Shown one piece after another: positions 1 to 64,000 of a DNA stretch of 64,000 bases (positions within the stretch are counted from its first letter, which is position 1; every line of letters starts with the position of its first letter). The DNA lies in contig NZ_CP011340.1 in assembly GCF_001278075.1 (NCBI RefSeq), positions 8,243,501-8,307,500 on the forward strand, given 5' to 3'. The position numbers and the translations under genes were made by a program. Below the pieces are notes generated by a model. The model did no database searches and was not told the DNA's origin. It saw only the letters and a program-made list of their open reading frames with translations. Origin of the DNA: Streptomyces pristinaespiralis (GTDB lineage: Bacteria; Actinomycetota; Actinomycetes; Streptomycetales; Streptomycetaceae).

Positions 1-1
1 C

Positions 2-100
2 GCGCAGCACGCGCTGCTGATGGCCGTGGTCTGGCCCGTGATCCTGTGCGCCGTCTTCTTCCCGTTGTCGGTGCGCCGCTTCCGCAACCTGACAAGCTGA
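2..100 (+). CDS. ABC-2 type transporter permease, C-terminal end (partial)
   Basis: Only the last 32 codons are in the window, in the frame that ends with TGA at 98-100. The visible part is a hydrophobic stretch ([17 protein letters not shown]) followed by a short basic tail (RRFRNLTS). This is the usual ending of DrrB/ABC-2 drug-exporter permeases, where the last transmembrane helix is followed by an R-F-R-N-L type tail. The ATPase partner should lie upstream of the window. The call rests on this tail only, and any polytopic membrane protein with a similar end is an alternative. Confidence 0.55.
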
Positions 101-117
101 TCACCGGCACACACGCA

Positions 118-240
118 CGACACGGCACGGCCACGGACGACGCGGTACCGGCACCACGCACCACGAGCGGAACGCGGTCCCGCACCACGAGCACGACGCG
201 GTACCAGCACGACGCGGTACCGGCACGACGCGGCACAAGA
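118..240. repeat. Short degenerate direct repeats between permease and helicase genes
   Basis: The spacer between the permease stop and the SNF2 start holds several copies of a 15-16 nt unit, GCACGACGCGGTACC, at about 191-205 and 207-221, with degenerate copies from about 135 and at 223. The spacing is about 16 nt with no unique spacers, so this is a simple tandem array and not a CRISPR. No function can be assigned. It may be slippage-generated filler or a weak protein-binding array. Confidence 0.6.
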
Positions 241-268
241 GAACAGCACGCAAGAGAGAGCGGGACGC

Positions 269-3079
269 ATGGTGTGGTTGGCGCCTGAGCAGGCCGGACT
301 GCTGGCGCGGTGCGCGGTGGTCTTCGAGGCGGGGGACCCGGCGCGCACGGGCCGCCTCGTGTTCTACAACCCGGACGGCTCCCCGCTGCCGGAAACGGCG
401 GCGGGGGAGCCGGGCAAGGCGTCCCTCGTCGTGCCGCACGACGGCGGCGTCGCACTGCGGACGTTCCCGGTGCTGCGCCTCGCCCCCGCCGAGGCGCTGC
501 CGGCCCTGATCGAGGCCCGCCGCCGCCACGGCCGGGACGGCGCCACCGTGCATCCGGCCGCCGCGTTCTGGGGGGCCGCCGCCGCCCTCGGGCTGCACCT
601 CGCAGCCCGGGAGCGGCTGCTGCCCGGCGTCTCCGTCGGCGGCTACGACACCTGGCGGGCCGGACCGCTCGACCTCGAGGACGTCGTACGCCTGCGGGAG
701 CTCGCCCAGGCCGCTCCCGGCGAGGCCGTCGCCGCACCCGGCAGCGACGTACAGGCGCTGCTGCGCGCCTTCCTCGACGCCGTCGCCGACACCCTGCCGC
801 GCACCGCCGCCGCCCCGGCCGCCACCGGACGGGCCGCTTTCTCGGCCACCGAACCCCAGCACGTGCCCCAACTGCGCGCCTGGGCCGAGGAGATCTCCGC
901 CGGACTCGACTCCGGCGTCCGGGTGTCCCTCCACGTCCATCTCGCCGACACCCCCGACGGCCCGCCCGCCCTCCACCTCGTCCCGCGCGCCCACAGCCTC
1001 GCCGACCCCACCCTCGCGCTCGACGCCGGCGAGCTGTTCGCCAGCGCCGACCACGCGCTCGGCCCGCGCGCCCAGGCCGACACGATCCTCGCCGTGCGCC
1101 GCGCGGCGAGCGTGTGGGAGCCCCTTGAGCGGCTGCTGCCCGTACCGTCCGCCCTGGTCCTGACCGACCGGGAGACCACCGAACTCATCGGCACCGGCGC
1201 CGCCCGGCTGCGCGCCCACGGCATCGACGTCCACTGGCCCGAAGGCGCCGCCCGCTCCCTGACCGCCCGCGCCGTCGTCGGCGCCGGCCGTGTCCCGCCC
1301 GCCGACCTGCGCTCCTTCCTCGGCGGCGACGGCACCGTCGACCTGCGCTGGCAGCTCGCCCTCGACGGCAAACCCCTCACCGAGGAGGAGACGGCCCACG
1401 TCGCCGACGAGGGCCGCCCCCTCGTCCGGCTCCGCGGCCGCTGGACCCTGGTGGGCGCCGACCTCGCCCGCAAGGCCCGCGAACGCGACCTCGGACCGCT
1501 GACCGCCATCGAGGCCCTCGCCGTCGCCCTCACCGGCCACACCCGGATCGGCACCGAACAGGTCCCCGTCGCCCCCAGCGACTGGCTGCTGGCCCTGCGC
1601 GCCCGCCTCGCCGACCCCGACGGCGGCACCGAACCCTGCCGGCAGCCCGACGCGCTGGCCGCGACCCTGCGCGACTACCAACTGCGCGGCCTGCGCTGGC
1701 TCGAGCGCATGACCTCCCTCGGCCTCGGCGGCTGCCTCGCCGACGACATGGGCCTGGGCAAGACGATCCAGCTCATCGCCCTGCACCTGCTGCGCCAGGA
1801 ACACGACGACACCCGCGGCCCCACCCTCGTCGTCTGCCCCGCCTCCCTGCTCGGCAACTGGCAGCGCGAGATCGGCAGGTTCGCCCCCGGCACCCCGGTG
1901 CGCCGCTTCCACGGCACCGGCCGCAGCCTCGAAGGCGCCGACGACGGCTTCGTCCTGACCACCTACGGCACCATGCGCCTGGACGCGGAACGGCTCGGCG
2001 ACCACCGCTGGAGCATGCTCGTCGCCGACGAGGCCCAGCACGTCAAGAACCCGCTCTCCGGCACCGCCAAGGCCCTGCGCCTGATCCCCGCCGACGCGAA
2101 GATCGCCCTCACCGGCACCCCCGTCGAGAACAGCCTCTCCGAACTGTGGGCCGTCCTGGACTGGACCACCCCCGGACTGCTGGGCAGCCACGGCCACTTC
2201 CGCCGCCGCTGGATGGCCCCGATCGACGCCGAACGCGCCGACGCCACCGGCGAGCAGCCCACCGCCCGCCGACTGGCCGGACTCGTCCGGCCGTTCCTGC
2301 TGCGCCGCCGCAAGTCCGACCCCGGCATCGCACCCGAACTGCCGCCCAAGACCGAGACCGACCGGCCCGTCGCCCTCACCGCCGAACAGTCCGCGCTCTA
2401 CCGCAAGCACGCGCAGGAGGTCATGGACCGGATCCGCGCCAGCCAGGGCATCGCCCGCAGCGGCCTGGTCCTCAAACTCCTCACCGGCCTCAAACAGATC
2501 TGCAACCACCCCGCGCACTTCCTCAAGCAGGACGACACCGCCCTGTCCGGCCGCTCGGGGAAACTCGAACTCCTCGACGAACTCCTCGACACCATCACCG
2601 CGGAGGGCGGCGCCGTCCTGGTGTTCACCCAGTACGTCGCCATGGCCAAGCTCCTCGAACGGCACCTGCGCGAACGCGGCATCGGGGCCCAGCTGCTGCA
2701 CGGCGGCACCCCCGTACCCCGCCGCGAGGAACTCGTCCAGCGCTTCCAGGACGGCGAGGTCCCCGTCTTCCTGCTGTCGTTGAAGGCCGCCGGCACCGGA
2801 CTCAACCTCACCCGCGCCGACCACGTCGTCCACTACGACCGCTGGTGGAACCCGGCCGTCGAGGCGCAGGCCACCGACCGCGCCTACCGCATCGGCCAGA
2901 CCAGATCCGTCCAGGTGCACAAGATGATCGCCGAAGGCACCATCGAGGACCGCATCGCCGCCCTGCTCGAGTCCAAGAAGGACCTCGCAGACGCCGTCCT
3001 CGGCTCCGGCGAAGGCGCCCTGACGGAACTGACCAACGACGAGCTGGCCAACCTGGTCGAACTGAGGAGCGTGTGTTGA
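269..3079 (+). CDS. SNF2-family DEAD/DEAH-box helicase (936 aa)
   Basis: The product is an ATP-dependent DNA translocase of the Swi2/Snf2 superfamily, acting in the cytoplasm on DNA or DNA-protein complexes. The N-terminal about 450 residues form the SNF2-associated region found in actinobacterial members. The helicase core follows: Walker A DDMGLGKT at 492-499, DEAQ box near 586, and motif VI (DRAYRIGQT) near 870. The motifs are intact, so it should be active. The ATG at 269 is preceded by a purine-rich AGAGAGCGGG. The stop overlaps the start of the SWIM-domain gene by 4 nt, a pairing seen widely in actinobacteria, so the two probably act together. The biological role of this pair is not established; DNA repair or anti-phage functions are possible. 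Confidence 0.93.
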   Translation: MVWLAPEQAGLLARCAVVFEAGDPARTGRLVFYNPDGSPLPETAAGEPGKASLVVPHDGGVALRTFPVLRLAPAEALPALIEARRRHGRDGATVHPAAAFWGAAAALGLHLAARERLLPGVSVGGYDTWRAGPLDLEDVVRLRELAQAAPGEAVAAPGSDVQALLRAFLDAVADTLPRTAAAPAATGRAAFSATEPQHVPQLRAWAEEISAGLDSGVRVSLHVHLADTPDGPPALHLVPRAHSLADPTLALDAGELFASADHALGPRAQADTILAVRRAASVWEPLERLLPVPSALVLTDRETTELIGTGAARLRAHGIDVHWPEGAARSLTARAVVGAGRVPPADLRSFLGGDGTVDLRWQLALDGKPLTEEETAHVADEGRPLVRLRGRWTLVGADLARKARERDLGPLTAIEALAVALTGHTRIGTEQVPVAPSDWLLALRARLADPDGGTEPCRQPDALAATLRDYQLRGLRWLERMTSLGLGGCLADDMGLGKTIQLIALHLLRQEHDDTRGPTLVVCPASLLGNWQREIGRFAPGTPVRRFHGTGRSLEGADDGFVLTTYGTMRLDAERLGDHRWSMLVADEAQHVKNPLSGTAKALRLIPADAKIALTGTPVENSLSELWAVLDWTTPGLLGSHGHFRRRWMAPIDAERADATGEQPTARRLAGLVRPFLLRRRKSDPGIAPELPPKTETDRPVALTAEQSALYRKHAQEVMDRIRASQGIARSGLVLKLLTGLKQICNHPAHFLKQDDTALSGRSGKLELLDELLDTITAEGGAVLVFTQYVAMAKLLERHLRERGIGAQLLHGGTPVPRREELVQRFQDGEVPVFLLSLKAAGTGLNLTRADHVVHYDRWWNPAVEAQATDRAYRIGQTRSVQVHKMIAEGTIEDRIAALLESKKDLADAVLGSGEGALTELTNDELANLVELRSVC

Positions 3080-4374
3080 GCGACTACGAGGCGAGCGGCG
3101 CCCGCGGCTTTGCCGCCTTCCCCGCCCGCAAGGGCGGCCGCACCCGCGGCCAGTCCCCGTGGGCCGGCCGGTGGACCGAGGCCCTGGAGGACACCTGGCC
3201 GGAGGAGGAGCCCCTGAAGAAGGGCCGCGCCTTCTCCCGCACCGGACGCATCGGCCCCATCACCGTCAGCGCCGGACGCGTCGCCGCCGAGGTCTACGCC
3301 GGCGAGGCCGCCCACGCCACCACCCTCACCGTCAAGGCATGGGACGACGACGACTGGGACCTGCTGTGGGAGAGGACCGCCGACCGGCCCGACGCCACGG
3401 AGGCCCTGCTCGCCGGTGACCTGCCCGAGGACCTCCTCGAAGCGGCCGAGGACGCCCGCCTCGGGCTGCTGCCCGGCTACGGCGACCTGGACGCGGACTG
3501 CGACTGCGACGCGCTCGACCACCCCTGCCCGCACGCCACCGCGCTCGGCTACCAGTTCTCCTGGCTCCTCGATTCCGACCCCTGGCTGCTGCTCCTGGTC
3601 CGCGGCCGGGACACCCACGAGGCGCTCGACGAGCTGAAGTCGGTCCTGATGCTGCGGGCGCTGACCGCCACCGACGACGAGGACGACGAAGAAGGCGAGG
3701 ACGACGGGGGAGAGGATTTCGCGCAGGAGGACCGGCAGGAGCAGGAGGCCTACGACAGCAATCGCGAGGCCTACGCACGCCCCGCCGCCGCGCTGCCCGC
3801 CCTGCCTCCGCTGCCCGAGCCGCTGCCCTCCGCGGCCGAGCCGGTCACCGGCATCGAGGCCGACCCGCTGGAACGCCTCGTCGCCGACGCCGCCGTCCGG
3901 GCACGTGAACTGCTCGCCCACATCGCCGGGTTCGGCGAGACGCCGCCCGCCCCGCCGCTCGACGAGTGGCAGGACACCGTCCGTATCGTCGCCACCCACC
4001 CCGACCCGCGCGTCCCCGCGCGGCTGCGCGAGGCCTGCGGCCGTCCCGACGACCTGGACCGTGCCGCCGCGGCCTGGCGCACCGGCGGTAAGGCCGGCCT
4101 GGAGGTCCTCGAACAGCCCTGGACCCCCTCCGAACAGGAGACGGCCCGCGCCCGCACCGCCCTCGCCGCGGGCTGGGACGACGACCTGCCCGCCTTCGAC
4201 GTCGACGGCAACCACTGGACGCTCACCGGCCGCGGCCTCCAGCTCCGCCGGGGCCGCGACGCCCGCTGGTACCCCTACCGCGACCGCTCGGGCACGTGGT
4301 GGCCCGCCGGCCCCCCGGACACCGACCCGGCCGTCGCCCTCAGCGAACTCCTCGACACCCCACCGGAGTCGTGA
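3076..4374 (+). CDS. SWIM zinc-finger protein, partner of SNF2 helicase (432 aa)
   Basis: The protein contains a SWIM-type zinc finger with the pattern C142-x-C144-x6-C151-x-H153, expected to bind DNA or protein. The segment around residues 205-225 is very acidic (runs of D and E) and probably disordered. The C-terminal half has no recognised catalytic motif. I chose the TTG at 3076, which overlaps the helicase stop as TTGA and has AGGAG six bases upstream. A GTG one codon earlier would have only three bases of spacing. Translational coupling to the helicase implies a two-protein functional unit. Confidence 0.85.
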   Translation: MSDYEASGARGFAAFPARKGGRTRGQSPWAGRWTEALEDTWPEEEPLKKGRAFSRTGRIGPITVSAGRVAAEVYAGEAAHATTLTVKAWDDDDWDLLWERTADRPDATEALLAGDLPEDLLEAAEDARLGLLPGYGDLDADCDCDALDHPCPHATALGYQFSWLLDSDPWLLLLVRGRDTHEALDELKSVLMLRALTATDDEDDEEGEDDGGEDFAQEDRQEQEAYDSNREAYARPAAALPALPPLPEPLPSAAEPVTGIEADPLERLVADAAVRARELLAHIAGFGETPPAPPLDEWQDTVRIVATHPDPRVPARLREACGRPDDLDRAAAAWRTGGKAGLEVLEQPWTPSEQETARARTALAAGWDDDLPAFDVDGNHWTLTGRGLQLRRGRDARWYPYRDRSGTWWPAGPPDTDPAVALSELLDTPPES

Positions 4375-4413
4375 CCCGGCCGGCGACGACGAACGGGAAG
4401 CGGCCCGCAGGGC

Positions 4414-4767
4414 ATGATGGACGTCATGCAGACGGACAGATCCGACTGGATCGCCATCGCGTCCTACGAGAACCTGCCCGGTCGCCTCCAACCGATCGCG
4501 GCCGCACGCGCTTGACTGCGTGAGCGAGGCGTCGACTGGATGCCCTTCGCCACCGACGAGATCCACGTCGACCATCTCTGCGGCATCGGTCCCGACGGCC
4601 ACCGGCGCGGCTGGTTCGACGTCCGTGTCGACCCCGATGCGCTGCGCCGGCTGGGCCTGCATCCCGACCAGCCGACCGCACGCGTCATCGGCCCCTCACC
4701 ACCGAGGTGGTGGCACGCCGCCGCGGAACGCGACGCCCACCGGCACCCGCACCCGCCGACGGGCTGA
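4414..4767 (+). pseudogene. Small conserved-looking gene interrupted by an in-frame TGA
   Basis: Frame 1 opens at ATG 4414 (in-frame ATGs also at 4417 and 4426), runs about 33 codons, meets TGA at 4513-4515, and continues in the same frame to the stop at 4765-4767. The two halves read like one globular protein of about 117 residues: before the stop SDWIAIASYENLPG, after it RERGVDWMPFATDEIHVDH and RGWFDVRVDPDALRRLGLHP. I do not recognise the family. A nonsense mutation or a sequencing error is the simplest explanation. There are no selenocysteine hallmarks. The second half could be translated separately from ATG 4540. Confidence 0.45.
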
Positions 4768-4780
4768 GACCGGCCGCACC

Positions 4781-4801
4781 CCGGCCGGGGCCTTCGGCCG
4801 G
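4781..4801. terminator. GC-rich hairpin after the broken small gene
   Basis: CCGGCCG at 4781-4787 pairs with CGGCCGG at 4795-4801 across a 7-nt loop. It lies just after the stop at 4767. The region from here to 5030 otherwise shows no gene that I can support. Confidence 0.35.
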
Positions 4802-5030
4802 CCTGCCCGGCCTTTCGCCGCCCTGTCCCGCAGGATTGGCCGTGGTGGCGGCCGGGCCGGGTGCCGGTGACAGCAGCCGGGTTGCCGGTCACTGCGGCGG
4901 GTTGCCGTCGGCGAACGGCCACGGTGCCCGGTGCCGTCCGACAGGCGCCACCCGGCGGTGACGTGTCCGAGGGCCCCGGACCGCGGCGGGCCCGGTCTGC
5001 GGACCCGGATGCGGGCCGCTGCGCGCGCGT

Positions 5031-5861
5031 TCAGCCGTCGGCGAGGAGCTGCCGGGCGAACCGGCGGACCGCATCGGTGAAGGCGTCCGGAGCGTCGAAG
5101 TTCGCGAGATGGCGTGCCCGCGGGATCAGTTCGACGCGGGCACGCGGGTGGGCGCGGGCGAAGTCCCTCTCCCCGGCCCGGAAGACGGTGTCCTTCTCGC
5201 CGTTGAGGATCAGCACCGGAGCCTTCACATGACGCATCGCGCCGGCGTCGAAGCGTCCCAGCACCTCGTCCCAGGCGGCCGGCAGGGTGTGGAAGGCGTA
5301 GCCGGCGCGGATGGTCGCCGCCACCACCTCCGGCGGGTAGAGCCGTCGCAGCAGCCGGTCGTTCCAACGGGTCAGGCGGTCCACCGGTATGCGGGGGACC
5401 AGCTTGGCGGCCCACCGGTACGGCGTTGCCCACGGACCGCGGGTGGAGGCGCTGGCCCCGGCGAGGACCAACCCGCGCACGTGGTGCGGACACCGCCGTG
5501 CGAACTCCAGCGAGGCGTATCCGCCGAGCGAGTGCCCGACCACCAGAGCCGGCCCGCGGTCGAGCGCGTCCACCGCGGACGCGATGATCCGCGTCGCACC
5601 GCTCAGGCTCCACGGGTCGGCCGCACGCTCCCCGTGACCGGGCAGGTCGACGGCTGCCACCTCGAACTCGTCGCGCAGCGCGGCGAGTTGCGCGCTCCAC
5701 TGCCCGGCGCTGAAGCGCGTCCCGTGCACGAAGACGATCGGCAAGGAATCCTCTGTCGTCAACAGTCCCCCCAGTGACCACGTGATGCGAACGGACGGCC
5801 CGGCCGACGGGCGGTCCTCTGCAAGGCGCCTTCGCACCCCCGAGTCTCTCTCATGCCTCAC
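5031..5861 (-). CDS. Alpha/beta-hydrolase fold protein (about 276 aa)
   Basis: This is a soluble serine hydrolase of the alpha/beta superfamily. The oxyanion HG pair is at 46-47 (FVHGTRFSAGQW), the nucleophile elbow GHSLGG has Ser111, the acid is probably Asp224 (NGEKDTVF), and the catalytic His is His251 (ARHLANFD), all in canonical order. The substrate is unknown: esterase, lactonase and thioesterase are all possible. It is transcribed divergently from the ligase operon across a 118-bp gap, so it may be co-regulated with it. The true start may be internal, around residue 24 (GTG-type) or 35, because the first 30 residues look unlike the family. Confidence 0.8.
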   Translation of the reverse strand: MRHERDSGVRRRLAEDRPSAGPSVRITWSLGGLLTTEDSLPIVFVHGTRFSAGQWSAQLAALRDEFEVAAVDLPGHGERAADPWSLSGATRIIASAVDALDRGPALVVGHSLGGYASLEFARRCPHHVRGLVLAGASASTRGPWATPYRWAAKLVPRIPVDRLTRWNDRLLRRLYPPEVVAATIRAGYAFHTLPAAWDEVLGRFDAGAMRHVKAPVLILNGEKDTVFRAGERDFARAHPRARVELIPRARHLANFDAPDAFTDAVRRFARQLLADG

Positions 5862-5979
5862 GCTCCCTCCGCGGCCTCACGTCTCATGCCTCACGGCTCC
5901 GGCGATCCTCCAGCGCGCGAAACCACCATCGAGGCCGACAGGTTTTCGCCAGTGCGAGGAGCGGAAGGGGGCGCGGCCC

Positions 5980-7506
5980 ATGGGCGGCGGCACACTCGTC
6001 GAGGGCATCCGGGCGCATGCGCGCCGTGCGCCACAACGGACGGCGCTCGTGTGGCACGGCGACGAGGTCACCTACGGCGCCCTGTGGCGACGCGCAGAGC
6101 GGGAAAGGGCCCGTGTCGCGGACACGCCCGGCCGCGGCCCCGTCGGGGTCCCGGCCGTCAAGTCGCCCGGCACCGTCGCGCTGCTCCTCGCCTGCATGCT
6201 GGAGCGCCGCCCGGTGCTGCTGCCGTCGGCGACGCTCGGCAAGGACGTGCTGGAGCAGCTGTACGAGCAGGCCGGCGCCGTCCCCCTGCCCGACAGGCCG
6301 GACGACGGGCCGGACGACGGGCCGGACGACGCGGGGCAGGGCGACGCGGGGCAGGGCGACGACACGCCGTACGGCGACCTCCGCGCCGCGCACGACACGC
6401 CCGCCGATCCCGAGGCCCCGGTCCTGCTGCTGACCACCTCCGGGTCGACCGGGCTGCCCAAGATCGTGCCCATCGCCGGCGGCGCCGTCGACCGCTTCAC
6501 CGCCTGGGCCGCCGACGCGTTCGGCATCGAAGAGGGCACGAACGTCCTCAACTACGCGCCGCTCAACTTCGACCTGTGCCTGCTCGACGTGTGGACCACC
6601 CTCGCGCACGGCGGCCGTGTCGTCCTCGTCGACCCCGACCAGGCCATGAGCGGCCGCCACCTGCTGGAGACGATCGAGCACCACGACGTCCACGTCGTCC
6701 AGGCCGTGCCCATGTTCCACCGCCTGGTCAGCGACGCCGCCCGCGACCACGGCACCGTCCTGCCCTCCGTACGGCACGCGATGACCACCGGTGACGCCCT
6801 GCCCGGCCCGGTCCTGGCCGAACTGCCGCGCCTGTACCCGAACGCGCGGCTGCACAACATCTACGGCTGCACCGAGACCAACGACAGCTTTGTGCACGAG
6901 GTGACCGGCGAGCAGGCCGCGGCGGGCGCGACGCTGCCGCTGGGCCGCCCGCTGCCCGGCGCCGGCGCCCTCGTCGTCACCGACGACGGCACCGTCCTCG
7001 AGGGCCCCGGCAGCGGCGAGCTGTGGGTCACCACACCGTTCCAGACGAGCGGTTACCTCGGCGCGGCCGCCGCCCGGCCGGTGTTCGTGCCGCACCCCGC
7101 CGGCGCCGACGGCCGGCGCTGGTACCGCACCGGCGACCTGGTGCACCGCGCCGCCGACGGCGCGCTGACCCTGGCCGGCCGCACCGACTTCCAGGTCAAG
7201 GTCCGCGGTGTGCGCATCAACGTCCAGGAGGTCGAGCACGTGCTGCTCGCCCACCCCGAGGTCACCGAGGCCGCCGTCCTGGCCCTGCCCGACGAGGTGG
7301 CCGGCCGGCTGCTGCACGCCGTGGCCCGCCGCACCCCGGGCAGCGGCCTCAACAGCCTGGCCCTGCGCGGCCATCTGGCACGCGGTCTGCCGAAAGCCGC
7401 GATCCCCTCGGTCCTGCGCTTCACCGACGAGCCGCTGCCCCGGACCTCCACCGGCAAGGTCGACCGCGACCGTGTCGTGAAGGACCACTTCACCAAGGAG
7501 AACTGA
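5980..7506 (+). CDS. Stand-alone adenylation enzyme, prolyl-carrier ligase type (508 aa)
   Basis: The enzyme activates an acid as its adenylate and loads it on the adjacent carrier protein. The adenylation core motifs are present: A3 LTTSGSTGLPK at 151-161, the A4 segment NFDLCLLDVW, A5-like YGCTETN, A7 YRTGDL, A8, and the A10 Lys493 (TSTGKVDRD). The A4 segment and the gene set (separate PCP plus acyl-CoA dehydrogenase) match the L-proline ligases of pyrrole-2-carboxyl pathways (PltF, CloN4, RedM families), so L-proline is the best guess. A related imino acid cannot be excluded. Residues 107-128 form a repetitive Asp/Gly insertion encoded by tandem repeats. ATG 5980 has GGAAGGGG nine bases upstream. 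It heads an operon of eight genes. Confidence 0.82.
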   Translation: MGGGTLVEGIRAHARRAPQRTALVWHGDEVTYGALWRRAERERARVADTPGRGPVGVPAVKSPGTVALLLACMLERRPVLLPSATLGKDVLEQLYEQAGAVPLPDRPDDGPDDGPDDAGQGDAGQGDDTPYGDLRAAHDTPADPEAPVLLLTTSGSTGLPKIVPIAGGAVDRFTAWAADAFGIEEGTNVLNYAPLNFDLCLLDVWTTLAHGGRVVLVDPDQAMSGRHLLETIEHHDVHVVQAVPMFHRLVSDAARDHGTVLPSVRHAMTTGDALPGPVLAELPRLYPNARLHNIYGCTETNDSFVHEVTGEQAAAGATLPLGRPLPGAGALVVTDDGTVLEGPGSGELWVTTPFQTSGYLGAAAARPVFVPHPAGADGRRWYRTGDLVHRAADGALTLAGRTDFQVKVRGVRINVQEVEHVLLAHPEVTEAAVLALPDEVAGRLLHAVARRTPGSGLNSLALRGHLARGLPKAAIPSVLRFTDEPLPRTSTGKVDRDRVVKDHFTKEN

Positions 7507-7507
7507 C

Positions 7508-7771
7508 ATGCCCCACGCCCAGGCCATCAAGGAGTTCATCGTCGAGGAGTTCCTGCCCGACATGCCCGCGCGGGACCTGGCCGACCACGACGACCTGCTG
7601 GAGGGCGGCGTCATCGACAGCCTCGGCCTGCTCAAGGTGATCGCCTGGTTGGAGGACCGGTACGACATCAACACCGACGAGGTGGACCTGGACCCCGAGT
7701 CCTTCAAGTCGGTGGCGGCCATCGAGGCGTTCATCGCCGACGCCTCCCGCACCCGGGCGGAGGCCGCCTAA
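7508..7771 (+). CDS. Peptidyl carrier protein of the prolyl/pyrrolyl type (87 aa)
   Basis: This is a stand-alone carrier domain whose Ser38 (GGVIDSLGLLKV) is the phosphopantetheine site. The motif and the following IAWLEDRYDI are typical for PltL/CloN5/RedO-type carriers on which proline is oxidised to pyrrole-2-carboxylate. The ATG follows the ligase stop after one base, so the two are translationally coupled. It needs a phosphopantetheinyl transferase; the Sfp-type enzyme at 37795 could serve. Confidence 0.88.
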   Translation: MPHAQAIKEFIVEEFLPDMPARDLADHDDLLEGGVIDSLGLLKVIAWLEDRYDINTDEVDLDPESFKSVAAIEAFIADASRTRAEAA

Positions 7772-7773
7772 CC

Positions 7774-8814
7774 ATGCACGACGCCGTCGCCGCCCTGATC
7801 GCCCAGGACCGGCCCGTCGACCTTCCCCAGTGGCGCTCGTTCTGGGACAGCCTGCACGACGGCGCGCTGCGCCGGGGCGAGAGCGTGGCCCTGCTCGCGT
7901 CCCTGTCCACGCAGATGCCCGGCCGCACCACGCTGACCGCGCTGCTCGACTCGCTCGCCGAACGCCGCCCCGGACAGGGCGCCGGACGGCCGGTGTTCGA
8001 GGGCGCCGTCAACATCGTCGGCACCGGCGGAGGCCCGCGCACCCTCAACATCTCCACCGCGGCCGCGCTGACCGCCGCCGCGATGGGCACCCGCGTCGTC
8101 AAGACCGGTTCCCGCGCCTACACCTCCGCCCTCGGCTCCCTCGACCTGCTCGAACGCCTGGGCATCGAGACGGCCTCCTCCTACGAGCAGACCCACGAGA
8201 TGCTCGAGCGGTGCGGCATCGCGTTCGCCGGAATGTTCGTCTACCCGGCCGAACTGGGCCTGCTCGCCCGGGGGGTGCTGCCGCTCGACGTCCGCAGGCT
8301 CGGCCGCTTCGTCAACGCCCTCGGTCCGTTCCTCGCCGACATGCCGGTCGACGCCCAGCTCACCGGCGTCTCCGACCCGCGGCTCGTGCCCGGGCTGCGG
8401 CACGCCGCCGAGCACACCGCCCGCCGCACCGGCGGGTCCGTGTGGCTGGCCACCAACGACACGGGCGCCGACGAACTGGTCGGCTTCGCCCCCAACCTGG
8501 TGCGCACCTACGAAGGCGGCGGCGAGGACGAGTTCGTCCTCGATCCCGCCGCGCTCGGTCTCGGCCCCGGAGGCCTGGAGGACCTGCGGCCCGGCGCCGA
8601 CCCCGTCCGCGACGTCCTGGACCTGCTCGCCGGCCGCGGCCGCCCGGCGGCCGAGGACGCGGTCTGCCTCAACGCGGCGGCCCTCGCCGTGGCCGGCCGT
8701 CTCACCGGCGACTGGCACCAGGCACTGCGCGGCGCCCGCGCGGTCCTGAACGACGGCTCGGCCCTCGCCCTGGTCGACCGGCTGCGACGCGCCACGGAGG
8801 TGGCCCATGCCTGA
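7774..8814 (+). CDS. Anthranilate phosphoribosyltransferase-like protein with altered acceptor site (346 aa)
   Basis: The protein is a TrpD homologue (nucleoside phosphorylase/glycosyltransferase family 3 fold) expected to transfer phosphoribose from PRPP. PRPP and metal motifs are recognisable: GTGGG at 83-87 (normally GTGGD), NISTAAA at 92-98, and Asp233-Glu234, which match the Mg-binding DE pair. Anthranilate-contact positions differ. The usual K-H-G-N-R is KTGSR (110-114), and the Arg of the RTIFN motif aligns with Gly177 in GRFVN. So the phosphoribosyl donor chemistry seems kept while the acceptor is probably not anthranilate. The length is normal. It follows the carrier gene by 2 bp and overlaps the next gene by 8 bp. 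A role in primary tryptophan synthesis is unlikely. Confidence 0.85.
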   Translation: MHDAVAALIAQDRPVDLPQWRSFWDSLHDGALRRGESVALLASLSTQMPGRTTLTALLDSLAERRPGQGAGRPVFEGAVNIVGTGGGPRTLNISTAAALTAAAMGTRVVKTGSRAYTSALGSLDLLERLGIETASSYEQTHEMLERCGIAFAGMFVYPAELGLLARGVLPLDVRRLGRFVNALGPFLADMPVDAQLTGVSDPRLVPGLRHAAEHTARRTGGSVWLATNDTGADELVGFAPNLVRTYEGGGEDEFVLDPAALGLGPGGLEDLRPGADPVRDVLDLLAGRGRPAAEDAVCLNAAALAVAGRLTGDWHQALRGARAVLNDGSALALVDRLRRATEVAHA

Positions 8815-9805
8815 TCCCCGCCCCACACCCGCCACGGGCCCCACACCCGCCACGGGCCCCGCGCCCGGCACCGGCCCCGCATCCGCACCCGGCGCCGCCC
8901 CCGTCACGGGCCCCGCGTCGGGAACCGGCCCCACCCATGCCACCGCCACCGCCACCGCCACCGCCACCGGCACCGGCACCGCACCCCGCACCGCGCCTGC
9001 CGTCGTGCCCGCCGCCGAGGGCTTCTTCACCCGTGCCGCGCCCGGCCGGCCGGGCCTCGCGCTGTTCCTCAACGCGGGCGACCCGCCGCTGGACCGGCTG
9101 CCCGACCTTGTCGCCCTCCTCGACGAGAGCGACATCGACTGCCTCGAACTGGCCGTCCCCTTCCCCGGATCCGTCACCGACGGGCCCGTCATCCGCCGCT
9201 CCGCCGACCGGGCCCTGGCCCACGGCACCGACCTCGCCGCCGTCCTCGCCGCCGTCGCCCGCGTCCGGCCCGGCCTGAAGAGACTGCGCATCGCGCTGCT
9301 CGCCGACTTCAGCCACACCGTCAAAGGCACCGCCCCCGGCGACTTCGCCGCCGCCGTGCGCGACGCCGGCTGCGACGGACTGCTGCTGCACGGCGTCCCG
9401 CCCAGGCTGCGCACCGCCCACTACGAGGCCGCCCACGACGCCGGCCTGCCGCTGGTCACCACCTGCTACGCCGTCTCCCGGCCCGACGCGGTCGCCGAGG
9501 CGGCGGCGCAGGCCACCGCCTACCTCTACCTGGTCGCCCACTACGGCCGCAGCGGCACCGCCGCGGCCCTCGACCACGACCGGCTGGCCCGGTCCGTCGC
9601 CGCACTGCGCGCCACCGCCACCGCGCCCGTCGCGGTCGGCTTCGGCGTCAGGACCCGCGCCGACACCCTGCTCCTGCAGGACCTCGGCGCGGACGCCGCC
9701 GTCGTCGGCAGCGTCGGCGTGGCCCGTATCGAACAGGCCCTGACCGAAGGCCGCGACCCCGTCGAGGAGTTCGGCTCCTTCGTGAGGGAGCTGCGCGGGC
9801 CGTGA
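8807..9805 (+). CDS. Tryptophan synthase alpha-chain-like lyase with low-complexity N-terminus (332 aa)
   Basis: This is a TrpA-type TIM barrel. TrpA splits indole-3-glycerol phosphate by retro-aldol cleavage to indole and glyceraldehyde-3-phosphate. The catalytic pair is conserved: Glu114 (LELAVPF, TrpA Glu49) and Asp125 (VTDGPVI, TrpA Asp60), so retro-aldol activity on a glycerol-phosphate adduct is plausible. No TrpB partner is nearby. The first about 65 residues are a Thr/Pro/Ala/Gly repeat (TPATGP units, then ACC-GCC codon runs at about 8940-8970) absent from normal TrpA. The true start could therefore lie further in, but ATG 8807 fits the overlap with the upstream gene. Confidence 0.83.
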   Translation: MPDPRPTPATGPTPATGPAPGTGPASAPGAAPVTGPASGTGPTHATATATATATGTGTAPRTAPAVVPAAEGFFTRAAPGRPGLALFLNAGDPPLDRLPDLVALLDESDIDCLELAVPFPGSVTDGPVIRRSADRALAHGTDLAAVLAAVARVRPGLKRLRIALLADFSHTVKGTAPGDFAAAVRDAGCDGLLLHGVPPRLRTAHYEAAHDAGLPLVTTCYAVSRPDAVAEAAAQATAYLYLVAHYGRSGTAAALDHDRLARSVAALRATATAPVAVGFGVRTRADTLLLQDLGADAAVVGSVGVARIEQALTEGRDPVEEFGSFVRELRGP

Positions 9806-9869
9806 GCGGCCCCTCGCGGCCCACCGTTGCGAAGAGCGCGGAACCACCCCGTATGAAAGGAGACCCCGC

Positions 9870-10244
9870 ATGATCGTCCGCAAGCTCGAAGAGGTCACCT
9901 GTGTCGACTGGGGCAACGGCCTCAGCCGCAGATTCCTCACCCAGGCCGACGGTGTCGGCTACACCGTCACCGACACCATCGTCCGCGCGGGCACCAAGTC
10001 CCGCCTGGAGTACCGCAACCACCTCGAGAGCTGCTACTGCATCGAGGGCAGCGGCGAGGTGATCGACAGCGACGGCGTCTCGCACCCCATCACCCCCGGC
10101 ACCCTGTACGCGCTCGACCGGCACGACGCCCACTGGCTGGTGGCGAGCCCGCACGAGGACCTGCGCCTGGTGTGCATGTTCACCCCCGCGCTGCGCGGCG
10201 ACGAGAGCCACAACCTCGACTCGCCCGAGTTCTCCCACTACTGA
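9870..10244 (+). CDS. Ectoine synthase (EctC)-like cupin without ectA/ectB (124 aa)
   Basis: The sequence is very close to EctC: it opens with MIVRKLEEV and carries YRNHLESCYCIEGSGEV and PGTLYALDRHD. The Fe-binding residues of EctC correspond to Glu59, Tyr80 and His88 here. EctC performs an intramolecular water-eliminating cyclisation of N-acetyl-diaminobutyrate. There is no ectA, ectB or ectD nearby, and the gene sits inside the pyrrole/Trp-like operon, so it probably cyclises a pathway intermediate (amide or amine to a cyclic amidine-like or heteroaromatic product). A good ribosome site (AAAGGAG) lies upstream. The stop overlaps the next ATG (TGATG). Confidence 0.88.
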   Translation: MIVRKLEEVTCVDWGNGLSRRFLTQADGVGYTVTDTIVRAGTKSRLEYRNHLESCYCIEGSGEVIDSDGVSHPITPGTLYALDRHDAHWLVASPHEDLRLVCMFTPALRGDESHNLDSPEFSHY

Positions 10245-11383
10245 TGGCCGACTTCACGAAGGACCAGCAGGCCCTGCGCGACGGCCTGGCGCCCGTGCTC
10301 GAAAAGCTCGACGAAGGGCACGTCGAGCGCGACGCGGCCGCCGAGTTCCCCCGTGAGGCATGGCGGCGGCTGGCCGGCACCGGAATCCTCGGACTGCCCT
10401 TCGACGAGCGGTACGGCGGACTCGGCCAGTCGCTGACCACCACCATGTACGTCCTGGAGGGCCTGGGGGAGGGCTGCCGCGACGCCGGACTGAACTTCTC
10501 CGCCTGCACCCACATGGTCGCGGCCGGCGTCCCGCTGCAGCGCTTCGGCTCCGACGCCCTCAAGGAGCGCCACCTGCCCGGGATCTGCACCGGTGAGCTG
10601 ATCGGCGCCCACGCCATCAGCGAACCCGACAGCGGCTCCGACGCGCTGGCGATGCGCACCCGGGCGGTACGCGACGGCGACGCCTACGTCCTGAACGGCA
10701 GCAAGGCGTTCGTCAGCAACGGGCCGGTCGCCGACGTGTTCACCGTCTACGCCCGCACCAGCGACCGTCCCGGGCCGCTGAGCATCACCGCGTTCCTCGT
10801 CGACCGCGACACCCCGGGCCTGACCCTCGGCCGGCCCCTGGCCAAAATGGGCCTGCGCACCTCGCCGCTGTGCGAGCTGTACTTCGACGACTGCCGCGTC
10901 CCGGCCGACCGGGTCGTCGGCCGGCCCGGCGGCGGGTTCCTCGTCCTGGACCATGTGATGCGCTGGGAGATCCTGTGCTCCTTCGTCATCAACGCCGGCG
11001 AGATGCAGCGCCGGGTGGACGCCTGCGTCCGCTACGCGCAGACCCGCAGCCAGTTCGGGCAGCCCATCGGCTCCTACCAGGCCGTCTCCCACAAAATCGT
11101 CGACATGGCCACCGGTGTGGAGACCTCCCGCCGCTGGCTGTACGAGACGGCGCGCAGGATGACCGCCGGCGACAACGTCACCCGCGACATCGCCATGGCC
11201 AAACTCGTCACCAGCGAGGCCAACGTCGCCTCCGCCCTGGCCGCCGTGCAGATCTTCGGCGGCAACGGCTACATGGCCGAGTTCGGCATCGAGAGCCAGC
11301 TGCGCAACGCGGTCGCCGGAACGATCTACTCCGGCACCTCCGAGACCCAGCGCAACCGCATCGCCGCCCTCCTGGGCCTTTGA
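10244..11383 (+). CDS. Acyl-CoA dehydrogenase, pyrrolyl-carrier forming type (379 aa)
   Basis: This is a flavin-dependent acyl-CoA dehydrogenase fold. In PltE/RedW/CloN3 systems such an enzyme oxidises carrier-bound proline by four electrons to pyrrole-2-carboxyl thioester. Visible features are the FAD/substrate loop SEPDSGSDA at 126-134, the RSQFG and QIFGGNGY motifs, and Glu242 (MRWEIL) at the isovaleryl-CoA-dehydrogenase-like catalytic base position. The length is canonical. I chose ATG 10244, which overlaps the cupin stop; earlier in-frame codons would add 24 poorly conserved residues. With the ligase and carrier genes it completes the pyrrole-carboxylate trio, although these are split around the Trp-like genes. 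Confidence 0.86.
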   Translation: MADFTKDQQALRDGLAPVLEKLDEGHVERDAAAEFPREAWRRLAGTGILGLPFDERYGGLGQSLTTTMYVLEGLGEGCRDAGLNFSACTHMVAAGVPLQRFGSDALKERHLPGICTGELIGAHAISEPDSGSDALAMRTRAVRDGDAYVLNGSKAFVSNGPVADVFTVYARTSDRPGPLSITAFLVDRDTPGLTLGRPLAKMGLRTSPLCELYFDDCRVPADRVVGRPGGGFLVLDHVMRWEILCSFVINAGEMQRRVDACVRYAQTRSQFGQPIGSYQAVSHKIVDMATGVETSRRWLYETARRMTAGDNVTRDIAMAKLVTSEANVASALAAVQIFGGNGYMAEFGIESQLRNAVAGTIYSGTSETQRNRIAALLGL

Positions 11384-11433
11384 ACCGACGGGCCACCGAG
11401 CCCCACCGACAACGAAGCGGATCCCCAGCTGCC

Positions 11434-12123
11434 ATGACGACCCGACTGAGCACCGGCGCCCTCGAGGCCACCGAGTTCCTCGACCACGAGACCGAGCAGG
11501 TGCGCGCCTTCGTCGCCGACGCCCTGCCGCCCGGCGCCACCACCCCGACCGAGCAGGCCGTCGCCCTCTACTACGCGGTCCGCGACACCGTCCGCTACGA
11601 GGTCTACGGCGCCGACCTGACCCGCCAGGGCCTGCGCGCCAGCACCGTGGCGGCCGGCCGCTCCGGCATGTGCCTGCACAAGTCGGTCCTCTACGCGGCC
11701 GGCCTGCGCTCGCTCGGCATCCCCGCCCGCCTCGTCCTGACCGACGTGCGCAACCACCTCGCCTCCGAGAAGCTGGTGAGCCTGCTCGGCGGCGACGTGT
11801 TCCACCAGCACTGCCTGACCTCCGTACGCCTTGAAGGCCAATGGGTGCGCGCCACACCGGTGTTCAACAAGAACCTGTGCCGGCTCTACCGGATGGCGCC
11901 CCTCGACTTCGACGGCACCGCCGACAGCGTGCACCACCCCTTCGACCTGAAGGGCCGCCGGCAGATGGAATTCCTGCGCTTCCACGGCGAGTTCGACGAC
12001 CTGCCCTACGAGGCGGTCCTGGCCGACCTGCGCGCCGCGCACCCCGGCCTGTTCGGCGCCGGCGACGACCGCTTCACGGCCGGATCCCTGGAGCACGACG
12101 CCGGCCGGACGGCGGCCGCCTGA
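11434..12123 (+). CDS. Transglutaminase-like superfamily protein (229 aa)
   Basis: The protein has the papain-like transglutaminase core: Cys80 in GRSGMCLHKS followed by AGLRSLGIPAR, and His126 in HQHCLTSV. The usual Asp of the third motif (vDpT) is replaced: the segment reads WVRATPVFN with Ala140, so the triad is incomplete or reorganised. In natural-product pathways such as andrimid, TGase-like enzymes make amide bonds from carrier-bound acyl groups. Here acyl transfer from the pyrrolyl carrier to an amine is a reasonable guess, not shown. It is separated by 50 bp from the dehydrogenase gene and overlaps the trpF-like gene (TGATG). Confidence 0.75.
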   Translation: MTTRLSTGALEATEFLDHETEQVRAFVADALPPGATTPTEQAVALYYAVRDTVRYEVYGADLTRQGLRASTVAAGRSGMCLHKSVLYAAGLRSLGIPARLVLTDVRNHLASEKLVSLLGGDVFHQHCLTSVRLEGQWVRATPVFNKNLCRLYRMAPLDFDGTADSVHHPFDLKGRRQMEFLRFHGEFDDLPYEAVLADLRAAHPGLFGAGDDRFTAGSLEHDAGRTAAA

Positions 12124-12788
12124 TGCTGGTCAAGATCTGCGGCGCCACCACCACGGCGGAGGTCGACGCCGTCGCCGCCTCCGGTGCCGACCTGATCGGC
12201 CTGTGGCACCACGTCCCGGGCGGCCGCGCCGACCTGACGCTCGATCAGCTCACCGTGCTCTCCGCCCGAGCCCTCGGCGCGGGCCTCGAGCCCGTCCTGG
12301 TCACCTTCTCCGCCGACCCCGGCGTGCTGGCGACGGCCGTGCGGGCGGCGAAGGTGCCCTGGGTCCAACTGCACGGCTTCCAGCCCCCGGGCGTGCTGCG
12401 CGCCCTGCGCGCGCAGTGCCCCGACGGCCTGAAGATCGCCAAGGTGCTGCACGTGCGCGACGACACCTGCCTGGAGGGCCGGCTCACCGGCGCCTACGAG
12501 CGGGCCGGGGCCGACTGCTTCCTCTTCGACGCCGTCACGGGCGACGGCCGCATCGGCTCCACCGCCCAGCGCCTGGACGACACCACCGTCACGAAGCTGG
12601 CGGACGCCACCACCCTGCCGTTCCTCCTCGCCGGCGGCCTCGGCCCCGCGGGCCACGGCGACTTCCCCGCCACCTCGGCCCACCCCCGCTTCCTCGGCAT
12701 CGACGTCGACTCCGCCGCCCGCGGCGACGACGGCCTCCTCGACAAGAATCGCGCCCAGGCCGTCACCCGCGCCTGGCGCACCACCTGA
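12123..12788 (+). CDS. Phosphoribosylanthranilate isomerase-like protein (TrpF family, 221 aa)
   Basis: This is a TIM-barrel protein of the TrpF family, which converts an N-phosphoribosyl amine to the 1-deoxyribulose isomer by Amadori rearrangement. Catalytic residues are conserved: Cys6 (VKICG) and Asp136 (FLFDAV), with VQLHG at 81-85, LLAGGLGP near 173 and GIDVDS near 197. Chemistry on a phosphoribosylamine is therefore likely. With the TrpD-like and TrpA-like proteins it covers three of the five steps from anthranilate to tryptophan, without TrpC and TrpB. It is the last gene of the operon, followed by a strong hairpin. Confidence 0.86.
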   Translation: MLVKICGATTTAEVDAVAASGADLIGLWHHVPGGRADLTLDQLTVLSARALGAGLEPVLVTFSADPGVLATAVRAAKVPWVQLHGFQPPGVLRALRAQCPDGLKIAKVLHVRDDTCLEGRLTGAYERAGADCFLFDAVTGDGRIGSTAQRLDDTTVTKLADATTLPFLLAGGLGPAGHGDFPATSAHPRFLGIDVDSAARGDDGLLDKNRAQAVTRAWRTT

Positions 12789-12801
12789 CCCCCGCACACG
12801 A

Positions 12802-12841
12802 CGGCGGCCGGCCCCCGGGCATCCAGGGGGACCGGCCGCCG
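12802..12841. terminator. Strong bidirectional terminator closing the Trp-like operon
   Basis: The arm CGGCGGCCGGCCCCC (12802-12816) pairs with GGGGGACCGGCCGCCG (12826-12841), with one bulged A and a 9-nt loop. It lies between the convergent trpF-like and membrane-protein genes and can serve both. Confidence 0.85.
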
Positions 12842-12860
12842 CCGCGCGTGTGCGCGGCCG

Positions 12861-13439
12861 TCAGGAACGCCCGCCGCGCGGCGCGGTGCGCCGGCCGCGG
12901 GAGGTGCGACCCCACGGCTTGTAGACGGACACCACCGCCGCGACGGTCAGCAGCGCGAACAGCACCGGCACGCTCCACAGCAGGAAGTCCGCCGGCCAGC
13001 CCGGCTCCGGCGGCGCGCCGCCCGCCGTCGCGGTGTTGTCGGTGGCCTTCATGACGATCGGGTGGATCACGAACCACGCGAAGATCGTCATGAACAGGGT
13101 GATCACCCACTTGGCGATGATCCACCAGTGCAGCAGCAGGCCCCACTTGGTGCCGCAGGACAGCAGAATGCCGGACAGCGCAGCGGTGATGCTGAACACC
13201 GTGACGCAGGTGTCGTCGAAGACGTACATCGCGTAGTAGACGCCCTTGGCGACCGCGGCGTCCTCGGTGGTGTACCCCATGACGGCCAGCACGGCCATCG
13301 CCAGGGACAGGCCCACCCAGCCGACCGAGGTGACGACGTGGACGGCGAGCGTCAGCCTGCGCGCCCTGCGGGAGAGTTCGAACTTCTTCTTGGTCCTGCC
13401 TCGCGTGGTGGGGGACTGGCTTACGGCGGTGGCGGACAA
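12861..13439 (-). CDS. Integral membrane protein of unknown function (192 aa)
   Basis: The product has about four predicted transmembrane helices: VHVVTSVGWVGLSLAMAVLAV, the YAMYVFDDTCVTVFSIT segment, the WWIIAKWVITLFMTIFAWFV helix, and FLLWSVPVLFALLTVAAVVS near the C-terminus. A basic tail follows, which suggests a cytosolic end. The overall look resembles the DUF2269-type membrane proteins, but I cannot assign a function. The start is a TTG at 13439 with GAAAGG eight bases upstream; no ATG or GTG fits. The gene shares a 325-bp upstream region, holding heptad repeats, with the divergent NmrA-like gene. Confidence 0.72.
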   Translation of the reverse strand: MSATAVSQSPTTRGRTKKKFELSRRARRLTLAVHVVTSVGWVGLSLAMAVLAVMGYTTEDAAVAKGVYYAMYVFDDTCVTVFSITAALSGILLSCGTKWGLLLHWWIIAKWVITLFMTIFAWFVIHPIVMKATDNTATAGGAPPEPGWPADFLLWSVPVLFALLTVAAVVSVYKPWGRTSRGRRTAPRGGRS

Positions 13440-13615
13440 GGCGGCGACCTTTCGTGGGGGACGAGGGAACACAGAAAAAAGGGGGGGTGGCGTGGTCCGG
13501 CAGTCGAAAGCCCCGCGAAAGCCCCGCAGCCACCCGGCGGCCGGCCGTGCCCGGGCGCCCCGGCGCGCACGGGCACGCAGGCGAGGCCCTCCGCCGGGAG
13601 CATCCCCGCCGCCGC

Positions 13616-13633
13616 TCGAGAACGGCTCGAGCG
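13616..13633. promoter_or_regulatory. Heptad repeat pair resembling a SARP activator site
   Basis: TCGAGAA (13616) and TCGAGCG (13627) are exactly 11 bp apart, as in binding sites of Streptomyces antibiotic regulatory proteins (TCGAGxx direct repeats). The pair also forms an 11-bp inverted repeat (13610-13620 with 13626-13636), so it reads on both strands and could serve the + operon at 13765 or the - gene at 13439. Beyond this site, the 13440-13764 intergenic stretch shows only GC-rich sequence. Confidence 0.5.
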
Positions 13634-13764
13634 GCGCTCCCGCCCGCCCGGCCCGGATCGCGTTCCAGCCAGTCTCCGGGGACCCTCCAGCCGGTCTGTT
13701 CAGCCTTGCACCACCAAGGTCCGAGGAGTCTCGGGGAAGCCGAGACCGACAGGGTGGAGCAGGC

Positions 13765-14625
13765 GTGACAGTTCTGGTGACAGGAGCGACAGGATCCGTC
13801 GGCCGGCATGTGGTCGACCACCTCGTGGCGGCGGGGGCGCAGGTGCGTGCCCTGACCCGCACCCCGGCCACGGCCGGGCTCCCCGACGGCGTCGAGGTGT
13901 TCGAGGGCGACCTCGAGCAGCCGCAGACGCTGCGGGCCGCCCTGACCGGCGTGGAGCGCCTCTACCTCTTCCCGGTCCCTCAGACCGCACGGGAGGTCGT
14001 CGCCCTCGCCAAGGAGGCCGGAGTGCGGCGCATCGTGGTGCTCTCCTCGTCGTCCGTGCTCGACACCTCCGGCGACAACCACAGCGGTGAGCACCACCGG
14101 ACCGTGGAGCGCGCCGTCGAGGAGTCCGGCATCGAGTGGACCTTCGTCCGCCCCGACGAGTTCGCCACCAACCTGCTGTGGAAATGGGGCCACTCCATCC
14201 GCACCGAGGGCGTCGTGCGCACCCCCTACGGCGGCGCGCCGCGCGTCCTGATCCACGAGGCCGACGTCGCCGCGGTGGCCGCCACCGCGCTCGTCGAGGA
14301 CGGCCACGCCGGACAGGCGTACGTGCTGACCGGCCCGCAGGCCATCACCCAGGTGGACCAGGTGAAGGCGATCGCCGACGCCATCGGCACCGAGGTCGCC
14401 TTCGAGGAGATCACCCCCGACCAGGCGCGTGAGCAGATGGGCCACTTCATGCCGCCGCCGGTCGTCGAGATGATCCTCGGCTACCTCGCCGACGCCATGG
14501 ACAACCCGCCCGTGCCGCTGGACACCGTCGAGCGGATCACCGGCCGCCCGGCCCGCACCTTCGCCCGGTGGGCCGCGGACCACGCCGCCGACTTCGCCCC
14601 CCAGCGCGAGACGGTGGCGGCGTGA
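13765..14625 (+). CDS. NmrA-like NAD(P)-binding oxidoreductase (286 aa)
   Basis: This is an atypical short-chain dehydrogenase with an N-terminal Rossmann motif (LVTGATGSVG) and the NmrA-type core (RTPATAGLPDGVEVFEGDL, then VVLSSSSV). The classical Tyr-Lys catalytic pair is not evident, so it may be a reductase acting on a quinone-like substrate or an NAD(P)H sensor. GTG 13765 has GGAG five bases upstream. It overlaps the downstream oxidoreductase by 4 nt (GTGA). It is a paralogue of the NmrA-like protein at 25706-26563. The heptad repeat upstream suggests co-regulation with the polyketide tailoring genes. Confidence 0.82.
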   Translation: MTVLVTGATGSVGRHVVDHLVAAGAQVRALTRTPATAGLPDGVEVFEGDLEQPQTLRAALTGVERLYLFPVPQTAREVVALAKEAGVRRIVVLSSSSVLDTSGDNHSGEHHRTVERAVEESGIEWTFVRPDEFATNLLWKWGHSIRTEGVVRTPYGGAPRVLIHEADVAAVAATALVEDGHAGQAYVLTGPQAITQVDQVKAIADAIGTEVAFEEITPDQAREQMGHFMPPPVVEMILGYLADAMDNPPVPLDTVERITGRPARTFARWAADHAADFAPQRETVAA

Positions 14626-15713
14626 GCGTCGACACCGGCACGGCCGCAGGCCGCGGGACCGCCCCCGCCGCCCCCGCCGCGCCCGCCGCCGGCGGCGCGA
14701 CGGCCCACGTCCATGTGCGGCTCACCGGCAGCGGCCGCCCCGAGGACCACATCGTCGCCGGCCACGGCACACGGCCCACCGCGGGCCGCGGCAAGGTCGT
14801 CGTGCGCGTCGAGGCCGCCGGCGTGTCCTTCGCCGAGGTGCAGATGCTCCAGCACCTGCACCCCTTCCCGCCCAAGTTCCCCTTCGTGCCCGGCTACGAC
14901 CTGGTGGGCCGCGTCGTGGAGACCGGCGAGGGCGTCACCGGCTGGAACACCGGCGACCGCGTCGCCGCGATGCCCCGCCACGGCGCCTGGCAGACGTACG
15001 TCGAGGTGCCCGCCGCCGCGCTCGCCGCGGTGCCCGAGCACCTGGACGCGGCCGTCGCCGTCTCCCTGATCACCAACGGTGTGACGGCCTACCAGATGCT
15101 GCACCGGCAGACCCGGCTCGCCGCCGGCTCCACCGTGCTCGTGCACGGCGCCAGCGGCGGCGTGGGCACCCTGCTCACCCAGCTCGCCGTCCACGCGCAG
15201 CTGCGCGTCATCGGCACCGCCTCACCCGCCAAGCACCCGGCGGTGCGCGCGCTGGGCGCGGAACCCCTCGACTACCGCACCGAGGACCTGCCCGCCGCCG
15301 TACGGGAACTGGCACCCGACGGCGTCGACGCCGTCTTCGACCACATCGGCGGACGCGGCCTGGACGCCGGCTGGGCCATGCTCGCCGACGGCGGCACCCT
15401 CGTCTCGTTCGACTCCTCCGTGGCCGGCTACCGGCCCGGTCAGTGGTTCAGGCCGCACGTGCCCGCACTGCGCCGCACCGCCGCCCGCTGGATCGCGGCC
15501 AAGCTCCGCCTCACCCGCGGCCGCCGCCAGAGCATGTACTACGTCAAACCCGGCGACGACTTCCGGGCCGACCTCGCCGCGCTGTACCGGCTGGTCGACG
15601 AGGGCGTCCTGCGCCCCGAGATCGCCGGCCGCCATCCGCTGACCGAGGCCCCGGCCGCGGTCCGCGCCCTGCTGGACGGCGCCACCGTCGGCAAGCACGT
15701 CCTGATCCCCTGA
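14622..15713 (+). CDS. Zinc-independent quinone oxidoreductase/medium-chain reductase (363 aa)
   Basis: This is an MDR-superfamily NADPH-dependent reductase. It has the family pattern KFPFVPGYDLVGRVV, GDRVAAMPRHG, and the nucleotide-binding VHGASGGVG followed by LRVIGTASPAKH. It lacks the catalytic zinc ligands of alcohol dehydrogenases, fitting a quinone or enone reductase. The first about 25 residues are an Ala/Pro-rich run of low complexity. The GTG start overlaps the upstream stop as GTGA, and the SnoaL-like gene follows 18 bp later. Enoyl reduction of an aromatic polyketide or quinone is likely; the exact substrate is unknown. Confidence 0.85.
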   Translation: MSVDTGTAAGRGTAPAAPAAPAAGGATAHVHVRLTGSGRPEDHIVAGHGTRPTAGRGKVVVRVEAAGVSFAEVQMLQHLHPFPPKFPFVPGYDLVGRVVETGEGVTGWNTGDRVAAMPRHGAWQTYVEVPAAALAAVPEHLDAAVAVSLITNGVTAYQMLHRQTRLAAGSTVLVHGASGGVGTLLTQLAVHAQLRVIGTASPAKHPAVRALGAEPLDYRTEDLPAAVRELAPDGVDAVFDHIGGRGLDAGWAMLADGGTLVSFDSSVAGYRPGQWFRPHVPALRRTAARWIAAKLRLTRGRRQSMYYVKPGDDFRADLAALYRLVDEGVLRPEIAGRHPLTEAPAAVRALLDGATVGKHVLIP

Positions 15714-15731
15714 CACCCGGTAAGGAACACC

Positions 15732-16184
15732 ATGACCGCAACACTCGCCGAGCAGCCCGCCGTCACCGTCCAGGAGCGCAACAAGCAGATCGCGCTGGAC
15801 TGCGCCGCCGCCTGGAACCGCTGGGACCTGGACGGGATCTTCACGCACTGGTCGCCGGACATCAAGCACTTCTCCGAGGACCGCCCGGTCGACTCCGAGA
15901 TCATGAAGGCCGCGATGCGCGGCGGACTCGCCGCCTTCCCGGACCTGCACCTGGACGTCAGGAGCGCCGTCTCCGAAGGCGACCGCGTCATCCTGCGGAT
16001 CACCGTGACCGCCACCCACCGGGGCGACTTCTTCGGCAAGGCCGCGACCGGCAAGAAGGTCACCTGGTTCATGCTCGAGGAGCTGCGCTTCGACGACGCC
16101 GGAAAGATCATCGAGCACTACGACGTCTTCAACTACCTGCCGATGCTCAAGGAGCTGGGCTTCGTCGCCGCCGACGTCATGTGA
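15732..16184 (+). CDS. SnoaL-like/NTF2-fold protein (150 aa)
   Basis: The protein is a small cone-shaped NTF2-like fold of the SnoaL/ester-cyclase group, whose members cyclise or hydroxylate aromatic polyketides. Typical features are NKQIALDCAAAWNRWDLDG, a central acidic SVSEGDRVILRITV strand, and the FMLEELRFDDAGKIIEHYD ending. The start has AAGGA upstream. It closes the NmrA-MDR-SnoaL operon ahead of a hairpin terminator. A similar NmrA plus SnoaL combination occurs at 25.7-27.0 kb, which suggests two parallel tailoring modules. Confidence 0.8.
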   Translation: MTATLAEQPAVTVQERNKQIALDCAAAWNRWDLDGIFTHWSPDIKHFSEDRPVDSEIMKAAMRGGLAAFPDLHLDVRSAVSEGDRVILRITVTATHRGDFFGKAATGKKVTWFMLEELRFDDAGKIIEHYDVFNYLPMLKELGFVAADVM

Positions 16185-16203
16185 GACCCGGCGCCACCGC
16201 CCA

Positions 16204-16233
16204 GGGCCCGGACCGCCGACACGGTCCGGGCCC
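16204..16233. terminator. Perfect 12-bp hairpin terminator, copy 1
   Basis: GGGCCCGGACCG (16204-16215) and CGGTCCGGGCCC (16222-16233) form a perfect stem with loop CCGACA between the convergent SnoaL-like and HAD genes. The same hairpin recurs at 24789-24818 with one loop change. Confidence 0.88.
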
Positions 16234-16248
16234 GGCCCGGGTCCCGGC

Positions 16249-16905
16249 TCAGCGGACCGCGGACAGCAGCCCGGGCAGATCACGCATGTCGTCGAACACG
16301 ACCGTGCCCGGACCCGCCAGCCGGGAGGCCGGGGTGAGGCCCCCGCAGTAGCCGAAGGCCCGCATCCCCGCCGCGCGAGCCGCCCGCACCCCGTACGCGC
16401 TGTCCTCGACCACCGCGCACGCCCGGGGCTCCACCCCCATGGAGCGGGCGGCGTGCAGGAACAGGTCGGGTGCGGGCTTGCCCCGGGGGACGTCCGCCGC
16501 GCTGAAGACGCGCCCCTCGAAGCGGTCGGACAGGGCGACGATGTCCAGACTGCGCCGGATGCCGGCGTGATCACCGTTCGAGGCGACGCACACGGCCGCG
16601 GTGAGATCGTCGAGCGCGTCCTTGACGCCGTCGACCGCGGTGAGCCCGGTCTCGAAGGCCGCCTCGTACAGGTGCTCGTACTTCTTCTGCCAGTCCTTCT
16701 CCAGGCGCCGTCCGAGACGCTCCTCCACGGCCGCGGTGTACACCTCGGTGGACGAGCCCACGAACCGTTCGACGATCTCGGCCTCGGTGAACGCGCACCC
16801 CAGATCAGCCATGATCACCGCGTCCACTTCGACGCATATCCTCTCGCTGTCGACCAGCACACCGTCGCAGTCGAAGATCACCAGTTCGATGCCGCTCCCC
16901 GTCAT
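16249..16905 (-). CDS. HAD-superfamily phosphatase, beta-phosphoglucomutase-like (218 aa)
   Basis: The N-terminal motif FDCDGVLVDSE gives the nucleophile and acid Asp pair of HAD hydrolases. VASNGD (motif II), RGKPAPDLF (motif III Lys) and VVEDSAYGVRAA (motif IV) follow in order. The cap insertion fits the beta-phosphoglucomutase/phosphoglycolate phosphatase subgroup (YieH-like). It probably dephosphorylates a small sugar phosphate in the cytosol. It starts the block of stress and carbohydrate genes that interrupts the biosynthetic region. Confidence 0.87.
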   Translation of the reverse strand: MTGSGIELVIFDCDGVLVDSERICVEVDAVIMADLGCAFTEAEIVERFVGSSTEVYTAAVEERLGRRLEKDWQKKYEHLYEAAFETGLTAVDGVKDALDDLTAAVCVASNGDHAGIRRSLDIVALSDRFEGRVFSAADVPRGKPAPDLFLHAARSMGVEPRACAVVEDSAYGVRAARAAGMRAFGYCGGLTPASRLAGPGTVVFDDMRDLPGLLSAVR

Positions 16906-16994
16906 GGGCGGCAGCCTACGGAGCCCTCCGCCCGGGCGGCCCGTCAGGTCCCGCCGGCGCCTTCGGGGACGTTCAGCGCCGGATCAGCCGGTGC

Positions 16995-17453
16995 TCATTG
17001 GCTGTCGCCGCGGAGCACGAGGACCGGGCATGCGGCGTGCTGGGTGCAGTGCTGGGCCACCGAGCCCAACAGCAGCCCCGCGAAGCCGCCGAGGCCCCTG
17101 CTGCCGACCACGAGCAAGGTCGCGCCGTGGGCCGCGTTCAGCAGCACACTGGCCGGGGTGCCGTAACGCACCTCGCTGCGTACCTCCACCGGCGGCTGCG
17201 ATCCCACGGCTTCCTCGACGGCTTCGTCGAGTTCCTTGCGTGCCCGGGCCTCCAGCGCGGCCTCGTCGCCGCTCGACGGGGGCAGCCAGCCGAGCGCGCC
17301 GTGGAACTGCGGAAAGTCCCAGGCGGTCACCGCCTCCACCACACCGCCGGTGGCCTCCGCCTGACGCACGGCCCAGCGAAGGGCCTGCTTCGACGAGTCC
17401 GAACCGTCCACTCCGACCACGATGCGGCCCGTCTCCTCGCGCTGGTCAGCCAT
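16995..17453 (-). CDS. Universal stress protein, single domain (152 aa)
   Basis: This is an ATP-binding type USP. It begins with RIVVGVDGSDSSKQAL and ends with the nucleotide-binding pattern VVGSRGLGGFAGLLLGSVAQ, which fits the G-2x-G-9x-G(S/T) signature. The start ATG has GAGGAG in the upstream leader. It likely acts in stress or dormancy physiology. Neighbours include an Rv2629-type protein and a second, tandem USP at 23.7 kb, which are dormancy-type companions in actinobacteria. Confidence 0.92.
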   Translation of the reverse strand: MADQREETGRIVVGVDGSDSSKQALRWAVRQAEATGGVVEAVTAWDFPQFHGALGWLPPSSGDEAALEARARKELDEAVEEAVGSQPPVEVRSEVRYGTPASVLLNAAHGATLLVVGSRGLGGFAGLLLGSVAQHCTQHAACPVLVLRGDSQ

Positions 17454-17702
17454 GGACACTCCTCGACTCGACGGTGGCGGACGGCCGACGGGCGGGCGGT
17501 CCGCCGCCACAGGCCGACTCCAGCATCATGCCGACCGCACCGTGTGCGCAGTCCGGCAGGTCCAGACGGGGACGGGATCCCGGCCCCCTCTGAGGCCACA
17601 CACGACGGGAACCACAGAACGCGCAAACCGGTACATACAGGTCTAGGGTGCTGTTCGTTGTGCATCCGTGGGAAGGCGGTAGGGCCGCCCGGCCCGAGCA
17701 TT

Positions 17703-18797
17703 ATGGATCTTGCGTTTCTTCAGCCCCTGTACGAGGGCGAGGGCCCCGTCGCCTCCGTCCACCTGGACACGAGCCGTTCGGCGCACGACGCCGACAAGCA
17801 GATCGAGCTGCGCCGGCGCGCCGCGCTCCGGTCACTGGCCGAACAGGGCGCGGACCAGGCGACGCTGGACGTGCTGGAGCAGATGATCGGAGGCGTCGCC
17901 GAGGTGCCGGGGCCTCAAGGGGAGGCCCTGTTCGCATCGGCCGGGCGGCTTCTCGGAGCGTTCACCCTGACGGAGCCGCCCGCGGCCGACAGCGCGCTGT
18001 TGCTGCCCGTGCCCGACCCGCTGGGTCTGGTGATCGACCGGGACCATCAACTGCCGCACGTCGTCGTCGCCGTCGACCGCGAGGGAGGGGATGTGACCGC
18101 CTACCCCGCCGCAGCGCACGAGCCGTCCATGAAGCGCACCTTCAACGGCAGCACGCTGCACATCAGCCGGGTGAAGGCGGGCGCGGAGGCCCAGGCCTCC
18201 TTCCACCGGCGGTCGGTCAACGTGTGGAGCGAGAACACCGAGCAGACCGCCGACGACGTGCGCGAAGCGGCAGCCGGCGTGGAGGCCGCGGTGGTCCTGG
18301 TCGCCGGGGACCCCAAGGCGATCGGGCTGCTGCGCGAGCACCTGACGGACCAGCCACCGGTCGGGGAACTGGTCTACGTGGACGGAGGCCGCAGCGACAC
18401 CTCGGCCCTCGCAGGTCTGCGGGCGAGCGTGGACGCGGCGATGCGCGAAGCCATGACCGCCCGTCACCGCGGCGTCCTGGACACCCTGGAGGCCGAGCTG
18501 GCCGGCGGGCGGGCCCTGCAGGGGATCCCGGCCGTGAAGGAGGCGCTGGCACAGGGCCGGGTGGAGACACTGCTGCTCGCCGCGGACCGCTCCGGCGACC
18601 CGGTCCTGCACGCCTCGCGCCGCGATCCCCAGGTGCTGGGCACCGACCCGGCGGCGCTGGGCGACGACCCGACGGTGTTCAGCGCGCCCGCGGCGCCGCT
18701 GCTGCTGCGCGCGGCCGCTCTGGGCGGTGCCGCCTTCACCGAGATCCTGCCGCCTGCCCGTGCGACGGACGGTGTGGCCGCCCTGCTGCGGTACTGA
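17703..18797 (+). CDS. Rv2629-like protein, bacterial eRF1/Vms1-type Rossmann family (364 aa)
   Basis: The sequence resembles the actinobacterial Rv2629 family, related to archaeal and eukaryotic release-factor-1 domains (baeRF type). Rv2629 is a dormancy-regulon gene in Mycobacterium tuberculosis. Recognisable parts are MDLAFLQPLYEGEGPVASVHLD at the start, a KQIELRRRAAL helix, and a C-terminal EALAQGRVETLLLAAD segment typical of eRF1 domain 3-like folds. A possible -10 (TAGGGT, 17644-17649) lies about 55 bp upstream. Role inferred: ribosome rescue or hibernation under stress; no direct evidence. Confidence 0.75.
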   Translation: MDLAFLQPLYEGEGPVASVHLDTSRSAHDADKQIELRRRAALRSLAEQGADQATLDVLEQMIGGVAEVPGPQGEALFASAGRLLGAFTLTEPPAADSALLLPVPDPLGLVIDRDHQLPHVVVAVDREGGDVTAYPAAAHEPSMKRTFNGSTLHISRVKAGAEAQASFHRRSVNVWSENTEQTADDVREAAAGVEAAVVLVAGDPKAIGLLREHLTDQPPVGELVYVDGGRSDTSALAGLRASVDAAMREAMTARHRGVLDTLEAELAGGRALQGIPAVKEALAQGRVETLLLAADRSGDPVLHASRRDPQVLGTDPAALGDDPTVFSAPAAPLLLRAAALGGAAFTEILPPARATDGVAALLRY

Positions 18798-18886
18798 GCC
18801 CGACCGGTCGTCAGGGCCACCGGGCCACCGTCCGGCCGGTCGTCAGGCCCCGGGCGGTACGGCGGCCGGCCGTGGACCCGGCCGCG

Positions 18887-19933
18887 TCAGGCGAAGGCGA
18901 CGCTGGACGCCGCCGGCACGGCGAGTGACCCGGCTCGGCGCGGCACCCCCGTCGCGTCGACGTCGAACCAGGTCACATCGCCCGAACGCTCGTTGGCGGC
19001 GTACAGGTGGGCGCCCGACGGGTGCAGTACGAGGTCGCGCGGCCAGTGGCCTCCGCACGGCACCGAGGTGACGACCCGTGCCACCTCGCCCGTCTCGTCC
19101 AGCGAGAGGACCTCGATGGTGTCGGTGCCGCGGACGGCCGCCCACAGATGCCGCCCGTCCCGGGAGACGACGGGCGCGGAGGGCTGCACCGCAACGCCGG
19201 CGCCGTCCGGGAAGAGGGGAAACTCACCGACCGGCAGCAGCACGCCCGAGGCCGCGTCCCAGCGGCACACGGTGACGGTGGGCCGCAGCTCACCGAGCAC
19301 GTAGGCGTGGCTGCCGCGCGGGTGGAAGACGAGGTGGCGCGGGCCCGTGCCCGGCGGCAGGTCCATGACGCTGTGGAGGGCGAGCTGCCCGGTGCCCGGG
19401 TCCAGGGAGCAGACCCGCACCGAGTCGGTGCCGAGGTCGACGCTCAGCACCCAGCCTCCCGAAGGATCCTGGACCACCTGATGGGCGTGCGGGGCCGACT
19501 GGCGTTCCCGGTCCGGCCCGGACCCCTCGTGGCGCAGCACGCTGCTCGGCGCGAGGGGGCTGCCGTCGGCGGCCAGCGGCAGCACGGTGACGCTCCCGGA
19601 CCCGTAGTCCGCCGTCACCAGGTGGTCGTGGCAGACGGCGAGGTGCGTCGGGTCGGCCGCTCCTGTCGCAACGGGCTCGCCGAGCGGCCGGGGCACCGGC
19701 CCCGAGACGTCGAAGCCGGCGACCGCCCCGTGGGCCGTTTCGGACACGCAGTAGAGAACCGGGCCGCTTCCCCGGTGTCCCACAGCCAGATACGACGGGT
19801 CGGGAACGGTCTCGACGGTGCCTTCCGCGGTCAGCGCCCCGGTGCGCGGATCCACCGCGGCCCGGACGATTCCCCGTCCCCCATTTGTTGTAAAGCAACC
19901 GATGAAAGCCCTCAGGGGCACCGTGCCGTTCAT
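18887..19933 (-). CDS. 6-phosphogluconolactonase-like beta-propeller protein (348 aa)
   Basis: This is a seven-bladed propeller lactonase family protein (Pgl of the YbhE type). It starts with AFIGCFTTNGGRGI and contains the repeated blade-like patterns DPSYLAV, GTGPRHLVFHP and GGHWPRDLVLHPSGAHLYAANE. It would hydrolyse 6-phosphogluconolactone to 6-phosphogluconate, linking the G6PDH-like and gluconokinase genes nearby. It is divergent from the alcohol dehydrogenase at 20145. Confidence 0.83.
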   Translation of the reverse strand: MNGTVPLRAFIGCFTTNGGRGIVRAAVDPRTGALTAEGTVETVPDPSYLAVGHRGSGPVLYCVSETAHGAVAGFDVSGPVPRPLGEPVATGAADPTHLAVCHDHLVTADYGSGSVTVLPLAADGSPLAPSSVLRHEGSGPDRERQSAPHAHQVVQDPSGGWVLSVDLGTDSVRVCSLDPGTGQLALHSVMDLPPGTGPRHLVFHPRGSHAYVLGELRPTVTVCRWDAASGVLLPVGEFPLFPDGAGVAVQPSAPVVSRDGRHLWAAVRGTDTIEVLSLDETGEVARVVTSVPCGGHWPRDLVLHPSGAHLYAANERSGDVTWFDVDATGVPRRAGSLAVPAASSVAFA

Positions 19934-20144
19934 GGGCCACCACCCTATGGGACGGGCCGGGGACCGGGCCGGTTCGCCGTTCCGCCGGTGGCGCCGACTC
20001 CCGGGGCGCGGTTTGCGGCCCGGGTCGGGCTCGATGAGCCTGGAGCAGTTGCTTGCGCCGCGGACGGCACGCGGCGGCGCGATCCGTGTACCGATGGCTC
20101 AGCGTTTTCCCCTGACCGGGAAGAGCCGGCAGGAGGACGAAACA

Positions 20145-21194
20145 GTGCGGGCATTTGTCATGAAGGAAATCGGCAAAGTGGCTTTCATGGACAAGCCGGT
20201 CCCCGACGTCGGCTCCCGTGACGCCCTGGTGCGGACGACGAAGGCCCTGATCTGCACCTCCGACTCCCACACGGTGCAGGGAGGCATCGGACCGCGGGAA
20301 GACCTCACGCTGGGGCACGAGGCGGTCGGCGTCGTGGAGTCCGTGGGCAGCGACGTGAAGGACTTCCGGCCGGGCGACCGTGTCCTCGTCGGCGCCATCA
20401 CCCCCGACTGGGGCGACCTGGCCTCCCAGAACGGCCACCCGTCCCAGTCGGGCGGACCGCTCGGGGGATTCAAGTTCGCGAACCTGAAGGACGGCGTGTT
20501 CGCCGAGTTCTTCCATGTCGGTGACGCCGACGCCAACCTCGCGAAAATCCCCGACAGGATCCCCGACGAAGCGGCCGTCTACTGCGCCGACATGCTTTCC
20601 ACGGGATTCATGGGCGCCGAACACGGCAACATCCCGATGGGCGGGACCGTGGCCGTTCTCGCCCAGGGCCCCGTGGGACTGATGGCGACGGCAGGGGCCC
20701 GACTCCTGGGCGCGGGACTCGTCATCGGCGTCGAGTCCGTGCCGAGCCGGCAGGAACTCGCGCGCCACTACGGAGCGGACGAGATCGTCGACTTCACCCA
20801 CGAGGACGTGACCGAACGCGTTCTCGAACTGACCGGCGGCCAGGGGGTGGACACGGCGATCGAGGCGCTCGGCGCGGACGTCACCTTCAGGACCTGCGTC
20901 GAGATCACGAAGCCCGGCGGCACGATCTCCAACATCGGCTACTTCGGCTCCGGCGACCACGTCAGCATTCCCCGCGTCGCCTGGGGCGTCGGCATGGCCG
21001 ACAAGACGATCGCCTCCGGCCTCTGCCCCGGCGGAAGGCTGCGGATGGAGCGCCTGCTGCGCGTCCTGGAGAAGGGCCGCCTCGACCCCACGCGCATGAC
21101 CACCCACACCTACTCCTTCGACGAGATGGAACGCGCCTTCGAGGTGTCGGACAAGAAGCTGGAGGACGTCGTCAAGGTGCTGGTGAGCTTCTAG
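20145..21194 (+). CDS. NADP-dependent secondary alcohol dehydrogenase, zinc type (349 aa)
   Basis: This is a medium-chain zinc alcohol dehydrogenase close to the isopropanol/TbADH subgroup. Catalytic zinc ligands fit Cys37 (ICTSD), His58 (GHEAVG) and Asp149 (CADMLSTG). The Rossmann motif is AVLAQGPVGLMA, followed by GVESVPSRQ. The structural zinc site is missing, as in that subgroup. GTG 20145 has a perfect AGGAGG eight bases upstream, which decides the start. Likely substrates are small secondary alcohols or ketones. It runs toward the GH15 remnant and the G6PDH-like gene and may form one unit with them. Confidence 0.88.
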   Translation: MRAFVMKEIGKVAFMDKPVPDVGSRDALVRTTKALICTSDSHTVQGGIGPREDLTLGHEAVGVVESVGSDVKDFRPGDRVLVGAITPDWGDLASQNGHPSQSGGPLGGFKFANLKDGVFAEFFHVGDADANLAKIPDRIPDEAAVYCADMLSTGFMGAEHGNIPMGGTVAVLAQGPVGLMATAGARLLGAGLVIGVESVPSRQELARHYGADEIVDFTHEDVTERVLELTGGQGVDTAIEALGADVTFRTCVEITKPGGTISNIGYFGSGDHVSIPRVAWGVGMADKTIASGLCPGGRLRMERLLRVLEKGRLDPTRMTTHTYSFDEMERAFEVSDKKLEDVVKVLVSF

Positions 21195-21198
21195 ACCG

Positions 21199-21456
21199 GT
21201 GCGACGGGCAGCCGGCCCCCCAAGGGGCTTGTGCGGCGTCCGGACGGTGGAGAACCTGACCGGTCGGGGCCGCCTCGACGAGGCCGGAGAACTGTACGCG
21301 TCGCTGTGCTCCGAGCGAGCCCCCCTGGGGCTGCTGCCGGAGCAGATCGACCCGACCACGGGAGCATTCATGGGCAACTTCCCCCAGGCGTCCGGCCGCC
21401 TCGGCGTCATCGCCGGCGGAGCCGGCCTCGCACGGGCGCAGGGCGGTTCGCGATGA
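21199..21456 (+). pseudogene. C-terminal remnant of a glycoside hydrolase family 15 gene
   Basis: The frame translates to 85 residues whose last about 65 match the end of GH15 glucoamylase/trehalase-like proteins: VENLTGRGRLDEAGELY, GLLPEQIDPTTGAFMGNFPQA and LGVIAGGAGLAR. The 500 or more residues that carry the catalytic domain are absent, and the preceding DNA belongs to the alcohol dehydrogenase. It overlaps the G6PDH-like start by 4 nt (ATGA), so it may persist because it couples translation. A GH15-zwf-gntK arrangement is common in actinobacteria, so a deletion here is likely. Confidence 0.8.
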
Positions 21457-22880
21457 CCATCCGACGACTCGTCGTCTTCGGCGGGACAGGCGACCTCACG
21501 GGCCGCTTCCTGCTGCCGGCGCTGGCCGCCCTGCACGCGGCGGGACACATCGACGACCGGTTCGGCCTGACGGGCGCCAGCCGGGAGGACTGGGACGGCG
21601 AACGGTACCGGAAGTGGGCCGACGCCCAGCTCGAACGCCACGGCGCCGACCTCCCTGCCGACTCCCGGCGAGCCGTCATCGCGTCGGCCGACTACCGCAG
21701 GGCCGACGTGACGGACCCCGCGGACGTGGGCGCGGCCGTCGCCGGTGAAGACCCCGTGGCCGTCTACCTCGCGCTCCCCCCGGCGCTGTTCCCGGCGACG
21801 GTGACCGCGCTGCACGAGGCCGCACTGCCCCCAGGCAGCCGCATCGTCCTGGAGAAGCCGTTCGGCGAGGACCTCGCCGGCGCACAGGAGTTGAACCGGC
21901 TGCTCGCCGATCTCGTACCCGAGCGCGCCGTCTTCCGGGTCGACCACTTCCTGGCCATGACGACCGTTCAGAACGTCCTCGGCAGCAGGCTCGCCAACCG
22001 GGTCCTCGAACCCATCTGGAACAGCACGCACATCGCCGAGATCGAGATCGTCTGGGACGAGACCCTCGCCCTGGAAGGGAGGGCCGGCTACTACGACCAC
22101 GTCGGCGCGCTGAAGGACATGGTGCAGAACCACCTGCTGCAACTGCTGTGCCTGGTCGCCATGGAGCCGCCGCTCACCCTCGGCGAGCGGGACCTGCGCG
22201 ACCGGAAGGTCGACGTGCTGCGGTCGGTGCGGCCGCTGACCGACTTCGACGTCGCGCACCGCACGCGCCGCGCCCGCTACTCGTCCGGCCGGGCCGGCGA
22301 CCGCGAGGTGCCCGCCTATGTGGACGAGGACGGTGTCGACGCGCGGCGCCGGACCGAGACCTTCGCCGAGATCGTGCTGGAACTGGACAGCTGGCGCTGG
22401 ACGGGCACCCGGTTCCGTCTGCGCAGCGGCAAGGGCCTCGGCAAGGACCGCAAGGAGGTCGCGGTGCACTTCCGTTCCGTACCTCACCTGCCCTTCGGAC
22501 AGGACAAGGACGTCCGGCCCAACGTGCTGCGGTTCGGCCTGGAACCCGAGAGCCTGAGCATGGACATGACCGTGACGGGCTCGCGTGCCGAGACCCTCAC
22601 CCAGCTCGCGCTGACCGCCGAGATGGACGCCCCCGCCCTGCCGGCCTACGGCCGTCTGCTGCTGGACGTTCTGGGCGGCGACCCCGCGCTGTCCATCCGC
22701 AGCGACGAGGCCGAGGAGGCCTGGCGTGTCGTCGAACCGGTCCTGTCCGCCTGGGAGCGGGACCTGGTGCCCATGGAGGAGTATCCGGCCGGCTCGGACG
22801 GGCCGCCCCCACGCCACACCACCCCTGGACGGCGGGACGACCTGCTCCACGAGGAAGCCGTCATGCCGGCCGACTCCTGA
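21453..22880 (+). CDS. zwf-like: Glucose-6-phosphate dehydrogenase-like protein with altered active-site signature (475 aa)
   Basis: The fold and most motifs match G6PDH: nucleotide binding VVFGGTGDLTGRFLLPAL at 7-24, EKPFG at 134-138, and the YYDHVGALKDMVQNH helix. The active-site signature RIDHYLGKE reads RVDHFLAMT at 162-170. Asp-His are kept, but the Lys that binds the sugar phosphate is Met169 and the following Glu is Thr. Activity on glucose-6-phosphate may be lost or shifted. It is flanked by a lactonase and a gluconokinase, so an oxidative pentose-phosphate/gluconate role remains plausible. The start overlaps the GH15 remnant. Confidence 0.85.
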   Translation: MTIRRLVVFGGTGDLTGRFLLPALAALHAAGHIDDRFGLTGASREDWDGERYRKWADAQLERHGADLPADSRRAVIASADYRRADVTDPADVGAAVAGEDPVAVYLALPPALFPATVTALHEAALPPGSRIVLEKPFGEDLAGAQELNRLLADLVPERAVFRVDHFLAMTTVQNVLGSRLANRVLEPIWNSTHIAEIEIVWDETLALEGRAGYYDHVGALKDMVQNHLLQLLCLVAMEPPLTLGERDLRDRKVDVLRSVRPLTDFDVAHRTRRARYSSGRAGDREVPAYVDEDGVDARRRTETFAEIVLELDSWRWTGTRFRLRSGKGLGKDRKEVAVHFRSVPHLPFGQDKDVRPNVLRFGLEPESLSMDMTVTGSRAETLTQLALTAEMDAPALPAYGRLLLDVLGGDPALSIRSDEAEEAWRVVEPVLSAWERDLVPMEEYPAGSDGPPPRHTTPGRRDDLLHEEAVMPADS

Positions 22881-22942
22881 GGGGACACCCACCACAGCCG
22901 GGCCGCACCGGTCGTCGCACGCGGGACCTGGAGGGAGAGCCG

Positions 22943-23467
22943 ATGACCCACCGCACGTCGAGCCGTCCTCCGTGCGTCGTGATCTCCGGAGTGTCCGGGG
23001 CCGGGAAGTCGACGGTCGCCCGGCAGCTGGCCGAGCGTCTGGGGGTGCCCTTCGCCGAGGCGGACGACTTCCACTCGCCCGACAGCATCCGGAAGATGGC
23101 GTCGGGAGTTCCGCTGGACGATCGGGACCGCCGGGCGTGGCTGGAGTCCGTCGGACGCTGGCTGGGCGACCGCGACGCCGCCGGCAGCGGGGGAGTGGCG
23201 TCCTGCTCCGCCCTGCGGCGGCGTTACCGGGACATCCTGAGGTCGGCCTGCCCCGCCGCGGTCTTCTTCCAGCTCACCGCCGACCGCGAGGTGCTCGCGG
23301 GCCGGCTCGGCGGGCGCAGGGGCCACTTCATGCCGCAGACCCTGCTCGACTCCCAGCTCGCCACGCTCGAGCCGCTCGAACCGGACGAGAGGGGAGCCTC
23401 GTTGGATGCCTCACCGGCTCCCGAGGAGATCGTCCGGACGGCCGTGAAGCTGCTCGACGGACGCTGA
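22943..23467 (+). CDS. gntK: Gluconokinase (174 aa)
   Basis: The enzyme phosphorylates gluconate to 6-phosphogluconate. The P-loop is GVSGAGKST at 16-24. AEADDFHSPDSIRKM, followed by SGVPLDDRDRRAWL, is the gluconate-kinase signature. CSALRRRYRDILR and HFMPQTLLDSQLATLEPLE match the rest of the family. It has normal length and an ATG with GGAGGG in the leader. It lies 62 bp after the G6PDH-like gene in the same direction and so feeds the same pathway. Confidence 0.93.
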   Translation: MTHRTSSRPPCVVISGVSGAGKSTVARQLAERLGVPFAEADDFHSPDSIRKMASGVPLDDRDRRAWLESVGRWLGDRDAAGSGGVASCSALRRRYRDILRSACPAAVFFQLTADREVLAGRLGGRRGHFMPQTLLDSQLATLEPLEPDERGASLDASPAPEEIVRTAVKLLDGR

Positions 23468-23735
23468 CCGCCGGTGCGGTCACCCCGCCCGTGGAACGCC
23501 CGCGCACGGCCTCACGCCCGGTCGGCCGGGTCGCGGCCCAGGGGGCAGGTCATGCGGTGCCGCCGCCGGGCCGCGCCCGAGTCCGGCGCCGACGACCGGG
23601 GACGGCCTCGACACCGGCCCGGCGTCAGGACGCCGGGGACGGGTCCGGCCGGTGCAGGCGGTGCGGAGGGCGGCGTCCTGCCTCGGGCAAGCCCGGCGTT
23701 CGTCGTGCGCACCGCGGGGCTGTCGTCGGCCTGTG

Positions 23736-24620
23736 TCACCCGTCGGCGGCCGCGTCCAGCGGATGAGGAATGAGGGCGATGGGCGCGTCGGCGAAGTGGA
23801 GGGTCGCGTGGGCGACATGGCCCACATAACGGCTGCGGGGTTCGGCGCGGCGGCCGACGACGAGGAGCTGGGCAGAGGCCGCCAGACTCACCAGCATCTC
23901 GGCGGTCGGACTCGGTTCGACATGCTCCACCACCGTGACCTGCGGATGGCGCTCACGCCACGGCGCCAGCAGGTTCGCGAGGTCATGGCGGTGGACCTCC
24001 TCCAGCCCACCGTGCTCGTTCGCGCGGCGCGACAGCTCGGGCTCGTGGGTGAACATGGTGGGCAGGCTCCAGGCGCGCGCCGCGCGCAGCGGCACACCGC
24101 GCGCGGCGGCGGCCCGGAAGGCGAAGTCCAGGACCGCCTCGGCCTCCTCCTCCCGGGGGACACCGGCCACGATCTCGCCGTCCCGCGGCCGGCGGCCGGC
24201 CGAGCCGCCGCGGATCATGACCACGGGGCAGGCGGCTCTGCTCAGCACGCGAAGTCCGACCGATCCGAGGAAGAAGCCCGTCACCGGGCCCGGCCGCCGG
24301 GAGCCGAGCACGATCATCCGCGCGTTCCGGCCGCGCTCGACAAGCAGCTCCGCCTCCGGCTTCACCACCAGCTCGGCACTCACCTCGACGTCCTCGAAGT
24401 GTTCGCGCACCCAAGCCAGGGCGTCATCGAGCAGTTGCCGCGCCGCGCGGCGCTCGTGCTCGATGTCGCCGGCGAGCACCCGGTAGAACCCCGCCTGCGG
24501 AACATGACCGTGCAGCAGCACCAGGGGCGCCCCGTGCCGCCGTGCCTCGCCGGCCGCCCAGCCCGCTGCGATCAGACTGTCGGAGCTGCCGTCAACTCCG
24601 GCGATGATGGGCCGTTGCAT
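23736..24620 (-). CDS. Tandem-domain universal stress protein (294 aa)
   Basis: Two USP domains are fused. Domain 1 begins PIIAGVDGSSDSLIAAGWAA and ends GSRRPGPVTGFFLGSVGLRV, which fits the ATP-binding G-x-G pattern. Domain 2 (from about 155) has EIVAGVPREEEAEAVLDF and VVGRRAEPRSRYVGHV, with a weaker loop. Such tandem USPs are frequent in actinobacterial dormancy regulons. The start at 24620 has GAGGAG upstream. A possible promoter and activator half-site lie about 90-115 bp upstream (24710-24736). Confidence 0.9.
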   Translation of the reverse strand: MQRPIIAGVDGSSDSLIAAGWAAGEARRHGAPLVLLHGHVPQAGFYRVLAGDIEHERRAARQLLDDALAWVREHFEDVEVSAELVVKPEAELLVERGRNARMIVLGSRRPGPVTGFFLGSVGLRVLSRAACPVVMIRGGSAGRRPRDGEIVAGVPREEEAEAVLDFAFRAAAARGVPLRAARAWSLPTMFTHEPELSRRANEHGGLEEVHRHDLANLLAPWRERHPQVTVVEHVEPSPTAEMLVSLAASAQLLVVGRRAEPRSRYVGHVAHATLHFADAPIALIPHPLDAAADG

Positions 24621-24709
24621 GAAGCGTCTCCTCGCGTGAGGGCCTGCCGGACCTGGTGGGGCCCCACGCCCCTCGCCTGACATCTCCGAACGGAAGACCC
24701 CTGAAATGG

Positions 24710-24736
24710 ATCATACCGATAAGGGACTTTTGGTGC
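24710..24736 (-). promoter_or_regulatory. Candidate promoter of the tandem USP gene with a DosR/OsdR-like half-site
   Basis: On the minus strand, TATGAT (24715-24710) is a good -10 box. The sequence just upstream (GCACCAAAAGTCCC, 24736-24723) contains the perfect half-site AGTCCC of the mycobacterial dormancy box (GGGACTwwAGTCCC), while the other half is degenerate. Position over the -35 fits an activator site. Evidence is by eye only. Confidence 0.35.
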
Positions 24737-24788
24737 GTTCTGCTCGGGGTGGTGGCGCGGCGCGCGCAGGGGAGCGGCACCACGCGAA

Positions 24789-24818
24789 GGGCCCGGACCG
24801 CCGACGCGGTCCGGGCCC
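24789..24818. terminator. Perfect 12-bp hairpin terminator, copy 2
   Basis: GGGCCCGGACCG (24789-24800) pairs with CGGTCCGGGCCC (24807-24818), loop CCGACG. It lies downstream of the minus-strand NmrA-like gene, as copy 1 lies downstream of the minus-strand HAD gene. The two copies differ by one loop base and bracket the stress block. Confidence 0.85.
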
Positions 24819-24833
24819 CTCGGTGCAGGCGGC

Positions 24834-25709
24834 TCAGAGGTCCAGGGACTTCAGGTACGCCGCGAAGGACAGCAGCCCCGGGTGCTCGGCGCGCAGCGCG
24901 GGGATGTCCGCCCGGTAGCCGTGCTCCTGGAACCACTCGAACATCAGCGCAATCTCCGGCGCGTTGGGGATGTACGGGTTCCCGGCCACCGCGTCCAGCG
25001 GCAGCTCCTCGAACCGGGCCGGCAGACCCGTACGCGCGGCGAACGCCTCTGCGACCTCCCTCGCGCTCAGCTCGTCGCCCGCCAGTTCCACCGCACGGCC
25101 CACGTACTCGGCGGGCCGCTCGAACGCCTCGGCGGCGAAGAAGCCGATGTCCTCCACGGCGATGAACTGCACGCGGGTGTCCGGCTTCAGCGCCAGCTGC
25201 ACCACCAGCGTCCCGTCCACGAGTCGCGGACCGTGCGCGGCGAAGTTGTCCATGAAGAACGACGGACGCAGCACCGTCACCGGCACCGAAAGCTCCTGCA
25301 GGTACCGCTCGATGTGACGCTTGGACTCGAAGTGCGGTACGCCGCTGTGCCGTTCCGCACCGCCCACCGAGCTGTACACGACGTGCGCCACGCCGGCGGC
25401 CTTCGCCGCACGCGCCACCGCGCGGCCCTGACGGACCTCGCCGCCCAGGCCCTTGGGCGTCATGAACGTCTGCACGGAGAACACCCCGTGCACACCCTCC
25501 ATCGCGGAACGCAGCGACGCCTCGTCGTCCAGGTCGCCGCGCACCAGCGTCACGCCCAGGTCGGCCAGCGCCCGGGCCGCCTCGGAGGCCGGGTCGCGCA
25601 CCAGCGCCGCCACCGTGCGCCCACGGCGCACCAGTTCACGCGCGGTCGCCCCGCCCTGAAGGCCCGTCGCACCGGTCACCAGGACCGTACCGCCGGCCCC
25701 GGTGCTCAT
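24834..25709 (-). CDS. NmrA-like NAD(P)-binding protein (291 aa)
   Basis: This is an NmrA/HSCARG-type protein with the Rossmann motif [36 protein letters not shown] and [24 protein letters not shown] are hallmarks of the HSCARG group, which sense NADPH or reduce quinone-like compounds. Start 25709 overlaps the upstream paralogue by 4 nt (ATGA). It is the last gene of a three-gene minus-strand operon (SnoaL-like, NmrA-like, NmrA-like). Likely a reductive tailoring enzyme; the substrate is unknown. Confidence 0.8.
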
Positions 25710-26563
25710 ACCGTCACCTCCTCGGCGGCGAACAGCGACGCGTTCGCCTCTGCCCACGCCCGGTAGCCGCGCGGCTCACGGCCGGTCAGCAGCCGTACCG
25801 CCGGCGTCGGCCGGGCCCACGGCACCTCGGGGCTGTGCAGGGCGGCCACGTTGGTCACCGCCGCCGGACGGTCGCCGGTGATGCCCGCGAAGACCTCCAC
25901 GACCTCCTCCTGCGGCGCGACGGAGAAGTCCAGTTCACGGCCCAGGACCTCGCCCAGGATGCGGGCCTGCTCCTTCGAGGTCAGCACCTCGGAACCGGTC
26001 AGCACGTACGCCTTGCCCCGGTGGCGCTCGTCGGTGAGCGCGGCCACCGCAGAGGAGGCGATGTCGTACTCGTCGATCGGCGCACCCGGGTTGTTGCCGA
26101 TCCAGCAGCGCACCGCGCCGCTCTCCCGCACGGTCCTGATCCACCACGAGGTGTTGGCGTGGAAGGGGCCGGGACGCAGGAACGTCGTGTCGACGCCGGA
26201 CGCGGTGATGGCCTCCTCCGCGGCCCGGTGCTCGTCCGCGATGCCGTGCGGCAGCGGATGCAGCACGCTCGCCGACGACAGGAACACCAGGTGCCCGACG
26301 CCCGACGCCGCGGCGGCCGCGGCGACGTTGCGGGCCTCGCCCGCCACATCGCCGGACAGCACCACCAGCGCCGAGTCCACCCCCTGGAACGCGGCGGCCA
26401 GCGACGCCGGGTCGGCGGGGGAGCCCGCCACCACCTCGACGCCGGCCGGCAGGTTCGCCTCCTCGGGGGTACGGCTCAGGGCGCGCACCCGACGGCCCGC
26501 CGCGGCGAGCTGTTCCACGGCCTCACGGCCCACTTTGCCGGTCGCTCCGGTGACGAGAATCAT
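25706..26563 (-). CDS. NmrA-like NAD(P)-binding protein, paralogue (285 aa)
   Basis: The protein carries [17 protein letters not shown] and [19 protein letters not shown], closely similar to the start of the NmrA-like protein at 13765 (RALTRTPATAGLPDGVEVF), so the two derive from one ancestor. The middle has [12 protein letters not shown], and the C-terminal half matches the same subfamily ([15 protein letters not shown]). It is probably a reductase or dehydratase-like tailoring enzyme for an aromatic polyketide. The gene starts 3 bp before the stop of the upstream SnoaL-like gene. Confidence 0.8.
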
Positions 26564-26566
26564 GGC

Positions 26567-27001
26567 TCAGTCCCTCCAGCCGTTCGGCTCCGGCCACGGC
26601 GACCCGAGCTGCCGGTAGGTGCCCTGGTAGTCCGGCCAGTCACGGTGGTCACGGATCTTGCCGTCGACCAGGCGGATCAGATGGATCTGCTCCCCGGAGA
26701 AACGGCGCCCGGTCGGCGCCATGCCCACCAGGTTGCCGACATGACGGCCGTACAGAACGAGGTTGGCGCGCACCCAGTCGCCGCGCTCCTCGATGAGGAC
26801 CTCCTCGAGGTACGCCTCCTCGGAGAAGGTCATCTTCAGCCACTTCACGGCCATCGCGAACGAGTCGGGACCACGCAGGTCCATGTGCTCCATCGTCGCC
26901 GGATTCAGATAATCCGGGTGGATGAATTCCGCGACGTCATCGGTCTTTCCCGTGTTGTACGCCTCCACCATGCGGCGCACCGCCGCTATATGACTGCTCA
27001 T
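26567..27001 (-). CDS. SnoaL-like polyketide cyclase family protein (144 aa)
   Basis: This is a SnoaL-like protein: [28 protein letters not shown], a hydrophobic barrel, [19 protein letters not shown], and a C-terminal [15 protein letters not shown]. The position of Asp-His-like residues fits the SnoaL/AknH aldol cyclases or their hydroxylase relatives. ATG 27001 has GAAGGGA just upstream. It heads the minus-strand operon that continues into two NmrA-like genes. A heptad pair at 27097-27114 lies in the shared upstream region. Confidence 0.8.
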
Positions 27002-27096
27002 CGCATTCCCTTCGCCGGGCGCCCAAAAGAAATTCAGGACACTGGCCGACATTGTGCGGTGGCCGAAGAGGCCGGGCAAGCAGCGAATTGCCGCCG

Positions 27097-27114
27097 TCGA
27101 CCGGCTCTCGAACG
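27097..27114. promoter_or_regulatory. Heptad repeat pair resembling a SARP site, divergent region
   Basis: TCGACCG (27097) and TCGAACG (27108) are 11 bp apart. On the reverse strand the same bases give TCGAGAG and TCGACGG with the same spacing, so the direction is undecided. The site is between the minus-strand SnoaL-like operon (start 27001) and the plus-strand methyltransferase (start 27195). Confidence 0.45.
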
Positions 27115-27194
27115 GTCCTCCACCACCACCCGGCCAAAAGGCCGCAGCATTCACCCTGAACAGATCCATGCCGCCACCACCCCCGGAGCTGACC

Positions 27195-28058
27195 GTGGAC
27201 ACCGCCACCACCTACAAGACGAAAGTCACCGCCGCCTTCAACAAGGCCGCGGCGGCCTACGACCGGCTCGGGGTCGAGTTCTTCACCCCCATGGGCCGCC
27301 GGCTCGTCGAGCACGCCCGCCCGCAGCCCGGACAGCGGCTCCTCGACGTCGGCTGCGGTCTGGGCGCCACCCTGCTGCCCGCCGCCGACCGGATCGGCCC
27401 CACCGGCCACGCGCTCGGCATCGACATCGCAGAGGCGATGATCGAACAGGCCGGCCAGGAGGCCCGCCGCCAGGGCATCGACAACGTCGAACTGCGGGTC
27501 ATGGACGGCGAACACCCCGACCTGCCCGCCCGGTCCTTCGACCTCGTCCTGGGCAGCTACAGCGTCATCTTCCTGCCCGACGCCCGCGCCGCCCTCGCCC
27601 GCTACGCCGACCTGCTGCGCGACGGCGGCCGAATCGCGTTCACCAGCCCCGTCTTCCACAAGGACCAGTTCCCCTTCCTGCCGCCGCTGTTCAGCCGCTG
27701 GATCCCCATGTCGCTGCTCCAGCACCTGCCGCCCGCCTGGCACCCCGAGCAGCTGCGGCGCCAGCTGCACTCCTGGCTCGAGGACCCCGCCGACCTCGAA
27801 GCCGCTCTGCGGCAGGCCGGATTCACCGACACCGTCATCACCGACGAGGTGGTGGAGATGACCGCCGCGAGCGGCGAGGACTGGGTCGAGTGGTCCCACA
27901 CCCAGGGCATGCGCCTGCTGTGGCAGCACCTGCCCACCGACGAGGCCGCCGCCCTGCGCACCCGCCTGACCGGCGAACTCGACGCCCTGCGCGGCGCCGA
28001 CGGCCTCATCCGCATCGACGTCCCCGTCCGCTACGTCACCGCCACCGTCGCCCGCTGA
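27195..28058 (+). CDS. SAM-dependent methyltransferase, UbiE/COQ5-like (287 aa)
   Basis: This is a class I methyltransferase with motif [18 protein letters not shown], motif II-like [12 protein letters not shown], and [20 protein letters not shown]. It most resembles O- or C-methyltransferases of aromatic polyketide and quinone pathways. GTG 27195 with GGAG six bases upstream is preferred, since the protein then begins [21 protein letters not shown], as is normal for the family. ATG 27168 would add nine residues, mostly Pro. It is transcribed away from the SnoaL-like operon. Confidence 0.83.
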
Positions 28059-28097
28059 GAGCACCCGGCAGACAAAACGACGGCAGGACCGGACAAG

Positions 28098-28135
28098 GGA
28101 GCGGCCCCCGGGGAGAACTCCCCGGGGGCCGCTCC
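28098..28135. terminator. Long hairpin terminator between convergent genes
   Basis: An 18-bp stem is formed by 28098-28115 and 28118-28135 (arms start GGAGCGGCC and end GGCCGCTCC) with a very tight loop. It separates the methyltransferase from the minus-strand SDR gene. Confidence 0.88.
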
Positions 28136-28155
28136 AGGTGCGCGACGCGGCGGCG

Positions 28156-28911
28156 TCAGGTCACCGACAGCGCACCGTCCACCGCCACGACCGTGCCGTT
28201 GGCGTACCCGGCCTCCGGCCGGGTCAACTGCACGATCCACCATGCGATGTCCTCCGGCCGGCCGACCCGGCCCGCCGGGATCCGCTCCGCCATCTGCGCG
28301 AGGAACGCCTCGTAGGCCTCCGCCGGCATCCCGGCCCGCACCCCCACACCGGTGTCCACGACACCGGGCGCGATACCGACCGACCGGATGCCGCGCGGCG
28401 CGAGCTCGACGGCCCAGGTGCGGGTCAGGAAGTCGAGCGCCACCTTCGCCATCCCGTACACCGAGTTCTCCGGCCAGGCCCGGCGGCCCAGCGAACCCGC
28501 CGAGCTGACGTTCACCACGACCCCGCCGGCCTCCTCGAGCGCGTCCAGGGCCGCCTGCGTCAAAAATACGGGCGCGAGGAGATTGGTGCCCAACTGCCGA
28601 CGCACGGATTCGCGTTCCAGACCGTCCAGGGACGCGAATCCGGTGACGGCCGCATTGTTCACGAGAACATCGAGACGGCCGAATTCCTCGAGCGCCGTCC
28701 GGACAATGAGATCCGGCGCGTCGTGGTCGTGGACATCGGCGACCAGAATTCGAATCCGGTCGTGCCCGTCCGCTGTTTCCTTCAGCGTCGATTCACTGCG
28801 TCCGACAATGAGCACATGCGCACCGTCGTCCGCGAAAGCGCGGGCCGTGGCAGCGCCGATACCCGTGCCGCCGCCGGTGACGACGACCGATTTCCTCACC
28901 TGGTCCGTCAT
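28156..28911 (-). CDS. Short-chain dehydrogenase/reductase (251 aa)
   Basis: This is a classical [17 protein letters not shown] cofactor motif, NNAAV at the central strand, catalytic Ser in NVSSAGSLG, the Tyr-x3-Lys in YGMAKVAL, and the C-terminal GRPEDIA plus [13 protein letters not shown] preference is likely from the GRSES turn. It should oxidise or reduce a ketone or hydroxyl on an aromatic intermediate. The start at 28911 follows the stop of the upstream beta-lactamase-fold gene by 7 bp, so they form an operon. Confidence 0.88.
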
Positions 28912-28918
28912 CACGGCC

Positions 28919-29995
28919 TCAGGAGCACAGGGCGGTGTTGACACCGCGGATGACGGCCTGCTCGGCCTCCGGGCCGAAGTCCTTGTCGCCGATCGTGAAC
29001 GACAGCTGCACCCGGGCGGATCGGTCGCGGGTGGTGGCCGCGAACGTGGCGTAGCCGGGGATGCCGGCGCCGTGGCCCCACAGGTCCAGGTCGTCGTCGT
29101 TCTCCAGCTTCATGATGCCCAGGCCGTAGCCGATGCCCATCGGCAGGTTCTCGATCATCTCCGGCGGCAGCGGCGTCGTCATCTCGGTGAACTCCGGCTC
29201 GTTCAGCAGCTCGCCGCTGAACAGGGCCGTGAAGAACCGGTCCAGGTCCGCCGTGGTGGAGATGATCTCACCCGCGCAGCCCGCCTCCGAGGGGTTCATC
29301 AGCGTCACGTCGACCGGCTCGCCGCCGATCTGCATGTAGCCGCGGGCGTGCGGCCCGGGGATGTTCGGGTCGTCGCCCGGCAGCGTCGTCTCCTTCAGCC
29401 CCAGCGGCTCCAGCACCCGCTCGGTGATCTCCTCGCGGTAGGAGCGGCCCGTGATCTTCTTGATGAGCAGGCCGACGATGAAGTAGTTGGTGTTGCAGTA
29501 CGCGAACTTCGTGCCCGGCTCGAACTCCAGCGGCTTGGCCGCCGCGATCGCGATCAGGTCCTCGGGCTCGTAGTGCTTGTAGCGGTCGCGCAGGAACCGG
29601 TCGCCCGGCTTCTGGAACGAGTCCATGTAGTTGTACAGGCCGCTGGTGTGCTGCATCAGGTTCCGGACGGTGATCTTCTCGCCGTACGGCAGCAGCCCCG
29701 GCAGGTAGCTCTCCACCGTGCGGTCCAGGTCGAGGCGGCCCTCGGCGACCAGCTGCAGCACCACCACGGACACGAACGGCTTGGTGATGCACGAGATACG
29801 GAAACGGCCGTCCGCGGGAACCGGCCGGTCCGAGCCCAGCTCCGCGATCCCCGAGGTGACGACGAAGGAGTTGTCCCCCCGGGTGACCCGGAACTGCACG
29901 CCGGCCGCACCGGCCTGGACCAGCCGGTCCGCCGCGCCCTGCACGGCCTCCTGAAGAGCCGAGACCCCCGGCCGGTCGATCGTCGTCTGCGTCAT
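28919..29995 (-). CDS. Beta-lactamase-fold (class C/DD-peptidase) protein with a Cys nucleophile (358 aa)
   Basis: This is a serine hydrolase-type fold of the class C beta-lactamase/DD-peptidase/esterase family. The normal FRIGSxTK motif reads FRISCITK at 65-72, so the nucleophile position is Cys69 with Lys72 (C-x-x-K). The codon is TGC on the minus strand. The Tyr of YxN is Tyr167 (YCN), and HGAG near 312 matches the HxG motif. The rest of the site is intact, so a thiol-based acyltransferase or lyase is more likely than loss of function. No signal peptide is present, which favours a cytosolic biosynthetic role. It is divergent from the ligase at 30441 and operonic with the SDR. Confidence 0.82.
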
Positions 29996-30210
29996 GCGTC
30001 AAACCCCCATCGGGTGGCGAATCGGTCCGTACGCGGGGCCCGGGGGAGTGTCCGCGAAGCGGCGCCGGCCGCCAGATGGGGCGGCACGTCGCGACACGGC
30101 CCGGATCCCTGCGCAGGCAAGGACGTACGCGGCCCAACGTGGCCGGTCCCGATGGAGGCCCGCCCGCACGCCGCTGGAGCGTTGCTCGCACCCGGCCACC
30201 GCCCCGCCCT

Positions 30211-30254
30211 GCGACGCCGGCCGCCCCGCCCCGCGACGCCGGCCGCCCCGCCCC
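30211..30254. repeat. Perfect tandem duplication of 22 bp upstream of the ligase operon
   Basis: Bases 30211-30232 and 30233-30254 are identical and adjacent; both start with GCGACGCCGG. It lies in the 445-bp region between the divergent beta-lactamase-fold gene and the ligase operon. The only other notable element in that region is the heptad repeat at 30303-30331. Confidence 0.8.
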
Positions 30255-30302
30255 CGGCCGGCCGCCCGCTCCGCCGCCCGTCCGCGCACCGCCGAGGGAC
30301 CG

Positions 30303-30331
30303 TCGAGCGGACTTCCACGGTTTCTCGAGCG
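30303..30331 (+). promoter_or_regulatory. SARP-like heptads with 22-bp spacing upstream of the acyl-ligase operon
   Basis: TCGAGCG occurs at 30303 and at 30325, exactly 22 bp apart (two helical turns), with a degenerate middle unit. Both are in the forward orientation, pointing to the ligase start at 30441. The lack of reverse matches favours the plus direction. Confidence 0.55.
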
Positions 30332-30440
30332 CCGCCGCACAGCGTGGCACCCGACACCCGACCGGTGCCTGCCAGCGCTGGTGCCCCTCCCGGCAGGCCG
30401 GGCCGGTCGCGGCATCCGCCACCCGGAGGAGGACCACGCC

Positions 30441-32051
30441 GTGCCGCGATTCACGCACCCGGAACTGCCCCTGGACGGACTGCTGCGCCAGGCCGCCGTC
30501 CGGGACCCCGACGGCACCGCCCTGACCTGCGGGCAGCACACCCTCACCTACGCCGAACTCGACGCCCGCGCCGACCGCGTCGCCCACTACCTCCTGCGCG
30601 CCACCGGCCGGCCGGGCACCACCGTCGGCGTGGCGAACACCCTCGACGCCGCGTTCGCCGCCACCTACTACGGCACCAGCCGCAGCGGCAGCACCATCGC
30701 CCTGGTCAACCCGCTCATCGGCGAGGCGGCACTGCGGCACGTGTTCACCGCCGCCGCGATCGAGATCGCGTTCGTGCCCTGCGCCACCGCCGAACTGCTC
30801 ACCAAGATGCGCGAGCAACTGCCCCGCCTGCACACCATCGTCGTCACCGACGCCGACGACGGCGTGGTCCCCGCCGACGCCACCCCGCTCCACGTCGCCC
30901 TGCACGGCGCGGACGACGGGCCGGCCGCACCCGCCCACGGACCGGCCGACCTGTCGGCGACCGTGTGCGTGCAGTTCACCACCGGCACCACCGGCCGTCC
31001 CAAGGGCGTGCGCCTGACCCACCGCAACCTGGTCGCCAACGCCCACCAGATCGCCCTCGCCCACGGCCTCGGCCCGGACTCCGTCACCCTCAACCACCTG
31101 CCGCTGTTCCACGTGATGCACCTCAACTCGGCCGTGTGCGCCGGAGCCGCGCAGGTGCTGTGCCCCGACGGCGACCCCCTCGCCTCCCTCGCGCTGGCCG
31201 CCCGCACGGGCGCCACCCACTACTACGGGCTCCCCGCCCGCCTGCACCGCCTCGCCGCCGACCCGCGACCGGCCGCGTCCCCCGACGCCGTCCCCGCCCT
31301 GCCCCGGCTCACCGCCGTCCTGTCCGGCGGCACCGCGCTCGCGCCCGCCGCCGCCCGCCGGCTGAGCCAACTGCTCGGCGTCCCCGTCGTCCAGGGCTAC
31401 GGGATGGCCGAACTCTCCCCGCTGTCCCACAACCAGCGCCTCGACGACACCCGTCCCGGCGCCGTCGGACACCCCCTGCCCGGCACCGAGTCCCGCATCG
31501 TCGGCCTCGACTCGCGCGAGGTGGCGGACGTGTGGGCCACCGGCGAAGTGCAGGTCCGCGGACCGCAGGTGATGGCCGGCTACCTCGACGACGACGAACC
31601 CTCACCGATCGACGCCGACGGCTGGTTCTCCACCGGCGACATCGGCTACCAGGACGCCGACGGCGTCCTCCACCTCGTCGACCGGCTCGGCGACGTCTTC
31701 AAGTACGACAACGAACTCGTCTCACCGTCCGCCGTCGAACGGATCATCGCCGACGACCCCCGCGTCGCCGAATGCGTCGTCGTCGGCTGGCCCGACGCCG
31801 TGCACGGCGCCGTCGTATGGGCCGGCATCGTCCTGCGCGAGACCCCCGGGCCCCCGCAGCACGCGGCCCACGCCGTCCTCGACGTCCTCGACGCGATCAC
31901 CGAGAAGGCCAACTCCCGGCTCGCCCACTTCGAACGCATCCGCCGCGTCGAAGCCCTCGACACCGTCCCGCGCACCCCCACCGGCAAACCCCGCCGCCAG
32001 GAACTGCGCCGCCGGCTGCGCGACCGCGCCGCCGCAGAAGCCGCCGCCTGA
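30441..32051 (+). CDS. Acyl-CoA synthetase/AMP ligase, long-chain acyl or aryl type (536 aa)
   Basis: This is an ANL-superfamily enzyme with A3 motif FTTGTTGRPKGVRLTHRN, A5 GYGMAELSPL, the A7 FSTGDIG region, A8 LVDRLGDVFKYDNE, and the C-terminal Lys in RTPTGKPRRQ. It activates a carboxylic acid to an adenylate and probably a thioester. The sequence reads like a 4-coumarate/long-chain acyl-CoA ligase and not like DhbE/EntE or SnbA-type aryl-acid ligases. GTG 30441 has GGAGGAGG eight bases upstream. It heads an operon with ABM, FAD hydroxylase, ketoreductase and aromatase genes, so it may activate a polyketide starter or release a product. Confidence 0.85.
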   Translation: MPRFTHPELPLDGLLRQAAVRDPDGTALTCGQHTLTYAELDARADRVAHYLLRATGRPGTTVGVANTLDAAFAATYYGTSRSGSTIALVNPLIGEAALRHVFTAAAIEIAFVPCATAELLTKMREQLPRLHTIVVTDADDGVVPADATPLHVALHGADDGPAAPAHGPADLSATVCVQFTTGTTGRPKGVRLTHRNLVANAHQIALAHGLGPDSVTLNHLPLFHVMHLNSAVCAGAAQVLCPDGDPLASLALAARTGATHYYGLPARLHRLAADPRPAASPDAVPALPRLTAVLSGGTALAPAAARRLSQLLGVPVVQGYGMAELSPLSHNQRLDDTRPGAVGHPLPGTESRIVGLDSREVADVWATGEVQVRGPQVMAGYLDDDEPSPIDADGWFSTGDIGYQDADGVLHLVDRLGDVFKYDNELVSPSAVERIIADDPRVAECVVVGWPDAVHGAVVWAGIVLRETPGPPQHAAHAVLDVLDAITEKANSRLAHFERIRRVEALDTVPRTPTGKPRRQELRRRLRDRAAAEAAA

Positions 32052-32094
32052 CACCCCGCCCACGCCGGCGACCCCTTCCGCAAGGAGACGACCC

Positions 32095-32406
32095 ATGGTG
32101 ACCTTCGTCAACAAGCTGACCGTGCACGGCGACCACGACGCCTTCCTCGCCGTCCGCGCCCGCCTCACCGCCTACATGTCCGCCCAGCCCGGCTACGTCA
32201 GCCACCAGAACCTGCGCGCCCTCGGCGCCGGGAACGTCCACCTCGAGATCGCCGTCTGGGACAGCGCGGAGGCACACCGCGCCGCCGTCGGCAGCGACGG
32301 CTTCCGCGCCATCGTGGCCGACCTCAAGCCACTGGTGACCGCCGAACCCGCCATGTACGAGACCGAGGACGCCGCCGCCCCGCTGGAGGCGGCCGGTGTC
32401 CGATGA
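32095..32406 (+). CDS. Antibiotic biosynthesis monooxygenase (ABM) domain protein (103 aa)
   Basis: This is a cofactor-free small ABM monooxygenase (ActVA-Orf6/SnoaB type), forming a ferredoxin-like dimer. It has NKLTVHGDHDAFLAVRARL, a GYVSHQNLRALG strand and HLEIAVWDSAEAHRAAVGSDGF. Related enzymes oxidise anthrones to quinones in aromatic polyketide pathways. It begins with AAGGAGACG upstream and overlaps the next gene by 11 bp. Confidence 0.86.
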   Translation: MVTFVNKLTVHGDHDAFLAVRARLTAYMSAQPGYVSHQNLRALGAGNVHLEIAVWDSAEAHRAAVGSDGFRAIVADLKPLVTAEPAMYETEDAAAPLEAAGVR

Positions 32407-34177
32407 CCGCCGGCCCGACGTCCTGGTCGCCGGCGCCGGCCCGGTCGGCCTGACCGCCGCCCACGAACTGGCCCGCCGCGGCCTGCGCGTCCGCCTCGTC
32501 GACGCCGCCACCGGCCCCGCCCGCACCAGCCGCGCCGTCGCCGTCCACCCGCGCACCCTGGAAACCCTCGACCAGATGGGCACCGCCGCACCCGTCATCG
32601 AAGCCGGCCGCAAGAACCGGGCGTTCACCATGTTCGCCTCCGGCCGCCGGCTGGTGCGCCTGGAGGCCGACTACCGCAGCATGCCCACCCGCCACCCCTA
32701 CACCGTGATCATCGAGCAGACCCGCACCGAGGCCGTCCTGCGCGACGCCGTCGCCCGGCTCGGCGTCGAGATCGAATGGGGCGTACGGCTCACCGGCCTC
32801 GAGCAGGACACCACCACCGTACGAGCCACCCTGCGGCACGCCGACGGCACCGAGGAGATCTGCGAGACACCCTGGCTGGTGGGCTGCGACGGCGGCCACA
32901 GCACCGTACGCAAACAGCTCGGCCTGCCCCTGATCGGCGAGAGCCGCGACACCTGGCTGCTGGCCGACGCACCCGTACGCACCGACCTCGAACCCGACAG
33001 CATCTACTGGGTCCACACCGGCAAACAGGCCATGATGATGGTGCCCTACGCCCGCCCGGGCCACTGGCGGCTGCTGGACACCGCCCCCCGGACCCCCGAC
33101 GCGGCCGGCGCCGCCGAACGCATCGCCGACCGCCTCACCACCGGCCTCGGCCACCAGGTCCACGTTGGCGACCCCGAATGGGTCTCCGTCTTCACCTTCC
33201 AGCAGCGCATGGTGCCCCGCATGCACCAAGGCCGCGTCTTCGTCGCCGGCGACGCCGCCCACGTCCACAGCCCGGCCTCCGGACAGGGCATGAACACCGG
33301 CATCCAGGAGGCCTACAACCTCGCCTGGAAACTCGCCATGGTCCACCAGGGCCACGCCGGCCCCGCGCTCCTGGACACCTACAGCACCGAACGCGTCCCC
33401 ATCGGCAAGCAGCTCCTCGGCTCCACCCGCACCGCCACCTTCCTCGTCCAGCTCAAGAACGCCCTCGCCTCCCTCGCCCTGCCCGCCGTCTTCACCGTCG
33501 TACGCGCCGTGCCCCCGCTGCGCCGCGCCATCCAGCGCAAGGTCCTCGGCGGCATGTCCGGACTGCGCATCGACTACGCCACCAGCCCGCTGACCACCGG
33601 CGCAGGACCCGAACCCGTCCCCGTCGCCGCGCCCGTCGCCGCGCCCGTGTTCGTACCCAGGCACCGCCATGTGCCCGCCCCCGGCGAACGCGCCGCCACC
33701 GCCACCGCCCGCGAACCCGCCTCGCCCGGCCCGCGCGCCTTCGCCGACGAACTGCGCGACGTGCGCTGGACCCTGCTCGTCGCCCCCGGCGCCCACACCG
33801 CCGCCGGCACCCCCGTCCGCACCGCCACCGACGCCGCCGCCCGCCACGGCGCCTGGCTGTCCGTGCGCACCGTCGGCGACACCACCACCCCCGGCCCACG
33901 CCCCCTGCCCGACCCCGACGGCGCCCTGCGCCGCGCCCTGGGCCTCGCCTCCGGCGCCTGGGCGCTCATCCGCCCCGACGGCTACCTCGCCGCCCACGGC
34001 GGCCTGCTCACCCCCCGCGCCCTCGACGAGGCCCTGCGACCGCTGTCCCTGACAGCACCGCACCAGCCCCACAGCACACCTGAGTCCCTTCTCGAGCGGG
34101 CCTCGTCCGGCCGTCGAGCGGACCGGGACACCGTCGACAGCACCGTCGGCGCACCGCACAAGGAGGCACAACGATGA
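32396..34177 (+). CDS. FAD-dependent aromatic polyketide hydroxylase (593 aa)
   Basis: This is a class A flavoprotein monooxygenase (PgaE/MtmOIV/PheA type). The FAD motif is VLVAGAGPVGLTAA near 10-23, the DG motif is CDGGHSTVRK, and GDAAHVHSPASGQGMNTGIQEA is the second FAD site, here broken for length (GDAAHVHSPASGQ then GMNTGIQEA). A thioredoxin-like C-terminal domain follows. The GTG start at 32396 overlaps the ABM gene. It would hydroxylate a polycyclic aromatic, or open or rearrange rings. The 3' end contains the heptad array that precedes the ketoreductase. Confidence 0.9.
   Translation: MSDDRRPDVLVAGAGPVGLTAAHELARRGLRVRLVDAATGPARTSRAVAVHPRTLETLDQMGTAAPVIEAGRKNRAFTMFASGRRLVRLEADYRSMPTRHPYTVIIEQTRTEAVLRDAVARLGVEIEWGVRLTGLEQDTTTVRATLRHADGTEEICETPWLVGCDGGHSTVRKQLGLPLIGESRDTWLLADAPVRTDLEPDSIYWVHTGKQAMMMVPYARPGHWRLLDTAPRTPDAAGAAERIADRLTTGLGHQVHVGDPEWVSVFTFQQRMVPRMHQGRVFVAGDAAHVHSPASGQGMNTGIQEAYNLAWKLAMVHQGHAGPALLDTYSTERVPIGKQLLGSTRTATFLVQLKNALASLALPAVFTVVRAVPPLRRAIQRKVLGGMSGLRIDYATSPLTTGAGPEPVPVAAPVAAPVFVPRHRHVPAPGERAATATAREPASPGPRAFADELRDVRWTLLVAPGAHTAAGTPVRTATDAAARHGAWLSVRTVGDTTTPGPRPLPDPDGALRRALGLASGAWALIRPDGYLAAHGGLLTPRALDEALRPLSLTAPHQPHSTPESLLERASSGRRADRDTVDSTVGAPHKEAQR
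34092..34120 (+). promoter_or_regulatory. Three SARP-like heptads at 11-bp intervals upstream of the ketoreductase
   Basis: TCGAGCG (34092), TCGTCCG (34103) and TCGAGCG (34114) follow each other at exactly 11-bp steps. They lie inside the end of the hydroxylase gene, 54 bp before the ketoreductase ATG. This is the clearest SARP-type array in the window and suggests an internal promoter for ketoreductase and aromatase. Confidence 0.6.
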
Positions 34178-34968
34178 CCGCACCGTCGCCGGCGACGCCG
34201 CCGGTCGCCCTGGTCACCGGCGCCACCAGCGGCATCGGCCTCGCCGTCGCCCGCGACCTCGGCCGCCGCGGCCACCGCGTCTTCATCTGCGCCCGCACCG
34301 CCCTGGAGGTCAAACAGACCGTCGAGGACCTCCGCGACGAAGGCCTGGAGGCCGAGGGCGCCGCCGCCGACGTCCGCTGCCGCGACTCGGTGGCCGCCCT
34401 CGTGCGCACCGTCCTGGACACCTACGGACCCGTCACCGTCCTCGTCAACAACGTCGGACGCAGCGGCGGCGGACCCACCGCCGACATCGCCGACGAACTC
34501 TGGTACGACGTCATCGACACCAACCTCAACAGCGTCTTCCTGCTGACCCGCGAAGTCCTCAAGAACGGCGGCCTCGCCGACGCCACCTGGGGACGCATCA
34601 TCAACATCGCCTCCACCGCGGGAAAACAGGGCGTCCTGCTCGGCGCCCCCTACTCCGCCTCCAAGCACGGCGTCGTCGGCTTCACCAAAGCCCTCGGCAA
34701 GGAACTCGCCCCCGCCGGCATCACCGTCAACGCGGTCTGCCCCGGCTACGTCGAGACCCCGCTGGCCGAACGCGTCCGCCAGGGCTACGCCGCCGCGTGG
34801 GACACCACGGAGGAATACGTACAGGAGCAGTTCGAGGCCAAGATCCCCCTCGGCCGCTACACCACCCCCGAAGAAGTGGCCGCCCTGGTCGGCTACCTCA
34901 CCACCGAACACGCCGCCTCCATCACCGCCCAGGCACTCAACGTCTGCGGCGGCCTGGGCAACGTCTGA
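34174..34968 (+). CDS. Type II polyketide C9 ketoreductase, ActIII-like (264 aa)
   Basis: This is very similar to ActIII: NNVGRSGGGPTADIADELWYDV, IINIASTAGKQGV, APYSASKHGVVGFTKALG, NAVCPGYVETP and AQALNVCGGLGNV (shown here as pieces). The SDR catalytic Ser, Tyr and Lys are all present. It reduces the C9 carbonyl of a nascent poly-beta-ketone and so implies that a type II minimal PKS exists in the cluster, although none is in the window. It overlaps the hydroxylase stop by 4 nt and precedes the aromatase gene by 16 bp. Confidence 0.92.
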   Translation: MTAPSPATPPVALVTGATSGIGLAVARDLGRRGHRVFICARTALEVKQTVEDLRDEGLEAEGAAADVRCRDSVAALVRTVLDTYGPVTVLVNNVGRSGGGPTADIADELWYDVIDTNLNSVFLLTREVLKNGGLADATWGRIINIASTAGKQGVLLGAPYSASKHGVVGFTKALGKELAPAGITVNAVCPGYVETPLAERVRQGYAAAWDTTEEYVQEQFEAKIPLGRYTTPEEVAALVGYLTTEHAASITAQALNVCGGLGNV

Positions 34969-34984
34969 AGAAGGAAGAGAAAAG

Positions 34985-35941
34985 ATGTCCGCTGAGCGAG
35001 TGCACGCAACGACGCACGAGGTGAACGTGGCCGCGCCCGCCGGCGTGGTCTACGGCCTGATCTCCGACGCCGTCCAGTGGCCGCTGTTCTTCCCGCCCAA
35101 CGTCCACGTGGAACGCCTGGAGTTCGACGGCGCCAGCGAACGCCTGCGCATGTGGGCCACCGCCAACGGACAGGTCAAGTCCTGGACCTCCCGCCGCGTC
35201 CTCGACCCCGCCCGGCGCCGCATCGAGTTCCGCCAGGAACTGCCCGCCTCCCCGGTGCAGTCCATGGGCGGCACCTGGATCGTCGAACCGCTCGACGCGA
35301 ACCGGTCCAAGCTGACCCTGCTGCACGACTTCACCGTCGCCGGCGACGCCGCCGACGACGTCGCCTGGGTCGAACGCGCCACCGACACCAACAGCCGCGC
35401 CGAACTGGACAACCTCAGCCGGCTCGCCGAACGCTGGTCCCAGCTCGACGACCTCGTCCTGTCCTTCGAGGACTCCGTCCGCGTCAACGGCCCCGCCGAA
35501 CTCGTCTACGACTTCCTCTACCGGGTGGCGGACTGGCCCCAGCTCGTCCCGCACGTCTCCCGCCTGGAGCTGACGGAGGACCAGCCCGGCGTCCAGGTCA
35601 TGGCCATGGACACCGTCACCGCCGACGGCTCCACCCACACCACCGAGTCCGTCCGCGTCTGCTTCCCCCACGCCGGACGCATCGTCTACAAGCAGACCGC
35701 CACCCCGCTGCTGATGGCCGCCCACACCGGCGAATGGTCCGTCGTCCCCGACGAGACCGGCGTCACCGTCACCTCCCAGCACAGCGTCGTCCTGCGCCCG
35801 GAGAACATCGAGTCCGTCCTCGGCCCGGACGCCGACGTGCAGACCGCCCGCCGCTACGTCCGCGAGGCCCTGGGCCGCAACAGCGGCGCCACCCTCGCCC
35901 TCGCCAAGAAGCACGCGGAGAGCGCGGTCCGCGTCCTGTGA
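34985..35941 (+). CDS. Didomain aromatase/cyclase (318 aa)
   Basis: There are two SRPBCC/Bet v1-like domains, as in ActVII/GrhT-type aromatase-cyclases: domain 1 from HEVNVAAPAGVVYGLISDAVQWP, domain 2 from DSVRVNGPAELVYDFLYRVADWP. It cyclises and aromatises the first ring of a C9-reduced polyketide. AGGAAG precedes the ATG. The pairing with an ActIII-type reductase is the classic order. The GTG of the next gene overlaps its stop (GTGA). Confidence 0.9.
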   Translation: MSAERVHATTHEVNVAAPAGVVYGLISDAVQWPLFFPPNVHVERLEFDGASERLRMWATANGQVKSWTSRRVLDPARRRIEFRQELPASPVQSMGGTWIVEPLDANRSKLTLLHDFTVAGDAADDVAWVERATDTNSRAELDNLSRLAERWSQLDDLVLSFEDSVRVNGPAELVYDFLYRVADWPQLVPHVSRLELTEDQPGVQVMAMDTVTADGSTHTTESVRVCFPHAGRIVYKQTATPLLMAAHTGEWSVVPDETGVTVTSQHSVVLRPENIESVLGPDADVQTARRYVREALGRNSGATLALAKKHAESAVRVL

Positions 35942-37740
35942 CCGCACCCGTGACCGCGCCCGCCCCGGCAGCGGCGGGCCACCGACCGAGCACCCCCGGG
36001 CCCGCCACGGGCCCGGGGGCGCACGGCGGCGCCCCGCCCGGCGCCGCCGAGCGGGCCGCCTGGCTGGAGAACCTCCTCGGCGACCCCGACGACCCGCGCA
36101 ACCCGCACGGCTACACACCCCTCCTGGACGCCGACGACCGCCGCGAGATCCCCGCCGCCACCGAAGCGCTGCTCACCGACGCCGGACTCACCGCCGAACT
36201 CGTCCCCCACGAACTCGGCGGCCGCCTCATCCGCCCCGACCTCCTCGCCCAGGTCCTGCGCCCTCTCTTCCGCCGCGACGTCGCCCTCGGCTTCGGCCAC
36301 GGCATCACCTCGCTGTTCGGCGCCTCCGCCGTCTGGGCGGCCGGCGACACCGCACAGCGGGAAGCGACCGCCCGCGTGCTCCTGGCCGGCGGCCGCACCC
36401 CGATCCTCCACCACGAACTCGCCCACGCCAACGCGATCCTGCGCGACGAGTTCACCGCACGACCCACCCCCGACGGCGGCTTCGTCCTGTCCGGACGCAA
36501 GGACGTCGTCATCAACGCCGACCGGGCGGACGCCTACGTCATGTACGCCCGTACGGCGTCCTCGACCGGCCCACGAAGCCACTCCGTGCTGCTGCTCGAC
36601 CCCGAGCGGCTGCCGCCCGGCGGCCTGCGCCGGCTGCCGCGCGCCCTCACCCCGGGCATGCGCGGCAGCCGCTTCGCGGGCCTCGAGTTCACCGACTGCC
36701 CCGCCGGGGCCGACACCCTCGTCGGCGACCTCGGCGACGGCGTCCCGCTCGCCCTGCGCACCTACCAGGTCAACCGCTGCCTCATCCCCGCCACCGTCGT
36801 CGCCGGCGTCGACAGCGTCCTGCGCTTCGCCGTCCGCGCCGCCGTCACCGGACGGCCCGCCGGCGTCCCGCCCCGCCGCTGGCACACCGTGCTGGCCGGC
36901 GTCTTCGCCGACCTGCTCGCCTGCGACAGCATGGCCGTCACCGGACTGCGCGCCCTGAGCCTGCTGCCCGACAGCTCCCACCTGCTCGCCGCCGCCGTCA
37001 AGATGACCATGCCCGACCTGCTCCGCGAGGACCTCGAGGAGCTCTCCACCGTCCTCGGCGCGCACGGCTACGACCGCGGCCCGCGCTACGGCGGCTTCCA
37101 GAAACTCGTCCGCGACCTGCCCGTCGCCGGACTCGGCCACGCCGGCACCGCCGCCTGCCAGGCCGTCATCGTGCCCCAACTGCCCACCCTCGCCCGCCGC
37201 TCCTGGTTCCGCACCGACGAACCGGCCGGCCGGCTGTTCCTGCCCCGGGCGCCGCTGCCCGCCTTCGACTACCGCGCCCTCACCCTCACCGGCAGCGACG
37301 ACGTCCTGACCGCGTCCCTGATCGGCACCGCCGAACGCCTCGCCCCCCTGCGCACCACCTCGGACGCCTGGGCCGCCCTCGCCGACCTCGCCGACGCGTT
37401 CGTCCAGGAGATGCGCGCCCTGCGCGAACAGTGCGCCGCCCTCCCCGACATCACCCACGCCGCACTCGTCGACCCCCGCGTCTGCGCCCTGGCCGACCGC
37501 TACGCCCTGGTCCTCGCGGCCGCCGCCTGCCTGGGCGTGTGGCAGGGCCAGGACGGCACCGGCACCTTCCTGTCCGACCCGGCATGGGCCGTCCTCGCCC
37601 TCACCCGCATCGGCCGCAGACTCGGCGTCCCGGTCCCCGAACTCCCCGGGAACACCACCAAGGCGGTCCTCGAAGAGGTGCTCGCGCGCTACCGGGACCA
37701 CCGCAGCTTCGACCTGTACGACACACGGCTCGCCGGCTGA
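35938..37740 (+). CDS. Acyl-CoA dehydrogenase-like protein of unknown substrate (600 aa)
   Basis: The middle part shows acyl-CoA dehydrogenase features (LHHELAHANAIL, FVLSGRKDVVIN, RGSRFAGLEFTDCP and a helical C-terminal domain), but the sequence is long and divergent and I cannot place the catalytic Glu with confidence. The first about 40 residues are an Ala/Pro/Gly-rich linker. Related proteins occur in aromatic polyketide and lipopeptide clusters as desaturases or hydroxylases acting on acyl carriers. The GTG start overlaps the aromatase stop by 4 nt. It is the last enzyme before the phosphopantetheinyl transferase gene. Confidence 0.65.
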   Translation: MTAPVTAPAPAAAGHRPSTPGPATGPGAHGGAPPGAAERAAWLENLLGDPDDPRNPHGYTPLLDADDRREIPAATEALLTDAGLTAELVPHELGGRLIRPDLLAQVLRPLFRRDVALGFGHGITSLFGASAVWAAGDTAQREATARVLLAGGRTPILHHELAHANAILRDEFTARPTPDGGFVLSGRKDVVINADRADAYVMYARTASSTGPRSHSVLLLDPERLPPGGLRRLPRALTPGMRGSRFAGLEFTDCPAGADTLVGDLGDGVPLALRTYQVNRCLIPATVVAGVDSVLRFAVRAAVTGRPAGVPPRRWHTVLAGVFADLLACDSMAVTGLRALSLLPDSSHLLAAAVKMTMPDLLREDLEELSTVLGAHGYDRGPRYGGFQKLVRDLPVAGLGHAGTAACQAVIVPQLPTLARRSWFRTDEPAGRLFLPRAPLPAFDYRALTLTGSDDVLTASLIGTAERLAPLRTTSDAWAALADLADAFVQEMRALREQCAALPDITHAALVDPRVCALADRYALVLAAAACLGVWQGQDGTGTFLSDPAWAVLALTRIGRRLGVPVPELPGNTTKAVLEEVLARYRDHRSFDLYDTRLAG

Positions 37741-37794
37741 CAGACCGGCCAGGGCGGGGCCGGCACGACCGGCCGCCTTCGGGAGGGGTAAGCG

Positions 37795-38610
37795 ATGAAC
37801 GAGCAGAGGATCAGCACACCGATCCACGTGCCCCGGCCCGCCGGGCCGTGGCAGGGCGTGCACGAGAACCTGACCCGGACGGGAAACGCGGTCGTGCACA
37901 CCACCTGGGGCGAATGGCTGCCCGCCGCGCTCACCGCACCCCGCCTGCGCCGGCTGCTGGGCCGCGACTGGACCCGCTACCGCCGCATCCCCGATGCGAC
38001 GGTGCGCTTCCGCTTCGTCGCCGCCCGGCTGCTGATGAAACACACCGCGGCCGCGGCCCTGCGCGTCGACCCCGAGACCCTCGACCTCGCCTACCGCCTC
38101 GGCGGCCGCCCCTACCTGCGCGGCTTCGACCAGATCGACCTGAGCCTGACCCACACCGGCGACCTCATGGCCGTCGGCCTCAGCCGCCACGGCCGCATCG
38201 GCGTCGACGCAGAACCGGCCGACCGCCGCATGCGGTTCGACCTCCTCCAGGCCCAGATGTGCACCCCCACGGAGGCCGCCGAACTCGCCCCGCTGCCCGA
38301 GCGCGAACAGACCGCCCAGACCCTGCGCCTGTGGACCCTCAAAGAGGCCTACACCAAGGCCCTCGGCCAGGGCATGCGCCTGGGCTTCACCGAGTTCGGC
38401 TTCGGCCTGCGCAGCGGCCGCCTGCTGGCCCCCGACGGCTCACCCGCCACCCGCGGCGAATGGGCCTTCGCCACGCACCCCGCGCTCGGCGGCCGCTACC
38501 TGCTGTCCGTCGCCTGCCACGACGCCGGCCTCGACCCGGCCGACGACACCTCGGCCCGCACCATGCTCGACCCGGGCTTCCTGGCGGCGATGGCGCACCA
38601 CCAGCACTGA
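37795..38610 (+). CDS. Sfp-type 4'-phosphopantetheinyl transferase (271 aa)
   Basis: The enzyme converts apo-carrier proteins to the holo form. The Sfp motifs are IGVDAEP near 137 and LWTLKEAYTKALGQG near 187, with an N-terminal WTRYRRIPDATVRFRFVAARLL pattern. The length is that of the broad-range Sfp group. It likely activates the NRPS carrier domains, the pyrrole-type carrier and any polyketide ACP of this region. The ATG has GGGAGGGG upstream and stands 54 bp after the previous gene. Confidence 0.92.
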   Translation: MNEQRISTPIHVPRPAGPWQGVHENLTRTGNAVVHTTWGEWLPAALTAPRLRRLLGRDWTRYRRIPDATVRFRFVAARLLMKHTAAAALRVDPETLDLAYRLGGRPYLRGFDQIDLSLTHTGDLMAVGLSRHGRIGVDAEPADRRMRFDLLQAQMCTPTEAAELAPLPEREQTAQTLRLWTLKEAYTKALGQGMRLGFTEFGFGLRSGRLLAPDGSPATRGEWAFATHPALGGRYLLSVACHDAGLDPADDTSARTMLDPGFLAAMAHHQH

Positions 38611-38642
38611 CCGGGCCGGGCCGCGCCGGGTCGGCACCGGAA

Positions 38643-38660
38643 GCGCCGGGGCTCCGGCGC
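38643..38660. terminator. Short hairpin between convergent transferase and hemerythrin genes
   Basis: GCGCCGG (38643-38649) pairs with CCGGCGC (38654-38660) around a 4-nt loop, 33 bp after the transferase stop. Moderately convincing terminator. Confidence 0.45.
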
Positions 38661-38749
38661 GAGCGACCGGACCGGGCCGGGGCGGAACCCCGGCATCAGC
38701 GTGAGGACACGGCCGCCCGGCGGACACCACCGCAGCCGCCCGCCCCCGG

Positions 38750-39268
38750 CTACTCCTGCCCGGACACGTCCTGGATGACGTCCTGGAGGACCACGCCGCC
38801 CGGCAGCGGCGCGGACAGGCCGTTCAGGGCCGTGACGATCTTCTTCTCCTCGTACACGAAGTGGGACTCCAACAGGGCCGCCAGACCGTCCAGTTCCTTG
38901 CGCACCTCCTGCGCGGGCAGCGCGCCCTCGCCCGTGCCGAGGCCGCCCAGCAGCTCCTCGATGCGGCGCAGGATGTCCGCCACCGTGTGGTGGTCGTTCT
39001 CCAACTCCTCCAGCACCGGCCGCAGTTCCGGGAACTGCTGCGCCAGCGCGGGGAAGGCGGCGTCGTCCTCCTCGGTGTGGTGGCGGCGCACCGCGGAGCA
39101 GAACGTCAGGCAGTGGGCCCGCAGCTCCCGCGGCCGTTCGCCGCCCTCCAGGAAGGCGTCGACGTCGTCGGCGAGCCGCGCCAGTTCCTCGCGCAGCCAC
39201 AGATGGACCGCGATCAGCTGGTTGCCGAATGCCGCGAGCCGGTCGCCGTGACCGGTGAATGTCTCCAT
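38750..39268 (-). CDS. Hemerythrin-like domain protein (172 aa)
   Basis: This is a four-helix hemerythrin HHE protein: HxxE-type iron ligands appear in HLWLREELARLADD, RAHCLTFCSAVRRHHTEEDDAAFPAL, ENDHHTVADILRRIEEL and LESHFVYEEKKIV. It probably binds a di-iron centre and senses or buffers oxygen or nitric oxide. It has no obvious role in biosynthesis and sits convergent to the transferase gene. Its start region faces the regulator gene. Confidence 0.87.
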   Translation of the reverse strand: METFTGHGDRLAAFGNQLIAVHLWLREELARLADDVDAFLEGGERPRELRAHCLTFCSAVRRHHTEEDDAAFPALAQQFPELRPVLEELENDHHTVADILRRIEELLGGLGTGEGALPAQEVRKELDGLAALLESHFVYEEKKIVTALNGLSAPLPGGVVLQDVIQDVSGQE

Positions 39269-39355
39269 GATCGTCCCATGCCCTCGTCGTGGAGCGCGAT
39301 ACCACCACCGCCCGCCCGGCCCGGTCAACCCGCCCCCGCCTTCAGGCCCGGCGCC

Positions 39356-39373
39356 TCGAGCGGGCCTCGAGCG
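39356..39373 (+). promoter_or_regulatory. Pair of SARP-like heptads upstream of the LuxR regulator
   Basis: TCGAGCG at 39356 and 39367 are 11 bp apart within a repeated CCTCGAGCGG unit. Orientation is forward, toward the regulator gene at 39533, about 160 bp away. An own-cluster SARP could therefore control the regulator. Confidence 0.55.
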
Positions 39374-39532
39374 GTTCTGCCCGGCCCCGTGGTCGGCACC
39401 CCGCGCGAGGCCCCTGACTCCTGAACAGCTCAGCGCCCTCTCGAAGCCGGCTGGAGAAGCCCGGGCCGCCCCACCGGCGGCGGATAGCGTGATCGTGCTT
39501 GACGACCACAAGTGCGGCACAGGGGGCGGGTC

Positions 39533-40282
39533 ATGACGGAAGCAGGAACCGGCCTCGGCCGGACGGCGCCCGCGCACGGCGGCAAGGCCTCCGTCCTGCG
39601 CATGCTGCCCGGCGGGGCGACCGCCGCACCGGGAGTGCGGCTGTTCCTCGTCGGCGGTGACGCGCTCGCCCGGGCCGGGATCCGCTCCCTGCTCGACGGG
39701 CAGGGCGGCATCAGTGTCATAGGGGAGGACGAGCCCGGCCCGCGGGCCCTGGCAGCGTTGCGGGCCCAGGCGCCCGACGTGCTCGTCGTCCACGGGCTGC
39801 GCGAGGCGCACGAGGCCGACGCGCTGCTGCGCGAGGTCGACCCCGGCATACGGGTGCTCACCGTCGGCGGGGCCGAGCCCAAGGGCCGGACCACGGCCGT
39901 CCTGCACGGCCATCTGCCCCACTCCACCACCTCCCAGCAGCTGGCCGCCGCCGTCTCACTGGCCGCCGCCGGCTACTCGCTGACCCGAGGCCCGCTGCCC
40001 CCCACCACCACCGAACCCGCCCCGGCCGCCACGCCGGAGAAGGCCGCACCCCGGCCCCGGGCCGCCGCCACCGTCTCCGACGTGCCGCCCGAGCAGCTCA
40101 CCGGCCGCGAGTGCCAGATCCTCGACCTGGTGGCCCGCGGACTGTCCAACACCGAGATCGCCCAGTCGCTGACGCTGTCCGAACACACCGTCAAGACCCA
40201 TGTGCAGAACCTGCTGAACAAGCTGCGGCTGCGCAACCGCGTGCACGTGGCCATCTACGCCTTCGAGACCGGCCTGCGCTGA
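39533..40282 (+). CDS. LuxR/NarL-family regulator with degenerate receiver domain (249 aa)
   Basis: The C-terminal HTH is clear: [37 protein letters not shown] (two pieces: [18 protein letters not shown] and [14 protein letters not shown]). The N-terminal domain looks like a receiver, but the phosphorylated Asp is missing (the segment reads [12 protein letters not shown]), so it probably works without phosphorylation. No histidine kinase gene is adjacent. An Ala/Pro-rich linker joins the domains. It is transcribed toward the NRPS genes and is the likely pathway-specific regulator of them. The start is ATG 39533. Confidence 0.88.
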
Positions 40283-40391
40283 CGCCCGCACCGGCACATC
40301 AGGAGCGGGTCAGCGCCCCGTCAACCCCTCCCGCGAGGCTGAGCGGGATTCTCGCCGCCCAGCCGCGGACGGCCCGGACCTTGGGGGAAGA

Positions 40392-62710
<22,319 letters not shown>

Positions 62711-62727
62711 ACGATCGGAGACACACC

Positions 62728-64000
62728 GTGCGCACACCGACCCTCGCCGCCGAGGCCCCGGCGACCGACGCCGCCCCCGCCGTCCTCCTGCGTGCTCTGC
62801 CCGCCCGGCCACCCGCCCTGACCGGCGAGTTCACCAAGGACCGGGCGGCCGTCACCGCCTACCTCGACACCACCATGCGGCTCATCGCCGACCTGCCGCC
62901 GCGCACCGAACGCGACCCCGACCGGCAGCGCGACGCGGCCGCCGTCCACGACGGCGCCCACACCCTGCGCCACCGCTTCCTGGCCACCCACGCCGAACGG
63001 GTCTACGCCGAACTCACCGACGGCCTCACCCGCACCCCGCGCCTGGACGAACTGACCGCCCTCGCCGCCCGCCACTTCCCCGGCCTGGTCCCCACCCCCG
63101 CCCAACTGGCCGACGACGCACGCCACATGCAGCGCAACAAGGAAGGCTGGGAGATCGCCGTCGGCATCTTCTTCCAGGCCGTCCTCAGCGCCCCCGCCGC
63201 CGGCAACCACCTGCTGCGCTCCATGCTGCGCCCCACCACCCGCGCCCGGGCCGCCCTGCTGGACTACCAGCTCACCGGCCGCGCCGACCTGGGCATCGCC
63301 ACCGTCACCCGCCGCGACGGCATCGCCCACCTCGAACTGTGCAACGACGAGTTCCTCAACGCCGAGGACGACGCCGCCGTCGAAGCCCTGGAGACCGGCT
63401 GCGACCTGGTGCTCCTGGACCCCGCCAGCCACGTCGGCGTCCTGCGCGGCGCCGCCCAGACCCACCCCGCCCACGCCGGCCGCCGCGTCTTCAGCGCCGG
63501 CATCAACCTCACCCACCTCTACCACGGCGACATCTCCCTCCTCGGCTTCCTGCTGCGCCGCGAAGCCGGCTACATCGCCAAGTTCGTCCGCGGCCTGTGC
63601 CTCGAGGACGGCACGGGCGACACCGGCGACAACTGGTGGCCCGACGCCGACAAGCCCTGGGTCGGCGCCGTCGACGCCTTCGCCATCGGCGGCGGCCTGC
63701 AGATCCTGCCCGTCATGGACCGCGTCGTCGCCGCCGACGACGCCTGGTTCAGCCTCCCCGCCATGGAAGAGGGACTGGTGCCCGGCGTCTCCAACCTGCG
63801 CCTGCTGCACCCGGCCGGCTCCCGCCTCACCCGACGCCTCATCTTCTGGGGCCACAAACTGAACGCCCGCGACCCCGAAGCCGCCGTGATCGTCGACGAG
63901 ACCGCCCCCGCCGACACCATGGACAGCGCCGTCGAACGCGCCGCCCAGCACCTCGACCACCCCGCCGTCGGCGCCAACCGGCGCATGCTCAACCTCGTCG
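62728..64000 (+). CDS. dpgC: DpgC-type 3,5-dihydroxyphenylacetyl-CoA dioxygenase, 3' end beyond window (424+ aa)
   Basis: The product is a cofactor-free oxygenase of the crotonase fold that turns 3,5-dihydroxyphenylacetyl-CoA into 3,5-dihydroxyphenylglyoxylate, precursor of 3,5-dihydroxyphenylglycine. The family features are a helical N-terminal domain (FLATHAERVYAELTDG), DYQLTGRADLGIATV, FSAGINLTHLYHG, and the oxyanion-hole helix AFAIGGGLQI near 320 with MEEGLVPGVSNLR. GTG 62728 follows GGAG and stands 17 bp after the NRPS stop, so it is operonic with it. The frame is open to the window end, so only about 10-20 residues are missing. The dpgA, B, D and aminotransferase genes are expected downstream. 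Confidence 0.9.
   Translation, partial: MRTPTLAAEAPATDAAPAVLLRALPARPPALTGEFTKDRAAVTAYLDTTMRLIADLPPRTERDPDRQRDAAAVHDGAHTLRHRFLATHAERVYAELTDGLTRTPRLDELTALAARHFPGLVPTPAQLADDARHMQRNKEGWEIAVGIFFQAVLSAPAAGNHLLRSMLRPTTRARAALLDYQLTGRADLGIATVTRRDGIAHLELCNDEFLNAEDDAAVEALETGCDLVLLDPASHVGVLRGAAQTHPAHAGRRVFSAGINLTHLYHGDISLLGFLLRREAGYIAKFVRGLCLEDGTGDTGDNWWPDADKPWVGAVDAFAIGGGLQILPVMDRVVAADDAWFSLPAMEEGLVPGVSNLRLLHPAGSRLTRRLIFWGHKLNARDPEAAVIVDETAPADTMDSAVERAAQHLDHPAVGANRRMLNLV

What the first reader, a model, noticed from the sequence alone, without database searches (positions are those of the whole stretch)
7774..12788. TrpD/TrpA/TrpF-like enzymes recruited to a non-anthranilate substrate, without TrpC or TrpB
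Seen: a TrpD homologue with donor and metal motifs but KTGSR instead of KHGNR and Gly at the anthranilate-carboxylate Arg; TrpA-like and TrpF-like proteins with catalytic residues kept (Glu114/Asp125; Cys6/Asp136). Known: TrpD/F/A together add carbons 1 and 2 of PRPP to an amine and release glyceraldehyde-3-phosphate. Inference: the operon attaches a two-carbon unit from PRPP to a pyrrole- or proline-derived acceptor, giving a bicyclic heteroaromatic by a route not described to my knowledge. The ring-closing step normally made by TrpC would need another enzyme, such as the EctC-like cupin.
Basis: partly seen in the sequence, partly recalled or inferred. Interest (0 to 1): 0.87.

Follow-up and report, generated by a model that had tools for sequence, protein, structure and literature searches.

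The report
Kosinostatin-type pyrrolopyrrole building-block operon
A Streptomyces operon appears to use copies of tryptophan-pathway enzymes to build a small two-ring piece (a pyrrolopyrrole) of a known antibiotic family, probably starting from glutamine, with one missing step present in a second cluster of the same genome.

Summary
In detail: TrpD-, TrpA- and TrpF-like genes share an operon with an adenylation enzyme (A), carrier protein (PCP), EctC-like cupin, acyl-CoA dehydrogenase (ACAD) and transglutaminase-like protein (TGL). The anthranilate-site residues of TrpD are replaced in 32 of 32 relatives aligned. But the route is not undescribed: it matches the published kosinostatin pyrrolopyrrole pathway (kstB/kstC: a pyrrole plus PRPP gives pyrrolopyrrole). 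'Without TrpC' is a local loss: a TrpC-like gene is in 28 of 32 related loci, and this genome's second cluster has TrpC but no TrpA or TrpF. Housekeeping trpD, trpC, trpA and PriA lie elsewhere. The acceptor is probably not proline-derived: A-PCP-EctC-ACAD-TGL also occurs without Trp genes, in some loci beside a pseudouridine-phosphate glycosidase (showdomycin type), with the same A code; showdomycin chemistry starts from glutamine. Best reading: glutamine -> 2-aminopyrrole-5-carboxylate -> (TrpD, F, C, A) -> pyrrolo[2,3-b]pyrrole. This contradicts the published nicotinic-acid origin and is testable. Every chemical step in this strain, and its product, is inferred.

The parts
5031..5861 (-). 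alpha/beta hydrolase, divergent from the operon; possible member, unproven
   Evidence: PF12697 92.3 bits; 92% hit at the same place in the sister genome (L052)
5980..7506 (+). stand-alone adenylation enzyme (A); code D-L-L-Q-M-T-I-D-S
   Evidence: PF00501 152.4 bits; code shared by Trp-type, PsuG-type and other module clusters
7508..7771 (+). peptidyl carrier protein (PCP)
   Evidence: PF00550 28.1 bits; NCBIfam carrier-protein models, all below their cut-offs
7774..8814 (+). TrpD-like phosphoribosyltransferase, anthranilate site replaced
   Evidence: AlphaFold2 pLDDT 93.1 and best PDB match M. tuberculosis AnPRT, TM 0.83, 28% identity
8807..9805 (+). TrpA-like lyase (E114, D125 kept), with an N-terminal extension of about 70 aa rich in Ala, Pro, Thr
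   Evidence: Trp_syntA 8.5e-40; PDB matches include BX1
9870..10244 (+). EctC-like cupin, proposed glutamine cyclase
   Evidence: PF06339 120.6 bits; aligned with EctC 5ONN; Tyr and His iron ligands and Glu iron ligand kept
10244..11383 (+). acyl-CoA dehydrogenase (ACAD) of the prolyl-PCP dehydrogenase kind
   Evidence: best NCBIfam hits RedW and PigA, 381.2 and 380 bits, both below their cut-offs 650 and 500
11434..12123 (+). transglutaminase-like protein (TGL; Cys80, His108, Asp160), proposed release or transfer from PCP
   Evidence: PF01841 59.6 bits; Cys, His and Asp in 36 of 36 aligned
12123..12788 (+). TrpF-like isomerase (C6, D136)
   Evidence: PF00697 40.2 bits; the only PF00697 match at E<=1e-3 in the genome apart from its copy at the other end
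12789..12860 (.). place where S. xanthii carries the TrpC-like gene; absent here
   Evidence: S. xanthii: TrpF, TrpC, then DUF2269; window: TrpF, then DUF2269 (match at 12867-13457, 72% identity), no TrpC match
34174..35941 (+). ketoreductase (34174-34968) and aromatase/cyclase (34985-35941), possible type II PKS partners of the product
   Evidence: 77% and 71% identical to the pair near the same cassette in S. xanthii; Pfam

Best explanation
The operon is a kosinostatin-type pyrrolopyrrole cassette made of two joined modules. Module 1 (EctC-like, A, PCP, ACAD, TGL; showdomycin type) makes 2-aminopyrrole-5-carboxylate: the cupin closes L-glutamine to 2-amino-1-pyrroline-5-carboxylate, A loads it on PCP, ACAD aromatises it, TGL releases or transfers it. 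Module 2 treats the exocyclic amine of that aminopyrrole as the tryptophan pathway treats anthranilate's amine: TrpD-like adds phosphoribosyl from PRPP, TrpF-like makes the 1-amino-1-deoxyribulose phosphate, a TrpC-like enzyme closes the second ring on the neighbouring ring carbon with loss of H+ instead of CO2, and TrpA-like removes glyceraldehyde 3-phosphate, leaving a pyrrolo[2,3-b]pyrrole carboxylate. In this strain the TrpC-like step comes from the second cluster about 100 kb away. Shown here: gene content, family-wide residues, linkage, complementary gene losses. Inferred: every chemical step in this strain, the substrate, the order of TGL and TrpD, and the final product (probably an aromatic polyketide hybrid).
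For: A, PCP, EctC-like, ACAD and TGL with one A code in PsuG-type loci (5 of 5), isomerase-type and stand-alone loci; A, PCP, EctC and ACAD are shared by nearly all Trp-type loci, TGL by 9 of 32. Showdomycin: SdmE is proposed to cyclise Gln, SdmC activates, SdmD carries, then oxidation and hydrolysis (PMC8724604, passages). EctC of H. elongata makes 5-amino-3,4-dihydro-2H-pyrrole-2-carboxylate from glutamine as a side reaction (PMC6344544, passages). Kosinostatin: kstC turns a pyrrole plus PRPP into pyrrolopyrrole, and the antiSMASH region of a producer is typed T2PKS, ectoine, NRPS, T1PKS, other (PMC7918784, passages); a TrpF-like gene is needed (PMC13099267, passages); M. okii, a kosinostatin producer, has a TrpD-like protein 57% identical (P0107). 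TrpD acceptor residues changed in 32 of 32; TrpC-like keeps K53, K110, E159, N180 in 30 of 30. IGPS has weak activity without decarboxylation (PMC7681013, passages). Complementary clusters in two close genomes and a related pattern in a third.
Against: Papers give nicotinic acid, not glutamine, as the source for kosinostatin (PMC5321127; PMC7918784; Ma 2013 itself not read). I did not see kst or sdm sequences, so membership rests on gene content, papers and P0107. IGPS on the decarboxylated substrate is 41,000-fold less efficient, and the TrpC-like family still keeps K53, which I recall as the carboxylate contact. In TrpD an Arg or Lys stands one position before the lost Arg in 26 of 32, and the window's TrpF keeps an Arg (R35; 9 of 29 in the family) where I recall the anthranilate-carboxylate Arg, so a carboxylate contact is not excluded. 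The operon lacks TrpC, so the route needs a second locus. No metabolite is known to me for this strain.
Confidence: 0.72

Rival explanations
1. Nicotinate origin as published for kosinostatin: A loads nicotinic acid on PCP, the ring is contracted to a pyrrole, then the TrpD/F/C/A homologues build the second ring from PRPP.
For: Stated in two papers that cite Ma 2013 (PMC5321127 passage; PMC7918784 Table 5). I recall that Ma 2013 rests on precursor feeding. Deleting kstB7, proposed for a deformylation step, reduced kosinostatin in the first producer (PMC7918784).
Against: The same kinds of A, PCP, EctC-like, ACAD and TGL with the same A code stand beside PsuG, where the published chemistry starts from glutamine. 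kstB7 is absent from a second producer's cluster, although a homologue lies nearly 1 Mb away (PMC7918784). I see no ring-contracting enzyme in the cassette.
Confidence: 0.15
2. Proline route of the first reader: A loads proline, ACAD makes pyrrolyl-2-carboxyl-PCP, and the pyrrole itself is the acceptor for TrpD.
For: ACAD is nearest to RedW/PigA; a prolyl ligase (6o6e, 151 bits) is among the solved relatives of the A enzyme, though linear gramicidin synthase (202 bits) and others score higher.
Against: ACAD is far below both cut-offs (381 vs 650; 380 vs 500). A code D-L-L-Q-x-T-x-D-S differs from the prolyl code that I recall (DLLYLALVC). Leaves the EctC-like cupin without a role. A ring-N-ribosylated pyrrole has no N-H for the TrpF reaction (inference).
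Confidence: 0.05
3. The cassette in this strain is a decaying leftover: TrpC has been lost and no product is made.
For: TrpC absent; the cluster-2 A enzyme has a broken code and matches only to residue 412 of 508; one other genome keeps only A, PCP and TrpD (L055).
Against: All eight genes of cluster 1 are open and TrpD, TrpA, TrpF, EctC and TGL keep the residues tested; the state is shared with a close relative (L052/L053); each cluster has what the other lacks; G250 shows a similar pattern (L054 complete, L063 without A and TrpF).
Confidence: 0.2
4. Ring closure in this strain is done by the housekeeping TrpC or is spontaneous, so cluster 2 is not needed.
For: Housekeeping trpC present (6368361); an aminopyrrole carbon should be a stronger nucleophile than benzene (inference).
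Against: TrpC-like genes are kept in 28 of 32 related loci, with K53, K110, E159 and N180 and a fixed Glu-to-Ala change at 210 in 30 of 30 sequences, which argues for a dedicated enzyme.
Confidence: 0.2

Closest known systems
Kosinostatin / quinocycline B pyrrolopyrrole pathway (kstB + kstC groups; ksn in S. albidoflavus)
   Same: Loading genes and Trp-type genes turning a pyrrole plus PRPP into a pyrrolopyrrole, an 'ectoine'-type call in the region, a TrpF-like gene needed, type II PKS in the cluster; a stand-alone A and PCP there is recalled from Ma 2013
   Different: Here TrpC is missing from the operon; KS/CLF genes lie about 44 kb outside the window; a second cassette is present; glutamine rather than nicotinate is inferred as source
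Showdomycin aminopyrrole module (SdmE, SdmC, SdmD and later oxidation and hydrolysis)
   Same: Cyclase, A, PCP, oxidation, release; relatives beside PsuG carry the same five genes and A code
   Different: No PsuG-type C-glycosidase in the window; the aminopyrrole would be passed to TrpD/F/(C)/A instead
Tryptophan pathway TrpD, TrpF, TrpC, TrpA
   Same: Folds, PRPP and metal motifs, catalytic Cys/Asp and Glu/Asp pairs
   Different: Acceptor-site residues of TrpD replaced; TrpC-like position 210 is Ala in 30 of 30; separate housekeeping genes exist
Ectoine synthase EctC
   Same: Cupin with the iron ligands and the Thr and Tyr substrate contacts
   Different: Asn38 (carboxylate contact) replaced in 59 of 59; Trp21 shifted; no ectA/ectB among the operon genes
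Proline-to-pyrrole-2-carboxyl-PCP set (PltF/RedM, PltL, RedW/PigA)
   Same: Related A and ACAD enzymes with a PCP
   Different: A code differs from the prolyl code recalled; EctC-like partner; ACAD well below the equivalog cut-offs

Membership tests
Kosinostatin-type pyrrolopyrrole cassette | Discrete A and PCP with TrpD/F/C/A homologues in one linked set | tested here: inconclusive
   A, PCP, TrpD, TrpA, TrpF in the window; TrpC-like missing from this operon, present in 28 of 32 related loci and in cluster 2 of the same genome
Kosinostatin-type pyrrolopyrrole cassette | Sequence homology to the kst genes themselves | tested here: inconclusive
Kosinostatin-type pyrrolopyrrole cassette | Type II PKS and deoxysugar genes in the same cluster | tested here: inconclusive
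   KR and aromatase in the window; no CLF match in the window; CLF at 333.5 kb, 75% identical to that near the S. xanthii cassette; deoxysugar genes at about 291-314 kb; all tens of kb from the cassette
Kosinostatin-type pyrrolopyrrole cassette | Strain makes a pyrrolopyrrole compound | not testable with these tools
   no metabolite data
Showdomycin-type aminopyrrole module | EctC-like cyclase, A, PCP, ACAD, TGL together with one A code | tested here: met
   code shared with 5 of 5 PsuG loci. That the sdm genes themselves have this make-up is partly recalled
Showdomycin pathway as a whole | YeiN/PsuG-type C-glycosidase and phosphatase | tested here: not met
   no PsuG match in the window at E<=1e-3; one HAD hit at 16.3-16.9 kb, 28% identical and not adjacent
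Anthranilate phosphoribosyltransferase (true TrpD) | Passes the curated equivalog cut-off and keeps the anthranilate-site Asn, His and Arg | tested here: not met
   139.2 vs 199.05 bits; Asn to Ser and His to Tyr in 32 of 32, Arg absent at its position in 32 of 32 though Arg/Lys is one position earlier in 26
Ectoine synthase | Genomic link to ectA and ectB; substrate-carboxylate Asn38 | tested here: not met
   no ectA or ectB among the operon genes; Asn38 replaced. It does pass the NCBIfam subfamily cut-off (136.6 vs 128)
Prolyl-PCP dehydrogenase (RedW/PigA) | NCBIfam equivalog cut-off | tested here: not met
   381.2 vs 650; 380 vs 500

The most novel reading that the evidence does not exclude
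The pyrrolopyrrole of the kosinostatin family does not come from nicotinic acid. It is glutamine (through the showdomycin-type aminopyrrole module) plus carbons 1 and 2 of PRPP, built by a complete duplicate of TrpD-F-C-A whose TrpC no longer decarboxylates. In this strain two co-resident clusters have shared the work out by complementary gene loss, so that one lacks TrpC and the other lacks TrpF, TrpA and a sound A enzyme, which would make phosphorylated pathway intermediates common goods between clusters.
Probability: 0.55. Interest if true: 0.7.

Novelty: new member of a known kind. Interest (0 to 1): 0.52.

Why it matters
It places an apparently mysterious operon in a known antibiotic family and offers a simple, testable source (glutamine) for a ring system whose published origin (nicotinic acid) needs a ring contraction that I cannot match to any gene of the cassette. 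It also suggests that one small module, glutamine to aminopyrrole, feeds several pathways: C-nucleosides, pyrrolopyrroles, and at least one type beside a maleate-isomerase-like gene whose product I do not know. The conserved genes and A code give a search handle for new compounds. Two clusters that each lack what the other has are a clean genetic test of whether biosynthetic intermediates are shared.

Tried and rejected
Rejected: (a) tryptophan locus - housekeeping trpD, trpC, trpA and PriA are elsewhere. (b) Cupin as the TrpC substitute - it is present in clusters where no Trp gene was found. (c) Cispentacin pathway, suggested by a weak carrier-protein hit (42.2 vs cut-off 80); of that paper I read the outline and part 1 of 8 of the text, which describe KS-type enzymes not seen in this operon. 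(d) Anthelvencin-type pyrroline chemistry: searched, no listed paper was used. (e) Remnants of TrpF or TrpA in cluster 2, or of TrpC in cluster 1: in the part of the output that I saw, TrpC matches in L019 and L052 (cluster 1) were no better than E 0.03, and TrpF/TrpA matches in L017 and L053 (cluster 2) no better than about 5e-4, short and outside the gaps, apart from the L001 query, a TrpF-TrpC fusion that matches TrpC (that output was cut).

Led nowhere or limited: the A-enzyme search did not list the kosinostatin producer among its best 120, so its A code was not checked; the cupin search showed no S. showdoensis name in its best 120; TrpF and TGL had no PDB relative by sequence; Ren 2021 on showdomycin and the pristinamycin-supercluster paper are not held. 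The cupin is rare in a phylum-wide sample (2 of 396 genomes at E<=1e-36, the own genome and one whose locus L136 lacks the module). In one search the row labelled Fe Glu57 looked at the wrong residue (it varies); the right Glu was found by pattern in 59 of 59. The ACAD row was a residue of my choice and tells nothing about catalysis.

Rows set aside before counts: in the 32 loci the A hit of L016 (30%) and the ACAD hit of L003 (34%, other strand) look unrelated, so the raw 29 and 27 are really 28 and 26. Several loci are cut by contig ends or by the flank (L001, L003, L004, L005, L062), so absences there may not be real. L137 and L138 are contig fragments and were not counted among the 32. A-code rows were limited to sequences of 381-619 residues.

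Full report
What is there. The window is positions 225093-289092 (minus strand) of a single-contig genome of 8.53 Mb; the 98% match of its TrpD-like protein to S. kurssanovii makes it a Streptomyces. The TrpD-like gene has an identical second copy in opposite orientation near the other end, so the operon probably lies in a terminal inverted repeat. The operon reads A (5980-7506), PCP (7508-7771), TrpD-like (7774-8814), TrpA-like (8807-9805), EctC-like cupin (9870-10244), ACAD (10244-11383), TGL (11434-12123), TrpF-like (12123-12788).

More than chance. The TrpD-like query finds 651 proteins at E<=1e-20 (best 120 listed; these will include ordinary TrpD further down). At E<=1e-40 it is found in 20 of 392 genomes of the genus sample, the own genome included; the M. 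okii protein P0107 at E<=1e-50 in 6 of 394 of the class sample, own included; relatives also occur outside the phylum (loci L001, L003, L004, L005, seen; L015). In 32 of 32 aligned members the PRPP and metal residues are kept, the Asn and His of the acceptor site are replaced and no Arg stands at the anthranilate-Arg position; an Arg or Lys one position earlier, in 26 of 32, leaves a shifted contact possible. A predicted structure (pLDDT 93.1) matches M. tuberculosis AnPRT best (TM 0.83, 28% identity).

TrpC is part of the pathway. I examined 32 loci with a TrpD-like gene (tallies): PCP 32, TrpD 32, A 29 (28 without a false hit), TrpC-like 28, TrpA 26, TrpF 26, EctC 27, ACAD 27 (26 without a false hit), TGL 9. 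In 24 of the 28 TrpC-bearing loci TrpF stands directly before TrpC. Five further loci (L150-L154) hold A, PCP, TrpD, TrpA, EctC, ACAD, TrpF and TrpC in 5 of 5. In S. xanthii the order is the window's order plus TrpC, followed by DUF2269, TetR, reductase, zinc dehydrogenase and ester cyclase genes; the window keeps these flanks at 72-78% identity except TetR, which gave no match, and has no TrpC match. So TrpC was most probably lost here.

The genome has a second cluster about 100 kb away (L017, within 165-185 kb) with alpha-oxoamine-synthase-like and KS genes, MaoC, PCP, TrpD (58%), EctC, ACAD and TrpC, but no TrpA or TrpF match, and with an A enzyme whose code is degenerate (ASLAVTLPS) and which matches only to residue 412 of 508. 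A close relative (G173, TrpD 99%; L052, L053) has the same pair in the same state, so this is probably one event. Of the 20 genomes, three (G000, G173, G250) have two distinct cassettes, and in all three one cassette lacks genes that the other has. Of the 17 with one cassette, 16 were read (one of them, G103, through the S. xanthii plasmid L011 with the same coordinates; G050 was not fetched), and 15 of these 16 have TrpD, TrpA, TrpF and TrpC; the exception, L055, keeps only A, PCP and TrpD. S. albogriseolus plasmid pSALBX2 shows another split: L016 has PCP, TrpD, EctC; L076 has A, TrpA, ACAD, TGL, TrpF; neither shows TrpC in the 25 kb read.

The acceptor. The five genes A, PCP, EctC, ACAD, TGL also occur where no Trp gene was found: in Burkholderia stagnalis beside a pseudouridine-5'-phosphate glycosidase and a HAD gene, in S. 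globosus, and in 22 of 28 loci fetched from EctC-like hits not read before: 4 with PsuG and HAD (one of these also with a 70% hit to the maleate-isomerase-like gene, the other three with 29-30% hits to it), 14 more with the isomerase-like gene, 4 with neither; of the other 6, 4 lack the module and 2 are fragments of Trp-type clusters. The A code D-[LV]-[LF]-Q-x-T-x-D-S is found in 52 of 59 aligned A sequences; the seven exceptions are L017 and L053 (degenerate), L015 (DLLHLAIDT), L073 (DLLEITVDS, not in a module), and L016, L133, L135 (unrelated hits). It is the same in the PsuG-type and Trp-type clusters. Code positions follow the GrsA numbering, recalled, and were placed by eye. PsuG with such a module is how I read the showdomycin arrangement: a review says that SdmE is proposed to cyclise L-glutamine to 2-amino-1-pyrroline-5-carboxylate, SdmC activates it, SdmD carries it, oxidation and hydrolysis follow, and SdmA, a YeiN-like enzyme, attaches ribose (PMC8724604, passages). 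That SdmE is EctC-like, and the name 2-amino-1H-pyrrole-5-carboxylate, are recalled; Ren et al. 2021 is not held. True EctC of H. elongata makes the same pyrroline from glutamine as a side reaction (PMC6344544, passages). The cupins keep Tyr and His iron ligands and the Thr and Tyr contacts (59 of 59) and the Glu ligand (59 of 59), and have replaced the carboxylate contact Asn38 (59 of 59); the 59 include four rows outside the module. In a tree of 58 cupins the 28 Trp-type rows fall in one group (support 96/98) that also holds one Nonomuraea row without Trp genes in its 19 kb; deeper branches are weak.

Known kind. Pyrrolopyrrole is the moiety of kosinostatin (quinocycline B). PMC7918784 (passages) gives kstB as 'load nicotinic acid and convert it to a pyrrole' and kstC as 'convert the pyrrole and phosphoribosyl pyrophosphate to the pyrrolopyrrole', and the antiSMASH region of its strain is typed T2PKS, ectoine, NRPS, T1PKS, other. 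PMC13099267 (passages) reports that disrupting ksnC3, a putative phosphoribosylanthranilate isomerase, abolishes kosinostatin, that the intact cluster is rare (about 0.5% of Streptomyces genomes), and that its PKS, NRPS and sugar modules are far more widespread than the whole; so a wide spread of this cassette (20 of 392 here, a different sample) is in keeping with print. M. okii, a kosinostatin producer (PMC8698034, passages), has a TrpD-like protein 57% identical (P0107); I did not see its surroundings. Ma et al. 2013 was not read; I recall from its abstract a discrete adenylation enzyme and PCP and a process similar to tryptophan biosynthesis. I therefore file the operon as a member of this kind, with the missing TrpC and the unseen kst sequences as the open points.

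Mechanism. Glutamine gives the aminopyrrole; its exocyclic amine is phosphoribosylated (TrpD-like), rearranged (TrpF-like), closed onto the next ring carbon (TrpC-like) and cleaved (TrpA-like), giving pyrrolo[2,3-b]pyrrole carboxylate and glyceraldehyde 3-phosphate. The step unlike tryptophan synthesis is closure without decarboxylation. IGPS of P. aeruginosa does this weakly (41,000-fold lower efficiency, PMC7681013, passages). The TrpC-like family keeps K53, K110, E159 and N180, named there as essential, in 30 of 30, and has Ala at 210 in 30 of 30. Retention of K53, and an Arg in the window's TrpF (R35, 9 of 29 in the family), are neutral or slightly against. All chemical steps in this strain are inferred.

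Likely destination. The window has a ketoreductase and an aromatase/cyclase 77% and 71% identical to those near the S. xanthii cassette, but no CLF match. KS/CLF genes lie about 44 kb beyond the window's start, one CLF 75% identical to that of S. xanthii, with deoxysugar, glycosyltransferase, LnmK-like and HMG-synthase-like genes between. A quinocycline-like hybrid is the natural guess; it was not tested.

Noticed in passing
L017 (second cluster, own genome) and L012, L014, L053, L057, L059-L061, L063, L064, L066-L070, L151, L153: A second architecture of the cassette with alpha-oxoamine-synthase-like, KS and MaoC genes and mostly also KSIII, SDR and SARP genes, and no TGL match; its product is unknown to me.
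   Followed up: partly
L113-L125, L127, L071, L075: A-PCP-EctC-ACAD-TGL modules followed by a maleate cis-trans isomerase-like gene, in many Streptomyces loci and on a Vibrio plasmid; product unknown to me.
   Followed up: no
L016 and L076 (S. albogriseolus pSALBX2): The cassette is split between two places on one linear plasmid with interleaved, complementary gene sets.
   Followed up: partly
L001 1670-3016 (uncultured Rhodospira): TrpF-like and TrpC-like in one open frame (a fusion).
   Followed up: no
window 40299-63960: Large open frames on the minus strand; adenylation-domain matches lie in this stretch, so probably NRPS genes, although the matches were listed on the plus strand coordinates and the strand was not settled.
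   Followed up: no
own genome 289-348 kb (L163-L165): Dense type II PKS and deoxysugar region with LnmK-like, HMG-synthase-like, ECH, glycosyltransferase and P450 genes and two KS/CLF-like pairs.
   Followed up: partly
listing: 124-residue EctC-like proteins 66-68% identical to the module type are annotated as ectoine synthase in Micrococcus, Brevibacterium and Corynebacterium; some annotations may be wrong.
   Followed up: no
window 8807-9013: N-terminal extension of the TrpA-like protein, rich in Ala, Pro, Thr and Gly, before the barrel begins.
   Followed up: no
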